Positions 1-58,480 of a stretch of DNA of 58,480 bases are shown here, one piece after another. Where the stretch lies: assembly GCA_026416195.1 (NCBI GenBank), contig JAOAFQ010000093.1, forward strand, positions 1-58,480, in the 5' to 3' direction. A program made the position numbers and the translations under genes. Source of the stretch: Candidatus Aminicenantota bacterium. GTDB lineage: Bacteria > Acidobacteriota > Aminicenantia > Aminicenantales > CALLJL01. Under the pieces are notes generated by a model. The model made no database searches and had not been told where the DNA came from. It worked only from the letters and a program-made list of their open reading frames with translations. How positions within the stretch are numbered: the stretch's first letter is position 1; the number at the start of each line of letters is the position of its first letter.

Positions 1-1219
1 CCCCGCCATAAGCTTTTCTAGTTATTACCGTTATTTTAGGCACAGTAGCCTCAGCAAAGGCATAAAGAAGCTTGGCTCCATGCTTAATAATGCCTCCATG
101 TTCCTGAGCTACGCCAGGAAGAAATCCAGGCACGTCCTCAAAGGTAATCAAAGGAATATTAAAGGCATCGCAAAAGCGAACAAATCGGGCAGCTTTAATC
201 GAGGCATTGATATCTAGGGCCCCAGCCAAATGCTCGGGTTGATTAGCCACAATCCCTACGGATTTACCAGCGAGGCGGCCAAAGCCAATAACTATATTAC
301 GAGCAAAATCTGGCTGAATTTCAAAGAAATAGCAATCGTCCAAAACCTCTCGGATAATTCGTCGAATATCGTAAGGCAGATCCGGATCCTCAGGAATAAA
401 ATCATTAAGCTCTTCGCTTATTCGATCCCAAGGATCATTGGTCTCCTTTTCTGGAGGGTCTTCCATATTATTATTGGGGATAAAGGATAAAAGTTCCCTT
501 ATTATGGCCATAGCCTGCTCTTCAGAATCAGCAGCAAAGTGAGCTACTCCACTGATTGAATTATGGGTATCAGCGCCACCAAGCTCTTCCATCGTTACCT
601 TTTCGTGAGTTACAGCTTCAATGACTTCAGGCCCGGTAATAAACATATGACTGGTTTCTCTGGTCATGATAATGAAATCTGTCAGGGCCGGCGAATAAAC
701 CGCTCCGCCAGCACAGGGCCCTAAAATAGCTGAAATTTGAGGGATTACCCCAGAAGCTAGGACATTGCGCAAAAAAATGTCAGCATAGCCGCCCAAACTG
801 GCTACGCCTTCCTGAATTCGAGCTCCCCCAGAATCATTAAGACCAATCACTGGAGCCCCAATTTTCATGGCCAAGTCCATTATTTTGCAGATTTTGGCGG
901 CGTTGGCTCCGCTCAAAGAACCCCCAAAGACAGTAAAATCCTGTGCAAAAACAAAAACTGGTCGGCCATCGATCCGAGCATAGCCAGTAACGACACCGTC
1001 GCCATAAATTCGCTTACGGTCCATCCCAAAATCATGACATTGATGGACAACAAGCTTGTCTATTTCTTCAAAGGAACCAGGATCAACTAAGAGATTAATT
1101 CTTTCTCGGGCGGTTAGCTTGCCCGCTTTATGCTGTCGTTCAACTCTTTCTTTCCCACCCCCTTCTTCGGCAAGTTTTATTTTTTCTCTTAATTCTTCGA
1201 TTTTTCGACTGATAGCCAT
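1..1219 (-). CDS. Acyl-CoA carboxyltransferase beta subunit (propionyl-CoA carboxylase / methylmalonyl-CoA decarboxylase type), 3' end off window
   Basis: Translating the minus strand from ATG at 1219 gives an uninterrupted frame to the window edge (about 406 codons). The start [20 protein letters not shown] and the segments [46 protein letters not shown] and [15 protein letters not shown] are hallmarks of the carboxyltransferase (crotonase-fold) family that moves CO2 between biotin and propionyl-, methylmalonyl- or acetyl-CoA. The family is about 510-520 residues, so roughly the last 110 are missing. A GGGGGAAG ribosome site lies just upstream, and the gene is 17 nt downstream of the aldolase gene, so it is the last visible gene of the hslV operon. 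The biotin carboxylase and biotin carrier are not in the window, so whether it acts in a carboxylase or a sodium-pumping decarboxylase is not decidable here. Confidence 0.93.
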
Positions 1220-1236
1220 TCTTCCCCCAAATTTAA

Positions 1237-1881
1237 CTATTTTTTTACTTTCGCCCAGTCCTGTAAAAATTTCTCCAAGCCTATATCGGTTAAGGGATGA
1301 CGGATTAACTTTTCCATGACGGCATAAGGAACAGTAACTATATCAGCCCCAATTAATGCGGCTTCCACCACATGGCCTGGGTGGCGAACGGAAGCAACAA
1401 TTACTTCGGTATTGAAGTTATATTGATTAAAAATAGTTACAATTTGATCAACCAGGTCCATCCCATTATGGGAGATATCATCAAGTCGACCAATAAAAGG
1501 ACTCACAAAAGCAGCTCCTGCCTTGGCGGCTAAAAGAGCTTGGGAAGGGGAAAAAATTAGAGTCATATTCACCCTTATTCCTTCGGTCTGAAGAATCCTT
1601 GTAGCTTTTAAACCATCAATAGTCGCTGGAATTTTAATTACGACGTTAGAGGCAAGCGAGGCTAATTCTCTGGCTTCAGCCACCATCGCATCCCACTTAG
1701 AAGAAACACACTCAACACTTACTGGACCTGAGATCAAACTACAAATTTCGGTAATTAATTCTTTAAAACCCTTTTTTTCTTTGGCTATTAAGGTGGGATT
1801 TGTCGTTACCCCATCCAAAATTCCCCAACTAGCAACTTCTCGTATTTCTTCAGGATTGGCTGTATCCAGAAAGAATTTCAT
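1237..1881 (-). CDS. fsa: Fructose-6-phosphate aldolase / transaldolase family (TalC/FSA type)
   Basis: A 214-residue protein, the usual length of the small decameric FSA/TalC transaldolase subfamily of class I aldolases. It starts [13 protein letters not shown] and has the [12 protein letters not shown] motif near residues 24-35. The Schiff-base lysine is K83 in VVIKIPAT. The segments [20 protein letters not shown] and SPFIGRLDD are also conserved. Known family members either cleave fructose 6-phosphate into dihydroxyacetone and glyceraldehyde 3-phosphate or act as transaldolases; sequence alone does not separate the two well. A GGAGG site precedes ATG at 1881. It sits 49 nt downstream of the FAH-family gene and 17 nt upstream of the carboxyltransferase gene, in the same operon. 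Confidence 0.93.
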
Positions 1882-1930
1882 CTCTCTTTCCTCCTTTTAT
1901 TTTTATTTTAACTGAAAAATTAGCTGAGAT

Positions 1931-2710
1931 TTAAGCTTTCTCGGCTTCTCTTACTCTCAAAACAATGTTAGATAAGGTTCCAATTCCTTCGATTTGAACA
2001 TCAACCCGATCTCCAGGATTCATTGGGCCGACTCCAGCTGGAGTACCTGTCGTAATAATGTCGCCAGGATAAAGAGTCATAATTCGGGAAATAAAGCGAA
2101 TTAAAAAATAAACTGGAAAAATCATTTGACTGGTGCTGGCTGACTGCCTGAGTTTGCCATTAAGAAAAGTCTTGAGCGTCAGATGTGAAGGGTCAAGGTC
2201 AGTGGCGATGCAAGGGCCACAAGGAGCAAACGTATCAAAAGATTTAGCTCGAGTAAATTGGCCATCCTTTAGTTGGAGATCGCGAGCCGTGACATCATTA
2301 AAACAAGTATAACCAAGGATGACCTGCTTAAGATCAGCCTCATCATCCAGATCATGAACCTCTTTTTTAATAATCACGGCCAGTTCACCTTCATAGTCAA
2401 TTCGATGGGCCATCCGAGGGAAAAGGATGGCCTCATTAGGTCCGATGATGGCTGAAGGTGGCTTTAAAAAAATCAATGGCTCTTCGGGTAAAGTTCGCCC
2501 CATTTCCTGAGCGTGATCGCGATAATTAACGCCTACTCCAATTATTTTGGTTGGAGTGACCGGAGGCAATATTTTTACTTTTCCTATAGGAATGCAGTAA
2601 TCTTCTATTTCACTTGACTCAAATACGGAGCCTCTTAAGGGATAAAGAAGCCCTTCCCGAAGAACTCCATAGAGTTCCTTCTGTTCCCAGAGAAAGCGAT
2701 AAATTTTCAT
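1931..2710 (-). CDS. Fumarylacetoacetate hydrolase (FAH) family protein
   Basis: A 259-residue cytosolic enzyme of the FAH superfamily (hydrolases, isomerases and decarboxylases of 2-oxo acids and acylpyruvates). The short N-terminal beta domain is followed by the catalytic domain from about residue 54 (IIGVGVNYRDHAQEM). The acidic metal ligands are in YEGELAVII near residue 108, followed by FNDVTARDLQ, FDTFAPCGP and GDIITTGTPAGVG. These match the acylpyruvase / 5-carboxymethyl-2-hydroxymuconate isomerase branch, but substrate prediction within the family is unreliable. Its ATG overlaps the stop of the upstream FN3 lipoprotein by 4 nt (ATGA), implying translational coupling. Confidence 0.9.
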   Translation of the reverse strand: MKIYRFLWEQKELYGVLREGLLYPLRGSVFESSEIEDYCIPIGKVKILPPVTPTKIIGVGVNYRDHAQEMGRTLPEEPLIFLKPPSAIIGPNEAILFPRMAHRIDYEGELAVIIKKEVHDLDDEADLKQVILGYTCFNDVTARDLQLKDGQFTRAKSFDTFAPCGPCIATDLDPSHLTLKTFLNGKLRQSASTSQMIFPVYFLIRFISRIMTLYPGDIITTGTPAGVGPMNPGDRVDVQIEGIGTLSNIVLRVREAEKA

Positions 2711-3825
2711 TTTTTCTTTTCCTCTTCTATCCTAACCTTAACTTCTACTGGCTGGCTTTCGTTACCAGCCTGATCACAGGCAGTTATAGCATAATAATAA
2801 CTTTTTCCCTTTTCAACCTTGAGATCCTCATAATTAGTGCTTAGGATCGGTTTGGGGGTTAAAAGTTCAAAATCTTTACTTTCCTCACTTCTTCGACGAA
2901 TTAAGTAACCAGCCAAATCAGGAGCTAAGCTAGGCTCCCAGCTAAGAACAATTCTATCTTCTCCGGTAAGAGCAATAACCCCAGTTGGCTGGGGAGGTGG
3001 AAAAACATCTTTCATCTCAATTTCAAGCGTTTCTGAAAGTTCACTCTCCCTCTCTAAAGAATCAATAAAATGAACCGATCTGACAGCATATAAATAAATT
3101 TTCCCCATGGCTATTTCTCTATCTTCAAATAATGGAATTGGAACAGGCACTGAATTGAGGCGCTGCCAACTTGAAGCGTCTTTTTCCTTTTTATAAACAT
3201 TAAAACCATCAATTTTCTGATTTGATTTTTCAGGAGAAAAAGATGGGGTATCCCATTGGAGAATAATTCTATCGGACTGCACTTCGGCTCTTAGCCTGGG
3301 GACTGGAGGGGGAGGTTTAACCGGGATGATAGCCACAGGCTCAGTAAAGGAAGATTTTCGACCGCGATCGTCCTTTACCCGCAGAAGGAAAATAAGAAGC
3401 TCGCGACCTATTTTCTCAGCTACTAAAGGGTATTCCCATCTTAATTCAATGGTTGAAGGTAAAGTTAGGGTAGCTTGGTTTTCCCCGCATTTTTTTTCTT
3501 CTAAAAGACGACTTTTTTTCACAATTTCCCTAGACCCCAGGTTAAGTAACTCTTTCTCTCCTGCTTCAAGGAAAGATTCATAACCCCAGATTTCAACCAC
3601 TGGCCAGGAACTCATGGTCAATCCATTTTCATAGACTAAAGGAGTTGTCCATTCCAGGACAATTTTTTCCCCTTGCTGATAACATTTAACTGACTCGATT
3701 TTTTGAGGGATGAGAACAAGCGGCGGTTGAAGAGGTCCTTTAACCCCGCAAGAAGAAAGAGTTAAAAAGAAGGCCATAAAAATAAAAAGATAAGGGATGG
3801 AGCCAAGATGGCTTATTTTTTTCAT
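2707..3825 (-). CDS. Lipoprotein with LptM-like N-terminus and three fibronectin type III domains
   Basis: A 372-residue exported protein. A signal peptide ends in the lipobox LSSC, with the lipidated cysteine at C26. The residues right after it, CGVKGPLQPP, match the short motif of LptM/YifL-type lipoproteins (CG-x-KGPL). In Enterobacteria such lipoproteins assist maturation of the LPS translocon, but those are very short proteins. Here the motif heads three FN3-like repeats at roughly residues 40-150, 165-265 and 270-368, recognisable from KIVLEW, RIILQW and RIVLSW strands and the YYYAITACD-type ends. It starts on the hslU stop codon (1-nt overlap, TAATG) and overlaps the next gene by 4 nt. 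Function is unknown; a periplasm-facing scaffold role is inference. Confidence 0.8.
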   Translation of the reverse strand: MKKISHLGSIPYLFIFMAFFLTLSSCGVKGPLQPPLVLIPQKIESVKCYQQGEKIVLEWTTPLVYENGLTMSSWPVVEIWGYESFLEAGEKELLNLGSREIVKKSRLLEEKKCGENQATLTLPSTIELRWEYPLVAEKIGRELLIFLLRVKDDRGRKSSFTEPVAIIPVKPPPPVPRLRAEVQSDRIILQWDTPSFSPEKSNQKIDGFNVYKKEKDASSWQRLNSVPVPIPLFEDREIAMGKIYLYAVRSVHFIDSLERESELSETLEIEMKDVFPPPQPTGVIALTGEDRIVLSWEPSLAPDLAGYLIRRRSEESKDFELLTPKPILSTNYEDLKVEKGKSYYYAITACDQAGNESQPVEVKVRIEEEKKK

Positions 3826-5222
3826 TAAAGAATGAAACGACGTAAATCCTGATTTTTAATAATATCTTGAAGTTGTTTTTGAACATAGCTTCGGTCAATT
3901 ATAATCCGTTTAGAGGAAATATTAGGCGCTTCAAAAGAAATTTCCTCCATGACTTTTTCCATCACTGTATGAAGACGGCGAGCCCCGATATTTTCATCTT
4001 CTTCATTTATCTTTTCAGCAATGGCGGCTATTTCCTCAATGGCCTCAGGCGTAAAATCGACTTCAACCCCTTCTGTGGCCATTAAGGCTTTATATTGCTT
4101 GATCAAAGCATTCTCAGGTTCAGTCAAGATGCGAATAAAATCTTCTTTGGTTAAAGGGGTTAACTCCACCCTAATAGGAAATCTTCCTTGGAGTTCAGGA
4201 ATGAGATCGGAAGGCTTGGAAACATGGAAAGCGCCAGCTCCAATAAACAAAATATGATCAGTTCGGACAAGCCCATAGCGAGTACTAACCGTCGTCCCTT
4301 CAATAATCGGTAGCAGATCTCGCTGGACTCCCTCACGGCTCACATCAGGACCAAAACCTGACTCCCGGCCAGCGATTTTATCGATTTCATCGAGGAAGAT
4401 AATTCCTGATTGTTCAACCCGCTCAATCGCTTGTTTAGCTACTTGGTCCATATCGATTAATCTTTTCTGTTCCTCTTCCATTAAATATTCTCTAGCCTCA
4501 TGGAGTCTAACTCGACGCCTCTTCGACCGGCCACCTAAAAATCCAGGAATGATTTCTTGAATTTGGATACCAATCTCCTCATAGCCAGTATTGGAAAAGA
4601 TTTCAAGGGGAGGCGAAATCTTCTCCTTCATTTCTAACTCAACCATTCGGTCGTCAAGAAGTCCGTCTCTTAACTGACGTCTGAGCTTCTCTTTGGTCTC
4701 CTGAAAGCGGACGTGTTCAGATTCATAAAAGGTATTATCCCGTCTCCTGGATGAAGGTAAGAGCAATTCCAATAACTTCTCTTCGACATTTCTTTCGGCT
4801 TTTTCCTTTATTTCCTCTATCTTTTCTTGCCTAACCATGTCGACCGCAATTCTAACTAAATCCCGAATCATCGATTCGACATCGCGGCCGACATAACCGA
4901 CCTCAGTAAATTTGCTAGCTTCAATTTTAAGGAAAGGAGATGAAGTTAGTTTCGCTAATCGGCGGGAGATCTCCGTTTTCCCGACTCCTGTCGGCCCAAT
5001 CATTAAGATATTTTTCGGAGCAATCTCATCAGCTAGCTCAGGGGGAAGTTTCCTTCGACGATAACGATTCCTTAAAGCTATAGCGACAGCTCTTTTGGCT
5101 GCTTTCTGACCAATAATATATTTATCTAGTTCGGCCACAATTTCCTGAGGCGTCAGCTCTTCATCTCGAGGCCAAATTCGGCTTGGCCCAAATTCATTTT
5201 TTTTGGGTAAATTTAGGCGCAT
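3825..5222 (-). CDS. hslU: HslU, ATPase subunit of the HslUV (ClpYQ) protease
   Basis: The 465-residue AAA+ unfoldase that feeds substrates to the HslV peptidase in the cytoplasm. The order is [20 protein letters not shown], Walker [10 protein letters not shown] (K82), the [14 protein letters not shown] segment, an intermediate (I) domain of about 150 residues, Walker [11 protein letters not shown], the sensor region and the C-terminal tail RRFIL that docks into HslV. The start has about 20 residues before the usual family start ([13 protein letters not shown]), a mild extension. It begins directly after the hslV stop with no gap. Confidence 0.97.
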
Positions 5223-5753
5223 TTATTTCAATTCCTCAACAATAATGTGGCTATTGGTATAAACACAAATCTCGGCGCTTATTTTCAAAGCCTCAAGGGC
5301 AATCTCTCGAGCTGAAAGATTCGTATGTTTAATTAAGGCTCTGGCAGCCGCCAAGGCGTAGGGCCCACCTGAACCAATAGCAATAATACCATCATCTGGC
5401 TCAACGACATCTCCGGTGCCACTTATTAAAAAAGAGGATTCTTTGTCAGCGACAATAAGCAGAGCTTCAAGTTGGCGAAGAGCCTTATCCATCCGCCACT
5501 CTTTGGCTAACTCAATGGCTGCTCGGGAAAGATTTCCTCGATATTCTTCCAGTTTGCTTTCAAAACGAGCAAAGAGAGCAAAGGCATCAGAGGTAGCCCC
5601 CGCAAAGCCAGCGAGAATCTTATCCTTGTAAAGACGGCGAATTTTACGGGCTGAATGCTTAAGAATGGTCTGGCCAAGCGTAACCTGGCCATCTCCCGCC
5701 ATGGCAATTTCACCTTTATGGCGTATACAAATAACTGTTGTTCCTTGGATCAT
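5223..5753 (-). CDS. hslV: HslV, peptidase subunit of HslUV
   Basis: The 176-residue proteasome-like threonine peptidase of the HslUV complex. The start [14 protein letters not shown] implies removal of a four-residue propeptide to expose T5 as the catalytic N-terminal threonine. K37 in SARKIRRL then corresponds to the conserved Lys33 of mature Hsl[25 protein letters not shown] and [15 protein letters not shown] are family signatures. First gene of the six-gene minus-strand operon; a plausible sigma70-like promoter lies at 5780-5808. Confidence 0.97.
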
Positions 5754-5779
5754 TGGATTTCAACTTCCTTAACAAGCTT

Positions 5780-5808
5780 ATAATAATTCAACTGGCTCTT
5801 GATTTCAA
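5780..5808 (-). promoter_or_regulatory. Predicted sigma70-type promoter of the hslVU operon
   Basis: On the minus strand a TTGAAA -35 box (5803-5808) and a TATTAT -10 box (5780-5785) are separated by 17 nt, about 25 nt before the hslV start. Read by eye from consensus; no expression evidence. Confidence 0.5.
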
Positions 5809-5896
5809 CGATAAGCTGACCTTTCGATCAGGGTTGATTAACAGGGACAAATTCGCGCCAGCCCAAAAGTCATTATTCAAAATTCCTTTATTTTTG

Positions 5897-6799
5897 TTAT
5901 TTCTCATTTTTGGCTAGGTAAACATCATATTTAGCCATTAAACGGAAAGGATGGTAGGAAAGCTTGGCTCGCCTCAAACCTGGCAGTCCCAAATCTTGTT
6001 CCAAATTGACCAATGGAAAAGAATGAAAAAGGTTCTGACAAGCCTCCCGGAAGATAAGTTGAGAGGCTCCTGGAGAAGTTCGATCAGCATAGAGGAAATG
6101 AACCACAATAGTATTTTCATTTAGCCTGGAGCCAATAATGAAACCTTTTAATTCTCCCTTGACTAACAAGACTTGGCCCATTAAACCGAGTTCTTCCCAA
6201 AGCTCAAAGGCAATCTCAAGAGCTTTGGCTTGATCCTCAAGGCTTAGAGGAAAGAAATTTTCAGAACTCCCCTTCTGGCCAGCCCAAGAAAAGAAAAAGC
6301 CCAAGGCTTCTTTCTTCCAATTTTTATTCAAGAGCCTAAATTCAAAATTAGGAAAATTAGCTAGGAAGCGCCGGATTAGATTTCTTTTACCATCATACTT
6401 TTTCCCTTGAAGTTTCGCCATGACTTCCCGTTGATAAAGATAATCGAATTGATCTCGGTTCTCCTTAATAGTTATCCCTTTTTGGGGCAAAAAAGATAGA
6501 AACTTTTCAGGCAACCTAGAAAATCGGCCTGTTTCCTGAAGACAGAAAAAAAGGAATGAAGGGGGAGGCGGTGGACCCAGTGGCTCAAGTAAATAGGGAT
6601 GTTCATTGGGCGGATTAAGGCGAATTAAAAGATAATCATCTAGCCGAGCTAATGTAGGCCGATCAAATTCCCGCCAAATGAAAAGATTGGCCAGATTAAG
6701 CTCGCTTACTTCAGGATTTTTGATGATTAAGGATTGACGGAGAAGTTCAAGATCGCCAAGGGTGAGAGGTTGCCAAGAAAAATTAAATTTCAAGCTCAT
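5897..6799 (-). CDS. DUF2156 / phosphatidylglycerol lysyltransferase C-terminal-domain-like protein
   Basis: About 300 residues with two tandem GNAT-like halves. The segment KKYDGKRNLIRRFLANFPNFEF (about residues 135-157) and GFIIGSRLNENTIVVHFLYAD plus LVNLEQDLGLPGLRRAKLSYHP are typical of PF09924/DUF2156 proteins. That family resembles the aminoacyl-transferase domain of MprF but here has no membrane segment, so aminoacyl-lipid synthesis is not implied. I prefer the ATG at 6799 to a TTG two codons upstream; neither has a strong ribosome site. It is separated by about 70 nt from the GNAT gene transcribed towards it. Confidence 0.72.
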   Translation of the reverse strand: MSLKFNFSWQPLTLGDLELLRQSLIIKNPEVSELNLANLFIWREFDRPTLARLDDYLLIRLNPPNEHPYLLEPLGPPPPPSFLFFCLQETGRFSRLPEKFLSFLPQKGITIKENRDQFDYLYQREVMAKLQGKKYDGKRNLIRRFLANFPNFEFRLLNKNWKKEALGFFFSWAGQKGSSENFFPLSLEDQAKALEIAFELWEELGLMGQVLLVKGELKGFIIGSRLNENTIVVHFLYADRTSPGASQLIFREACQNLFHSFPLVNLEQDLGLPGLRRAKLSYHPFRLMAKYDVYLAKNEK

Positions 6800-6871
6800 T
6801 ATCAAGATGAATGGTTGAGGTTAAACTTCTTTTCTCGGTAGATCGAAAGAACTCATTACAATATTCTTTCA

Positions 6872-7279
6872 TTAGCACCTCTTGACCAGACAAAAACATT
6901 TTTTCGGTTCACAGAGATGACAAGAAAAAATATCTCGAGGAGGAAGAAACGAAGGAACCTTAGTAATTTCAAAACCAAAACGAAAGAAAAATTCAGGAAT
7001 AATGGTATAAAGATAAACATCCTTTTTTCTTTCTGCCAAAATGGCTTGTAGAAGTTGTGTGGCCAGACCTCGACCTCTTTTTTGGGGCAAAAGGCCTACT
7101 GAACTTAAAAAATAGGCTGGCCCAAGATCAGTGATTCGAGCTAAGCCAACAGGTTCATTCCCTTCCTCTATTATCCAGAGTTCGCTCGTTTTAAACTGAG
7201 GAACTTCCAAATCAAGCTTTCTCTCAAGTTCGATGATAAAATCTTCTTCTCCAGAGCTAATTCTCTTTACTCTGATCAT
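6872..7279 (-). CDS. GNAT family N-acetyltransferase with C-terminal cysteine cluster
   Basis: A 135-residue single-domain GNAT protein. The acetyl-CoA pyrophosphate-binding motif is QKRGRGLATQLLQAIL (about residues 65-80), preceded by beta4 YFLSSVGLLP and followed by VYLYTIIPEFFFRFGFEI, the FGF element common in ArgA/YjaB-like members. The last 16 residues carry five cysteines (C120, C123, C128, C130, C135) in a C-x2-C-x4-C-x-C-x4-C array, suggesting a metal site or structural knot. Substrate unknown. Confidence 0.82.
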   Translation of the reverse strand: MIRVKRISSGEEDFIIELERKLDLEVPQFKTSELWIIEEGNEPVGLARITDLGPAYFLSSVGLLPQKRGRGLATQLLQAILAERKKDVYLYTIIPEFFFRFGFEITKVPSFLPPRDIFSCHLCEPKKCFCLVKRC

Positions 7280-7453
7280 ATATCTATTTTAACCTAAAAA
7301 ATTTAATCTCATGGGCCAAAGATCACTCATTTTATCTTATCTAATTTAGCCATTTTCGCCAACGTTATTATCCACAGTCTGTTCATTACTTATGAGAAAG
7401 GATTTTCGATCGAGCGTTTATTCCCTTGAAAAAGAGCAATCCCGGAGGCATGA

Positions 7454-7645
7454 ATGAAATATAAAGTTCGTCTCTTAAAATTAGATAATGGCTATGCTGT
7501 TTGGGTTCCTGGAATTCCAGGGTGTTCGACCTTTGGCCGGACTCGGGAGGAAGCCTTGGATAAAATCAGATCGGTTCTTTTGGCCTATCTCGAGGCTTTG
7601 GATGACGACGAAAGTGGTCTTGAGTCTAGCACTGTTGAGATTTAA
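7454..7645 (+). CDS. Orphan HicB-like antitoxin-fold protein
   Basis: A 63-residue protein with the HicB-like partial RNase H fold: MKYKVRLLKLDNGYAVWVPGIPGCSTFGRTREEALDKI, then an amphipathic helix and an acidic tail (LDDDESG). A GGAGG site at 7444-7448 is five bases before ATG 7454; the ATG at 7450 runs into a stop after four codons. There is no HicA-like ORF on either side, and no C-terminal DNA-binding domain, so this is a stand-alone member, a class common in genomes and without a defined role. Confidence 0.75.
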   Translation: MKYKVRLLKLDNGYAVWVPGIPGCSTFGRTREEALDKIRSVLLAYLEALDDDESGLESSTVEI

Positions 7646-7742
7646 ACTATTGCCCGATTAGGTCTGCTTCATCATTTTTATTTTTAATTAAAATCAATCC
7701 AGCTAAAATAAAGCAAACTAGAAGAAAAGGAGGTATCTCGAC

Positions 7743-8096
7743 ATGGCCAATCGATTGGAAGAATTTCAGGCTTATCGAGAAAAGATGAACCGCAAAATTT
7801 TACGCTGTGGCCATTTAGGCATCAAAAGATTCTTTAACCTTGATTCGGCTGCCTATCGTGAGGCTGCCCTTTCGAGTAAAATCAAAGAACTTCTCGGCCT
7901 TGTGGCCTCTACCGTTCTCCGTTGTAATGATTGCATCGATTATCATCTCATCCAGTGCGTCAAAGCAGGCTGGAAAGATGAAGAAATTTACGATGCTTTG
8001 AATGTCGCTTTAATCATTGGGGGAAGCATTGTTATTCCTCATCTGCGACATGCCTTCGAAACTTTAGAACTTCTCGGCCGAGAAAAATCACCTTAA
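7743..8096 (+). CDS. Carboxymuconolactone decarboxylase / AhpD-like family protein
   Basis: A 117-residue all-alpha protein. The AhpD/CMD core is present: IKELLGLVASTVLRCNDCIDYHLIQCVKAG, with the redox pair C-x-x-C followed by a histidine three residues on, then the EEIYDALNVALIIGGSIVIPH helix. In AhpD this cysteine pair takes part in peroxide detoxification relays; other members are uncharacterised. A strong AAAAGGAGG site lies before ATG 7743. It lies next to the VKOR-DsbA region, so a thiol-redox role fits, but that is inference. Confidence 0.85.
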   Translation: MANRLEEFQAYREKMNRKILRCGHLGIKRFFNLDSAAYREAALSSKIKELLGLVASTVLRCNDCIDYHLIQCVKAGWKDEEIYDALNVALIIGGSIVIPHLRHAFETLELLGREKSP

Positions 8097-8106
8097 AATT
8101 AGTTCC

Positions 8107-8361
8107 TTAAATAAAAGGGGAAAACCGAATAATCCAGTTCAGATAAACTTCGATTACTATGCACTGAGAAAAAAGAAGGTCGCATTGCTGCAGAGCTAAT
8201 GCCATGGTCAACCACCCTTTGCTTTGGTTCATTGCTTCTTCGCGACATTTTTCATAAACTTGGTAACAAAAAGAAAACTCATCTGCCCATAAACATAAAA
8301 AAGAACCAACGCCTCCAAAGAACCAAATTAGCAGTAAAATTAAAATAACCGATTTTTTCAT
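8107..8361 (-). CDS. Small secreted protein with twin CX6C motif
   Basis: An 84-residue protein that I do not recognise. A lysine start and a hydrophobic stretch ending near LCLWA|DE look like a signal peptide. The mature part has four cysteines as two CX6C pairs (C32/C39 and C60/C67), each within a predicted helix, like a small disulfide-locked helical hairpin. A GGAGGTG ribosome site precedes ATG 8361, supporting a real gene. It is transcribed divergently from the VKOR-DsbA fusion across a 288-bp gap. Confidence 0.65.
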   Translation of the reverse strand: MKKSVILILLLIWFFGGVGSFLCLWADEFSFCYQVYEKCREEAMNQSKGWLTMALALQQCDLLFSQCIVIEVYLNWIIRFSPFI

Positions 8362-8489
8362 CTTTTCACCTCCAGCAAAGTAAAAGCAAATTCTGGGCCA
8401 GTTTTAAAGGTAGTTTTGACTTGTCTTCAGGCAGCCAAAGGCCTTTCTTGGCCATGAATCTTTAAGTTAAAGTCACAGAATGTGATCTC

Positions 8490-8565
8490 AGGTCACTTCG
8501 ATGACTTAGCTTTATTAATAAAAAAACCAATTTAACCTTTTAAGGTCTCAAATTGTGACCTTAAA
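8490..8565. promoter_or_regulatory. Candidate operator: 9-bp inverted repeat plus an extra half-site
   Basis: TTTAAGGTC (8539-8547) and GACCTTAAA (8557-8565) form a perfect 9-bp inverted repeat with a 9-nt spacer, 27 nt before the -35 box of the VKOR-DsbA gene. A further AGGTCAC copy (8490-8496) is the inverse of GTGACCT at 8555-8561. Placement between two divergent genes suggests a regulator-binding site; this is inference. Confidence 0.4.
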
Positions 8566-8592
8566 GGCGAACCAGGAAAGAAAATTCTTTGA

Positions 8593-8620
8593 TTGACGAA
8601 AAAAAATCGTCTTATATAAT
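8593..8620 (+). promoter_or_regulatory. Predicted sigma70-type promoter of the VKOR-DsbA gene
   Basis: TTGACG (8593-8598) and a perfect TATAAT (8615-8620) are spaced 16 nt apart, 30 nt before the preferred start codon at 8650. The best consensus promoter seen in the window. Confidence 0.65.
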
Positions 8621-8649
8621 GACCATAAAAACTATTAAGGAAATTGAAA

Positions 8650-9885
8650 ATGAAGGATAAAAGAGAGTTGGCACTTCGCTTGGGCCTCTTTTTGGCTGGC
8701 TGTGGCCAGATTGTTTTCTCGCTTTTAACTATTCGGCATTTTTTTCTAGCTAATTTTCCAGCCACAATTTTCCGTGGTTCTTTTTGTGATTTTTCGGCCT
8801 TTTTTAACTGTGATAGCTCAGCTTTTTCCCCCATAGCTCACTTTCAAGGCGTTCCTCTAGGCTATTTTGGTCTGATCATCGGAATTGTTTTTTGCTTAGG
8901 CTCGGTTTTCCCTTCACCTCGATGGGACAGAACTAATTCTTTTTTAAGTTTCTGGAATCTGGTTGGGGTAGTTGGCCTTTTGCTTTATTCTCTGTTTTAT
9001 TTAAAAAGTCTTTGTCTTCTTTGCAGTGGATATTATTTCTTTTCCATTATAGCCTTTGTTCTTTGGCTAATGTTGAATCGAACTCAGCGACTCCGCTTAA
9101 CCCATTTTACCCGCCCATCACTTGCCCTTCTTTTTACTTTAGCCATTTTTACAGCCTCAGGAGCGTTCGGTTTTCACCTTTTTTATCAAGCCAAGAAAGA
9201 AGCTCATATTGGTCGGGCCATGAAAGCCGTTAAGGAATTTTACGAGTTGCCTTACACTCATTATCCCAGCCTTCTTTCGCCAGCTTGGATAATTCGATCT
9301 ACCGAGCGCTTTGAAGAAGCTCCTATCCAGTTGGTTGTCTATGGAGATTTTCTTTGTCCTGATTGCCAATTTCTGGCAAGGCAATTGGAAAAAATGAAGG
9401 AGGAATTTCCAGGCAAAATTAATGCCCTTTTCCAATTCTTCCCCCTAGAAAATCGTTGCAATCAAGTAGTTAATAAAAATCTTCATCCCGGGTCTTGTGA
9501 CCTCTCTTATCTTGCTGCCTATATTGCCCTCTATCGGCCAGAAGAATTCCCACAGATTCACCATGAAATTTTCGCCAATATGAGGGCGGCTCGAAGCGCC
9601 GAATGGCGTCTTGATCTTGCCCGAAAATATGAAGCTGAAGAAGCTTTCACTGATCCCAATGTCCAGTCATTGGTTCATCAGATCATAGAAACAGGAAAGG
9701 AATATGAAAGGACATCTGAACGTTATCCCTACGGAATTCGTTCAACCCCAACTGTCATTTTGAACAACCGAATGATTATTGGCACCCTCCCTGATTACCA
9801 ACTGCGGGCTATTTTTGAGGCTCTTATTGAAGAAAAACAAACCGGAAGCCGTCGTTTTCTGGAAAACTGGGTCCCTTTGAGATAA
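8650..9885 (+). CDS. VKOR-DsbA fusion: vitamin K epoxide reductase domain with C-terminal thioredoxin-fold oxidoreductase
   Basis: A membrane disulfide-generating enzyme of about 411 residues. Residues 1-180 form the four- to five-helix VKOR domain, with a periplasmic-loop cysteine pair (SFCDFSAFFNCDSSAFS) and the quinone-reducing CLLC pair (C122/C125). From about residue 215 there is a DsbA/thioredoxin-4-like domain with active site CPDC (C236/C239) and the cis-proline segment STPTVILNN. Known VKOR fusions pass electrons from substrate thiols through the Trx domain to quinone, replacing DsbB-DsbA. The ATG at 8650 fits the AAGGA ribosome site better than the in-frame TTG at 8644. Confidence 0.92.
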   Translation: MKDKRELALRLGLFLAGCGQIVFSLLTIRHFFLANFPATIFRGSFCDFSAFFNCDSSAFSPIAHFQGVPLGYFGLIIGIVFCLGSVFPSPRWDRTNSFLSFWNLVGVVGLLLYSLFYLKSLCLLCSGYYFFSIIAFVLWLMLNRTQRLRLTHFTRPSLALLFTLAIFTASGAFGFHLFYQAKKEAHIGRAMKAVKEFYELPYTHYPSLLSPAWIIRSTERFEEAPIQLVVYGDFLCPDCQFLARQLEKMKEEFPGKINALFQFFPLENRCNQVVNKNLHPGSCDLSYLAAYIALYRPEEFPQIHHEIFANMRAARSAEWRLDLARKYEAEEAFTDPNVQSLVHQIIETGKEYERTSERYPYGIRSTPTVILNNRMIIGTLPDYQLRAIFEALIEEKQTGSRRFLENWVPLR

Positions 9886-9975
9886 AGCCCACAGCCATTA
9901 AACCTATCTATTTTCGATTTTCCTTACCGCCTTATTTATCCCAAGACTTTATTAGAAAGTAAAAACTAACTTTAT

Positions 9976-10005
9976 TTGACTTATTTCGGAGCGACAGGCT
10001 ATACT
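9976..10005 (+). promoter_or_regulatory. Predicted sigma70-type promoter of pckG
   Basis: TTGACT (9976-9981) and TATACT (10000-10005) with an 18-nt spacer, implying a leader of roughly 85 nt before the pckG start. By eye only; no riboswitch-like structure was recognised in the leader. Confidence 0.5.
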
Positions 10006-10099
10006 GTTTTTCCTTATAGATAAATTTTTTGGTCTAATTAAAGACATAAATGGCAAAAAGGTGATTTTAAAAATTAAGTTTCGTTCATAGAAATAATAA

Positions 10100-11869
10100 A
10101 TGGCGACCGCTGTTGAAGAATGGGTTGAAGAGCAGGCAAAATTGGCCCAGCCTGCCCGTATTCACTGGTGTGATGGGACTGAGGGTGAGGCTTTGCGTCT
10201 GCTAGAAATCGGGATGAGCGAGGAAAAACTTAATGGGCCTGTCTTTTGGGAATTAAATCAAAAAAAATGGCCTAAAGCCTATCTCCATCGAAGCCACCCG
10301 ACCGATGTTGCTCGAACTGAGCATCTTACCTATGTTTGCCATCCTAGCCGCGAAATGAGCGGCCCTAATAATAATTGGATGGAGCCAGGTGAGGCTAAAC
10401 AACTGCTTACCCGATTATCGACTGGTTGCATGAAAGGCCGAACTATGTATGTTCTTCCCTATATGATGGGCCACCCTGATTCTCCCTATGCCAAAGCTTG
10501 TGTTCAGATAACTGATAGCTCTTACGTAGCTATCAGTATGAGAATTATGACCAGGCTCGGCAAACAAGCCTTAGAAAAGCTCAAAAATCGCCATGACTTT
10601 GTTCGGGGTTTCCATTCTATTGGTGACCTCAGTCCAACCCGTCGCTTTATTATGCATTTTCCTGACGACAATCTCGTCTGGAGTATTGGCTCTGGCTATG
10701 GTGGCAACGCCCTCCTCGGCAAAAAATGTTTCTCCCTGAGGATTGCTTCTTGGCTTGGCTATCGCCAGGGCTGGCTCGCTGAACACATGGTCATCATGGG
10801 AATTGAAGATCCGCGGGGAGAGATAACCTATATTTGCGGAGCTTTTCCAAGTGCTTGTGGTAAAACTAACCTAGCTATGATGGAATCGGCTCTCGGTGGT
10901 TACCGAGTTTGGACTTTAGGTGATGATATTGCTTGGCTAAATATTGGCCCTGATGGCCGACTCTGGGCTATCAACCCAGAAACAGGTTATTTTGGCGTGG
11001 CCCCGGGCACTTCGATGACTTCTAATCCAAATATGATGCGGACCCTTCGACGGGGCCTCTTCACTCCTACCCTTTTCACAAATGTAGCCCTTAATCTTGA
11101 TACCAATGAACCATGGTGGGAAGGCCTTGATGGACCCGTTCCGGAAAAACTTCTTGACTGGCAAGGGAGGCCTTGGAAGCCTAACTCAAAAGAAAAAGCG
11201 GCCCACCCCAATTCTCGGTTCACGGTTTCGATTTATAACACTCCTACCCTTTCGCCTGAATTTGATAACCCTCAAGGAGTGCCGATATCAGCCATCATTT
11301 TTGGCGGACGCCGAGGACAGCTTATTCCTCTAGTGGTTGAAGGTTTTGATTGGACTCATGGGGTTTTTTTAGGAGCCAGAATGGGTTCCGAAACCACAGC
11401 CGCCGCTGCAGGGGAGGTTGGTCTTGTTCGTCGAGATCCTATGGCTATGCTTCCCTTTTGTGGCTATAATCTTGGGGTTTATTTTCGTCATTGGCTCAAT
11501 ATCGGAAATCGTCTATCAAAACCGCCCAAAATCTTCTCCGTTAATTGGTTTCGGCTAGACGAAAACGGTCGCTTCCTTTGGCCTGGCTTTGGAGAAAACA
11601 TGCGTGTCCTGAAATGGATTATTGATCGGGTCAAGAATCGAGTGGGCGCTAAAGAAACCCCAGTTGGTCTTGTTCCTCACCTCGATGACCTTGAGCTTGA
11701 CGGTCTTAACCTACCTCGAGAAAAGCTCGCTAAATTGGTTGAAGTTAATATGTCAGAATGGAAAAGAGAAATCGAAGAAATTAAGAAATTTTTCCAACAA
11801 TTTGGCCAACACCTTCCTCGAGAGCTTTGGGATCAGCTTGGAGCTATGGAAAGAGCAGTCAAGTCTTGA
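10100..11869 (+). CDS. pckG: Phosphoenolpyruvate carboxykinase (GTP)
   Basis: A 589-residue GTP-dependent PEPCK, which interconverts oxaloacetate and phosphoenolpyruvate with GTP/GDP and CO2. The signature FPSACGKTNLAMM is present, with the reactive cysteine at C253 and the P-loop lysine at K255. Other conserved blocks are TEHLTYVCHP, GSGYGGNALLGKKC, GDDIAWL, GVAPGTS and FGGRRGQLIPLVVE. The length matches bacterial GTP enzymes. No good Shine-Dalgarno precedes the ATG. It probably works as the gluconeogenic enzyme in an organism living on peptides, which is inference. Confidence 0.97.
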   Translation: MATAVEEWVEEQAKLAQPARIHWCDGTEGEALRLLEIGMSEEKLNGPVFWELNQKKWPKAYLHRSHPTDVARTEHLTYVCHPSREMSGPNNNWMEPGEAKQLLTRLSTGCMKGRTMYVLPYMMGHPDSPYAKACVQITDSSYVAISMRIMTRLGKQALEKLKNRHDFVRGFHSIGDLSPTRRFIMHFPDDNLVWSIGSGYGGNALLGKKCFSLRIASWLGYRQGWLAEHMVIMGIEDPRGEITYICGAFPSACGKTNLAMMESALGGYRVWTLGDDIAWLNIGPDGRLWAINPETGYFGVAPGTSMTSNPNMMRTLRRGLFTPTLFTNVALNLDTNEPWWEGLDGPVPEKLLDWQGRPWKPNSKEKAAHPNSRFTVSIYNTPTLSPEFDNPQGVPISAIIFGGRRGQLIPLVVEGFDWTHGVFLGARMGSETTAAAAGEVGLVRRDPMAMLPFCGYNLGVYFRHWLNIGNRLSKPPKIFSVNWFRLDENGRFLWPGFGENMRVLKWIIDRVKNRVGAKETPVGLVPHLDDLELDGLNLPREKLAKLVEVNMSEWKREIEEIKKFFQQFGQHLPRELWDQLGAMERAVKS

Positions 11870-11942
11870 TAAAAAATTATTTATTCAAAATAAAAAAGCC
11901 TTATATTAATTAAAAATCATTTAAGAAGGAGTCATAACTATC

Positions 11943-13289
11943 ATGAAAAAATATCCGGAAGTTGCTTTGGCCCGGCCAGAAATTCTTTTACCCCGGCCAG
12001 AAATTGATTTAAGCCGTTGGGCTGTAATTGCCTGTGATCAACATACCTCAGAACCAGAATATTGGCAAGAAGTAGAGCGTTTCGTTGGGGATTCGCCTTC
12101 AACTCTTAATCTTATCTTCCCAGAGGTTTATCTTAAAGAAAAGGATGTAGAAGCTAGAATCAAAAGAATTAAAGAGGCTATGCATCGTTATCTTGAGAAA
12201 GACTTATTTATCGCTTATGAAGGATTTATTTATGTCGAGAGACAAATCTCTACCGGAAAACGGGGAGGGTTACTTCTTTGTCTTGATCTTGAGCAGTATG
12301 ATTATAATCCTGGAGCTCGCACTTTAATTCGAGCGACTGAAGGCACTATTCTTGAAAGAATTCCACCTCGAGTCAAAATAAGAGAAGGCGCTCCAATTGA
12401 GCTCCCTCATGTCCTTGTTTTGATTGATGACCCAGAAGATAGGGTAATTGGCCCTCTAAGATCATTAGTTAAAAAGAATGATCCAGGCCTAAAAAAGCTT
12501 TATGACTTTGATTTAATGCTTAATTCAGGTCATCTGGCTGGCTGGCTAATCGCCAATGAGCAAATTGAAGCTGAAATCATAAGCAATCTTAAATATCTAG
12601 CTAATCCAAAGGTCTTCTCTGCTCGTTATCAAATTCCAGAAGAAAACCCAGTTCTCCTCTATGCAGTCGGAGATGGTAATCACTCCTTAGCGACCGCCAA
12701 AACCATCTGGGAAAGCCATAAGCTTTCTATTAAAGAAACTCAACTATCTGAATCACCCCTTAGGTACGCCTTGGTTGAAGTGGTCAATCTTCATGACCCA
12801 GCCCTTTTTTTTGAACCTATTCATCGCCTTCTTTTTGAGATCAAACCTGAATTAAATCTTCTGGAAGAAATAAAAATCTTTTTTAATCACGAAATTAGAC
12901 CAAGTCCCTGCCAGTCACTGGAAGAAATAAAAGACCAACTGAAGAATTATCAAAAAACAGGACAAGCTTTTGGTTTAGTAGTTGAAAATGAAAATTTCCT
13001 GGTAGAGATTTTAAGACCAAGGCATAGCCTGACCGTCGGCTCGGTTCAACTCTTCCTCGATGAATTCTTAAAACAAGGCAAGGCCGGGCATATTGATTAT
13101 GTTCATGGCGATGAAATCCTGGTTCGCTTCGCCCGTCAGCCAGGTAACGCTGGTTTTTATCTTCCTACTATGGATAAAAATCATCTTTTCAAAACAGTTA
13201 TTATTGAGGGAATTTTGCCTCGAAAAACCTTTTCGATGGGCGAGGCTTGGGAAAAAAGATTTTATCTCGAAGCTCGCCGCTTAAGCTGA
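11943..13289 (+). CDS. DUF1015 family protein
   Basis: A 448-residue protein of PF06245, a widespread family without an established function. Recognisable parts are RWAVIACDQHTSEPEYWQEV near the N-terminus, the HVLVLIDDPEDRVIGPL segment, and YAVGDGNHSLATAKTIWE near residue 240, whose GDGNHSLA is the family hallmark and probably an active or ligand site. No signal peptide or membrane helix. AAGGAGT lies 14 nt before the ATG. The gene follows pckG by about 70 nt and precedes the HAD gene by 60 nt, so it may be co-transcribed. Confidence 0.88.
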   Translation: MKKYPEVALARPEILLPRPEIDLSRWAVIACDQHTSEPEYWQEVERFVGDSPSTLNLIFPEVYLKEKDVEARIKRIKEAMHRYLEKDLFIAYEGFIYVERQISTGKRGGLLLCLDLEQYDYNPGARTLIRATEGTILERIPPRVKIREGAPIELPHVLVLIDDPEDRVIGPLRSLVKKNDPGLKKLYDFDLMLNSGHLAGWLIANEQIEAEIISNLKYLANPKVFSARYQIPEENPVLLYAVGDGNHSLATAKTIWESHKLSIKETQLSESPLRYALVEVVNLHDPALFFEPIHRLLFEIKPELNLLEEIKIFFNHEIRPSPCQSLEEIKDQLKNYQKTGQAFGLVVENENFLVEILRPRHSLTVGSVQLFLDEFLKQGKAGHIDYVHGDEILVRFARQPGNAGFYLPTMDKNHLFKTVIIEGILPRKTFSMGEAWEKRFYLEARRLS

Positions 13290-13349
13290 TTTTAATTAAT
13301 TGTGATTAAAGGAAGATCTTTAAATCTCTTTAAGACGAAATAAGTCGAA

Positions 13350-14072
13350 ATGGTCAACAAAAGACTAGAAAAAAAATTGAAAAGCCCTAGGCTGATTTTC
13401 TGGGATTGGACCGGAACGTTAGCGGATGAAGCTCAGCTTGATCGGGCCATCTGCGAAGAAATCGAAAAATTCATCGCTCTGACTAAACAAATTTCGCTAA
13501 GTCAGGCTAAAGAGCTCTTTCAAAATTATTTGAAAGAACTTGAAGGTCAGTGGGAATGGCATGATTATGTTCGCCACAGCCGCCATTTCAATTTGCCCTG
13601 GAAGGAAATTCAGAAAAAACATCTCGATAAACTCAAATTGTTGCCCGACGCCAAGGAAGTTCTTAATTGGACAAAAGAAAAGGGCTATATCAATATATTA
13701 GCGACCAATGCCGTTAGGGCTATTATCAAGCTTAGGTTAAATCATTTAAAAATTGAACCCTTTTTTGACACTCTGATTACGAGTGATGATGTTCAGGCTT
13801 TAAAAGCCAGCGGTCAGCATTTCAAACTTGGCCTTAATCTGTATCAAGCTCAACCTTCTAAATGTTTTTCTATTGGGGATAATCCGATTCAAGACATTAA
13901 CTCAGCTCGCCAACTTGGCCTTAAAACAATCCACTGTCGCTTTGGAACTAATTTGACTCATTACCACACCTCGCATCTTACCTCCAATCATCAGGAATTG
14001 GTTAAAGCCGATTTCTCTATTAACCAATTAATCGAAGTCAAGAATATTCTCGAAAGGAATAATCATGGCTGA
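13350..14072 (+). CDS. HAD superfamily hydrolase with atypical motif I
   Basis: A 240-residue HAD-fold protein: motif I FWDWTGTLAD (nucleophile D19), helical cap, a motif-II-like region (ILATNAVRA), a conserved lysine region and motif III IGDNPIQDINSARQLGL. In motif I the usual second aspartate, the general acid/base, is threonine (D-W-T), as in the DWxGT variants of some phosphatases and phosphonatases. Substrate is unknown. The stop overlaps the start of the next gene by 8 nt, so the two are translationally linked. Confidence 0.82.
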   Translation: MVNKRLEKKLKSPRLIFWDWTGTLADEAQLDRAICEEIEKFIALTKQISLSQAKELFQNYLKELEGQWEWHDYVRHSRHFNLPWKEIQKKHLDKLKLLPDAKEVLNWTKEKGYINILATNAVRAIIKLRLNHLKIEPFFDTLITSDDVQALKASGQHFKLGLNLYQAQPSKCFSIGDNPIQDINSARQLGLKTIHCRFGTNLTHYHTSHLTSNHQELVKADFSINQLIEVKNILERNNHG

Positions 14073-15174
14073 GCCTCTTTGCCCTTATTTCCGACAATGC
14101 GGTGGCTGCCTTTATCAACACCTTGATTACCAGGATCAACTTAAAAGAAAAGCTAATGAATTAAGTTTAGCTACAGGAAGTCAAGATATTGAGATTTTTT
14201 CAGGTGAACCTTATTACTATCGAACCCGCATGGATTTCATCTTTCATCATCAAGGCCTTGGCCTAAGGGAAAGACATCGCTGGTGGCGAATCGTCAACAT
14301 TGACAAATGCGTTATTGCCACTCAGAGCCTCAATCATTTAGCCAAGCAAATAAGAGATTATTTTCAGGAAATAGATGCTTTTGATGTAAAGTCAAAAATT
14401 GGGACTTTTCGTTTTGCCGTAATTCGAACGCCACCCACTGATTCCTCCATTTCTTTTGTGCTGAATAAAGAGGCAGGAAATTTACCAATAGCTTTAGATC
14501 AAATTACTCATTTCGCTCAAATAACTTCGGCTAAAAATGTGGTCGTTACCTTTGTACCCCCTAACCGCGATGTCAGCATTAGTGATGATTTCCAAGTGAT
14601 TAGAGGAAAGCCTTTTTTAGAAGAAGAGATTCAAGGCAAAAAATTTTTGTACCCGGTTCAAGGTTTCTTTCAGACCAATCATGAAATGACAGAGAAATTA
14701 CATCAATACTGTCGTTCAATTTTGGAAAAATATGCTGGTCGCCGCACTTATCTTCTTGATCTTTACGCTGGGGTTGGAACTTTTGGCCTTCTTAATGCCG
14801 ACCTCTTCCGCCAAGTCTATCTTTTGGAAAATTATGAGCCAGCGATTCAAGCCGCTAATGAAAATATAACTAATCTTGGTCTTAAGAATGTCTCCCCAAT
14901 CTTGGAAGATGCCCAAAATATCCATCGAATAACCTTTCCTTCTCCCTTAATCGTTGTGGTTGATCCGCCTCGAAGCGGTCTCCATCCAAAAGTCCTTAAG
15001 CATCTTAATCATCTTAGGCCAAGAGCCCTCCTTTATATATCTTGCAATGTTCAGAGACTTCGACATGACTTAGCCGCCTTGTCTGATTATCGAATTCAGA
15101 AAGTAGCTCTTTTCGATTTTTTCCCCCAGACACCTCATCTCGAAGCTGTGGTTGAATTTAGACTTAAATATTAG
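14065..15174 (+). CDS. TrmA/RlmC/RlmD-family RNA (uracil-5-)-methyltransferase
   Basis: A 369-residue SAM-dependent enzyme making 5-methyluridine in rRNA or tRNA. The N-terminus has the iron-sulfur cysteines C6, C12, C15 (CPYFRQCGGC) and a fourth at DKCVIA. The SAM domain shows LLDLYAGVGTFGL and VVDPPRSGLHPKVL, and the nucleophile motif YISCNVQRLRHDL. There is no TRAM domain before the cluster, so it resembles the shorter RlmC-like architecture; the target base cannot be read from sequence. Overlaps the HAD gene by 8 nt. Confidence 0.9.
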   Translation: MAEPLCPYFRQCGGCLYQHLDYQDQLKRKANELSLATGSQDIEIFSGEPYYYRTRMDFIFHHQGLGLRERHRWWRIVNIDKCVIATQSLNHLAKQIRDYFQEIDAFDVKSKIGTFRFAVIRTPPTDSSISFVLNKEAGNLPIALDQITHFAQITSAKNVVVTFVPPNRDVSISDDFQVIRGKPFLEEEIQGKKFLYPVQGFFQTNHEMTEKLHQYCRSILEKYAGRRTYLLDLYAGVGTFGLLNADLFRQVYLLENYEPAIQAANENITNLGLKNVSPILEDAQNIHRITFPSPLIVVVDPPRSGLHPKVLKHLNHLRPRALLYISCNVQRLRHDLAALSDYRIQKVALFDFFPQTPHLEAVVEFRLKY

Positions 15175-15188
15175 GGAAAATTTAAATT

Positions 15189-16526
15189 TTACATCGAGAT
15201 GGAAATAGAAAAACCGCCACCTTCACCAAAGCGTGGATTGACAATTTTGCTAAGAAGCGAACCAAAGCTGTAATTTAAGCCAATTGAAAAATAATAATTA
15301 TAAGAGGTTTCAAGTTGGCGACGCCGCAGAAGAACCTCTTCCAAAGTAGCCCCTCGGCGCGGTAACGAGATCTGGTCCCGAATCCTTGAATAAGCTCCAT
15401 TAAGACTGCAAGATAACCCTTTAAACAAGCGAAGGGAAAGCTCGCTTGAAAGTCGCATCCGGTTCTGATGCCAATTATGAAAATAATTTGAACCTTCAAC
15501 TGAAAAACTTACTGTTCCCCAATTTCGTTTTAATTCGAGGACAACGGTCAGGAATTGACGCCAAAGATTTTCCGTGGTTTTTAAATAGATGGTTTCTTCC
15601 CGATAATTAACTGAGGTGAAACTCAACCGATAAAGAAATCGAAGTTGTCGTCGGGTCGACTCAGAATAGGGAAAAATATTGTACTCAATGGCAGGCGCCG
15701 GGGCTAAACTGAGTTTAACATTTTCATAAGTTGAACTCACGGCTGAAAAAAAGGCCCCAATTGACCAATGATCATTGAGACTTCGAACCACCAACGTCTG
15801 AAAATTTCCTCCTTCAGAAGTGCTTTTAATAATTTGCTCACCATAGCGAAATTCACTTTCCGACCAAGAACCACTTAAGGAAAGACGAATTTTCCAGTCA
15901 GGGGTAATTCGACTAGCACTGAAGGAGCCATAAAAAGATTTCGAATCATAAGCTTTTTCTCCATTTAAAAAAGAATTAAGATTAAGATTAAAAACCCAGA
16001 AATTCCACGGATCAACCACCGAGGTTGGTTTAACCTCCTCCATAAATTTAATTTGCACTCGCCGGAAAATAGACGATTGACCGACGAAACGCATTAAAGC
16101 TGGCTTAATAATCCCTAGTAATTCTCGATAGATATCTTCCCGACTGGCTGAAAGAGGCAGCTCGGTCTTAAGTTCATCTATTTCTCCAGCTAGCTCTTTC
16201 TGCCCCTTTAATCGAAGGTGGAAAACAACCTTTTCAGCCTGTCTATTGACTTCAAAAGAAATTACTACCTGAGCTTCTTGTTGAAAAGGAACCAAGGTTA
16301 CAAAAGGAATTTCTTTTTGGAAACTATCAACTGAAATTAAGCCGGGTTCAAGATTATTAAATTCCAAATAAACTGACGGGAGGCTGCTAAGACGATAGCC
16401 TTCAGTTGACGATGAATTTAGTTGGTCGGCCCAAATTAGACCAGACAAAACTAATAACTGGAAAATAATCATTCCTCTTTGACCGATTTCCTTTAACCAT
16501 TTTTTTAGTTGACGGTTTCGTCTCAT
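15189..16526 (-). CDS. Predicted outer-membrane beta-barrel protein, paralog 2 (diverged N-terminal domain)
   Basis: A 445-residue exported protein. Positively charged N-terminus and a hydrophobic stretch (MIIFQLLVLSGLIWA) make a signal peptide. Residues about 60-150 form a soluble alpha/beta domain, then from the WNFWVFNLNLNSF segment there are about ten amphipathic, aromatic-rich strands ending in ISISM. It is clearly related over the barrel to the gene just upstream (16542-17861): RQLRFLYRLSFT, YREETIY, RRGATLEEVLLRRRQLETSYNY and VNPRF are nearly the same in both. The N-terminal domain has lost the DCSYC motif. Lies 15 nt downstream of its paralog, so they form an operon. Confidence 0.7.
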   Translation of the reverse strand: MRRNRQLKKWLKEIGQRGMIIFQLLVLSGLIWADQLNSSSTEGYRLSSLPSVYLEFNNLEPGLISVDSFQKEIPFVTLVPFQQEAQVVISFEVNRQAEKVVFHLRLKGQKELAGEIDELKTELPLSASREDIYRELLGIIKPALMRFVGQSSIFRRVQIKFMEEVKPTSVVDPWNFWVFNLNLNSFLNGEKAYDSKSFYGSFSASRITPDWKIRLSLSGSWSESEFRYGEQIIKSTSEGGNFQTLVVRSLNDHWSIGAFFSAVSSTYENVKLSLAPAPAIEYNIFPYSESTRRQLRFLYRLSFTSVNYREETIYLKTTENLWRQFLTVVLELKRNWGTVSFSVEGSNYFHNWHQNRMRLSSELSLRLFKGLSCSLNGAYSRIRDQISLPRRGATLEEVLLRRRQLETSYNYYFSIGLNYSFGSLLSKIVNPRFGEGGGFSISISM

Positions 16527-16541
16527 TCTTTTACTCCGACT

Positions 16542-17861
16542 TTACCTTTCATAAATTTCAATCCTTATGCCTCGACCATCTCTTGTGTCGAATCTTGGGT
16601 TAACTACATTGGCAAAAACAGAACCAAAGGTGTAACTTAGGCCGATTGAGACGAAATAGCTATAACTTGTCTCAAGCTGCCGGCGCAAAAGCAGAACTTC
16701 CTCAAGGGAAGCTCCCCTTTTGGCTAAGGAAAGTTGATCACGAATACGGGAACCACCGCCAAAGACATAAAAACTTAGTCCTTTAAAAAGAAAAAGATTA
16801 ACGACTCCATAAGCCGTTAACCGATTCTTTCGCCAATCATGAAAATAATGGGAGCCAGACAGTGAAACTGAAGTTGTTCCCCATTTTTCTTTTACATCAA
16901 GCGTCAGCGAGATGGCCTGACCCCAAAGCGATTCATTGAGTTTATCGTAAATTGTTTCTTCCCGATACTTAAGGCGAGTGAAATAAAGACGATAAAGGCA
17001 ACGCAACTGACGTCTTGATGATTGAGAATAGGGGAAGAAGTTGTATTCCACAGCCGGACCTGGGTTAATTGAAAATTTTATATTTTCATAAGTTGACGAA
17101 GAGGCATTGAGGAAAAAACCCGCTGACCAATGTTCTCCTAAACTTTTAACATAAAGGCCACTAAAATTGCCGCTCTCTGATTTACTAACAATTTTAAAAT
17201 TATCATATTTAAAGGTACTTGTGTTTTCTCCCCAAGAAAAGGAAAGTCTAATTTTACTTGCTTGAGTGACTCGATTAGCCGAAAAATTGAGCGAAATAGA
17301 TTCAGAATGATAATTTGATTCGCCGCGAAAATAACCGCTGCCTCTGAGATTAAACACCCAATAATTCCACTTATCCTTGATTTCCTGAGGTTTTAACTCC
17401 GGCAGATAATTTATAGCTAGGTAGCGTCGCAAGGGCGTTCTGGCCAAAAAGGGCATCAGACCCACTTTAAGGGCTTGAACCAACCCTTGTCTGATTTCAT
17501 CCTGTGTGTCAGTCTGAGAAGAAAAATATTTCTGGATATGATTTATGTTGGCAAACTCTTTTTCGCCCATAAAGGTCAGGGTGTATTCTCGGCCACCGCC
17601 GCCAGTCCTTTGGGTCGTCACCAAAATATAAATCTGAGCTTCCTTCCGGTCCCTCACATAATTAACAAAAGTAATTTCAGTCCGAATATAATCGAGGTCG
17701 CAATAACTACAATCAAGATAAACCTTAGGAGCTTGCTTTTTAAGCTCCTCAATTTCGGATGGTGACTGACCGAAAACCACTGATGGCCGAATTAAAATAA
17801 AATTCAACCCAAATATTAGGAGCCATAAATTTTTAAAACTTGCGGTTCCTTTTCTCTTCAT
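16542..17861 (-). CDS. Predicted outer-membrane beta-barrel protein, paralog 1 (DCSYC family)
   Basis: A 439-residue exported protein with a signal peptide ending near VVFG|QS. The N-terminal soluble domain opens with VYLDCSYCDLDYIRTEI (C51/C54) and FVNYVRDRKEAQIYILVTTQ, a pattern I recall from uncharacterised proteins of Bacteroidetes and related phyla. The rest is a series of alternating-hydrophobicity strands typical of a barrel, with WNYWVFNLRG at the domain boundary. First gene of the tandem pair; an AAAGGAT ribosome site precedes the ATG. Export of a substrate or surface attachment are both possible; no function is claimed. Confidence 0.72.
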   Translation of the reverse strand: MKRKGTASFKNLWLLIFGLNFILIRPSVVFGQSPSEIEELKKQAPKVYLDCSYCDLDYIRTEITFVNYVRDRKEAQIYILVTTQRTGGGGREYTLTFMGEKEFANINHIQKYFSSQTDTQDEIRQGLVQALKVGLMPFLARTPLRRYLAINYLPELKPQEIKDKWNYWVFNLRGSGYFRGESNYHSESISLNFSANRVTQASKIRLSFSWGENTSTFKYDNFKIVSKSESGNFSGLYVKSLGEHWSAGFFLNASSSTYENIKFSINPGPAVEYNFFPYSQSSRRQLRCLYRLYFTRLKYREETIYDKLNESLWGQAISLTLDVKEKWGTTSVSLSGSHYFHDWRKNRLTAYGVVNLFLFKGLSFYVFGGGSRIRDQLSLAKRGASLEEVLLLRRQLETSYSYFVSIGLSYTFGSVFANVVNPRFDTRDGRGIRIEIYER

Positions 17862-18019
17862 AGATCCTTTATCCTGAAAATCATTTTTAGAACCAATAAA
17901 TAATACGCTTTTTTAAAGAAAATTGTTACCTTAGAGAAAAATTTTTTAACATAAACGTAATTTCCTGTGGGTAGATTCCTCTAGGAGAACTGGAAAGAAG
18001 TTGGCCTTTGATTAAAAAA

Positions 18020-18886
18020 TTAATAATTTTCAGAATAAACTTCAAGGAATTTAGCTTCCCTAAGAGTTTTTTCCTGGGATAGCTGAATGATCACCCAAAT
18101 TTTTAAAGGTTGGACCATTTCCTGTCCTGGTTCTAATCCGCTCATTCTTCCTTGTGGTCCAAAGCCTCCACTAAAAGGAGGCCTTCTCCCAATGCCTCCT
18201 CCTGGTCCAAAGAATGATTGTCTTTCCATTTTTAGCTCGCCCGTTTCAAAGCCAAGACTAATTGTTTTCCCAGGCTCAGCGCCTATGGCTAACCGATTCT
18301 TTTCTGAGAATTTCAAAGGAATTTTAAGCTCATAGACAAGGACACCCTTCTCCGGCTTGGCCTGAATCACAAGGCCTTCCTTCTTAGCCTGCAGAAGATC
18401 AATTCTTTCTGGCTCATCTTTATCTGCCTTGATTATTTCCAACTCTTGGGGCATCTCCATTCTCTCCTCTTTCAGCGGAGGCTCTTTTTTCCCAGTAGCT
18501 TCAGGCCGCCCAAACATTGGAGGGAATTGTCTTCTACCCAGGGCACCGCCGACCGGATATCTGATTCCCCAATGTTTCTTCTTTTTGCCAGTCGCATCAA
18601 TCCAGATTGTCAAGCCTTGCCTTATAATTTGAGCCACTCTTGAACGATTACTCACCACAAAATGAAGATAAAGAAAATCCTGGTCATTAATAAAACCAAG
18701 AAGAAGCTGCTCTTTTTCTAAAAAAAATTGAGCGCCTTTCCAATCATCAGTCTGGCCATCGATGTTGATTTGACGATCTAGCCACTGGCAGGTTGCTCGA
18801 TAAGTTTTAAACGTAGCGCATCCCGCCATAAAACCAAAAACGAGCCAAACAAACCAGCCGTTGGTTTTTTTCCATTCTTTGATCAT
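18020..18886 (-). CDS. Lipoprotein with CBM9-like / DOMON-type domain
   Basis: About 288 residues. The lipobox FMAGC places the lipidated cysteine at C23. Residues about 35-105 (IDGQTDDWKGA, LLGFINDQDFLYLHFVVSN, GLTIWIDATG) match the CBM9-like beta-sandwich seen in many secreted or envelope proteins. A charged, proline-rich linker follows, then a second strand-rich half (ELKIPLKFSEK) and a glycine/arginine/proline-rich stretch (GPGGGIGRRPPFSGGFGPQG). I place the start at ATG 18886, since GGAGG lies five bases before it and overlaps the in-frame GTG at 18892. Possibly coupled to the small ORF ending at 18900. Confidence 0.75.
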   Translation of the reverse strand: MIKEWKKTNGWFVWLVFGFMAGCATFKTYRATCQWLDRQINIDGQTDDWKGAQFFLEKEQLLLGFINDQDFLYLHFVVSNRSRVAQIIRQGLTIWIDATGKKKKHWGIRYPVGGALGRRQFPPMFGRPEATGKKEPPLKEERMEMPQELEIIKADKDEPERIDLLQAKKEGLVIQAKPEKGVLVYELKIPLKFSEKNRLAIGAEPGKTISLGFETGELKMERQSFFGPGGGIGRRPPFSGGFGPQGRMSGLEPGQEMVQPLKIWVIIQLSQEKTLREAKFLEVYSENY

Positions 18887-18899
18887 GGCCACCTCCAGT

Positions 18900-19202
18900 T
18901 TACTTAAATAGCCAATCTCCTTTTTCGGAAATTATTTCCCTTTCAATTTTGGCCAGTCTTAAAACAATTGTCACCCCGGTTACTGGGCGAGCGGCCACAA
19001 AAATTGTTTTCGTTTCAATTTCAAATCCAGGAAGAACTTTCTTAATCCAAAATTTGCTGATGGTGAGGCTCACCCCAGGAAACTTTGTTCTATCCTCTAT
19101 TCCATCCTCTAACTGACCAGTCCCAAGAATTTTTGGCCTCTGAGCTTTAAGGGGCCCATATAGGAAAACGAGACAAATAAGCCCCCTCCTCGGCTGCCTC
19201 AC
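18900..19202 (-). CDS. Hypothetical protein, possible GTG start
   Basis: A 100-codon frame ending 13 nt before the CBM9-like lipoprotein gene. The C-terminal 70 residues look coding (TISKFWIKKVLPGFEIETKTIFVAARP, strand-rich). The N-terminus is uncertain: the GTG at 19202 has no clear ribosome site, while a strong GAGGAGG lies inside the frame ahead of an ATT codon. No homolog is recognised. It may be a truncated secreted protein or a genuine short partner of the downstream lipoprotein. Confidence 0.45.
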   Translation of the reverse strand: MRQPRRGLICLVFLYGPLKAQRPKILGTGQLEDGIEDRTKFPGVSLTISKFWIKKVLPGFEIETKTIFVAARPVTGVTIVLRLAKIEREIISEKGDWLFK

Positions 19203-19427
19203 GATTGGTCTTCTCTTAATTAATTTTCTGCCTCATAATATTAACCTTAAGTTTCAACTAAAGAGTTTCATGGTTGTTAATAAAATTCAAAGGTTTAGGG
19301 CAAGATTTATTAATTGAATATCCACAGAATTTTGGACTTGGGTTAAAAATAAAAAACGTTGAATTGACAGAAATAGTCAAATGATGACAGAATGAGGGCG
19401 ATTTTAAGTTGTCTGAGGGAGGTTTAA

Positions 19428-21179
19428 ATGAAAGCCAAAAAAGCTTTTTCTCTTGGACTTACATTAATTATAGCCTTCCTTTTTCTTTCTTGGCCAGGTC
19501 GTCCGCCAGCCACCACCTCCTCTAATTGGGATGAACGTCTTGATGGTTGCACTGTTATTATTGTGGGGAAAAAAGCTTCAACTGACGGCTCGGTCATTAC
19601 GACCCATACCTGTGATTGTGGCACCTGCGATTGGACATGGCGCTATGTCCCACCGGCTGATCACCCACCTGGGTCAATGAGAAAAATTTATCATATTGAT
19701 CAGTTTGGGACTATTCCTCCTGAACAGGGTCTGAAGTGGGATGTGGTCGAAAGAAACTTCACGGGCCTAGAAATTCCCCAAGTTCCCCATACTCATGGTT
19801 ATCTTCATGGAGCTTTTGGCTACATGAATGACAAGCAAGTAGCCATAGGTGAATCGACGATTGGTTGTCGCAAGAAAATGGAAAACCCAACGCCTGCCGC
19901 CAAATTTGATATCACTATGCTCACTTTGATTGCTATGGAAAGAGCAAATACAGCTCGAGAAGCCATTAAAATTATGGGCGAATTAGCGGAAAAATATGGC
20001 TATGGTTATACCGATACTGGCGAAATGCTGGCTGTGGCTGATCCTAATGAAGTCTGGATTTTTGAAATTATGCCTGTTGGTCCCCTTTGGACCCCTGAAA
20101 GTGGAAAGCCAGGAGCTGTTTGGTGTGCCCAAAGAGTTCCTGATGACCATGTCAGTGTCTGTCCTAATGAAAGCCGAATTGGAGAAATCGATCTTAAAAA
20201 CCCTGATTATTTTATGGCCTCGCCTAATGTCGTTTCTTTCGCCATTGAACAGGGCTTTTATGACCCCAAAAGTGGCCAACCCTTTAATTGGAAGAAGGCC
20301 TACTCACCTGTCGAAGGAAGTGCTGTTTCGACTGGCGGCTCAAGAGTTAGACTCTGGCGCTTCTTTGATTTGGTAGCTCCCTCAAAAAAATTCAGCCCTG
20401 AAACCCCGAATATGGATCTCCCTTTTTCAGTCAAACCTGATCGTCAACTTTCAGTCTACGATGTTATGCAGCTGACGAGAGATAAGTGTGAGGGCACAAT
20501 TTTTGATCCTTCTCGGGGCTTACAGGGTGGACCTTTTGCCAATCCCAATTTTCTACCTTATGGCTTTGAACTTGAGGGGAAAAGATATTCTTTGCCTCGG
20601 ATTATAGGAGTTAATCGAGCTGAATATGTGACCGTAACTCAAAGCCGAAGCTGGCTGCCTGATCCCATTGGCGGTATTGTCTGGTTAGCTTGGGGGTCAC
20701 AAGATACTTCCTGTTTCTTTCCTCTTTACATCGGCATAAATGAAATCCCGCGCTCTTTCCAAATCGGTGATCATTGGGTTTTTAGCCGTGAATCAGCCCG
20801 TTGGGCCTTCGATTACGTCGATTTTCATACTCAAGTTCTTTACTCTTTAGCCATTCAAGATGTTAGAGAAGCTCAGAAGAAATGGGAAAAACCAGCCGTT
20901 GATCGAACCCCAATCATTGATCAAACCGCTTTGGCTCTTTATCGGAAAAGTCCAGAAGAAGCTCGCCGCTATCTCACCGATTACTGCCTCGGCAATGCCC
21001 ATCGAGTTATTCAAGCTTGGTGGGACCTAGGTGACCAACTTTTAGTGAAATATAACAAGCTCTGGATATATGACGCCAAAACTAGAAAACGCCATCCTCT
21101 GCGTTTCCCTGAGTGGTATTTAAAGCTCCTCGTTGAATATAACCAACTCAAGCCGCAAATAATAGAGAAAAAAGAATAA
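19428..21179 (+). CDS. Secreted C69 family dipeptidase
   Basis: A 583-residue peptidase of the C69 (dipeptidase A/PepD) Ntn-hydrolase family. The signal peptide (LGLTLIIAFLFLSW) is followed by ERLDGCTVIIVGKKASTDGSVI. C41 is the catalytic nucleophile expected to become N-terminal after processing. Other family segments are GYLHGAFGYMNDKQVAIGEST, AREAIKIMGELAEKYGY, ANPNEVWIFE-like (ADPNEVWIFEIMPVG) and YDVMQLTRDKCEGT. The protein probably cleaves dipeptides or peptides outside the cytoplasm. GGGAGG precedes the ATG. A weak -35 (TTGACA at 19364) is visible. Confidence 0.92.
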   Translation: MKAKKAFSLGLTLIIAFLFLSWPGRPPATTSSNWDERLDGCTVIIVGKKASTDGSVITTHTCDCGTCDWTWRYVPPADHPPGSMRKIYHIDQFGTIPPEQGLKWDVVERNFTGLEIPQVPHTHGYLHGAFGYMNDKQVAIGESTIGCRKKMENPTPAAKFDITMLTLIAMERANTAREAIKIMGELAEKYGYGYTDTGEMLAVADPNEVWIFEIMPVGPLWTPESGKPGAVWCAQRVPDDHVSVCPNESRIGEIDLKNPDYFMASPNVVSFAIEQGFYDPKSGQPFNWKKAYSPVEGSAVSTGGSRVRLWRFFDLVAPSKKFSPETPNMDLPFSVKPDRQLSVYDVMQLTRDKCEGTIFDPSRGLQGGPFANPNFLPYGFELEGKRYSLPRIIGVNRAEYVTVTQSRSWLPDPIGGIVWLAWGSQDTSCFFPLYIGINEIPRSFQIGDHWVFSRESARWAFDYVDFHTQVLYSLAIQDVREAQKKWEKPAVDRTPIIDQTALALYRKSPEEARRYLTDYCLGNAHRVIQAWWDLGDQLLVKYNKLWIYDAKTRKRHPLRFPEWYLKLLVEYNQLKPQIIEKKE

Positions 21180-21218
21180 TTGGCTAAGATAAAATTCTAG
21201 GAACAACTAATTCTTTTT

Positions 21219-22661
21219 TCAGAAACCAGGATCCGTAATTTTTTTCTCTTGAACCGGGCCAAGTTTTTGCAAGACTTCTCGGACTTCTTCAGCTCGACCG
21301 ACAACGACTAAAACAAAATTTTCCCCTGGAAGGAGACGGGCCGCAGCTTGATTAACCTCCTCGAGACTAATTTTATCAATTCGATCCAGGTAGCGATCAT
21401 AATAGTCAAAACCTAGACCATAAAAAGACAACCGCACATAGGCTAGGGCCTTGCTAGCATTAGTTTCCAAGGTAGGCGGAAATTGGCCCAAAATATAATT
21501 ACGAGCACTTCGAACTTCCTCCGAAGAAAAGCCTTCTTGTCGCCCCTTTCTTAGTAAATCTATCGATATAGTAAGCATTTCACCTAATTGATCACTTTTG
21601 GTATAAGAAGTAGCGCGAAAAATTCCACCTGGCTTCCAGCTCTCTAGGGAACTTGAGGCTCCGTAGGTTAAGCCTCTCTTTATTCTTAATTCAGTGTTAA
21701 ACCAAGAAGTGAAACGCCCTCCCCATAAAGTATTCATGACATTGGCCGCGGGTGAAATTTCGTCACCCATTTTCAGACCAGGACCTCCCAGAACAAAATA
21801 AGCTTGAGTGGCGTCTGGCTTATCCACGAGCACAATCGTTCTTCCTTTAGGTTGAGGCAATGGGGGTAAAGGGACTGTTGGGGCTCGACTTGAGGCTTTC
21901 CAACGACCGAAGCTGGCCTCCAGCAATTTTATAAGTTTTTCTTTTTCAATCTGGCCAACAACTGCCATTAAGACTTGGTCAGGCCGATAGCGTTCTTTAT
22001 AAAATGTTCGGATATCAGCCAGTTTTATTTTAGCTAAGGAGATTTCAGTCCCAACGGAAATGTGGCCTAACGGGTGCGAACCAAAATAAGCTTTTAAAAA
22101 ATAATAGCGCACTGCCTGGCTAGGGTTATCTTTAATCGCTTTCACTAAATCTGTTCGTCGGGCTTGTTCTTTTTTAAATTCCTCTTCTGAAAACCAAGGA
22201 GAAATTAAACCATCGGCAGCTATTTGCAGCAAGCGAGGAAAATGCTCACTGAGGCTTTCGCCACTTCCAATTACATATTCATCGGCAGCGCTAAAATCAA
22301 GCGATGCCCCCATAAAATCAATGGCTTCCGCTATTTCTTCAGGGCTTAATCTTCCGGCCCCTTTCAAGAGCAGATCAGCCGTAAAATTGGCTAAGCCATC
22401 AAGTTCAGGCGGCTCAAAAGCTGTGCCAGCCCCAGCAAGGATGAGGCGGAAACTAACTAAAGGAAGCTCTGGGTTATAAAGATAAAAAACAGTTAAACCA
22501 TTCGAAAGCTTAATCCTTTCAGGACGCGGCAATTTAAAGATACTTTGGGCTTCTAATGGGAAGTCAAATAATATTAATAATAGGAGGGTAATTGAGCTCA
22601 AAATTAATTTTTTAAATTCTTTTTTCTTTTTATGGCCATTTTTCTTGCTACCAATTTTCAT
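21219..22661 (-). CDS. M16 family peptidase-like protein lacking the zinc motif
   Basis: A 480-residue secreted protein with the M16 (pitrilysin) double-domain fold: signal peptide, RIKLSNGLTVFYLYNPELPLVSF, and later LRIKRGLTYGASSSLE, the R/Y substrate-binding pair. At the place of HxxEH it reads NFTAD (residues 92-96), so it cannot bind zinc in the usual way. Such members act as the non-catalytic half of M16B heterodimers. It overlaps the active partner gene by 4 nt, which supports a two-subunit complex. Confidence 0.9.
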   Translation of the reverse strand: MKIGSKKNGHKKKKEFKKLILSSITLLLLILFDFPLEAQSIFKLPRPERIKLSNGLTVFYLYNPELPLVSFRLILAGAGTAFEPPELDGLANFTADLLLKGAGRLSPEEIAEAIDFMGASLDFSAADEYVIGSGESLSEHFPRLLQIAADGLISPWFSEEEFKKEQARRTDLVKAIKDNPSQAVRYYFLKAYFGSHPLGHISVGTEISLAKIKLADIRTFYKERYRPDQVLMAVVGQIEKEKLIKLLEASFGRWKASSRAPTVPLPPLPQPKGRTIVLVDKPDATQAYFVLGGPGLKMGDEISPAANVMNTLWGGRFTSWFNTELRIKRGLTYGASSSLESWKPGGIFRATSYTKSDQLGEMLTISIDLLRKGRQEGFSSEEVRSARNYILGQFPPTLETNASKALAYVRLSFYGLGFDYYDRYLDRIDKISLEEVNQAAARLLPGENFVLVVVGRAEEVREVLQKLGPVQEKKITDPGF

Positions 22662-24004
22662 TTTTCACCTCCCTGAGGGATGAGCCAGCCAACCGTCTTT
22701 TTGTTTTCATCAAAGTATTTAGCCGCCAGAGCGGGGAGAGCTTCTCTTTTAACTGCATTATATTCATCGATAATCGTAAAGAGCTTTTCATAGCTTCCGA
22801 GAATTAATTCAGCCCACCCCAGGAGATTGGCTTTACCGGAAATCGTCTGCAAGCTACGGTAAAAAGAGCTTCGGATGATATTCAAAGCTTTTTCCATTTC
22901 CTTAGCCTCAATTCCCTCGCTTTTAATTCTGTCTAGCTCTTCTTCAATTACCTTTTCGATTCGACTAAGATCAGCTCCAGGCCGCGGCTTCACCAAAATA
23001 AAAAAGAGGAAAGGGTCAATCGTTTCTTCAAGTCCACCTGACACCGAAATTGCTAGTTGTTCTTCTCTTACCAATCGGCGATAAAGGCGGCTGCTTTCCC
23101 CATGAAACAAAACTTTTTCCAGAACTGAAAGACCATAAAAATCAGGATCAAGGCGCCGGGGAGCGTGAAAAGCCATAATGAAAGATGGTGTCTGAGCTTC
23201 CTTTCTTATTTCCACTCGCCGCGGGCCCAATTGAGGAGGTTCAGTAGTGGTCACCGGTGGCGGTGGAGGTCCGGGTCTAATTGAACCATAATATTTTTTA
23301 ATTAAAGTCAAGGCTTTTTCCGAATTAAAATCACCCACCATAACGAGAACAGCATTGTTAGGAGCATAATAAGTTCGATAGTACTGAATTACTTCCTCCC
23401 GCCTCCAGCTGAGAATATCGCTCATCCAGCCAATGACATCCCAATGATAGGGATGAGCGATGATGGCGGCGGCTCGAACCTGTTCATAGAGAAGAGCCTC
23501 ATTATTATTTTCAACGCCCATTCTTCTTTCACTGGCGATCACCCCGCGCTCTGATTCAAAAACTTGGGGATCAAAAGTAAGTCCTTGCATCCTGTCGGCT
23601 TCCAGTTCTAACATACTTTCTAAGGCCTCAGCCGGAAACCAATTAGTGTAGACCGTCATATCATCTGAAGTGTAGGCATTATTTCGGCCTCCTTTGAATT
23701 CCATAATTCGGTCAAACTCACCTGGACCAAATTTCTCTGTTCCATTGAACATCATATGTTCGATAAAATGAGAAACGCCGGTCAGGCCCGGACGCTCATT
23801 GCGGGAACCAACCCGAAAAAAAGTGTAAAGAGCTACATTGGGAATGGTGTGATCTTCTAATAAAAGAATTTTCAAACCATTTTCGAGCTGATGAACCTTA
23901 ATGTCTGCTTGACGAAAGGAACCCAAAAGTAAGGCCGGACCTAATAAAAAAAACATCATAAGATTTAGCCGGCTCATTTTCTTGTTCAATTTTTTCCCGC
24001 CCAT
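22658..24004 (-). CDS. M16 family zinc peptidase, catalytic subunit
   Basis: A 448-residue secreted M16 peptidase. The inverted zinc motif HFIEH (H79, E82, H83) is in SRNERPGLTGVSHFIEHMMF, and the third ligand glutamate lies in ALESMLELEADRM. The N-terminal hydrophobic segment (LNLMMFFLLGPALLLGS) is a signal peptide. ATG 24004 is chosen because GGGAGG lies 8 nt upstream; a longer TTG reading from 24043 has no site. Probably pairs with the inactive homolog encoded directly downstream. Confidence 0.93.
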   Translation of the reverse strand: MGGKKLNKKMSRLNLMMFFLLGPALLLGSFRQADIKVHQLENGLKILLLEDHTIPNVALYTFFRVGSRNERPGLTGVSHFIEHMMFNGTEKFGPGEFDRIMEFKGGRNNAYTSDDMTVYTNWFPAEALESMLELEADRMQGLTFDPQVFESERGVIASERRMGVENNNEALLYEQVRAAAIIAHPYHWDVIGWMSDILSWRREEVIQYYRTYYAPNNAVLVMVGDFNSEKALTLIKKYYGSIRPGPPPPPVTTTEPPQLGPRRVEIRKEAQTPSFIMAFHAPRRLDPDFYGLSVLEKVLFHGESSRLYRRLVREEQLAISVSGGLEETIDPFLFFILVKPRPGADLSRIEKVIEEELDRIKSEGIEAKEMEKALNIIRSSFYRSLQTISGKANLLGWAELILGSYEKLFTIIDEYNAVKREALPALAAKYFDENKKTVGWLIPQGGEK

Positions 24005-24155
24005 TAAACGAACCTCCCTTTTCTTCTGTTTTTTATAAAACAATTTTAAAATAATTATCTCGGCTTTTGCTTGTCTTACCTCCTTATTTAACCTATTTCA
24101 AAATTTTGACCAAAAGCTAGCTGATAATTTAAAAAACATCACTTTTGGGTGACAT

Positions 24156-26165
24156 TTATTTTTTAAAATGAATAGCCTGAAGGGCCTTGGCTAAAAGCTT
24201 TGTGGCTTCGGTGCTCTTTACTTGGACTTGCCAAAGATCAGTCCCTTGAAAGAAGAAAGCGACGGCTTGATTCTTGTTTTTGAGCCGATAAGCTTTCTCG
24301 CCATGATAGATAAAAGTCTCAATTTTAGCTCGATTAAAGTCAGGGCCAGCAAGCTGATAGAGATAAAGTTCTAAGTTTTCGACAGGACGCCAGATCTGCT
24401 GGAGGAGTCGCACTTCTTCCGTCTCATTTCTCATGACAAGGACCGTATTATCTGGCCAAGCTTTGTTTAATTCTGCAAAAGAAAAGGAATCAATTTGTTG
24501 GACGCTCAAATTTAGGCCAAAATTGGTGTATTTGTTATCTTTAACTTCATATAATTTAAAAGGCGCCTTAAAATTTCGGCCTTCTAGCTGATAGTCTAGA
24601 ATAGTAATTTCAATTCGGGAAAAGAATCTTTGGCCCACTGAAATTATTTCCCCTAGGCCTTGGTTTAGAGAACTAGCTACTAAGGCAATTCGGGCGGCAT
24701 CGGCCACATCAAATGAAGGTAAAGCAGCGTCAAAAGGAAGCCATAAGCCATCGACATATATTTCTGACCAAGCATGGCCGCCCCAAACGCCGTTAAGATA
24801 AGCATAACCCATAACAAAACGGGCAGGCAGGCCAACGGCTCGAGCCAAGGAAGTTAATAAAATTGCCAAGCTGACGCAAGTACCTCGTCTCTGGCGAATA
24901 ACTTCATTGGAGGCAGCAAAAACAATTCCTGGATCAAACCTTACATTTTGGCTGACCCAATCCCGAAGCCGCAAAACCTTAGCCCAATCAGAAGAAAGAT
25001 TCATCGTTAGCTGCGTAGCAATTGTTTTAAGCTGGTGATCATCAATGTTGAGATAAGTATTAGCTTGAAGATATTCTTTTACTTCCTCTTTTACCTCTTT
25101 TTTGTCTTGTTGTCCATTTTGAAACCCAGCCTCCTGTTTAATTGGTTTGGCCGGCCTTTCTATTTCCAAAATCAAAGAATCTTTAGCTAACGAAATTACT
25201 CGCTGATAATGGCTAGAAAAGGGAGGTAATACGGCATCTCCCTGTTTAAAGGTAAGGCGAAGGGTCATCTTTTCGATAGACCGAGCTTTAGGGAGACGAA
25301 CATTTGCTCGAATTAGAGTATTTTCAAAGGGAATATCGGTTAAACCTTGAGCCGCGACGGCCGCTAAAGCGTCTTCTTTTGAGGCCAAATAAATTTTCAA
25401 TTCACCAAGAGGGCTTGTTTCCTGCGATTGGATGAGCTTTCCTTCGAGATCAAACCAAAGCGTTCGTTTAGTCGCCAAAGGTTCAATGATTTCAACGACA
25501 CGAAGGGTCTTAAAAGGATTGGCAAAACCTAATAATTTAACTTCTTCCCAGCCTTCAGCTCTTCTTTTTCCTTTAATTACCTGATTAAGTTCGGGCAAAT
25601 AGGTGGAGTACTCAATTTCATCACCCACTTTCTTTAAAGAACTTAAAGTAAGCCGAATAATTCCTTCAGGTCCAAGCAGCCGCTCATTAAAAGTAATTTT
25701 CTGGGTGAATTCTTTGCCACCGGCTGAACTACGAACAGTTATCACTTTTTCGCCCACCTCAGCCTGAGTTTTTGTTTCAAGGTTAGATAGCTTCATAGAC
25801 AAGGAAAGTCGGCGTAAATCGCCTCTTTCTGTTTCCTCGATTTCAGAGACCGAGGAAAGTTCAATTTTAGTTCCCAAGCGTCGAACGGCTAACCTAAGCT
25901 CTGAAATACCTTTAATAACTGGGCCTTGCGAGGTCATGACTTTTTTTGACCGCTCCCAGGCATAACCAGCCGGGATATCACTTAATTTCACGACGTACCA
26001 GAGCGTCTTTTCCTCTGAAGATACTTGGTTTGAAACATAACCATTCTTGATATTTTTGAGGTTATGACCTGAAGCAAGAGGATGGGCAATTATTAAGATT
26101 AAAATGATCAAAAAGGACAAACCTATCCTTTTTTCAAAAATTTTATGACCTAAGAACTTTTTCAT
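24156..26165 (-). CDS. Secreted transglutaminase-like domain protein
   Basis: A 669-residue exported protein. After a signal peptide come about 350 residues of strand-rich sequence (DUF3857-like arrangement), then a transglutaminase-like core at about residues 385-495. The catalytic triad is visible as cysteine in RQRRGTCVSLAILLTSLARA, histidine in WGGHAWSEIY and aspartate in LWLPFDAALP. Such proteins are thiol peptidases or isopeptide enzymes of the envelope. It is not obviously coupled to the M16 pair (about 150 nt away, same strand). Confidence 0.85.
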   Translation of the reverse strand: MKKFLGHKIFEKRIGLSFLIILILIIAHPLASGHNLKNIKNGYVSNQVSSEEKTLWYVVKLSDIPAGYAWERSKKVMTSQGPVIKGISELRLAVRRLGTKIELSSVSEIEETERGDLRRLSLSMKLSNLETKTQAEVGEKVITVRSSAGGKEFTQKITFNERLLGPEGIIRLTLSSLKKVGDEIEYSTYLPELNQVIKGKRRAEGWEEVKLLGFANPFKTLRVVEIIEPLATKRTLWFDLEGKLIQSQETSPLGELKIYLASKEDALAAVAAQGLTDIPFENTLIRANVRLPKARSIEKMTLRLTFKQGDAVLPPFSSHYQRVISLAKDSLILEIERPAKPIKQEAGFQNGQQDKKEVKEEVKEYLQANTYLNIDDHQLKTIATQLTMNLSSDWAKVLRLRDWVSQNVRFDPGIVFAASNEVIRQRRGTCVSLAILLTSLARAVGLPARFVMGYAYLNGVWGGHAWSEIYVDGLWLPFDAALPSFDVADAARIALVASSLNQGLGEIISVGQRFFSRIEITILDYQLEGRNFKAPFKLYEVKDNKYTNFGLNLSVQQIDSFSFAELNKAWPDNTVLVMRNETEEVRLLQQIWRPVENLELYLYQLAGPDFNRAKIETFIYHGEKAYRLKNKNQAVAFFFQGTDLWQVQVKSTEATKLLAKALQAIHFKK

Positions 26166-26392
26166 CTTTTCCTGGCTCTAGCTATTAAAATAACTTTTTA
26201 AATTTCTATTATAAGTTTTTTAGCTGTTCTAATCCATGGCAATCTAAAAAACACAAAGCCAGTATCGAATGGAAATTTATCATGGCCAGCCTTCTCTTCC
26301 TAAACTTAATTCTGCTATTATAGAAATTGATAAATTTTTAAAAAACCTTTGGCTTTATGTTGAATGAATAACTCAACTTAAGAAAGCGAGGA

Positions 26393-27145
26393 ATGACTCT
26401 GGACAGAGTATTTGAAATCAGGGGTGAAGATAAGATTGGCCGGTCTCGCATAGCTGTAGTATTGGTTTCCCCGGAAAGCCAGGAAAATATCGGCTTGGTA
26501 GCCAGAGCAATGAAGAATACCGGCTTTTCTGAGTTGAGGATTACAGGAATTAGCGAGCTCAATGAAGATGCCTTCCGGACGGCGGTTCATTCAGGCGAAA
26601 TCCTCCGCTCAGCTAAATTTTTTCCTACCTTAAAAGAAGCGGTTGCCGATTGTAACTTGGTTTTTGGTTCTACCGCCCGCCGCCGTGAAAAATTTCAAGT
26701 AATTTCCCTCGATCAAGCGATCGAAACTATCTTTCGCTATCCGCCTGAAACCAAGATTGCCCTGGTTTTTGGTCCAGAAAGAACTGGTCTAAGTTCTGAA
26801 GATTTAGAAATGGCCAATTTTGTTTATTCTATTCCTCAGGCTTCAAGCCAACCCTCCTATAATCTCGCCGCGGCTGTTCTGCTCACTCTCTACCAACTTT
26901 TTATTCGGTCAGCGGAAATTATAAACCCTAAGGAAGAACAGCCCGCTACCCGAGCCGACCAAGAAGAACTTATTCAAGTTGTTCTGAGAAAACTTCGCGA
27001 AGCAGGCTTTATTAATGACCAAAATAAAGCCCATATCTCCAACAAAGTCCATGATCTTTTTGGCCGAATGGCTTTAACTGATAAGGATAGGAAATTTTTA
27101 ACTGCCATTCTCACCAGAATTCTCCCTTACCAGCCCAATGATTAA
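26393..27145 (+). CDS. trmJ: TrmJ-like SPOUT RNA methyltransferase
   Basis: A 250-residue SPOUT (TrmH/SpoU) methyltransferase. IAVVLVSPESQENIGLVARAMKNTGF is the RNA-binding motif 1, and the knot region reads LVFGPERTGLSSEDLEMAN followed by IPQASSQPSYNLAAAVLLTLYQL. The C-terminal helices (LRKLREAGFINDQNKAHISNKVHDLFGRM) match TrmJ, which makes 2'-O-methyl at tRNA position 32. Assignment to TrmJ rather than another SpoU member rests on that tail. The ribosome site GAGGA is unusually close to the ATG. Confidence 0.82.
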   Translation: MTLDRVFEIRGEDKIGRSRIAVVLVSPESQENIGLVARAMKNTGFSELRITGISELNEDAFRTAVHSGEILRSAKFFPTLKEAVADCNLVFGSTARRREKFQVISLDQAIETIFRYPPETKIALVFGPERTGLSSEDLEMANFVYSIPQASSQPSYNLAAAVLLTLYQLFIRSAEIINPKEEQPATRADQEELIQVVLRKLREAGFINDQNKAHISNKVHDLFGRMALTDKDRKFLTAILTRILPYQPND

Positions 27146-27416
27146 ACCCAATTATTTATCAAATCTTATATAAAGTTTGACCATTACAGTCGATATAGCT
27201 GGCTATGATGAAAAGCCCTTCTAGATCGCAACTTATTTCAGGAAGGTCAAAAAAAGGAAGAAGTGAAAAAATTCTTGGTCATACGAATTTCAGACAACAG
27301 ATATTTTTTGACTGGAAACTTTTATAGCTATCGCCTTCGCTCATCAACTCTGTTTCAGAGGCAACAAAACTCTGCACTCGAGCGTTTTATTTAAGAAAGA
27401 AAATTGGGACAAATGA

Positions 27417-28043
27417 AGGGCTCGATTTCTTTGGTTCACATATTTTATATTTTTTATTTTTCTTTCCCTTTATCTTATAGCGACTTGGGCAGTCGGAAGC
27501 ATATCCGGCCATGCTTTTAGTTGTAATCCAACTAAAGCTTTAAACAAGAATGTCGGACGAGTCATCCAGCTCAAAACCATTTTGTCGATCAAGGACCATA
27601 CTAATAAATTTTTCTTTCGAGCATCCGTCAGCGTCACATTAGCTAATAAGGGAGATATCTTTGTACCTGACCGGGACTAGATTCTTCATTTTGATTCTTC
27701 TGGTCAGTTTTTGCGAAATTATTTTCAAAAAAGTCAAAGGCCAGGGGAACTGCCGTGGGTTCAAAGCATACTTATCGATAGAGATAATCTTGTCGCTTAT
27801 GACTTATGGGCTAGGAAAATCTGCCGTTTCGATTCCAATGGAAATTTAGTCAATGAATTTAAAATCCACGAATTTAGAGCCAATGCCCTTATTCATGTCA
27901 ATTTGGATCAGCCTAGCCTTTAGCTCTGATGGCCCTTATCTATTAAAAAATGTTTGTTTTCCCATTTTCTTGGGGAAAATGACGGACATAACTCACTAAA
28001 AAATGCCCTCTTTATTGGCAAGTCAAAAAAGCCAAATTTTTAA
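27417..28043 (+). pseudogene. Decayed 6-bladed beta-propeller (NHL-type) gene
   Basis: One frame reads like an exported 6-bladed propeller protein: a hydrophobic leader (FIFLSLYLIATWAVG), then NVGRVIQLKTILSIKD, NKGDIFVPDRD, HFDSSGQFLRNYF, DNLVAYDLWARKICRFDSNG and LGENDGHNSLKNALF. It has no start codon and is broken by TAG at 27678, TAG at 27921 and TGA at 27927. A local frame change around 27918-27975 restores the reading SSDGPYLLKNV. The C-terminal half of the propeller is absent. It cannot make a full protein. Confidence 0.75.
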
Positions 28044-28133
28044 AATTATTTAAATTAGAATCTCAAATAAATTATAATAACTTTCACAAGGTTAAGTTTT
28101 ATTTTCGGTAAATCCGGAAAGAGGAGTTTTTTC

Positions 28134-30563
28134 ATGAATCCTTTATATGAAAAACTTGGTCTTTTTTATCTTGGCAAAGAGATTGACCTAGAATCGATGG
28201 CTCTGAAACCCGATTATGTCCTTTATGATTCTAAAGATTTGGTTACTCATGCTGTTTGCGTCGGTATGACCGGTAGCGGGAAAACCGGGCTATGTATCGC
28301 CCTGCTCGAGGAAGCTGGCCTTGATGGTATTCCGGCAATTATCGTCGACCCAAAAGGTGACCTCCCCAATCTGATGCTCCTTTTCCCTGAGCTCAGACCA
28401 GAAGACTTCCGTCCCTGGATCAATGAAGACGAAGCAGCCCAAAAAGGTCTTTCTCCTGATGATTATGCACTCAAACAAGCCGAATCTTGGCAAAAAGGTT
28501 TAGCCGAATGGGACCAGGACTCTTCTCGCATTCAGAAGCTTCTGAACTCTGTTGACATTTCCATTTTCACCCCTGGAAGCAATGCTGGCCTTCCCCTTTC
28601 CATCCTAAAATCCTTTGAGGCTCCGCCACCAGCCTTGCTCGAAGATCCAGAGCTACTGAGTGAAAAGGTTTCAACCACAGTCTCAGGTCTTTTAGGCTTG
28701 CTCGGAATTCAAGCTGACCCTCTGCAGAGCCGCGAGCACATTCTTATTTCTAACCTTTTCCACGCTGCTTGGAGAAGCGGTCAAAGCCTCGATCTAGCTT
28801 CGCTTATCCAGCAAATCCAAAATCCACCTTTAAAGCGAATTGGTGTCTTCGAACTTGATTCTTTTTACCCAGCTCAAGAACGTTTCAAGCTGGCCATGAT
28901 GCTCAATAACCTGCTGGCCGCCCCGGGGTTCGATCTCTGGTTAAGTGGAGAACCCCTTGATATCAACTCCCTGCTTTATACTCCTTCTGGCAAACCAAGG
29001 CTTAGCATCATTTCCATTGCCCATTTATCTGAAGCCCAGAGAATGTTTTTTGTTACCATTCTTCTTAATCAGCTTTTAGGTTGGGTGCGCCAGCAGCCCG
29101 GAACTTCTTCTCTTCGAGCCCTCTTTTATATGGATGAAATTTTTGGCTTTTTCCCGCCTATCAGCGAACCGCCAGCCAAACGACCTTTGTTGACCCTCCT
29201 TAAACAGGCCAGGGCTTTCGGCCTTGGTCTGGTTTTAACGACGCAAAATCCGGTCGACCTAGATTATAAGGGTTTAGCTAACGCTGGTACCTGGTTCATT
29301 GGTCGCCTTCAGACTGAACGAGATAAAGACCGTCTGCTTGAAGGCCTGGCCAGTGTAGCTGGAAACATTGATTTAAAGAAAGTCTCGGAGCAAATCAGCA
29401 GCCTCCAAAAAAGGGTTTTTCTAATGCACAATGTTCATGAAGATAAACCCGTTCTGTTCAAAACCAGATGGGTTCTATCCTATCTTCGTGGGCCAATGAC
29501 CCGACAGCAGATAATGGCCGTAATGAAAGATAAAAAAGAAAAGGTTCAAGTTGAAACCAGGCTGGAAAAACCATTGGCTGTCAGCCAAAAAGTCATCAGT
29601 CCTACCGCCGCTATAAGCAATTTGAAGCCAACCCTTCCACCTGGAATAAATGAATTATTTTTCCCAGTCACAGCCCGGCCTTCTCCCTTAGCTCGCTTGA
29701 TTTACCGTCCATCTATAGCCGTCTTCGCTCAAGTCGCCATTTTTGATAACCGCCTTGGCCTTTCCCATGCTTCTGATGTCGGTCACTATTTTGAACTGAA
29801 TGAAGAGGTGATTGGCCTACTTTGGGATCAGGCCAAGCCCCTCATGGTCAAAATAGAGAATCTGGAAAAAGAACCATGTCGAGAAGCAGCCTTTGAGGCC
29901 CTACCATCGCGCTCGCTTTCCTTTTTAAAATCGGTTGAAAATGATTATCTTGAATACTTAACTCGAAGCTATCAGCTTACGCTGTGGAAGAGCGCTGTCT
30001 TTCAGGCTATTTCTAGGCCCGACGAATCAGAGCGAGATTTTAGGATAAGGCTAAGCCAGTTAGCCAGGGAAAAAAGAGACGAAGCTGTTGAAAAACTAAG
30101 ACAAAAATATATGGCTAAAATTGCCTCCTTAGAGAGACAGTATTTACTGGCGCAGCAGCGATTGCAGCGAGAGCAAGAGCAATATAAAGAAAGGATGGCC
30201 CAGAGCGTCATTTCCATGGGCGCCACTATTTTTGGAGCTATTCTGGGAAGAAGATCATATCAGGTGGGCCGGGCGGCGACGACCGCTCGCACGGCCAGCC
30301 GGGCTTATTATGAAAAGTTGGATATAAAAAGAGCTCAGGAACAAGTTGAAATGGCTAAAGCCAGGTTAGACGAGATGGAAAGAGAACTCCAACAAGAAGC
30401 CAATAATATTGCTAGCCTTTACGACCCTGAACGAGAACAACTCCAGCCACTTATTTTACGCCCCAAAAAGAAGGATATTAATATCCGCTGGTCAGGCTTG
30501 CTTTGGCTTCCTTACTGGGAGCTTGATTCAGGCGAAATACAACCTGCTTTCAACTTGAGTTGA
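28134..30563 (+). CDS. HerA-like P-loop ATPase with C-terminal coiled coils
   Basis: An 809-residue HerA/FtsK-superfamily ATPase. Walker A GMTGSGKTGL has K50, IIVDPKGDLPNLM follows, and Walker B is ALFYMDEIFGFFPP with QARAFGLGLVLTTQNPVDL after it. The C-terminal 200 residues carry two coiled-coil stretches (about 640-690 and 730-760) around a glycine-rich segment (MGATIFGAILGRRS), ending LLWLPYWEL. Relatives are annotated only as ATP-binding or helicase HerA domain proteins. No NurA nuclease gene lies beside it, so DNA end processing is not supported. ATG 28134 has GAGGAG 10 nt upstream. Confidence 0.85.
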   Translation: MNPLYEKLGLFYLGKEIDLESMALKPDYVLYDSKDLVTHAVCVGMTGSGKTGLCIALLEEAGLDGIPAIIVDPKGDLPNLMLLFPELRPEDFRPWINEDEAAQKGLSPDDYALKQAESWQKGLAEWDQDSSRIQKLLNSVDISIFTPGSNAGLPLSILKSFEAPPPALLEDPELLSEKVSTTVSGLLGLLGIQADPLQSREHILISNLFHAAWRSGQSLDLASLIQQIQNPPLKRIGVFELDSFYPAQERFKLAMMLNNLLAAPGFDLWLSGEPLDINSLLYTPSGKPRLSIISIAHLSEAQRMFFVTILLNQLLGWVRQQPGTSSLRALFYMDEIFGFFPPISEPPAKRPLLTLLKQARAFGLGLVLTTQNPVDLDYKGLANAGTWFIGRLQTERDKDRLLEGLASVAGNIDLKKVSEQISSLQKRVFLMHNVHEDKPVLFKTRWVLSYLRGPMTRQQIMAVMKDKKEKVQVETRLEKPLAVSQKVISPTAAISNLKPTLPPGINELFFPVTARPSPLARLIYRPSIAVFAQVAIFDNRLGLSHASDVGHYFELNEEVIGLLWDQAKPLMVKIENLEKEPCREAAFEALPSRSLSFLKSVENDYLEYLTRSYQLTLWKSAVFQAISRPDESERDFRIRLSQLAREKRDEAVEKLRQKYMAKIASLERQYLLAQQRLQREQEQYKERMAQSVISMGATIFGAILGRRSYQVGRAATTARTASRAYYEKLDIKRAQEQVEMAKARLDEMERELQQEANNIASLYDPEREQLQPLILRPKKKDINIRWSGLLWLPYWELDSGEIQPAFNLS

Positions 30564-30578
30564 AGGCATTTTATTTTC

Positions 30579-30608
30579 TTGACAATCCTTTCCGACAAAT
30601 TGTATCCT
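30579..30608 (+). promoter_or_regulatory. Predicted promoter of the short basic protein
   Basis: A perfect TTGACA (30579-30584) with TATCCT (30603-30608) after an 18-nt spacer, about 100 nt before the small gene at 30711. A second TTGACA at 30629 has no -10 at a workable distance. Confidence 0.4.
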
Positions 30609-30710
30609 CATAATTGAAAGAAGGGGATTTGACAATAAAAAAATCTAATCGCTTGCTTATATTAAATTTTTTTTATTATTCCAAATAAATTTAAAAGGAG
30701 GAATATATTC

Positions 30711-30884
30711 ATGAAAAGAACTACTCACCGTAGTGTTAAGGGGACTAAACTCTATGCTGTCCGCGACGAAAAAGGCCGCTTCGTTGACATCCAGACTTAT
30801 AAGCGAGCTCACGCTGCTGACTTGAGGAAGAAGAGCAAAACAGAAACAGCCACTAAGGCTAAGAAAACTAAAAAGATTAAATAA
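30711..30884 (+). CDS. Short lysine-rich basic protein (57 aa)
   Basis: ATG at 30711 follows a very strong AAAAGGAGG site and encodes MKRTTHRSVKGTKLYAVRDE, then GRFVDIQTYKRAHAADLRKK and a lysine/threonine tail. I recall similar short proteins (KLYAVRDxKGxFxDIQTYKRAHxxD) in other bacteria, listed as hypothetical. It is strongly basic, so nucleic-acid binding is possible but unproven. It lies 147 nt after the HerA-like ATPase gene with its own likely promoter. Confidence 0.75.
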   Translation: MKRTTHRSVKGTKLYAVRDEKGRFVDIQTYKRAHAADLRKKSKTETATKAKKTKKIK

Positions 30885-31099
30885 AATATTCCCCATGATT
30901 TGAGTCTGAAAGATAAAAATTTCTAAATAAGTAAGTTTCCTCTAAGTCTTTTTTGCTCTTTTTTCGTGAATAAAAGCGCTTTTCAAGAGGGTTAACTTCT
31001 TAGGCCAAAAATAAATAAAAAAATTCATTTAACAGCCCGTTACAGCTGCGAAACGATGCTTCCATAAAGATGCAATTTTTGTCACCAAAACGCAACAGG

Positions 31100-31125
31100 G
31101 GAAAAGTGGTGCCTCCTAAAAAGGA
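31100..31125. terminator. Hairpin after the LolA-like gene
   Basis: TGCCTCCT-AAAA-AGGAGTGGCA folds into a stem of about eight pairs with a two-base bulge, followed by TTTT on the plus strand. It sits just past the stop of the minus-strand gene at 31134, so it may end transcription from that side or both. The T-run is short, hence low confidence. Confidence 0.35.
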
Positions 31126-31133
31126 GTGGCATT

Positions 31134-32069
31134 TTAAGGGTAGACACTTATTCTTAAAGGCTGCGATGTGGATAAAGGCAAAGCGGAGCGTAGTTGGTCG
31201 GATTTTTTCAGAGTGCCCGACTGCCGCCTTGATAAATGACTCCCAGTGGACGCGGTTTCTCCTTCAATGACTTCGTAGTCAGAATATTCTTCTTCTATAA
31301 TCATCCGAACATGTTTGAGAACGATCCCCCCGTCGACCTTCATCTTGCTTTTCTTGAGAACGAAATGACCGGTTGGAAGCATCTGGAATTCAATCTCAGC
31401 CACAAACTCCTTAACGAACTTCGGGTTTTTAGCTAGACTCAAAACGGCCTTGAGGACATCATAGGTATCTTGACTAATGAAATATTGCCCCTCCAACTGC
31501 TCTTCAGTGCGGATTTTGGTCCGAGATTGAAGGACAAAGACAGGCTTCCCATCGAGTATTTCATCTTCAAGCTTAGAGAAGACATACTTTCCCCGGTTTC
31601 TTTCACTAAAAGGAAGAAAGTCGTCTAAACTAAACGAGCGGCGACCTTGCCTTGAGCCTTCACCAGCCGGCTCTTCCCTCTTGCGTCCTTCCTCTCTTTT
31701 TTTCTGTTCCTGGCGACGCTCCTCGATTTCCCGAATATATTTTTGCGTTATGTCCTTGGTTTTGCCCTTTTCCATCTCTTCTGCTCTTTTTATCTCCTCA
31801 GTTCGTTGGCCACCCCTGACCCGCACAACTTTCAAGACACGAGTAACTTTCTTGGGTTTCCAATTTTTATCCATTTCAGTTTGGACGGAAACGACCGATG
31901 CTTTCCAGTTGTTAAGTTCTGGATAGGTTTTAACCCTCTCGACTATCCTATCGAGAATTAAGCTCAAGTTTTCATCTCTCGCCGAAGCTACTCTTGCCGA
32001 AATACCGTCTGATAAAAAACAATTGTTTACAATTACCAAAGCTAAGATGCTTTTTATAATCCAGCTCAT
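31134..32069 (-). CDS. Secreted protein resembling outer-membrane lipoprotein-sorting (LolA-like) fold
   Basis: A 311-residue protein with a weak signal peptide (IIKSILALVIVNNCFLSDG). From about residue 160, YVFSKLEDEILDGKPVFVLQSRTK, GQYFISQDTYDVLKAVLSLAKNP and MLPTGHFVLKKSKMKVDGG follow the strand pattern of LolA/DUF4292-like lipid-carrier folds. Between residues 95 and 150 is a highly charged insertion rich in K, E and R. The last 40 residues (after SDYEVIEGE) are low in hydrophobic strands and look unlike the rest, as if the original stop had been lost. Function is not known. Confidence 0.6.
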   Translation of the reverse strand: MSWIIKSILALVIVNNCFLSDGISARVASARDENLSLILDRIVERVKTYPELNNWKASVVSVQTEMDKNWKPKKVTRVLKVVRVRGGQRTEEIKRAEEMEKGKTKDITQKYIREIEERRQEQKKREEGRKREEPAGEGSRQGRRSFSLDDFLPFSERNRGKYVFSKLEDEILDGKPVFVLQSRTKIRTEEQLEGQYFISQDTYDVLKAVLSLAKNPKFVKEFVAEIEFQMLPTGHFVLKKSKMKVDGGIVLKHVRMIIEEEYSDYEVIEGETASTGSHLSRRQSGTLKKSDQLRSALPLSTSQPLRISVYP

Positions 32070-32135
32070 TTCAACCTCCTCATTTCTTGGAACAAATGTC
32101 CTTTCGGCTAAAATTTCGATTATTTAAATTTGGCC

Positions 32136-32165
32136 TTGACCAGTTACTGATATATTAAATATCAT
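32136..32165 (+). promoter_or_regulatory. Possible promoter of the M6 peptidase gene
   Basis: TTGACC (32136-32141) and TATCAT (32160-32165), 18-nt spacer, about 50 nt before the ATG at 32217. AGGAG lies 9 nt before that start. Confidence 0.35.
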
Positions 32166-32216
32166 TAGACCTCAAGGCATCAAGTAATTTTTTAATTAAT
32201 TATAGGAGTTGTTTCA

Positions 32217-34283
32217 ATGGTTAAGATTGAGGCAAAATTCTTCCTTTCAAAATTTCAAGAGCAAAAAAAATCTTTTTATTTTCTTTTTGTCCTGTTTTTT
32301 CTTGGCTTCATCTTTTTACCCGCTCCCAGTAAAAATTCGGCTGACCTCCCCTCAAAATTCCCGCCGCCGATTGATCCCCAGCAAGTTAAACACCACGAAA
32401 TTATGACTTGGGATGATTATAAGCCGCTACCTGGCCGCGACTGGGCTGATCCTTCGATTAAACCAGAAAAAGGCTATAAACTCGCGGTCGTGGCAGTTGA
32501 TTTTCCTAATCAACCTTTTGTTATTACTCTACCCAAAGGCACTGACCCCTTCGGCAATCCTCAGATTGATCCAATTCCAAGAGAAAAGGTCCCTCAATTT
32601 TACGCTGACTTCTTCACTAAGCCTACTGAACATAATCACGGATTGAACATTCACCGCTACTGGATGGAGCAATCAAGGGGGAAATATGGCCTGATTCAGG
32701 TAGATGCCTTCGGTCCCTATCGAATGCCCAAGCCCCACTGGCATTATGGACTCAACGAATATGGACAAAACGATTATACTCCTGACGGAACTAAAGCTTC
32801 AGGTCGGTTAGAACAGGATTGCGACGCTGTCTGGATTGAAGCCTTAGGTCAAGACGTCAGGAAAAATTATGATGGTATCCTCCGTATTTATGCTGGCTAT
32901 GATGAAACTGGCGTCTGGATGGAATTTGGGATAATGAAATTTAAGAGTAAAGAGGATATCCCGCCTGAATGGGGTAATCCGAATCCTGCCATGCCTCGTT
33001 GGGTACCAACAAGATATGTGGAATGGACAAGCTGGTTAGCTGGTTCTCAACAATGGGGGCTTTCCTCCATGCGGCAAGGAGAAAATTCAGGCACAATCGC
33101 TCACGAAATGGGTCATTTGGTTTTTCGCTTGCCTGATTTAAATAACAATCCCTATGTTAAACCTTATCGGCGGGCGGCAGTTGGAACCTGGGATTTAATG
33201 GATAGGGGTTGCTTTAATGGCCCTGGAGGGCTCCATAGGAGATGGGTGGTGCCCCCCATAGCAGGAGCGGCGGCCCCACCTTATCTAATGATTCGAAATC
33301 GGATGGCTTGTGGTTTTATTCGGGAAGGTGAACTTTTAAATTTAAGCCGCACTGGTTTAGCTCAAAGCGGCCTAGTGGTAGCAGAAGTCACAGCCCGAGC
33401 CGTTGATCCTCTGCCTGGGACTTTCACCGGAATTACAGTCAGATTTGATGGCTCTGAACCGGCCGATCGGACGCCGCCTGATGACCCGGCCACGAATCCC
33501 CTCTCTTCCGGTATCCCCAATTATAATTTTTATTCGGTGGAGGTCGTTCAAAGAATTGGCTTTGATTCTTTTTGCCCTGATAACGGTGTTCTTATAGCTA
33601 AGAATAAAGATAATCTTCGCGGCAATAATGGCGGGCCAAATGCTTTTAACAGCTACATCTGGGTAATTGACGCTCATCCTGAAGACATCAATATGGTTGA
33701 TTATATTAGCCCGGCTGGCGAAAAAGTAATGGCTACGATTGCTGATTATCGTCAGCTTAATGATGCTCTTTTTCACGCCGGGACAGACTCTGGAAGCAAA
33801 TATGAATACATCGATGAACCTAATCGACTTCATTTCTACATCATTGACTTACGTCGCGATGAACAAGGAATCCTTGTTTATAAAATTGGCGTCCGTTCCC
33901 TTGATGGTTCTGGGCCGCATGCTCGAGGGGTTGGGTTGGAAGCATCAAAAAATCTAAAATTGAAAGAAGGGCTCACTCCTATCACGGCCGTTTTGAGGAA
34001 CACTGGTCAGCTAAAAGAAATAGAAACGACTTTGCATTCTTCTGACATTTCTAATGTCGTTAAATATGATATCTATCGACTTTCGGCCTCAATCGAGGGA
34101 AAAGGCTGGGAAGTGAAGCTTCCGAATGCCCTGGCTGCAGTCGAATTTGGCAAATCAGCCCCAATTACTATTTATGTTTATGCGGAAAGAGATAGCGCCA
34201 AGCAGGCAGTTTTGACGCTTCAGGCTGTTTCGGAAAGCGACCCAACCAAAAAAGCTTCCATTTCAATTCGCCTCTCCCGTTGA
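32217..34283 (+). CDS. M6-like secreted metallopeptidase
   Basis: A 688-residue exported zinc peptidase. A hydrophobic signal (FYFLFVLFFLGFIFLPA) is followed by KLAVVAVDFPNQPFV, a typical M6 (immune inhibitor A) opening. The zinc site is GTIAHEMGHLVFRLPD with H296, E297, H300 and D307 as probable ligands or base. GTWDLMDRG after it is the usual Met-turn region. The C-terminal 200 residues are strand-rich, probably beta-sandwich domains. It fits extracellular protein digestion. Confidence 0.87.
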   Translation: MVKIEAKFFLSKFQEQKKSFYFLFVLFFLGFIFLPAPSKNSADLPSKFPPPIDPQQVKHHEIMTWDDYKPLPGRDWADPSIKPEKGYKLAVVAVDFPNQPFVITLPKGTDPFGNPQIDPIPREKVPQFYADFFTKPTEHNHGLNIHRYWMEQSRGKYGLIQVDAFGPYRMPKPHWHYGLNEYGQNDYTPDGTKASGRLEQDCDAVWIEALGQDVRKNYDGILRIYAGYDETGVWMEFGIMKFKSKEDIPPEWGNPNPAMPRWVPTRYVEWTSWLAGSQQWGLSSMRQGENSGTIAHEMGHLVFRLPDLNNNPYVKPYRRAAVGTWDLMDRGCFNGPGGLHRRWVVPPIAGAAAPPYLMIRNRMACGFIREGELLNLSRTGLAQSGLVVAEVTARAVDPLPGTFTGITVRFDGSEPADRTPPDDPATNPLSSGIPNYNFYSVEVVQRIGFDSFCPDNGVLIAKNKDNLRGNNGGPNAFNSYIWVIDAHPEDINMVDYISPAGEKVMATIADYRQLNDALFHAGTDSGSKYEYIDEPNRLHFYIIDLRRDEQGILVYKIGVRSLDGSGPHARGVGLEASKNLKLKEGLTPITAVLRNTGQLKEIETTLHSSDISNVVKYDIYRLSASIEGKGWEVKLPNALAAVEFGKSAPITIYVYAERDSAKQAVLTLQAVSESDPTKKASISIRLSR

Positions 34284-34291
34284 TTTAAAAT

Positions 34292-34489
34292 GTAGAACAA
34301 CTAATATATCAGCTTGAAGCAGCTAATGATGTTATCTATGATAATCCACCAAAAGTCGAAGTAAATTATCCAGAGTTTTCTGGTTACTTGAAAAACGGCC
34401 TGCTAACTTGCAAGCGGAATTCACGTAATTTCTGGTTCCAGGGCAAAATTAACTGTCATAAGAAGGCAATATCCTTCACCACCCGATAA
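34292..34489 (+). other. Residual open frame in a 650-bp gap
   Basis: The 653 bp between the M6 gene and the amidohydrolase remnant hold no complete gene. A 65-codon frame without a start (VEQLIYQLEAANDVIYDN ... CKRNSRNFWFQG) ends at 34489. On the minus strand near 34680-34790 a short coding-like run (ILEKATKPKVKLKYELL) is seen. Both look like eroded gene pieces; neither is identified. Confidence 0.3.
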
Positions 34490-34936
34490 CTTCAGGATAT
34501 CTCCGGATGTCGAGACTTTGTGGCAAAATATGAAAGGTATTTAGATGTCAAAAAAATAAGGTCTCGGTCCCAAAGAGCAGTTTCACTGAGTAATAGGCAG
34601 GCTCTCTCTGACGAGCCGATAATTCTTTAAAACTAGAAACTTGAAGGCAGAGAATTCTTGGTCAGAAAAATGGTTCACCTGCCCGTCAAAAGCTCATATT
34701 TCAGCTTAACTTTTGGTTTGGTGGCTTTTTCCAATATCTTCATATCCATTTGTCCAAAAAAGTTGTCATTTGATTTTGTCTCCTTCTTTAATAAATGAGT
34801 CTAAAATCTTCGTGAAATTATTCTTTCGCGCTCAAATTGACTCTTCTTTGATTGAATTTCTTTTTGGCCAATAAGGATTTATGTCAATCTTAAAGGTCGC
34901 TTACTTAAGGCTAGGCAATCAGAAAATATATAAAAG

Positions 34937-35829
34937 ATGAAAAAAATTATTGCCATTCTAATGGGCCTAATCATTATTTCTGGCTTTGTCTTAGCAGAGC
35001 AAAGGCTTAGAGAAATTAGCCTAGCCCAACGACCCGTCGAAATGCTTGTAATTAAAAACTGTAAACTTATTGATGGCACGGGAAAAAGGCCAAGAAATGG
35101 TAAGACTGTTGTAATTCAAGGAGGGAGATTTTCCATAATCTCGCCTGACAGCCAGGCAAATCTCCCAGAAAACGCTCAGGTTATTGAGGCTGGTAGCCGG
35201 GCAGTCGTGCCGGGATTGATTGATGCCCATTTTCATATGGGCTATCCGGATTCACGCGAACATCCTTTCGAGCTTAATGAGGCGCTTTGCGCCTTTCGGG
35301 CCGAATATTTCCTCTTTAAGCATCTTATGGGTGGCATAACCACTGTCATGAATGCCGGCGCTTACAAGAATGTGGGCTTTATGGCCAAAAAAGCCTTTGT
35401 TGAAGGCCTCCTTATCGGCTCACGCCCGATAATTGTCGAGGATAGAATCAGCGCAACTGGCGGCCACAAAGTTTCAAGGTTTCCAATGGCCTATGAGGCT
35501 GATGGTCCAGATGAGTGGCGCAAAGCAGTTCGAACTCAAATCAAAAAATCAGAAAAGGCGGGCGTTAAAATGGCTGTTGGCACTGACGCAATTTATGAAG
35601 TTAAACAAAGAGATCCAGGTTTGTCTTTTGATGAGGTTGAGCGATTCGTGAAAAATGGCGACAGTCCTCTCGAAGCTATATCGGCGGCCACCAAAATCGG
35701 GGCGGAAGTTCTCGGGGTGGCTGGCAAGCTTGGACAATTGAACAAAACAAAATAGCTGATTTGCTCATTATTGATGGTGACCCATTGAAAGACATAAAAG
35801 AACTACGTAAGGTAGCAACAATTATCTAG
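34937..35829 (+). pseudogene. Amidohydrolase, internally deleted and frameshifted
   Basis: Begins as a normal secreted amidohydrolase: signal peptide, VIKNCKLIDGTGKRPRNGKTVV, and the metal motif GLIDAHFHMG. After DEWRKAVRTQIKKSE the reading jumps to KAGVKMAVGTDAIYEV, so about 150 residues carrying the lysine and the two further metal histidines are missing, without loss of frame. A lost base near 35729 then causes a stop at 35753, while the true C-terminus (TIEQNKIADLLIIDGDPLKDIKE) continues in another frame to a stop at 35827. Two independent lesions make a working enzyme very unlikely. Confidence 0.85.
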
Positions 35830-35894
35830 TATCCAGGACGGCAAATGTCTCTCTCCTGTTCTCGCCAATATTTAGCTTTCCTTTAGTTTCAAAT

Positions 35895-36385
35895 TTAACC
35901 CAGAGTCTCTATCCAAACAATCTGGCCTCGACCTCTCTGCTTAGCAGTGTAAAGAGCCGGATCCAGAACAAGGTCTTTTGAAGACATTCGCCAATTTTTT
36001 TAAGAACTTGATCACCAAGCTTGTGACCAAAGGAATCGTTTATTTGCTTAAAATAGTCAATATCGAAAAATAACAATCCAAGTTCTCCTTCCTCTCAGGT
36101 CCAAACGAATGCGCGTTATCGGAGCGGGAGTATCAACCAGTTGCCAACAGCGATAATCATAAAGGTGGATTCCAACCCCGGAACTGACCACAACCCGCTG
36201 CAGACCATTGCTTATACTAGTAATTAGGCCTCTTGAGGGAGCCTCTGGTTCATTTTTTGAGGAAGGCCTGGCCAGCTACTGCGATCAAAAGTACGTAAGG
36301 CCAAAACTGGAGCAATCTCTTCGTTTCCAAATACATGAAAACTCAAACAAACGTGAGCTAATAATATTAACTTTTCCTTCTCCAT
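35895..36385 (-). pseudogene. GGDEF (diguanylate cyclase) gene remnant
   Basis: On the minus strand, [20 protein letters not shown] and [14 protein letters not shown] are the first third of a GGDEF domain. After a frame change [15 protein letters not shown] is its last third; the stretch with the GGDEF signature itself is gone. Upstream, an ATG at 36385 opens a frame (EKEKLILLAHVCLSFHVFG) that breaks near 36270. It continues in another frame (GLITSISNGLQRVVVSSGVG, IHLYDYRCWQLVD) as a possible sensor part. Confidence 0.75.
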
Positions 36386-36930
36386 AATTTTTATGCGAAA
36401 AATTAAAAAAATTTTATATTAGATACAAGATTAATACTGATTAAAAGAAAGGAACTTGCCACCATTCCAAAACTTAACGATATGTTGGGTCTTATCATTT
36501 CCATTTGTAAATAAAGTGACAACCTGATATTAGAATTTTTCTGGCCATTTTAATGATTGTTGGAGTTCTGACCGATTTGGGTAAAGGAGCCTTGGTTCCC
36601 ATTCTGGTGATTACAGCCGTAATTTTTTTTGACGACTAGTCTAATCTGGTTTTGGCCGCTCTTTGGGCCCTTGGGAATTTCAACCGTTGGCCGCAAGAAA
36701 TCAGGACAATAAAATCACCAAAAAGACTATGGCTAGTTCGAATTTTGGTAATTGATAGCCTTGGTGGTGATATAACCTCATTATCTCTGCAAAAAAGATA
36801 TCACTAATAGTCTTTTTTAAACTGACGTGAAGACCTAAAATTAAATCAATCAACAGATTTTAAATGAATAATTTGCGGCCTATTTCAAACTTATATATAA
36901 AGTAAAATGATCTCTCTGATAGGAGGCAAA
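36386..36930. other. Gene-poor stretch with a membrane-protein-like remnant
   Basis: No intact gene. On the plus strand about 36527-36808 forms one frame with a single TAG near 36638, reading FLAILMIVGVLTDLGKGALV, then PILVITAVIFF, and after the stop NLVLAALWALGNFNRWPQEI. It resembles two to three membrane helices of an eroded gene. The remainder is AT-rich with no recognised feature. Confidence 0.3.
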
Positions 36931-39012
36931 ATGACCGTAAAACGCCCTGGTTACAATTTGGTTTTTTCCATTTTTATCATCTTTTCGTTAATTTACTTTT
37001 GGCCGGGGTTAGGGGCCCAGCCGGTCGAAAAAAAGGCAATTCATCCCTTTTCGGTACATGATTTATTAGCCATGGAAAGAATATCTGATCCCCAAGTATC
37101 ACCTGATGGACGGTGGCTTGTTTTTACTTTGTGGACAGCCGATCTAGAGGCTAATCGCGGTCGGACTGACCTGTGGCTTATCGGAACCGATGGTCAGAAT
37201 TTGCGTCGTCTCACAACCCACCCAGCTTCTGACTTTAATCCTCGTTGGTCTCCCTGCGGCCACTTTATTTGGTTCCTTTCAACTCGCTCCGGTTCTTCTC
37301 AGGTTTGGCAGATAAATTTGACCGGTGGAGAAGCAATTCAAATCACTGATTTTCCCCTTGATGTGAGCAACCTCCTTGTCTCCCCCGACGGCCGTTACCT
37401 GGCCTTCACCATGGAAGTCTTTCCTGATAATAGCTGCCCTTTTGACACAAAGAGAAGACTTGATGAATTGGCCAAAAAGAAAAGCAGTGGCCGAATTTAT
37501 GATCGTCTCTTCATTCGGCACTGGGATTCTTGGAAGGATGGCCGTCGCTCCCACCTATTTGCTTTTAGAATCGAGGATAAAAAGCTGTTTAGACTAATGG
37601 CGGGAATGGACGCTGATACCCCTTCTAAGCCTTTTGGCGGGCCCGAAGAAATAACCTTCACCCCTGACAGCCAAGGATTAATTTTTACCGCTAAAAACGT
37701 TGGCCGAGAAGAAGCTTGGTCGACCGACTTTGATCTTTATCATGTTTCAGTTGATGGCTCAAAACCTCCAGTTTGCCTAACTGAAGACAATCCGGCCTGG
37801 GATACAACTCCCCTTTTCTCGCCTGATGGAAAAACTCTGGCTTATTTAGCCATGAAGCGGCCAGGCTATGAATCCGATCGTTACCGAATTGTCCTGCGGG
37901 ACTGGGTTTCAGGAAAAGAAAAAGTTTTAACTGAAAATTGGGACCGCTCGCCTACAGAATTTGCTTGGGCCCCAGACAGCCGCTTTATTTATGCGGTCGC
38001 CCCTAATATTGGCCAGCAATCTCTTTTTGGGATTGACGTTCAGACTGGTCAAGTTAAGACCATTCTTTATGAAGGCTATGTGACTTCGCCTCGGCCCCTT
38101 AAAGATAAACTCATTTTTGGCCTTGATAACTTGAAATCACCCGTTGAGCTTTACTCTATTCGGCCTGATGGGAAAGAAATGAGGCCAATCACTCAGATCA
38201 ACGGGGCAAAATTGGCTGCCATCAAAATGGGTGATTATGAACAATTTTCCTTTAAAGGCTGGAATAAGGAAATTGTCTATACCTATATCGTCAAACCTGT
38301 CGATTTTGATTCAACCAAAAAATATCCGGTGGCCTTTTTGATTCACGGCGGCCCTCAAAGTTCCTTCAGCAATCATTTCCATTATAGATGGAATGCCCAA
38401 GTTTACGCTGGAGCGGGTTATGCGGTGGTGATGGTCGATTTTCATGGGTCAACTGGTTATGGCCAAGCTTTTACGGACTCAATCAGAGGTGATTGGGGAG
38501 GTAAACCCCTAGAAGATCTAAAGAAAGGCTTGGATGCAGCTCTAGACCGCTATCCCTGGATGGATGGCACCCGAGTTGCCGCTTTAGGAGCTTCCTTCGG
38601 CGGCTACATGATCAATTGGATAGCCGGCTTGTGGCCTGATCGGTTCCGTTGCTTAGTCAATCATTGTGGTAATTTCGATGAAAGAATGGCCTATTTTAAT
38701 ACCGAAGAACTCTGGTTCCCTGAATGGGATCATGAAGGCACACCTTGGACTAATCCTGAGGGTTATGAAAAACATAATCCCATAAATTATGTGAAAAATT
38801 GGAGAACTCCCATGCTAGTCATACACGGCGCCCTAGATTTCCGGGTGGTCTATACTCAAGGAATTTCAACCTTCACCGCTTTGCAACGTCTTGGTATTCC
38901 CAGCAAATTCCTCTATTTTCCAGACGAAGGCCACTGGGTTTTAAAACCCCATAACAGTCTCTTTTGGCACGAAACTGTCCTTGGTTGGCTTGACCAATGG
39001 TGTAAAAAATAA
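36931..39012 (+). CDS. S9 family prolyl oligopeptidase / acylaminoacyl peptidase-like, secreted
   Basis: A 693-residue S9 peptidase. A signal peptide (LVFSIFIIFSLIYFWPG) is followed by a beta-propeller of WD40-like PD40 repeats (SPDGRWLVFTLW, SPDGRYLAFTM, SPDGKTLAYLAM). The C-terminal alpha/beta-hydrolase domain starts at about residue 430. The catalytic triad is S555 in GASFGGYM, D636 in HGALDFRV and H668 in DEGHWV. The oxyanion-side motif is LIHGGPQSSF. ATG 36931 has AGGAGG six bases upstream; an in-frame ATG at 36907 lacks one. It removes peptides or blocked residues from peptides outside the cytoplasm. Confidence 0.94.
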   Translation: MTVKRPGYNLVFSIFIIFSLIYFWPGLGAQPVEKKAIHPFSVHDLLAMERISDPQVSPDGRWLVFTLWTADLEANRGRTDLWLIGTDGQNLRRLTTHPASDFNPRWSPCGHFIWFLSTRSGSSQVWQINLTGGEAIQITDFPLDVSNLLVSPDGRYLAFTMEVFPDNSCPFDTKRRLDELAKKKSSGRIYDRLFIRHWDSWKDGRRSHLFAFRIEDKKLFRLMAGMDADTPSKPFGGPEEITFTPDSQGLIFTAKNVGREEAWSTDFDLYHVSVDGSKPPVCLTEDNPAWDTTPLFSPDGKTLAYLAMKRPGYESDRYRIVLRDWVSGKEKVLTENWDRSPTEFAWAPDSRFIYAVAPNIGQQSLFGIDVQTGQVKTILYEGYVTSPRPLKDKLIFGLDNLKSPVELYSIRPDGKEMRPITQINGAKLAAIKMGDYEQFSFKGWNKEIVYTYIVKPVDFDSTKKYPVAFLIHGGPQSSFSNHFHYRWNAQVYAGAGYAVVMVDFHGSTGYGQAFTDSIRGDWGGKPLEDLKKGLDAALDRYPWMDGTRVAALGASFGGYMINWIAGLWPDRFRCLVNHCGNFDERMAYFNTEELWFPEWDHEGTPWTNPEGYEKHNPINYVKNWRTPMLVIHGALDFRVVYTQGISTFTALQRLGIPSKFLYFPDEGHWVLKPHNSLFWHETVLGWLDQWCKK

Positions 39013-39376
39013 TCATCTTTGCCCCTCAATCGCTCTTACTCCTTTTTCAGTCCTAAATTTGATTAACATTTTCTGGTTCGTTTTAGGACTCTGAAGATAA
39101 AGGGTCTTTTAACCTATAAAATCATAAACATGAATTAGCCCAGAAAATTGTTAAATAGGTTGATCCAGATAAGGCCTCTATCAGGCTCATCAATAACAAT
39201 ATTGACTCCACCTCTTGTATAATTTTAAACTTCATTTCTCCTGGGATGAGAAAAGGTATCCTTCGGTTAAAGCGCCAATGGACGAATTTCTTAGTCTCAG
39301 ACATGGTCTACTCCGAAATTTTGGCTTTTTCTCTTCAGTCGCCTATCGGTCTTAAAATGAACCCCCTCAGAAAAAA
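39013..39376. other. Intergenic stretch without a supported gene
   Basis: The 364 bp after the S9 gene hold a 60-codon minus-strand frame (39122-39304, FVHWRFNRRIPFLIPGEMKF) without ribosome site or recognisable family. I see no terminator or RNA gene here. Confidence 0.3.
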
Positions 39377-40089
39377 ATGGGTCTAGTTACGATTATACCA
39401 GCAGATCAAAAGAAAATACCTGAAAAAACTAAGCCTGCTTTTTCTCTTTTCAACGATTACTCGCCGAAAAAAGAATTTGCCTCTATCTCGCTTAATAACG
39501 GGCTATTTCGAGTTGGTCAAAATTATTTCGAGCTTAAGGCGGCCGGAAAAGACGCCGTGGCCGAAGGTATGGAAATTGCCATTTTCGGTCTTAGCCTTTC
39601 TCCATCAGTCCGAAAGTTCATCCGAGAATTGAAAATCTTTGGACCTTTCGATGTCACCGATTTCATAAGTAGGCAAAAATTTTATCCTCAGAAAGCGAGA
39701 TTGATTTTGAGAAAACATGTTTAGGTAAGGGAGGAGAAAAAATTACTTGGATCATTTTTAAAGCCGAGGAATTAGGCTATATTCATTTGAGAAGATTTCT
39801 CCAACCCTATAAACAAGCTTTGGCTTATGACATTGCCTATGTTTTTTGTCCCAAAAAAATGAATTCCACTATTCTTCTGCTCTGGCCAAATGATGTTTTG
39901 GCTAATTTTTAAGATGTTTATCGAGGTTCTTGACCAAATGAAGTCAAAAAAAAAGTTAACCTTCAGCCCTGGTGGAATAAGCTTCTCTTTAAAATGCTTC
40001 AACCAGCTGAAGGCGGGGGTTTTTATCTTCGGCTGGCTGTCCCAAAAAAGAGACTTCGCTTTAGCCTAAAACTTCATAGGGAAAAATAA
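39377..40089 (+). pseudogene. Remnant of a secreted protein with carbohydrate-enzyme-type jelly-roll domain
   Basis: The first frame (39377-39724) reads FELKAAGKDAVAEGMEIAIFG and KIFGPFDVTDFISRQKFYPQ, then shifts. The following frame gives CLGKGGEKITWIIFKAEELG, YIHLRRFLQPYKQALAY, LLLWPNDVLANF, NLQPWWNKLLFKM and GGGFYLRLAVPKK, with stops near 39910 and 39931. This order (GPF... GKGG...W... GY...L... LLL..ND... L..GWN..LLK... G..FYLR) is the galactose-binding-like accessory domain seen after glycoside hydrolase-type proteins. The catalytic part is absent, and one frameshift and two stops are present. Confidence 0.65.
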
Positions 40090-40117
40090 CCTATGGTTTT
40101 ATGGATTAAATACTAAA

Positions 40118-41152
40118 ATGAGCTTATTAGGCTTAAAGGAATCAAACCAAAGAAAAAGAAGGAAAAAAATTGTTGAGGCCACTTTAAACTTTGAGAATTC
40201 TCGGCGGATTCCCCGGCAACTCTGGCTCCCGCCAGGAAAAGGCAATTTAAAAAAAACTTCAGATTGGCGATCGTTGCGTCTTATGTTTCCTGACGACCTT
40301 ACCTTTTGCCCGCCTTTTAGATTTTTCAAGTTCAGGAAAAGACTAAGACAAAAAACTGTTGTAAACAATGAATCTGATTTTAAATCCAAGCGAGAAAATG
40401 AGAAAAATCAGAAAAGTTTATCTTCGCCACCGATAAAGAAATGGGAAAATCTGGAAAATTGGTCGATGTCTGAAAACCGATTAAAATTGGATAAAGAGCA
40501 AATTAATGCCTTCTGTCGGTCAACCGAGCGTTTTGTTTTGGCTGGAACTTGGATTAATCCCTTCGAGAAAATGCAGCAATTACGAGGCCCAGAAAAGTTA
40601 TTTTCTGATCTTAAACGACAGCCAGCAGAATTTTTTGAACTGCTTCGCCAGGTCCACGAGTTTTACTTAAAAGAGTTAGAATTATGGGCTCAAACCGAGG
40701 TTGATGGCCTTTGTCTTATGGATGACTGGGGAGGACAAAAATCTCTCCTTATTTCGCCTGAGCTTTTTCGGCAGCTCTTTAAACCCCTTTATGCTGACTA
40801 TGCTTTAATTGCTAAAAAATATAACAAATATCTTTTTTTTCACTCTGATGGCTATATCCTTGATCTTTTACCCGATTTTATCGAACTTGGAATAAACGCT
40901 ATTAATTGCCAAGTTTTATTAATGGGAGTCAATAAATTAGCTTCGTTCCGGGGTCAGATTACTTTCTGGGGAAGTTCTGATCTTCCAATCTTCTTGGGCC
41001 AAGCCAGCGAAGAAGAAATCTCTAATTACTGTAAGCAATTATATGATTTTCTTTGGGAAAAAGGCGGGTTTATAGCTCAGGTAGAAATAGCCCCTGAAAT
41101 AAAAATTTCGGCCCTTAAGACCTATTTTTTAGCCTGGAAAAAATTTCTATAG
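40118..41152 (+). CDS. URO-D / corrinoid methyltransferase-like family protein, partly degenerate
   Basis: A 344-residue uroporphyrinogen-decarboxylase-fold protein of the type often near glycoside enzymes and methyltransferases. Good matches: FENSRRIPRQLWL at the start, DKEQINAFCRSTERFVLAGT, FLELLRQ-like VHEFYLKELELWAQTEVDGLCLMDDWGG, SLLISPELFRQLFKPLY and FFHSDGYILDLLPDFIELG. The middle (about residues 70-115), where relatives have a conserved DEWGC-type segment, is instead a charged, repetitive stretch (NNESDFKSKRENEKNQKS). The reading frame is open but erosion may have begun. Substrate unknown. Confidence 0.65.
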   Translation: MSLLGLKESNQRKRRKKIVEATLNFENSRRIPRQLWLPPGKGNLKKTSDWRSLRLMFPDDLTFCPPFRFFKFRKRLRQKTVVNNESDFKSKRENEKNQKSLSSPPIKKWENLENWSMSENRLKLDKEQINAFCRSTERFVLAGTWINPFEKMQQLRGPEKLFSDLKRQPAEFFELLRQVHEFYLKELELWAQTEVDGLCLMDDWGGQKSLLISPELFRQLFKPLYADYALIAKKYNKYLFFHSDGYILDLLPDFIELGINAINCQVLLMGVNKLASFRGQITFWGSSDLPIFLGQASEEEISNYCKQLYDFLWEKGGFIAQVEIAPEIKISALKTYFLAWKKFL

Positions 41153-41280
41153 CTCTTTCTCCTTACATTTGCTTAAAAACTACTGTCCCTTTGGTTTTGG
41201 CCGATAATTTGCTTTTGCCTTTAAAAATAAAGCATAATTTTTGGAGAGAAGAGCAAGAAAGGTTGGTTATAAGACTAAAA

Positions 41281-43074
41281 ATGTCTAAGAATTTCTGCCT
41301 GAATCTATTGGCGAGCGGTTTTCTTTTTATCTTAGTTATTTTTGGATTTTCTTTTCCTTCAGCCTCTTTCTTCAAATCCGGACAAGATAAAAAAATCTCA
41401 CCTTTTTTGCTGAATAAATTAACTCAAGATGAAAATAACCGATTTACTGTCTGGATATATTTTCAGGATAAGGGACCGGATTTGGACCGAAAAATAGACG
41501 AAATTCGAGTTTCTCTTCCCTGGGAAAACATGATTCGGCGCTTAAAAGTTCTGCCCTCTGAAAAAATCGTCGATGATTCAGATGTTCCAGTCTGGGAGAA
41601 TTATGTCAACAAAATTCGGCCCTTTTTATTCCGGCTTCGTCATACTTCTCGCTGGCTAAATGCTCTTTCGGCCGAGGTCTCTGGTTTTAATTTACCCAAG
41701 ATTGCTTCTTTTCCTTTTGTCTCCAAGATAGAGGAAGTCAAAGTTCATCACTTCAAGTTGCCTGAGCCGGACAAAGAAATAAAACAAGTTGAAATTAAAC
41801 AAGATAATCATCTTTATGATTATGGTCCCTCTTATAAACAACTCAATCAAATTAATGTCCCTCGTCTTCACGATCTTGGTTTGACTGGCCAAGGTATTAT
41901 CATCGCTATGCTTGACTCAGGTTTTAATAATTTGGCCCATCAAGCTTTGGCTCATCTTAGGATTGTCGACACTTGGGACTTTGTCAATAATGATCCTATG
42001 GTCGCCGATGAACCTGGTCAAATGGGCTCAGGCGATCATGGGACTGAAACGCTTAGTGTTATTGGTGGTTTCTATGCCGGAAAACTTATTGGTCCAGCCT
42101 TCAGGGCAAGCTTTCTTTTGGCCAAGACCGAAAACACTGTCTGGGAAAGGCATATTGAAGAAGATCATTGGATAGCTGGGGTAGAGTGGGCTGAGGCTCG
42201 AGGAGCTCAAATTGTCAGTAGCTCCCTTGGATATCGCGATGGCTTCACTCATGGGGAAGCTGATTACACCTGGCAAAATATGGATGGCCAAACGACCATT
42301 GTTACCAAAGGAGCCAATCTAGCAGCTCGCAAAGGATTGCTCATCGTCAATTCCGCGGGGAATGAGGGCACAGCTCGTCCACCTAATCAGAATACCTTAG
42401 TCGCTCCAGCTGATAGCTTTTGGGTTTTGGCAGTCGGCGCGGTTGATGCTTCTGGCCAAAGGGTGAGTTTCAGTTCAGTAGGGCCAACCGCCGATGGCCG
42501 AATTAAGCCCGATGTTATGGCCATGGGCCGCTCAGTTTATAGTGCTTCTCCGTCTAAAATTGATGAATATATCTATGTTTCTGGAACTTCTTTTTCCTGC
42601 CCTTTAGTGGCTGGGGCTGCAGCGTTAGGGCTTGAAGCCAATCCGCACTGGTCAAACTTCGATATTATGCAAGCCCTCAGATTAACCGCAACAAGAGCTT
42701 CTAATCCAGATAATTTGATGGGCTATGGCCTAATTGATGCTTTTAAAGCTGCTCATTTTTCTCTTAAAGAAATATATCCACCGACCCACTTCGCCCTCAA
42801 AAGAATTGAAAATAATTTTGGTTTTTTCAAAGAATATATTGACGTTTTAACTTGGCGACAAAATGACCGAAATTATAACAACATTGTCGCTTACCGACTT
42901 TATGCCCTCAATTTGAAAGAGAAATCATCTCATTTTTTTCTCTTGGCTGAGTTGAAAGCTAATATTTTTAAATATGAACATCGGGGCTTGCTCCGCGATG
43001 AAGAGTTCCTTTACAAAATAACTTCAGTTGACAGTCAAGGAAGAGAAAGTGATCCTCTCTACGCTCGCCGATGA
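41281..43074 (+). CDS. Secreted S8 (subtilisin-like) serine peptidase
   Basis: A 597-residue exported subtilase. Signal peptide (LLASGFLFILVIFGFSF), propeptide region (about 60-175, SRWLNALSAEVSGFN) and S8 domain with triad D212 (IAMLDSGFNN), H253 (GSGDHGTETLS) and S437 (SGTSFSCPLVAGAAA). A C-terminal FN3/sandwich-like domain (YRLYALNLKEK, YKITSVDSQGRES) may aid retention or secretion. The frame is open from 41191, but only the ATG at 41281 gives a proper signal peptide; the ribosome site there is weak. Confidence 0.92.
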   Translation: MSKNFCLNLLASGFLFILVIFGFSFPSASFFKSGQDKKISPFLLNKLTQDENNRFTVWIYFQDKGPDLDRKIDEIRVSLPWENMIRRLKVLPSEKIVDDSDVPVWENYVNKIRPFLFRLRHTSRWLNALSAEVSGFNLPKIASFPFVSKIEEVKVHHFKLPEPDKEIKQVEIKQDNHLYDYGPSYKQLNQINVPRLHDLGLTGQGIIIAMLDSGFNNLAHQALAHLRIVDTWDFVNNDPMVADEPGQMGSGDHGTETLSVIGGFYAGKLIGPAFRASFLLAKTENTVWERHIEEDHWIAGVEWAEARGAQIVSSSLGYRDGFTHGEADYTWQNMDGQTTIVTKGANLAARKGLLIVNSAGNEGTARPPNQNTLVAPADSFWVLAVGAVDASGQRVSFSSVGPTADGRIKPDVMAMGRSVYSASPSKIDEYIYVSGTSFSCPLVAGAAALGLEANPHWSNFDIMQALRLTATRASNPDNLMGYGLIDAFKAAHFSLKEIYPPTHFALKRIENNFGFFKEYIDVLTWRQNDRNYNNIVAYRLYALNLKEKSSHFFLLAELKANIFKYEHRGLLRDEEFLYKITSVDSQGRESDPLYARR

Positions 43075-43129
43075 AAGATGAAACAAAATAATTTTAATTA
43101 CTTGATGAAAATTAAAAGGGAGAGATTTC

Positions 43130-43735
43130 TTGAAGGAGGATAGGTTCAAAAATAAAAAGCGATTTAACCCTCGCTATTATCTCTTGGTTATGTTTATTAT
43201 CTTTTCCTTTTTTTATCCTGCCAAAATTCATGGTCTTAATTTAAGCTTTGGCCTAGGTGCCGGCTATCGACAAATCAACGATAATTACCTAAATCAAATA
43301 TATGGATCTGGCCTCGTCTTTATCGCTTACATGCAAGTAGATTTAACTAAATTTTTTTCCACGGAAATTTCTTATGAAGGTGGTTATAAGAAAAGAGCCC
43401 CAATAGGTCTTTATCAAGAACCAAGTATTTTAAAGATTTCTGGAATCGAAATTTCTAATGGGCTTTCTTGGCGGTTAAATCGATTGACTCCTTATGTCAA
43501 ATTGGGTGCTGGATATTATTTTTACCGCCAGGATATTGAGAGCCCTTATGCTCGGTATCGAGTTAATCATCGCCATATTTCCTGGCATGGGGGCTCTGGT
43601 TTTCGATTTAATTTAAATTCTAAATTTTTTATTCAAGCAGAATTTAAATATGTCTTTCTTAAAGTAAAACCCTTTGATTTTGAAGTCGATCTGGGCGGTG
43701 GCCGATATATTTTACTTTTCGGCTTCAAAATTTAA
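43130..43735 (+). CDS. Small outer-membrane beta-barrel protein (TTG start)
   Basis: A 201-residue protein: signal peptide (YYLLVMFIIFSFFYPAKIHG) then eight or so strands of an OmpA/OmpW-like barrel (LNLSFGLGAGYRQI, LTPYVKLGAGYYFYR, HGGSGFRFNLNSKFFIQAEFKYV), ending ILLFGFKI with a C-terminal aromatic pattern. There is no in-frame ATG before the signal; TTG 43130 is preceded by AAGGGAGAG at a seven-base spacing. A second GGAGG inside the first codons has no start behind it. Follows the S8 gene by 55 nt. Confidence 0.75.
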   Translation: MKEDRFKNKKRFNPRYYLLVMFIIFSFFYPAKIHGLNLSFGLGAGYRQINDNYLNQIYGSGLVFIAYMQVDLTKFFSTEISYEGGYKKRAPIGLYQEPSILKISGIEISNGLSWRLNRLTPYVKLGAGYYFYRQDIESPYARYRVNHRHISWHGGSGFRFNLNSKFFIQAEFKYVFLKVKPFDFEVDLGGGRYILLFGFKI

Positions 43736-43852
43736 AGAGTAAATTCAGGGGATTTGTTTTGTAAGCTTAATAGGTTTCAGTAAAAAAGACTTAAAGGATA
43801 ATTTATGCTATAAATATTTATTCAAAATTTTATTTAAATTCAGGAGGCCGGA

Positions 43853-44575
43853 ATGGGCGTTGTTCTTGAAGTAGAAGGCTTGAAAAAATTTTATGGCCAG
43901 TTTGAGGCTCTTAAAGGAATTAGCTTTGAGGTCAAAGAAGGAGAAATTTTTGGCCTGATTGGCCCTAATGGAGCGGGTAAAACGACAACTCTTAGGATTA
44001 TTGCTACTCTTCTTACTATGTCGGAAGGTAAAGTTAAACTTCTTGGTTATGATCTCAAAGAAAACCCTGAAAAATTCAGAGAAAATATAAGTTATCTGCC
44101 CGAAGAGGCGGGCGCTTATCGCAATCTTACAGGGCTTGATTATCTTCGCTTTATGGCTAGGTTCTATAATTTCTCACCCGAAAAAACTGCTGATTTTGTC
44201 GAAAGAGCGATAGCCATCGCCGGCTTAGGAAATAGGTTAAAAGATAAAGTAGGGACATATAGCAAAGGCATGGTTCGCAAGCTCCTTTTAGCTCGAGCTT
44301 TAATGACCAAGCCGGTGCTGGCAATACTTGATGAGCCAACTTCTGGCTTAGATGTAATTAACTCTTTAGAAGTAAGAGAAATAATAAAAAGCTACGCTCG
44401 CCAGGGCTTGTCGGTACTTCTTTCTTCCCATAATATGCTCGAAGTTGAATATCTTTCGGATCGAGTCGCTCTTATTGATCAGGGAAAGATTTTAGCGGTT
44501 GGGACACCCCAGGAACTAAAACAAAGATATGATGCGCCCAACTTGGAAGTCGTCTTCAGGAGGATTGTCCAATGA
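43853..44575 (+). CDS. ABC transporter ATP-binding protein (NatA-like)
   Basis: A 240-residue ABC ATPase. Walker A GPNGAGKTT, a modified signature YSKGMVRKLLLARAL where LSGGQ is usual, Walker B LAILDEPTSGLD and the H-loop LLSSHNMLEVEYL. The arrangement is of the ABC-2 export type (drug, sodium or lipid-like exporters). GGAGG precedes the ATG. Overlaps the permease gene by 4 nt (ATGA), so the two make one transporter. Confidence 0.95.
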   Translation: MGVVLEVEGLKKFYGQFEALKGISFEVKEGEIFGLIGPNGAGKTTTLRIIATLLTMSEGKVKLLGYDLKENPEKFRENISYLPEEAGAYRNLTGLDYLRFMARFYNFSPEKTADFVERAIAIAGLGNRLKDKVGTYSKGMVRKLLLARALMTKPVLAILDEPTSGLDVINSLEVREIIKSYARQGLSVLLSSHNMLEVEYLSDRVALIDQGKILAVGTPQELKQRYDAPNLEVVFRRIVQ

Positions 44576-45858
44576 AAAAATTCACTAATCTTCTTTTCAA
44601 AGAAATCAGAGAACTTATTAATAAACAACTTATTTTTTCTCTTCTGTTCACCATGATAATTTTTTATTTTATTGGTCAAGTTACCCGAACCGAAGCCAAG
44701 CGAGCCGAAACAGCTCGACGAATAGGTGTCCTTGATCTTGATAAATCAGCTATTTCTCGAGGACTTTTAGATAATCTCCGTTTAGTTCGTTTTCAGATAG
44801 AAGAGTTCGAGACTATCGATAAAGAAGAAGCTCTCCGCCAAGCAAGAGAAAAAAACTTAACCTTCCTCCTAGTCATCCCCTCTGGCCTTAATGAAGGAGT
44901 GGAAAAGCTCGAGACGAAAGAAATTGAGACCTATTCTTTTTTGAGGAGCTTCTCGATAGGTCAGGCCCGATATTCCGATATCTTTAAAATTATTTTAGAA
45001 ACAGCCAATAATTATCTTTCTAATGAGATGCTAAAGAAAAAGCTTCCTGAAATATCGCCTGAAAATTTAAAAAAGCCATTGAAAAGCCGGGATTTTGTCA
45101 TCGTGAGAGATAAGAAAGCTGAAGCTTCAGCTTCGGCTATTGTGGGTTTTATGTATGCTCAATCCATTTTTGTGCCTATCGTTTTATTCATGATCCTCAT
45201 TTACTCCTCCCAAATGGTCATCTCAGCTATTGCTTTGGAAAAGCAAAACAAAACTTTGGAAACTTTGCTTACAGTACCTATTTCCCGGTCAGCGATTGTG
45301 GCGGCCAAAATGCTAGCTGCTGGCCTGGTCGGTCTGCTATCAGCTTTTATTTATATGGCCGGCTTCTCATGGTACATGAAAGGTTTTACTGGAGATTTAG
45401 CTGAAACCGCCGGCGGAATTACTAAAATAATTAAAGAACTGGGTCTTACCATGACAACCAGCGGCAACCTTATCCTGCTAATTTCTCTATTTCTCGCTAT
45501 TATGTGCGCTTTGGCCATGGCCACCATTCTTGGTGTTCTAGCTGAAGACTATCGTAGTGCCCAGAGTTTATTATTACCCCTCATGCTCCTTGTTATGATT
45601 CCTTATTTTCTTTCTATCTTTACTGATTTCAAAAGCCTTTCTCTACCTGTGCGAATTTTAATTTATGCCATTCCCTTTTCTCATCCCTTTATGACCACTC
45701 AAAATATTCTTTTCCATAATTATCGAGCGATCGTTTTTGGCATTCTTTATATGCTCATTGTTTTCATCATCTTAGTTATTTTGGCGGCTCGAATTTTTTC
45801 GACCGATCGGGTGTTGACGATGAAACTCCGTTGGCGTCGCCGCGAAGTTGTTCTTTAA
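44572..45858 (+). CDS. ABC-2 type transporter permease (NatB-like)
   Basis: A 428-residue membrane protein with one N-terminal helix, a large extracytoplasmic domain (about residues 45-195, RRIGVLDLDKSAISRGLLDNL) and five to six C-terminal helices, with EKQNKTLETLLTVPISR, the conserved ABC-2 coupling motif. This is the NatB/YhaP architecture for efflux. Partner of the preceding ATPase. Substrate not predictable. Confidence 0.93.
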   Translation: MKKFTNLLFKEIRELINKQLIFSLLFTMIIFYFIGQVTRTEAKRAETARRIGVLDLDKSAISRGLLDNLRLVRFQIEEFETIDKEEALRQAREKNLTFLLVIPSGLNEGVEKLETKEIETYSFLRSFSIGQARYSDIFKIILETANNYLSNEMLKKKLPEISPENLKKPLKSRDFVIVRDKKAEASASAIVGFMYAQSIFVPIVLFMILIYSSQMVISAIALEKQNKTLETLLTVPISRSAIVAAKMLAAGLVGLLSAFIYMAGFSWYMKGFTGDLAETAGGITKIIKELGLTMTTSGNLILLISLFLAIMCALAMATILGVLAEDYRSAQSLLLPLMLLVMIPYFLSIFTDFKSLSLPVRILIYAIPFSHPFMTTQNILFHNYRAIVFGILYMLIVFIILVILAARIFSTDRVLTMKLRWRRREVVL

Positions 45859-46038
45859 AAAATTAATTATTTGTCTTAGATCTTAAAAAATTCATTAAGA
45901 TTAGGAACAAATAGCCAAAAAATTGATAATCCTTCAAAAGTTAAAAAATTATAAGAATTAATCAATAAAGGACATGAATCGAGAGTATGAAGCCAGCTCT
46001 TAAATAGTCGGCGGGGAAAAAAGGAGGTGGAGATTCAA

Positions 46039-48114
46039 ATGAAAAAGAATACCAAAAATTCTTCCTCAATTCTTGAGCTTCTACGAATTGAGCCTTCAGC
46101 AAGATCGATTGATTATGTTCATCATAAAACCCAATTTCATCTTCATCATCTGCTGACCGAGCAAAGACATCCTCTCACTTGGAATCTGAGCCAAGTAATA
46201 AAAAAAGACACTGAACGGGGACTTCAACTTCTCTTTGAGGTCGATCAAGACATAGTTAAAAAATTGAAAGCTATAACTGAAAATGAGGCTGAAATTAATC
46301 ATTTGGAAGAAGCGGCTCGAACCATAGTTGAGACCCTTAAAAAAGGTAAAAAAATTTTCTTTTATGGCTGTGGCTCTACAGGTCGCCTAGCTAAATTTCT
46401 AGAAAGTAGCCTTTGGCGTCCTTTTTGGCGAAAATTGAAGAAATCCGGACGATGGAAATCTCTTTTTTCCCACCTACCCCCCCAAATTGAGGAACGAGTT
46501 ATTGGCGAAATGACCGGTGGGGATCGAGCTCTAATTAGTGCCCTTGAAGGTTTTGAAGATCTCGAGCTTATTGGTCGCCTGCAAGTGGCCGATAGGAAGG
46601 TGAGGAAAGGTGATGTAGTTTTTTGCATTACGGAGGGAGGAGAAACTTCTTCTGTCATCGGGGCAATGCTGGCTGCAGCCGAGATGTGGGAGCAAGATGA
46701 AACCAATTTGACCGAAGCCAGAAGGCATCTTTATTTTGTTTATAATAATCCCGATTATGTTCTGTTACCTCTGAATAGAAGCCGAAAAATCTTGGAAAAT
46801 CCGGCTATAACTAAAATCAATTTGGCCACCGGGCCTCAAGCTATTACTGGCTCAACCCGAATGCAGGCCACAACCATTGAAACTTTCGTCCTGGGCCTTA
46901 TTCTCGAAAAGGCCATTTTTAACTTTCTGGCTCTTCACCTCGATAAATCTAGATTAACCCAGCTTGGCTTCAAGGAAGAAGTAACTCTTGAAAAAGAACT
47001 TCAGTCCTTCGCTCATATTGTGGGTTCTCTTATTTCTCATTGCCAAGAAATCGCCTCATTAACCGAGCTCGAGGCTAAAACTTATCAAAATGGCAAAAAG
47101 ACCACTTATTTCGCCAAGAAAGCTTTGCTTACAGTTTTTATTGATGGAGCAGAAAGAAGTCCTACCTTCCATCTTCCCCCTCTCGATCCAATAACTTCGA
47201 ATAGACGACACTGTCTTTTCCAAGTTTGGACTGAGGCTAAGGATCATCTTGAGGCTTGGCGACGTCTTCTGGGTCGAAATTTCAAGGGGCTTAGTTTGAA
47301 TTTTTATCAACCGCTTCTCGCTGAAAAGGTTGAGGATCCTTTTCTGAAAGAGGTGGCTCTGCAAAGTCTTTTAAAAGCGGGCGATGAACAAGGAAATCTC
47401 TACGATTTTTCCTTCTCTTCAAAAAATATTCAAAAGCGTTCTCCTCGTCGCGGCGATCTCGGCCTAATGGTTGGCTTTGATGATGAAATTAAAGAGTTAG
47501 TCAAAGAAAATTCTAGCTGGCAAGCCTTGGCTGACCTCCTCCGTACTAAGAAAGCTCCTCTTGGTTTAATTTTTACCAGCCTTGAACCTAAAAAAGAATT
47601 TCAAAAAAGAATTAAAGCTAGCAAACTTTTAAATCGAGCCACGTCCATTTATATCCCTTTATCTTTCTCTCAAGACCCTTTAGGCTTAAGACAACAGCTT
47701 AGTTTAAAAATGCTTCTAAATGCTCACTCAACAGCGGTTATGGCTCGCCTTGGTCGGGTCGTGGGTAACACGATGACCACTGTTAATCCGAGCAATCTGA
47801 AGCTAATTGGCCGAGCTACCCATCTAATTCTAAGCCTGGTTAACGATACCCTAAACTCAGCTGAATGGACCCAAAAATACGGACCAACTGCGCCTCTAAC
47901 TTATGCTGAGGCTAATGCCCTCCTTTTCGACTGTCTTGAAAATCAAGAATGTCGGCAGAGTGACAGAAGTGAAGTCGAGTTAAGCATTGTTCGGGCCTTA
48001 GAGTCTCTAAGACTAAAAAAATTTATTTCTTGGGGAAAAGCTATCCAACTTGTTGAAGATCAAGGGTTGGAAACCTATCTTTGTCGCTTTAACCCTCGAC
48101 TGCGCTCCTCTTAG
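46039..48114 (+). CDS. Double-SIS-domain protein of the GKRP / MurNAc-6-phosphate etherase family
   Basis: About 691 residues. The N-terminal SIS domain has FFYGCGSTGRLAKFLES, EMTGGDRALISALEGFEDLE and CITEGGETSSVIGAML, followed by the MurQ-type block TGPQAITGSTRMQATTIETFVLG. The C-terminal half contains a second sugar-phosphate-binding region ending LKMLLNAHSTAVMARLGRVVGNTMTTVNPSNLKL, also a MurQ/GKRP hallmark. MurQ is about 300 residues, so this two-SIS form is closer to glucokinase regulatory protein (about 625). Expected ligand: a sugar phosphate. ATG 46039 is preferred, 11 nt after AAGGAGG; a GTG at 46027 overlaps that site. Confidence 0.8.
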   Translation: MKKNTKNSSSILELLRIEPSARSIDYVHHKTQFHLHHLLTEQRHPLTWNLSQVIKKDTERGLQLLFEVDQDIVKKLKAITENEAEINHLEEAARTIVETLKKGKKIFFYGCGSTGRLAKFLESSLWRPFWRKLKKSGRWKSLFSHLPPQIEERVIGEMTGGDRALISALEGFEDLELIGRLQVADRKVRKGDVVFCITEGGETSSVIGAMLAAAEMWEQDETNLTEARRHLYFVYNNPDYVLLPLNRSRKILENPAITKINLATGPQAITGSTRMQATTIETFVLGLILEKAIFNFLALHLDKSRLTQLGFKEEVTLEKELQSFAHIVGSLISHCQEIASLTELEAKTYQNGKKTTYFAKKALLTVFIDGAERSPTFHLPPLDPITSNRRHCLFQVWTEAKDHLEAWRRLLGRNFKGLSLNFYQPLLAEKVEDPFLKEVALQSLLKAGDEQGNLYDFSFSSKNIQKRSPRRGDLGLMVGFDDEIKELVKENSSWQALADLLRTKKAPLGLIFTSLEPKKEFQKRIKASKLLNRATSIYIPLSFSQDPLGLRQQLSLKMLLNAHSTAVMARLGRVVGNTMTTVNPSNLKLIGRATHLILSLVNDTLNSAEWTQKYGPTAPLTYAEANALLFDCLENQECRQSDRSEVELSIVRALESLRLKKFISWGKAIQLVEDQGLETYLCRFNPRLRSS

Positions 48115-48122
48115 AGTAAATT

Positions 48123-49877
48123 TTACCCGCGGAAATAAAGATAAGCCCATACAATGGCTGAAAGAAGAATAAGAGAAGCAATGACATCGCCAGTGCCCCA
48201 GCTAGCTCGCGATCGCTTCTTGTCTTCAATAGTCCTGGTTCCATAAGTTAGGCCTTGAATCTTCTCATAATCAGGTGGCGCAGTTAAATAGCTAACAACA
48301 ATCATAACTAAAATACAGATAATAAAAATGAAAATACTGTAATATTGAAAGTAAATATTATTGATTATCCACCAAAAAGAGCCTTCGGGATAAGAAAAAC
48401 CTTTGATTAATTTAACTGGCGTATCTACCGCCAACCGAAAAATTCCTAAGATAAAGCCAGTAATTAAAGCAGCTAAACAACCCTTGCCATTAAGACGCTT
48501 CATAAAAACTCCCAGAAAGAAAACCACGAAAATCGGTGGGGCCAAATAAGCTTGAACTCCTTGAAGATAATCATAAAGCCCTTTACCCCCTCGAATGACC
48601 GGAATCCAAGCAAGCCCGATCAAAACCATGACCGTAGTCGCCAAGCGACCAACCCAAACAAGTTGCTGCTGGCTTGCTTTTGGGTTGATTTTGGTATAAA
48701 AATCCATGGTAAAAAGAGTTGAGCTAGCGTTAAAAACGCCTGAAAGAGAACTCATCAAAGCAGCTAGCAAGCCAGCGACAACAATACCACGAACTCCAAC
48801 AGGAAGAACATGAGCCACAAGAAGAGGAAAGGCCTTTTGAGCATTATCCCTAATCAACTCGCCCGCTGGACCAAAAAATTCCTGCTGGAAAGCTAAAATT
48901 TTGCCACTTTTAGCTAAGGCGAAAGCAATTATTCCAGGAATAATGAATATAAACACAGGGGACAGTTTGAAAAAGGAAGCGGTAATGGCGCCACGCCTGG
49001 CTTCCCGCTCATCTTTGGCCCCGAGAGCTCGCTGAACAATGTATTGATCAGTACACCAATACCAGAGACCAACAACTGGCGCACAAAAAAGCATTCCTAG
49101 CCAAGGATAGTTGTCGTTAAAATACCAAGCCATTCGACCAGCCTCTTTAACAGGCTCCCATGTGCTTTTAACTCCCTCAGGAACAAGAGGCTTCCATAAA
49201 TTAAACATTTCTGAACCGGCTATTGACCTTAATTCGCTCCAACCACCAAGAGCTTTAAGGCCAAAAATAGTTACTAAGACCCCACCTAAGATAAGAATTA
49301 TAGTCTGGACTGCTTCCGTATAGGCTACAGCCCTTAAGCCACCCAAAATGGTATAAATTCCAGTTATAACAATGACAAGAATAGACCCAATCCAAAAGCT
49401 ATCAAGACCAAGAAAATGAATGTCAGGTAGAAGAACGCTGAAAACCACACCGCCAGCAAAAATGCCGACCGCTATTTTGGTCAGAATGTAAGCCACTAGA
49501 GAAATAACTGAAAGAAAAGTTCTGGACTCAGGGGAAAAACGTTTTTCGAGAAATTCAGGCATCGTAAAAACTTTAGCTCTCATATAAAAAGGGACCATTA
49601 CCCAAGCTAAAACAAGTAGACACCAAGCATGAAGCTCATAATGGGCCATAGCCACCCCATCTGTGGCGCCAGAACCAGCTAATCCTACAAGGTGCTCAGA
49701 GCCGATGTTTGAAGAAAAAATGGAGGCTCCGACAATGAACCAGCCAAGATGACGACCAGCCAAAAAATAATCAGTTGAAGTTTTCTGGCCTTGTTTTATC
49801 GCTAGCCAAGCAAGAAAAGCAATAAGAAGAAAATATAAACCCACTATGATCCAATCAATAGTGTATAAGGCACCCAT
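48123..49877 (-). CDS. Sodium:solute symporter (SGLT-type, SSS family)
   Basis: A 584-residue transporter with about 14 membrane helices. DYFLAGRHLGWFIVGASIFSSNIGSEHLVGLAGSG is the SGLT signature near the N-terminus, and GLRAVAYTEAVQTIILILGG follows. The family couples Na+ entry to sugar, inositol or sialic acid uptake; the SSNIGSEHLVGLAG version is typical of sugar/inositol members. Converges with the SIS gene, ends only 8 bp apart. AAAGGAA precedes the ATG. Confidence 0.93.
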   Translation of the reverse strand: MGALYTIDWIIVGLYFLLIAFLAWLAIKQGQKTSTDYFLAGRHLGWFIVGASIFSSNIGSEHLVGLAGSGATDGVAMAHYELHAWCLLVLAWVMVPFYMRAKVFTMPEFLEKRFSPESRTFLSVISLVAYILTKIAVGIFAGGVVFSVLLPDIHFLGLDSFWIGSILVIVITGIYTILGGLRAVAYTEAVQTIILILGGVLVTIFGLKALGGWSELRSIAGSEMFNLWKPLVPEGVKSTWEPVKEAGRMAWYFNDNYPWLGMLFCAPVVGLWYWCTDQYIVQRALGAKDEREARRGAITASFFKLSPVFIFIIPGIIAFALAKSGKILAFQQEFFGPAGELIRDNAQKAFPLLVAHVLPVGVRGIVVAGLLAALMSSLSGVFNASSTLFTMDFYTKINPKASQQQLVWVGRLATTVMVLIGLAWIPVIRGGKGLYDYLQGVQAYLAPPIFVVFFLGVFMKRLNGKGCLAALITGFILGIFRLAVDTPVKLIKGFSYPEGSFWWIINNIYFQYYSIFIFIICILVMIVVSYLTAPPDYEKIQGLTYGTRTIEDKKRSRASWGTGDVIASLILLSAIVWAYLYFRG

Positions 49878-50127
49878 TTTTCTTTCCTTTTTTTAAATTA
49901 GGAATTAAATTATCAAAGGAGTTTGCCTTTTTTCAAGAATCTTCTTTTATTTTATTTGAATTAAGATAAATTAGTCAGGAAACCATTTAATTATTTATTC
50001 CTAAAATAATTTTAATTCATGACAAATAAAAACCTACTTCCAGGAATTAAAAATTAGCGAGTCAATCCTGATGAAAAATTGAAAACCGGTTGCTCTAAAT
50101 AATTTGTTCCAATAGAATGAAGAATCA

Positions 50128-51663
50128 ATGATTGGCTTTACCTGGATAGATCTTTTCATTGTCTTTGCCTATCTTGTCGGAGTGGCCGCGGCTGGATTAT
50201 ATTTAGCGGGAAAACAAAAATCCTCATATGATTATTTTCTAGGAGCTTATGATGTTCCTTGGCTGGCCGTTTTATTTTCCATCGTGGCCACTGAAACTAG
50301 TGCCTTAACGGTAATCAGTGTACCTGCTATTGCTTACACTGGTAATCTCTCTTTTCTTCAAATCACTTTGGGCTATTTTCTTGGGAGGGTTGTGGTCGCT
50401 CTTTTTTTCCTCCCTCAGTATTTTCAGCATAATCTTGAAACAGCGTACTCCTTTATCGGTCAGCGATTTGGGCAATGGCTTCGTCAAGCTTCTAGCTTGA
50501 CTTTCATGATAACCCGACTTTTGGCCGATGGCGTTCGAGTGTTTGCTTGTGCTATCCCTGTGGCCATGATCATTCAATTCTTGGGATTTAAGGCTTCACC
50601 TCTCATTATTTACGCCCTTTCCATTACAGTTGTCTCCCTTGTTACCTTGATTTACACCTATTTAGGAGGAATAAGGGCGGTTATCTGGACAGATACTCTT
50701 CAGCTTGGCCTATACCTCGGTGGGGCTATATTAGCCTTGGTCTTAATTCTCTCTCGTCTTCCTCAAGGACTTATCCCGGCTCTCGTCTTTCTAAAAGAAA
50801 AGAAAAAATTTAGCTTGTTCTCTTCTGGCCTCTCTCTCTCCTTGAAGGAATTTCTCGCTGAGCCTTATACCTTTCTTGTGGCCGTTATCGGCGGCGCCTT
50901 TTTCTCCATCGCTTCTCATGGAACCGATCAACTGATTGTTCAACGACTGCTGGCGACCAAAAAGCTGGCCTCAAGCCAAAAAGCTCTTATCGGTAGTGGT
51001 CTCTTTATTATTGGCCAATTTGCTTTGTTTCTTGGAGTTGGTCTTTTTCTTTTTGCTTTTTACCAAGGCCAACCACCGAGTGAGCTTGGTTTGGCCACCT
51101 CTGACGAAGTTTTCATTAAATTTGTGGTTGAGGAAATGCCTCCCGGTGCCTCTGGTCTCATTATTGCCTCTATCCTTGCAGCGGCCATGAGCACCCTAGC
51201 TTCAGCCATCAATTCTTTAGCTTCGTCCACTTTTTTCGATCTCAAGCTTTTCACTTTAAAGAAACAAGGCCAATGGGAAGCGTCAGGCCTACGGCTCTCT
51301 CGCCTCTTTTCCCTTTTCTGGGGAATTACTATTTTTTTAGCCGCTCTTTTTTTTGCTCATCTTCAGCTTAATTCGCCTGGAAAAAGGCCTGCCGTCATTG
51401 AGCTTGGGTTGGGAATTGCCTCTTACACCTATGGTGGCCTACTTGGTCTTTTCCTGCTCGGTCTTTTGTGTCGGAAAGCTGGCCAAAAAGAAGCCCTTTA
51501 TGGTTTCTTCACGGCTCTTGTAACCTTGCTTTTTCTCGTAAAGGGGCCAATTCAAACTCTGCTTCCAGGCGAAGGGCTGGCTTTAGCTTGGCCTTTATAT
51601 GTGGTTGTCGGCTCAGCTATTGTGGTTATTGTTGGAGGATTCGCTTCTTTCTTTAGGAAGTAA
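50128..51663 (+). CDS. Sodium:solute symporter (SSS family), second copy
   Basis: A 511-residue transporter with about 13 helices: SYDYFLGAYDVPWLAVLFSIVATETSALTVISVPAIAY, YLGGIRAVIWTDTLQLGLYL and the HGTDQLIVQRLLATK segment. It is only distantly similar to the symporter at 48123-49877, so it is not a recent duplicate. Divergently placed from it across 250 bp. Substrate unknown; the neighbouring SIS gene hints at a sugar or amino sugar. Confidence 0.93.
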   Translation: MIGFTWIDLFIVFAYLVGVAAAGLYLAGKQKSSYDYFLGAYDVPWLAVLFSIVATETSALTVISVPAIAYTGNLSFLQITLGYFLGRVVVALFFLPQYFQHNLETAYSFIGQRFGQWLRQASSLTFMITRLLADGVRVFACAIPVAMIIQFLGFKASPLIIYALSITVVSLVTLIYTYLGGIRAVIWTDTLQLGLYLGGAILALVLILSRLPQGLIPALVFLKEKKKFSLFSSGLSLSLKEFLAEPYTFLVAVIGGAFFSIASHGTDQLIVQRLLATKKLASSQKALIGSGLFIIGQFALFLGVGLFLFAFYQGQPPSELGLATSDEVFIKFVVEEMPPGASGLIIASILAAAMSTLASAINSLASSTFFDLKLFTLKKQGQWEASGLRLSRLFSLFWGITIFLAALFFAHLQLNSPGKRPAVIELGLGIASYTYGGLLGLFLLGLLCRKAGQKEALYGFFTALVTLLFLVKGPIQTLLPGEGLALAWPLYVVVGSAIVVIVGGFASFFRK

Positions 51664-51718
51664 TGACCTTATAATTAATTGTTTTTTCTTTAAGTAAGTA
51701 ACCGTTCGAAACGAATCT

Positions 51719-52645
51719 CTACTTACGGCCCGTCAATTTATAGCCAAGCCTTTTTAAATAGACAGGATTATTCCGCCAGTTCTTAAGTACTTTAACCCGC
51801 AAATCGAGATAAATTTTACGACCGCTCATGGCTTCAATTTCCCGACGGGCACTTATTCCTATCTTCTTGATCATTTGGCCACCTTCGCCAATGACAATGG
51901 CTTTTTGAGACTCCTTTTCGACAAAAATAGTTGCCGCCACATAGGCCCCAATCTCACCTCTTTCTTTATATTCATCGATGCGGACAGCAACTGCATGAGG
52001 AACTTCTTGATGAACATGATGTAAAACAGCCTCTCTGATTAAATCAGCGGCAATATCTCTTTCATAAAGATCAGTCAGTTGGTCTTCAGGAAATTCGGGT
52101 GGCCGAAAAGGCAGCAAAGACACAATTGCCTGAAGTAGCTCCTCTCGTCCGTCGCCTCTAGTGGCGGAGAGAGGGATAAGCCTAGCTTCAGGGAAAAGCT
52201 TAGCGAAGATTAACTTCATTTTCTCCAAGGTTTCGGTTGAAATTAAATCGACTTTGTTTAAAGCCATAATAGTAGCTGGAAGTGGCTTCAATGAATGGAG
52301 AAAATCCGCCACTTTCCGATCTTCCTCATCAGGGGGGGAAGAAATATCCACAAGCCAAAGAATGACATCGACACCTTCACAAGAGGCTTCGGCTTCTTGA
52401 TTAAGGAATTCACCAAGTTTGTGTCGCGGGATATGAAGACCGGGCGTATCAATAAAGATAATTTGATACTCATCGCTGGTTAAAATACCTAATTGGCGAT
52501 GTCGAGTCGTTTGGGGTTTAGGCGAAACAGGGGCTATTTTTTGGCCAACCAAACTATTAATCAAGGTCGATTTGCCAACGTTGGGCTTACCGACAACGGC
52601 GACAAAACCGCATCGAAATTCAGGGTCTAATCTTCGCTCGTTCAA
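51719..52645 (-). CDS. era: Era GTPase
   Basis: A 308-residue GTPase that binds 16S rRNA during 30S assembly. G1 GKPNVGKST, G3 DTPGLHIPRH, G4 ALNKVDLI and G5 LSATRGDG, then a C-terminal KH domain (VIGEGGQMIKKIGISARREIE) and LDLRVKVLKNWR. No ATG or GTG precedes G1 in frame; the start is the TTG at 52645 (MNERRLDPEF), without a clear ribosome site. Confidence 0.96.
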   Translation of the reverse strand: MNERRLDPEFRCGFVAVVGKPNVGKSTLINSLVGQKIAPVSPKPQTTRHRQLGILTSDEYQIIFIDTPGLHIPRHKLGEFLNQEAEASCEGVDVILWLVDISSPPDEEDRKVADFLHSLKPLPATIMALNKVDLISTETLEKMKLIFAKLFPEARLIPLSATRGDGREELLQAIVSLLPFRPPEFPEDQLTDLYERDIAADLIREAVLHHVHQEVPHAVAVRIDEYKERGEIGAYVAATIFVEKESQKAIVIGEGGQMIKKIGISARREIEAMSGRKIYLDLRVKVLKNWRNNPVYLKRLGYKLTGRK

Positions 52646-52828
52646 TTTAGTTATTCTTATTAAAAATAAATTTTCCTTTCAAATTTAAATGATTCCTCAA
52701 ATTTAGTCAAAAAATTTAACCTATCAACCTCATTTTGTTTTATCTTATGATAATTTCTCATTTATCTTAATTTGACATGATGAAGAAAGACAATTTAAAA
52801 TTTAGTTAGTCCTGAGAGGAAAGTTATA

Positions 52829-53869
52829 TTGATTGAAAAACCCGCTTCTTCCCAATTAATTCCCCCACCAACAGCGGTTTCTTCAGCCTTTTCTTCGCCT
52901 AGAGATGATAGGCTTCTCTTTCGTCTTCATGAACCGGCTGAACGTTTGCTTTCTTTGGATTTCCTGAGAGGGGGAGCAATTTTTTTTATGGTTCTGCTTA
53001 ATGCTCTTTATTTTTATGAGGCTGTACCCAATTGGCTAAAACATGCTCCTGATGATGGTCTGACTTTGCCTGATTTAGGTGTCCCTATATTTCTTTTTGC
53101 TCTCGGTGTTTCCTATCGTATCTCTCTCGAAAAATGGTTAGAAAAGGCTGGCCGAAAAAAAACTATCTTTCATTATATTCTTCGCTATTTGGTTCTTTGG
53201 ACTTTCGGCTTTTTTGGCGAATTAATGGTCTTTGGGCATTTTACTTGGGGAGTTTTAGCCACGATTGGCGCAGTTGGTCTCTATTGCTTACCCCTTCTCT
53301 TTTTACCTTCTTTTGCCCGCCTAGTCATATCTTTGCTTCTTCTTCTCGCTTATCAAGGAGCCATTCTTTCTGGTGTGCCCATCTATTTCATCCAAGATGG
53401 CTTAGGTGGACCATTGGCCACTTTTGCTTGGGGCTTTGTAGTTATTGTAGCCGCCAGCTGTGGCGCCTGGATGAAAGAAAGACTTATTCAAAAAAAAATG
53501 ATTTCCTCTTTCCTCGCTGGCCTAATCCTTACCCTGGTTGGGTTTCTTCTTTCCTATCAGATTCCTTTTAATAAACACAAAGTCTCCCTTTCTTATATTA
53601 TTTTTACCACGGGGTTAAGCTTAATTATCTTTCTAGCTTCTTTCATTTTAATAGATGTTTGGAAAGTAAAAGAGCCGGTTTTCATCATTTTAGGAAAAAA
53701 TCCTCTACTTATTTATATGCTAAGCGGTATACTAACCTTAAGCTTTAATAATATTACTCCTCCAGATGCTTCTTTAACCACTCTTTTACTTGGAAGCTTT
53801 ATTATCCTTTTAATCAATTATTTTATTGCTTCGCTCTTAGCTCGTTGGAAAATTTCCCTTCGAGTTTAA
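52829..53869 (+). CDS. HGSNAT-like membrane acyltransferase (DUF1624/DUF5009 family)
   Basis: A 346-residue polytopic protein with about ten helices. SLDFLRGGAIFFMVLLN and ALGVSYRISLEKWL are the start of heparan-alpha-glucosaminide N-acetyltransferase-like proteins, and LGKNPLLIYMLSGIL is the conserved end segment. Members move acetyl groups across membranes onto amino sugars or are uncharacterised. TTG 52829 is used; GAGAGGA lies eight bases upstream and no ATG occurs before the first helix. Confidence 0.82.
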   Translation: MIEKPASSQLIPPPTAVSSAFSSPRDDRLLFRLHEPAERLLSLDFLRGGAIFFMVLLNALYFYEAVPNWLKHAPDDGLTLPDLGVPIFLFALGVSYRISLEKWLEKAGRKKTIFHYILRYLVLWTFGFFGELMVFGHFTWGVLATIGAVGLYCLPLLFLPSFARLVISLLLLLAYQGAILSGVPIYFIQDGLGGPLATFAWGFVVIVAASCGAWMKERLIQKKMISSFLAGLILTLVGFLLSYQIPFNKHKVSLSYIIFTTGLSLIIFLASFILIDVWKVKEPVFIILGKNPLLIYMLSGILTLSFNNITPPDASLTTLLLGSFIILLINYFIASLLARWKISLRV

Positions 53870-54079
53870 GGCCGAAAGCTTGAATATAATCAATTTGCCT
53901 AAAATTTTGACTAATTGATTTTAAAATGGATTGAGATTGAGACTCGCCCTAGGAAAAAAAATAAGTAAAAAGGATTGGACTTTAAATTAAAGAGGTGGAA
54001 ATCATTAAAAAAAAAGGAAAAAATATTAAAGGCTTGAATTTAATTCAAAAATAAACTTATATTTAAGATTCGACAAAGC

Positions 54080-54802
54080 ATGGAAATAAAATATTCAGTT
54101 ATTCTGCCTACCTATAATGAAAAAAATAATATTGGACGTCTAATCGACGAGATCTACACCCAGCTTGGCTTAGAGACTGAAGTTATTGTCGTTGATGATA
54201 ATTCTCCTGATGGTACATGGCAAAAGGTGGAAGAAATTAGTTGTTTTTATCCAGGTCTTAAACTCATTCGCCGAATGAAAGATCATGGTTTAGTCGCTTC
54301 TCTCAGAGAAGGCATTGAAAAAGCTAAGGGCGAAATAATTATTTGGCTCGATGCCGATGGGTCGATGCCAGCCACCAAAATACCTGAACTTATTCAAGGT
54401 TTGTCCCAAGGCTATGATCTGGTCGCTGGTAGTCGCTTCGTTCCTGGCGGTGGAGTTGAATTGATAACAGGCAGCGCTGACTCGATGACCGGTTTCTTTT
54501 TGAGCTTTTTACTCAATCGATGGTGCGAGTTTCTTTTGGGCCGTTGGTTTCATGACTATACTAGTGGCTTTGTGGCCATTAAAAAAGATGTTCTAAAAAA
54601 TTTACCTCTTCGGGGTGATTATGGCGAATATTTTATAGCTTTAGTCTATGAAGCTCACCGCCAAGGTTATCGTCTCCTCGAGATTCCTTACATTAATCGA
54701 CCCCGCTGGGAGGGACAATCAAAAACCGGCCTTAATCTTTTTGACTATTTAAAACGAGGCTGGAAATACTTTTGGTTGACTTTAAAATTAAGATTCCTAT
54801 AA
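54080..54802 (+). CDS. GT2 family glycosyltransferase (dolichol-phosphate mannosyltransferase-like)
   Basis: A 240-residue GT-A enzyme. YSVILPTYNEKNNIGRLIDEI, VIVVDDNSPDGTW, then WLDADGSMPATKIPEL with the metal-binding DAD, and GSRFVPGGGVE. No membrane helix after the catalytic domain, so it is the short soluble DPM1-like type that charges a polyprenyl phosphate with a sugar. First gene of the glycan cluster running to the window end. Confidence 0.92.
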   Translation: MEIKYSVILPTYNEKNNIGRLIDEIYTQLGLETEVIVVDDNSPDGTWQKVEEISCFYPGLKLIRRMKDHGLVASLREGIEKAKGEIIIWLDADGSMPATKIPELIQGLSQGYDLVAGSRFVPGGGVELITGSADSMTGFFLSFLLNRWCEFLLGRWFHDYTSGFVAIKKDVLKNLPLRGDYGEYFIALVYEAHRQGYRLLEIPYINRPRWEGQSKTGLNLFDYLKRGWKYFWLTLKLRFL

Positions 54803-54820
54803 TAATAAAGTTTATTCATT

Positions 54821-55228
54821 ATGGCTAGCCATCAATTTGAAAAAATAACTGCTGGTGAAGAAGTTTTAGCCATAATAGTTCGCCATAACTTTGATTCACC
54901 AGGGCCAAATTTTTTCACCCCCCCAGAATGGCCTCAGCAACTCGGCTTATTAATCTATGGCAAAGGGAAAAAAATCTCCCCTCATAAACATAAATCTCTA
55001 AAAAGAGAAACCGATACCTTTACTGAAGTTTTGGTCCTTCTTAGAGGGCGATTGAAAATTGATCTTTTTGATTCCAAAAATAATTTAATCCAATCGGTTA
55101 TTCTGGAACCAGGTGAAGCGATTCTTTTTGCCTCAGGCGGACATGCTCTAGAAATTTTAGAAGATGCTAAAATTCTAGAGGTTAAGCAAGGTCCATATAT
55201 CGGCCAAGAAGAAAAAGAATTTTTTTAA
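54821..55228 (+). CDS. Cupin-fold protein
   Basis: A 135-residue single cupin: KKISPHKHKSLKRETDTFTEVLVLLRGRLKIDLFD (motif 1, histidines at the metal site and a glutamate) and EPGEAILFASGGHALEIL (motif 2). It starts 18 nt after the GT2 stop, in the same operon. Such cupins occur in sugar nucleotide/LPS gene groups, but no reaction can be assigned. Confidence 0.82.
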   Translation: MASHQFEKITAGEEVLAIIVRHNFDSPGPNFFTPPEWPQQLGLLIYGKGKKISPHKHKSLKRETDTFTEVLVLLRGRLKIDLFDSKNNLIQSVILEPGEAILFASGGHALEILEDAKILEVKQGPYIGQEEKEFF

Positions 55229-55449
55229 AGCCTCTTAATTTGAGAAGAAACTTTTATTTAATTAAAAGTAAAGAGAAAGATATCATTTTTAATCTTAGAG
55301 TTTAAAGACTGAATAATTCCTGGTTTTTCTTTTTAATAATATACTTTGAGAAGCTATTATTTGATAAAACTAAGGGGACTAAAGTAAAATATGGCAGTTC
55401 TAAAAGATATGGTTAATTAAAACATCCAAAGATAAAACTTGATCAAAAA

Positions 55450-58005
55450 ATGACCAAGCTCAAAAAAAATTCCATTCATCATTTTTTGCCAATTTCCCTT
55501 CTGCTAATCCTGATTGTCGTGATGACCTATCCCCTCATCCTTCACTTAAATGACCACCTTCCCTCTGATCTTGGTGATCCACTTTATCTAGTTTGGCTTA
55601 TCGGCCATGCTTCAAACAAAATCAAGGAAGGTTTGACTAATTATTGGGATGGCCGATTTTTTTATCCCCATACCCAAACTGTCCTTTATAGCGATTACGT
55701 TCCAGCCTTAACGTTTTTAGGTCTTTTGCCTGCCTTGATTAGTAAAAATTTTATTTTTACCTATAATTTTCTTTGGTTATTATCTTTTTTCCTCTCAGGC
55801 TTGGGCGCTTATGTTCTCATCTATCATCTGACCCGCTCTCGCTGGGCTTCCTTTATTGGCTCCTTAATCTTCACCTTCTCACCTGTAAGCTTTGCCCATA
55901 TTAGCCATCTCGAACTTCTTTTTTCAGCCTGGTTACCTTTTTGTTTTCTCTTTCTTCATCGTTTTTTTGAAAAGCCAAATTTATCTAATCTGAGCTTGGC
56001 TCTGTTATTTTTAGCCATACAGGCTCTCTTTTGTGGCCATTATGGCCTTTATGCAGCTTTTTTTATGGGCCTTTTCGGACTAATTCTGACTTTTTACCGA
56101 GGTTTCTGGCTAAATCCCCGCTTTTGGCTAAAAACCATAATTGGTATAGCTATCTCAGCTTTTCTTTTATTTCCTTTTTTTTGGCCATATTTTCCAGTGC
56201 ATAGAAAAATGGGCTTTGCTTGGACTTTTAATGATGTCCGTCATTATTCAGCTGAAATTCAAAATTACCTTTCAGTTCCACCGTGGAATCTTATTTTCAG
56301 TCGAATCCTTGATTCTAAGGCCCAACCTGAACATCAGGTTTTTCTTGGCTTTTGCCCAATTATTCTGGTATTTTTGTGGCTTATCTTTAACCGTTTCTTT
56401 TATCCTACCTATAAGCCTTTTTTTATAAAAGCAATAGCTTCCTGGCTAAGATTCAAAAAAAAAGACGAAAAGACAAAAAGACAATCTATTTTCATTTATA
56501 TTCTTGATATTTTTCTTTTTATTTTAGTTTTAGATATTATTGTTATTCTTTTTAGAAATGGATTTCATCTTGATTTAGGTATTTTTAGCATTTCTTCGCG
56601 TCGCTTAAAAAATCCGGTTTTTCTTTTCTTATCCCTTTTAGTCTTGCGATACACTCTTCATCCCGGTTGGTCGACCATTAAACAAAAAGTAATCAGTTTA
56701 GTTAAAAGAGATCGAGATAGGCTGCGGAATTCTTCTTCCTCTTTTGAAGCTTTATCTCCGTCAGACTTTCAAGTTAATAGCGACCTTTATTTACTGATGG
56801 CTCTTTTGGGTTGGCTTTTTTCTTTTGGCCCGGTTGTTTCGTTCAAAGGGACTAGGCTTTTTACTGGCCCTTATTTTCTTCTTTATAACTGGGTCCCTGG
56901 TTTTAAACTTATGCGGGTACCGAGTCGCTTCTCGGAAATGGTCGTTCTTGCCCTCTCAGTTCTTTGCGGATTAGCCTTAGCTTCCTTTATCAATTCTAAA
57001 AAGGTTCATTTCTCTAAAAAACCTTTTCTCTGGTTGATAATGGGGTTAATTTTATTAGAACAAATTTCCATTCCATTGCCTCTGGCTCCACTCCCTAATA
57101 AAGGTAAACTTCCAGAAATTTATCAAACGATTGCGGCTATGTCCCCAGAAATTGTTCTCATTGAGCTTCCTCTGCCTGAAAACAGGCTCAATTATTATCA
57201 GGAATCCCTACCGATGTTCTATTCTATTTTCCATCGCCATCGAATTGTCAATGGCTACGCCGGCTTTATTCCTCCTGCCTATAGCATTATTCAAGAAGCT
57301 ATGGAATTTTTTCCTAGTGAGGCCACAGTCGCCTTACTTCGAAGGTTAAAAGTTGACTTAATTTTAGTTCATACTCAAAGTTATCGGCCTCAAAAAGGAA
57401 AAGAAATAGTTGAAGCGCTAAAAAAGTGGACAGATCAATGTGTTCTAATTGACCAAAGAGAGGGTGATTTTTTATATCAACTTTTACCGCTACCAGTTGA
57501 AGAATTTGGCTCCCAGGCCTCTGTTGGCAGGAGAAATAATCTCTTAGGAATGAACCAAATATATCAACTGTCTGATAAAAGCGTCTGGAAAGTTTGGTCA
57601 AGTTCCAATGTGGTCAATGCTCCCAAAGCAATTGATAATTCCTTAGAAAGTGGTTGGTCAACAGCTCTTCCTCAGAAGGCTGGTGATTTTTTCTGGATTG
57701 ACTTTTGCCAAGAAATCTGGCTGAGTGAACTTCGACTCTATCTGAAAAATAAATTATTTGAATATCCTCGCCATTTTCTAGTTGAAATTTCTAACAATAA
57801 TGTCGACTGGAAAAAAATAGCTGCTTATACCAATCATTTTCCCTATTTTGACTTAGAAACCATAGAAGACCTTTCAAGCTATCATGTTAAAATTTCCTTT
57901 CCCCCTACCAAACTCAGATTTATGCGTCTTAAACTCACGGCAGGTCATCCTCTTTATCACTGGTCGATTCAGGAAATTGAAGCCTTCGGGAAAATCGAAA
58001 ATTAA
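55450..58005 (+). CDS. Polytopic membrane protein with C-terminal discoidin (F5/8 C)-like domain
   Basis: An 851-residue protein. The first 540 residues have about 12 helices and the periplasmic-loop pattern SDLGDPLYLVWLIGHASN and FYPHTQTVLYSDYVPALTFLG found in uncharacterised GT39/YfhO-like membrane glycosyltransferases. Residues about 575-690 are soluble (EIVLIELPLPENRLNYYQES). The last 140 residues (WSSSNVVNAPKAIDNSLESGWST ... FLVEISNNNVDWKKIA ... MRLKLT) form a galactose-binding-like domain as in F5/8 type C modules. It follows a 220-bp gap with no obvious ribosome site. The putative role is transfer of a lipid-linked sugar outside the membrane. Confidence 0.8.
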   Translation: MTKLKKNSIHHFLPISLLLILIVVMTYPLILHLNDHLPSDLGDPLYLVWLIGHASNKIKEGLTNYWDGRFFYPHTQTVLYSDYVPALTFLGLLPALISKNFIFTYNFLWLLSFFLSGLGAYVLIYHLTRSRWASFIGSLIFTFSPVSFAHISHLELLFSAWLPFCFLFLHRFFEKPNLSNLSLALLFLAIQALFCGHYGLYAAFFMGLFGLILTFYRGFWLNPRFWLKTIIGIAISAFLLFPFFWPYFPVHRKMGFAWTFNDVRHYSAEIQNYLSVPPWNLIFSRILDSKAQPEHQVFLGFCPIILVFLWLIFNRFFYPTYKPFFIKAIASWLRFKKKDEKTKRQSIFIYILDIFLFILVLDIIVILFRNGFHLDLGIFSISSRRLKNPVFLFLSLLVLRYTLHPGWSTIKQKVISLVKRDRDRLRNSSSSFEALSPSDFQVNSDLYLLMALLGWLFSFGPVVSFKGTRLFTGPYFLLYNWVPGFKLMRVPSRFSEMVVLALSVLCGLALASFINSKKVHFSKKPFLWLIMGLILLEQISIPLPLAPLPNKGKLPEIYQTIAAMSPEIVLIELPLPENRLNYYQESLPMFYSIFHRHRIVNGYAGFIPPAYSIIQEAMEFFPSEATVALLRRLKVDLILVHTQSYRPQKGKEIVEALKKWTDQCVLIDQREGDFLYQLLPLPVEEFGSQASVGRRNNLLGMNQIYQLSDKSVWKVWSSSNVVNAPKAIDNSLESGWSTALPQKAGDFFWIDFCQEIWLSELRLYLKNKLFEYPRHFLVEISNNNVDWKKIAAYTNHFPYFDLETIEDLSSYHVKISFPPTKLRFMRLKLTAGHPLYHWSIQEIEAFGKIEN

Positions 58006-58086
58006 CAAGCGAATTAGAAGATTGCTTTTATTTAAAGGTGCAATTAAAATTAAAGCTCCATTTTCTTTTGAATAGAGGAAAAACCA

Positions 58087-58480
58087 ATGTCTTCGACGAA
58101 GCTCTTGATACCAGTTAGCGAACCCCTGATTGGCGATCGAGAATTAGAGCTGGTCACTGATTGTCTTCGACGAGGCTGGATCTCTTCAGCAGGCGATTAT
58201 ATTGAGGCATTTGAAAAAGCCTGGGCTAAATATTGTGGCCGAGAATACGGCATCGCCGTGAGTAGCGGGACAGCCGCTCTCCAAGTCGCCCTTGGCTGTT
58301 TAGGGCTTAAGCCAGGCGATGAAGTTATTCTTCCTGACTTCACTATGTTTGCCTGTGCTGTGGCTGTGGTTAGTACGGGAGCTCGTCCTGTCCTCGTTGA
58401 TGCTGAGCCAGAAACCTGGTGCCTTGATGTCACCAAGATTGAAGAAAAAATAACTCCCCGAACAAAAGCTATTATGGCGG
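58087..58480 (+). CDS. DegT/DnrJ/EryC1/StrS aminotransferase, 3' end off window
   Basis: 131 codons to the window edge of a PLP-dependent sugar aminotransferase-fold protein: LIPVSEPLIGDRELELVTDC, GWISSAGDYIEAFEKAWAKY, SSGTAALQVALGCLGLKPGDEVILPDFTM. Family members aminate keto-sugar nucleotides for surface polysaccharides. The catalytic lysine lies beyond the window. AGAGGA precedes ATG 58087. Fits the GT2-cupin-membrane cluster. Confidence 0.92.
   Translation, partial: MSSTKLLIPVSEPLIGDRELELVTDCLRRGWISSAGDYIEAFEKAWAKYCGREYGIAVSSGTAALQVALGCLGLKPGDEVILPDFTMFACAVAVVSTGARPVLVDAEPETWCLDVTKIEEKITPRTKAIMA

Follow-up and report, generated by a model that had tools for sequence, protein, structure and literature searches.

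The window, meaning the whole stretch of 58,480 nucleotides that was analysed, is one contig (C151) of a 2.88-Mb draft genome (here G000) whose relatives are Aminicenantes-type metagenome assemblies. Aminicenantes are a largely uncultured lineage, known almost only from metagenomes. Two divergent genes, their ATGs 288 bp apart, occupy the locus described here: one encodes a small, probably exported protein with two CX6C cysteine pairs and the other a VKOR-DsbA fusion. The first-pass annotation had described an 84-aa reading frame with a signal-peptide-like start and two CX6C pairs, divergent from VKOR-DsbA, and all of these elements were present. The features of the locus are as follows.

7743..8096, plus strand: AhpD-like carboxymuconolactone decarboxylase with a CNDCIDYH motif.
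8107..8361, minus strand: twin-CX6C secreted mini-protein, ATG start, 84 aa; predicted signal helix followed by a predicted helical hairpin; orphan member of its family.
8386..8400, minus strand: sigma54 -24/-12 promoter TGGCCCAGAATTTGC, 39 nt upstream of the mini-protein ATG; GG/GC element with correct spacing.
8472..8486, no strand assigned: candidate activator dyad A, GTCACAGAATGTGAT, centred ~105 bp upstream of the inferred mini-protein transcription start; conserved in the sister genome G001.
8492..8496, no strand assigned: additional GTCAC half-site next to dyad A; conserved in G001.
8545..8559, no strand assigned: candidate activator dyad B, GTCTCAAATTGTGAC, the core of the inverted repeat at 8539-8565; centre 73 bp from that of dyad A.
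8593..8620, plus strand: sigma70-type promoter of VKOR-DsbA, TTGACG-N16-TATAAT, 11 of 12 consensus positions; conserved in G001.
8650..9885, plus strand: VKOR-DsbA fusion, 411 aa, ATG at 8650; VKOR loop CDFSAFFNC, then CLLC, and DsbA CPDC.

The mini-protein has cysteine pairs Cys32-X6-Cys39 and Cys60-X6-Cys67, with a further cysteine (Cys23) inside its hydrophobic leader. The leader was judged to be a signal peptide by eye and from the predicted N-terminal helix, and the helix may also stay uncleaved and act as a membrane anchor. No sequence match to the mini-protein was obtained in Pfam, NCBIfam, PADLOC or the PDB, and a comparison of mini-proteins with Pfam at E values up to 1, the NVEALA model included, returned none. 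The neighbouring AhpD-like gene lies beside the mini-protein and VKOR-DsbA genes in both genomes of this genus and is absent at VKOR-DsbA elsewhere; further along, at 7454-7645 of the window, is a small HicB-like antitoxin-type protein (PF15919).

Relatives of the mini-protein were found in 21 of 59 related genomes by a single-sequence search and in 31 of 80 genomes of the order by a profile search. A phylum-wide sample of 396 genomes restricted the family to this order, plus one weak partial match. A contig scan with the profile of a narrower alignment (A3) yielded 18 credible loci, almost all of them from records that carry an Aminicenantes label or are placed in that lineage, together with one weak match in a 'Bacteroidetes' bin that spanned 18 residues and did not keep the cysteine frame; a search for members in viral contigs and plasmids found none. 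In every aligned member a short basic, hydrophobic leader is followed by an invariant C-X6-C-X20-C-X6-C, a frame that the window gene also satisfies. Thus the cysteines singled out by the first-pass annotation are conserved among homologues, in a frame that is not due to chance, and we conclude that the mini-protein represents a true Aminicenantes family, so far unnamed, for which Pfam and NCBIfam have no model. Contigs labelled 'Clostridiales bacterium' (loci L111, L114) also carry Aminicenantes family genes; these contigs match G010, a genome placed in this order, and the organism label on the records looks wrong.

There is also a second subfamily (CFAEFERC...DCExxLxxC), which shares the CX6C pairs and, in the wide loci that were read, stands at the head of an operon of the same type. 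Its profile recovered ten strong members and cross-matched the first subfamily as well, and an exact sigma54 element (discussed below) preceded 8 of the 10 genes. Between this element and the ribosome-binding site, second-subfamily genes L186, L188 and L204 (and others among L184-L192) have an apparent short inverted repeat, for example GCTCGCGAGC. Two more diverged twin-CX6C genes lie at L177:6378-6861, 3' of a consensus sigma54 promoter and 5' of another six-bladed propeller gene, and this pair is a possible third subfamily.

G000 contains two family members, the window gene and a canonical gene on contig C49, and G001 likewise has two. The window protein is only ~20-41% identical to its relatives (41% to its G001 counterpart) and has an extra hydrophobic C-terminal tail. 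It and the G001 counterpart are orphans, in that neither is the first gene of the propeller/thioredoxin-like operon that the C49 copy heads, and in a tree of 47 short sequences these two VKOR-adjacent copies grouped together, with a long-branch companion. Because it stands outside the operon, has low identity and carries the extra tail, the window copy may differ in function from its relatives.

For both the window protein and the G001 operon protein, AlphaFold predicted a helical hairpin after the leader, with a core pLDDT of ~90. The best PDB neighbours in Foldseek were plant alpha-hairpinins and vicilin-buried peptides (9q1l: rmsd 0.5 Å over 34 columns, probability 0.97), all of them short hairpins stapled by disulfides, with E-values above 1 and thus not significant; we therefore treat this likeness as an analogy of shape only.

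The sigma54 element upstream of the window gene has a counterpart in G001, TGGCCTAAAAATTGC at -41, and recurs in most of the family. The pattern TGGC-N7-TTGC, mostly 41-42 nt before the ATG, was found at 32 of 43 distinct family genes; among the other ORFs of these loci it preceded 3 of 369, one of the three being itself a family-like gene; many of the family genes without the element are second tandem copies. The sigma factor is encoded, with rpoN present in G000 (G000:C64) and in 78 of 80 genomes. Regulon scans of G000, which were pattern searches, gave seven matches to TGGCAYGN4TTGC, the promoter of the operon copy among them, and zero for the control. Other consensus sigma54 promoters in this genome (L135, L137-L141) precede a type IV pilin-like gene, further exported proteins and two TonB-dependent-receptor-like proteins whose start is of carboxypeptidase-regulatory type, which suggests that sigma54 may govern the cell exterior in G000.

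The shared upstream region also contains the perfect 9-bp inverted repeat TTTAAGGTC-N9-GACCTTAAA reported by the first-pass annotation, which we confirmed at 8539-8565. The proposal that this exact site recurs elsewhere in the genome did not hold up: it is the sole exact copy in the 2.88 Mb, and copies with two or three mismatches were no commoner than those of a reversed control, so that the exact repeat was rejected as a genome-wide operator. What is conserved is a shorter unit. The gap holds two copies of a 15-bp core dyad, GTCWCA-N3-TGWGAC, at 8472-8486 (one mismatch) and at 8545-8559, and alignment of the gap between G000 and G001 showed two kept islands amid drifted flanks, namely GTCACAGAATGTGAT / GTCACACTTTGTGAT with the nearby GTCAC, and GTCTCAAATTGTGAC / GTCTCTAAGTGAGAC. 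The TTTAAG arms of the perfect repeat are not conserved in G001, whereas the GTCWC...GWGAC core is.

The same dyad, at 11-12 of 12 positions, occurs upstream of the promoters of the operon copies in G000, G001, G009 (12 of 12) and G041 (where the sigma54 element has one mismatch), and none of 500 shuffles was as good in any of these four. Since the window and G001 sites were the source of the motif, which was extended after the other sites had been seen, only the four operon promoters are near-independent tests. Across G000, dyads with at most one mismatch numbered seven, and the control had one; the two family genes account for three of the seven, and the rest are in or near unrelated genes. 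Dyads were not found at the other consensus sigma54 promoters of G000. Most promoters of family f6 also lack one, and that family probably has a different activator. The window dyads are 73 bp apart and lie ~105 and 178 bp from the inferred start, distances that fit sigma54 activator sites, and the dyads are best read as candidate binding sites of such an activator.

The setting in which family members are usually found was read in up to 18 kb of surrounding sequence, in genomes that are all drafts. The order is mini-protein (sometimes a tandem pair), six-bladed beta-propeller (PF17170, 7e-14), and a CXXC thioredoxin-like protein of AhpC-TSA / StoA-like type with an export-type N-terminus; in many loci two ABC genes come next, for a permease that has no Pfam family and for an ATPase. 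When downstream genes were sought by tblastn at 32 distinct loci, the propeller and the thioredoxin-like protein were each found at 29, the permease at 18 and the ATPase at 17. Propeller and thioredoxin-like genes are lacking at three loci, those of the window gene, of its counterpart in G001 and of an orphan in G041. A permease profile was strong (E below 1e-35) in 20 genomes, of which 18 were family-positive by profile search; in the two exceptions (G042, G077) the operon has no recognised first-subfamily gene or ends at a contig edge.

Taken together, we consider it probable, as regards anatomy and regulation, that the window gene is a divergent paralogue, standing as an orphan, within a new family of Aminicenantes secreted mini-proteins, with a predicted sigma54 promoter and two putative activator dyads upstream. 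An enhancer-binding protein on the two dyads would activate sigma54 polymerase at the mini-protein promoter, and the product would be exported by Sec. Its cysteine pairs, each two helical turns apart, would close into two disulfides (C32-C67 and C39-C60, by geometry) that staple the two antiparallel helices. In the home operon the mini-protein would be made together with the propeller and the CXXC thioredoxin-like protein, the latter handling its disulfides, and the ABC-2 type transporter, where present, would export the mini-protein or protect the producer. Judged from operon content, the family is most likely a secreted disulfide-locked peptide that serves as a signal or resembles a bacteriocin and has dedicated helpers for redox and transport, a view we hold with much less assurance than the anatomy and regulation. 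More broadly, and tentatively, Aminicenantes may use a previously unknown extracellular peptide system in which sigma54-commanded, disulfide-stapled helical hairpins of several subfamilies are each made with a beta-propeller of their own, acting as receptor or chaperone, a thioredoxin-like partner for folding and, in many cases, an ABC transporter.

One explanation for such an operon is that the hairpin is bacteriocin-like and inhibits rival bacteria, with the ABC-2 transporter conferring immunity and the thioredoxin-like protein folding the peptide. In its favour, the product is a small exported four-cysteine peptide with tandem divergent copies and a fixed cysteine frame, and the ABC ATPase resembles DrrA and lantibiotic-protection ATPases, with scores below the cut-off. 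However, the leader is signal-peptide-like and not of the double-glycine type, no bacteriocin model in Pfam or NCBIfam was matched, and the permease was not found by tblastn in 11 of 29 operons, so that an exporter or immunity gene is not always present. The beta-propeller is also left unexplained, and we regard a bacteriocin-like role as possible but rather unlikely.

A role that we find equally doubtful is one in upkeep of the envelope, in which the hairpin would belong to the cell exterior, as a structural element or a signal, and the propeller would recognise it. This would agree with the propeller being, with the thioredoxin-like protein, the most constant partner, and with the pilin-like, TonB-dependent-receptor-like and other exported proteins that follow the other consensus sigma54 promoters of G000. 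Nevertheless, the operons are without known adhesin, pilus or polymer genes, and the dyads were not found at those other promoters.

The first-pass annotation had instead proposed that the mini-protein is a dedicated substrate, redox relay or regulator of the VKOR system. Its emphasis on disulfide chemistry is well supported, because the cysteines do not vary and a CXXC thioredoxin-like protein is a close companion of the family (29 of 32 loci), whereas VKOR as the dedicated partner is unsupported. The neighbour itself is a genuine VKOR-DsbA (Pfam VKOR, 4e-11; Thioredoxin_4, 7e-9), and all 20 VKOR loci examined keep the VKOR loop cysteines together with CLLC and C[PS]DC. It was present in 23 of the 25 genomes tested, family-positive or not, and occurs without the family in G002, G005 and G008. 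The expectation that the two genes stay together across related genomes failed, in that homologues of the mini-protein lie away from VKOR-DsbA in every examined genome outside the genus. An extra divergent family copy beside VKOR-DsbA was found only in the two genomes of this genus, and the other 18 VKOR loci, with flanks of ~1.5 kb or less, had no twin-CX6C gene; adjacency across genera was accordingly rejected.

It could still be argued that in this genus the mini-protein is dedicated to the adjacent VKOR-DsbA and that the repeat is a shared operator. In both species of the genus that have been sequenced, the AhpD-like, mini-protein and VKOR-DsbA genes are still adjacent despite the low identity of the mini-proteins, and dyad B is ~100 bp from the VKOR-DsbA start codon. 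We find this improbable, given that no other VKOR-DsbA locus examined shows the adjacency, that VKOR-DsbA exists without the family and that dyads also precede family operons far from VKOR. Moreover, the two promoters differ in type (sigma54 for the mini-protein, sigma70 for VKOR-DsbA), which makes a shared operator a poorer account of the repeat than activator sites serving a single gene. Taken alone, the hexamer pair of VKOR-DsbA is a consensus match not beyond chance, and its weight lies in its conservation in G001. Because VKOR-DsbA is present with or without the family and had no twin-CX6C neighbour in the other loci examined, it is best seen as a general oxidase, which would probably supply disulfides to the mini-protein as to other exported proteins. 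The best reading is that it is at most a general oxidase for the mini-protein and that the adjacency is local to this genus and does not underlie the family as a whole. Least likely of all is that the four cysteines bind metal or act as a redox relay and form no structural disulfides, since, despite the constant thioredoxin-like partner, the cysteines of both predicted helices are spaced i,i+7, as suits disulfides between the helices and not the usual CXXC metal or redox motifs, and apart from one Asp neither a His nor another set of ligands is conserved.

The secreted mini-protein family offers a testable gene system for Aminicenantes, with a constant four-cysteine secreted peptide, its promoter, likely activator sites and operon partners, and the recurrent thioredoxin-like partner provides a dedicated disulfide step for study. 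If the peptides act extracellularly, they would constitute a new class of hairpin in bacteria, locked by disulfides and produced on command through sigma54.

Several known systems resemble parts of this one. Small exported peptides of Bacteroidetes (NVEALA, PF14055) adjoin DUF5128-type six-bladed beta-propeller genes, which we take as a lead only, having found no paper on it. Mitochondrial CHCH / twin-CX9C and twin-CX3C proteins are helical hairpins with twin CXnC pairs that are oxidised by a dedicated disulfide relay; in contrast, the spacing here is 6 and not 9 or 3, export would be by a signal peptide, and no PDB sequence is matched. Plant alpha-hairpinins and vicilin-buried peptides (Jug r 2, VBP-8, Luffin P1, BWI-2c) are likewise small exported four-cysteine helix-turn-helix proteins, the hairpin being predicted in our case. 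Their motif is C-X3-C-Xn-C-X3-C (PMC11591084), whereas the present family is bacterial, shows no sequence similarity to them and has X6 spacing throughout, C-X6-C-X20-C-X6-C. Bacterial VKOR proteins fused to a thioredoxin-fold domain are known (PMC4555120; for VKOR/DsbA, PMC11208910), and the neighbour, which shares their VKOR loop cysteines, CXXC and DsbA CPDC, is an ordinary member not specifically tied to the mini-protein. Finally, known sigma54 promoters have the consensus TTGGCATNNNNNTTGCT together with enhancer-binding-protein sites (PMC6615313); the target genes of this family are absent from the descriptions of such systems in the papers searched, but they share with them the -24/-12 element and upstream palindromic sites.
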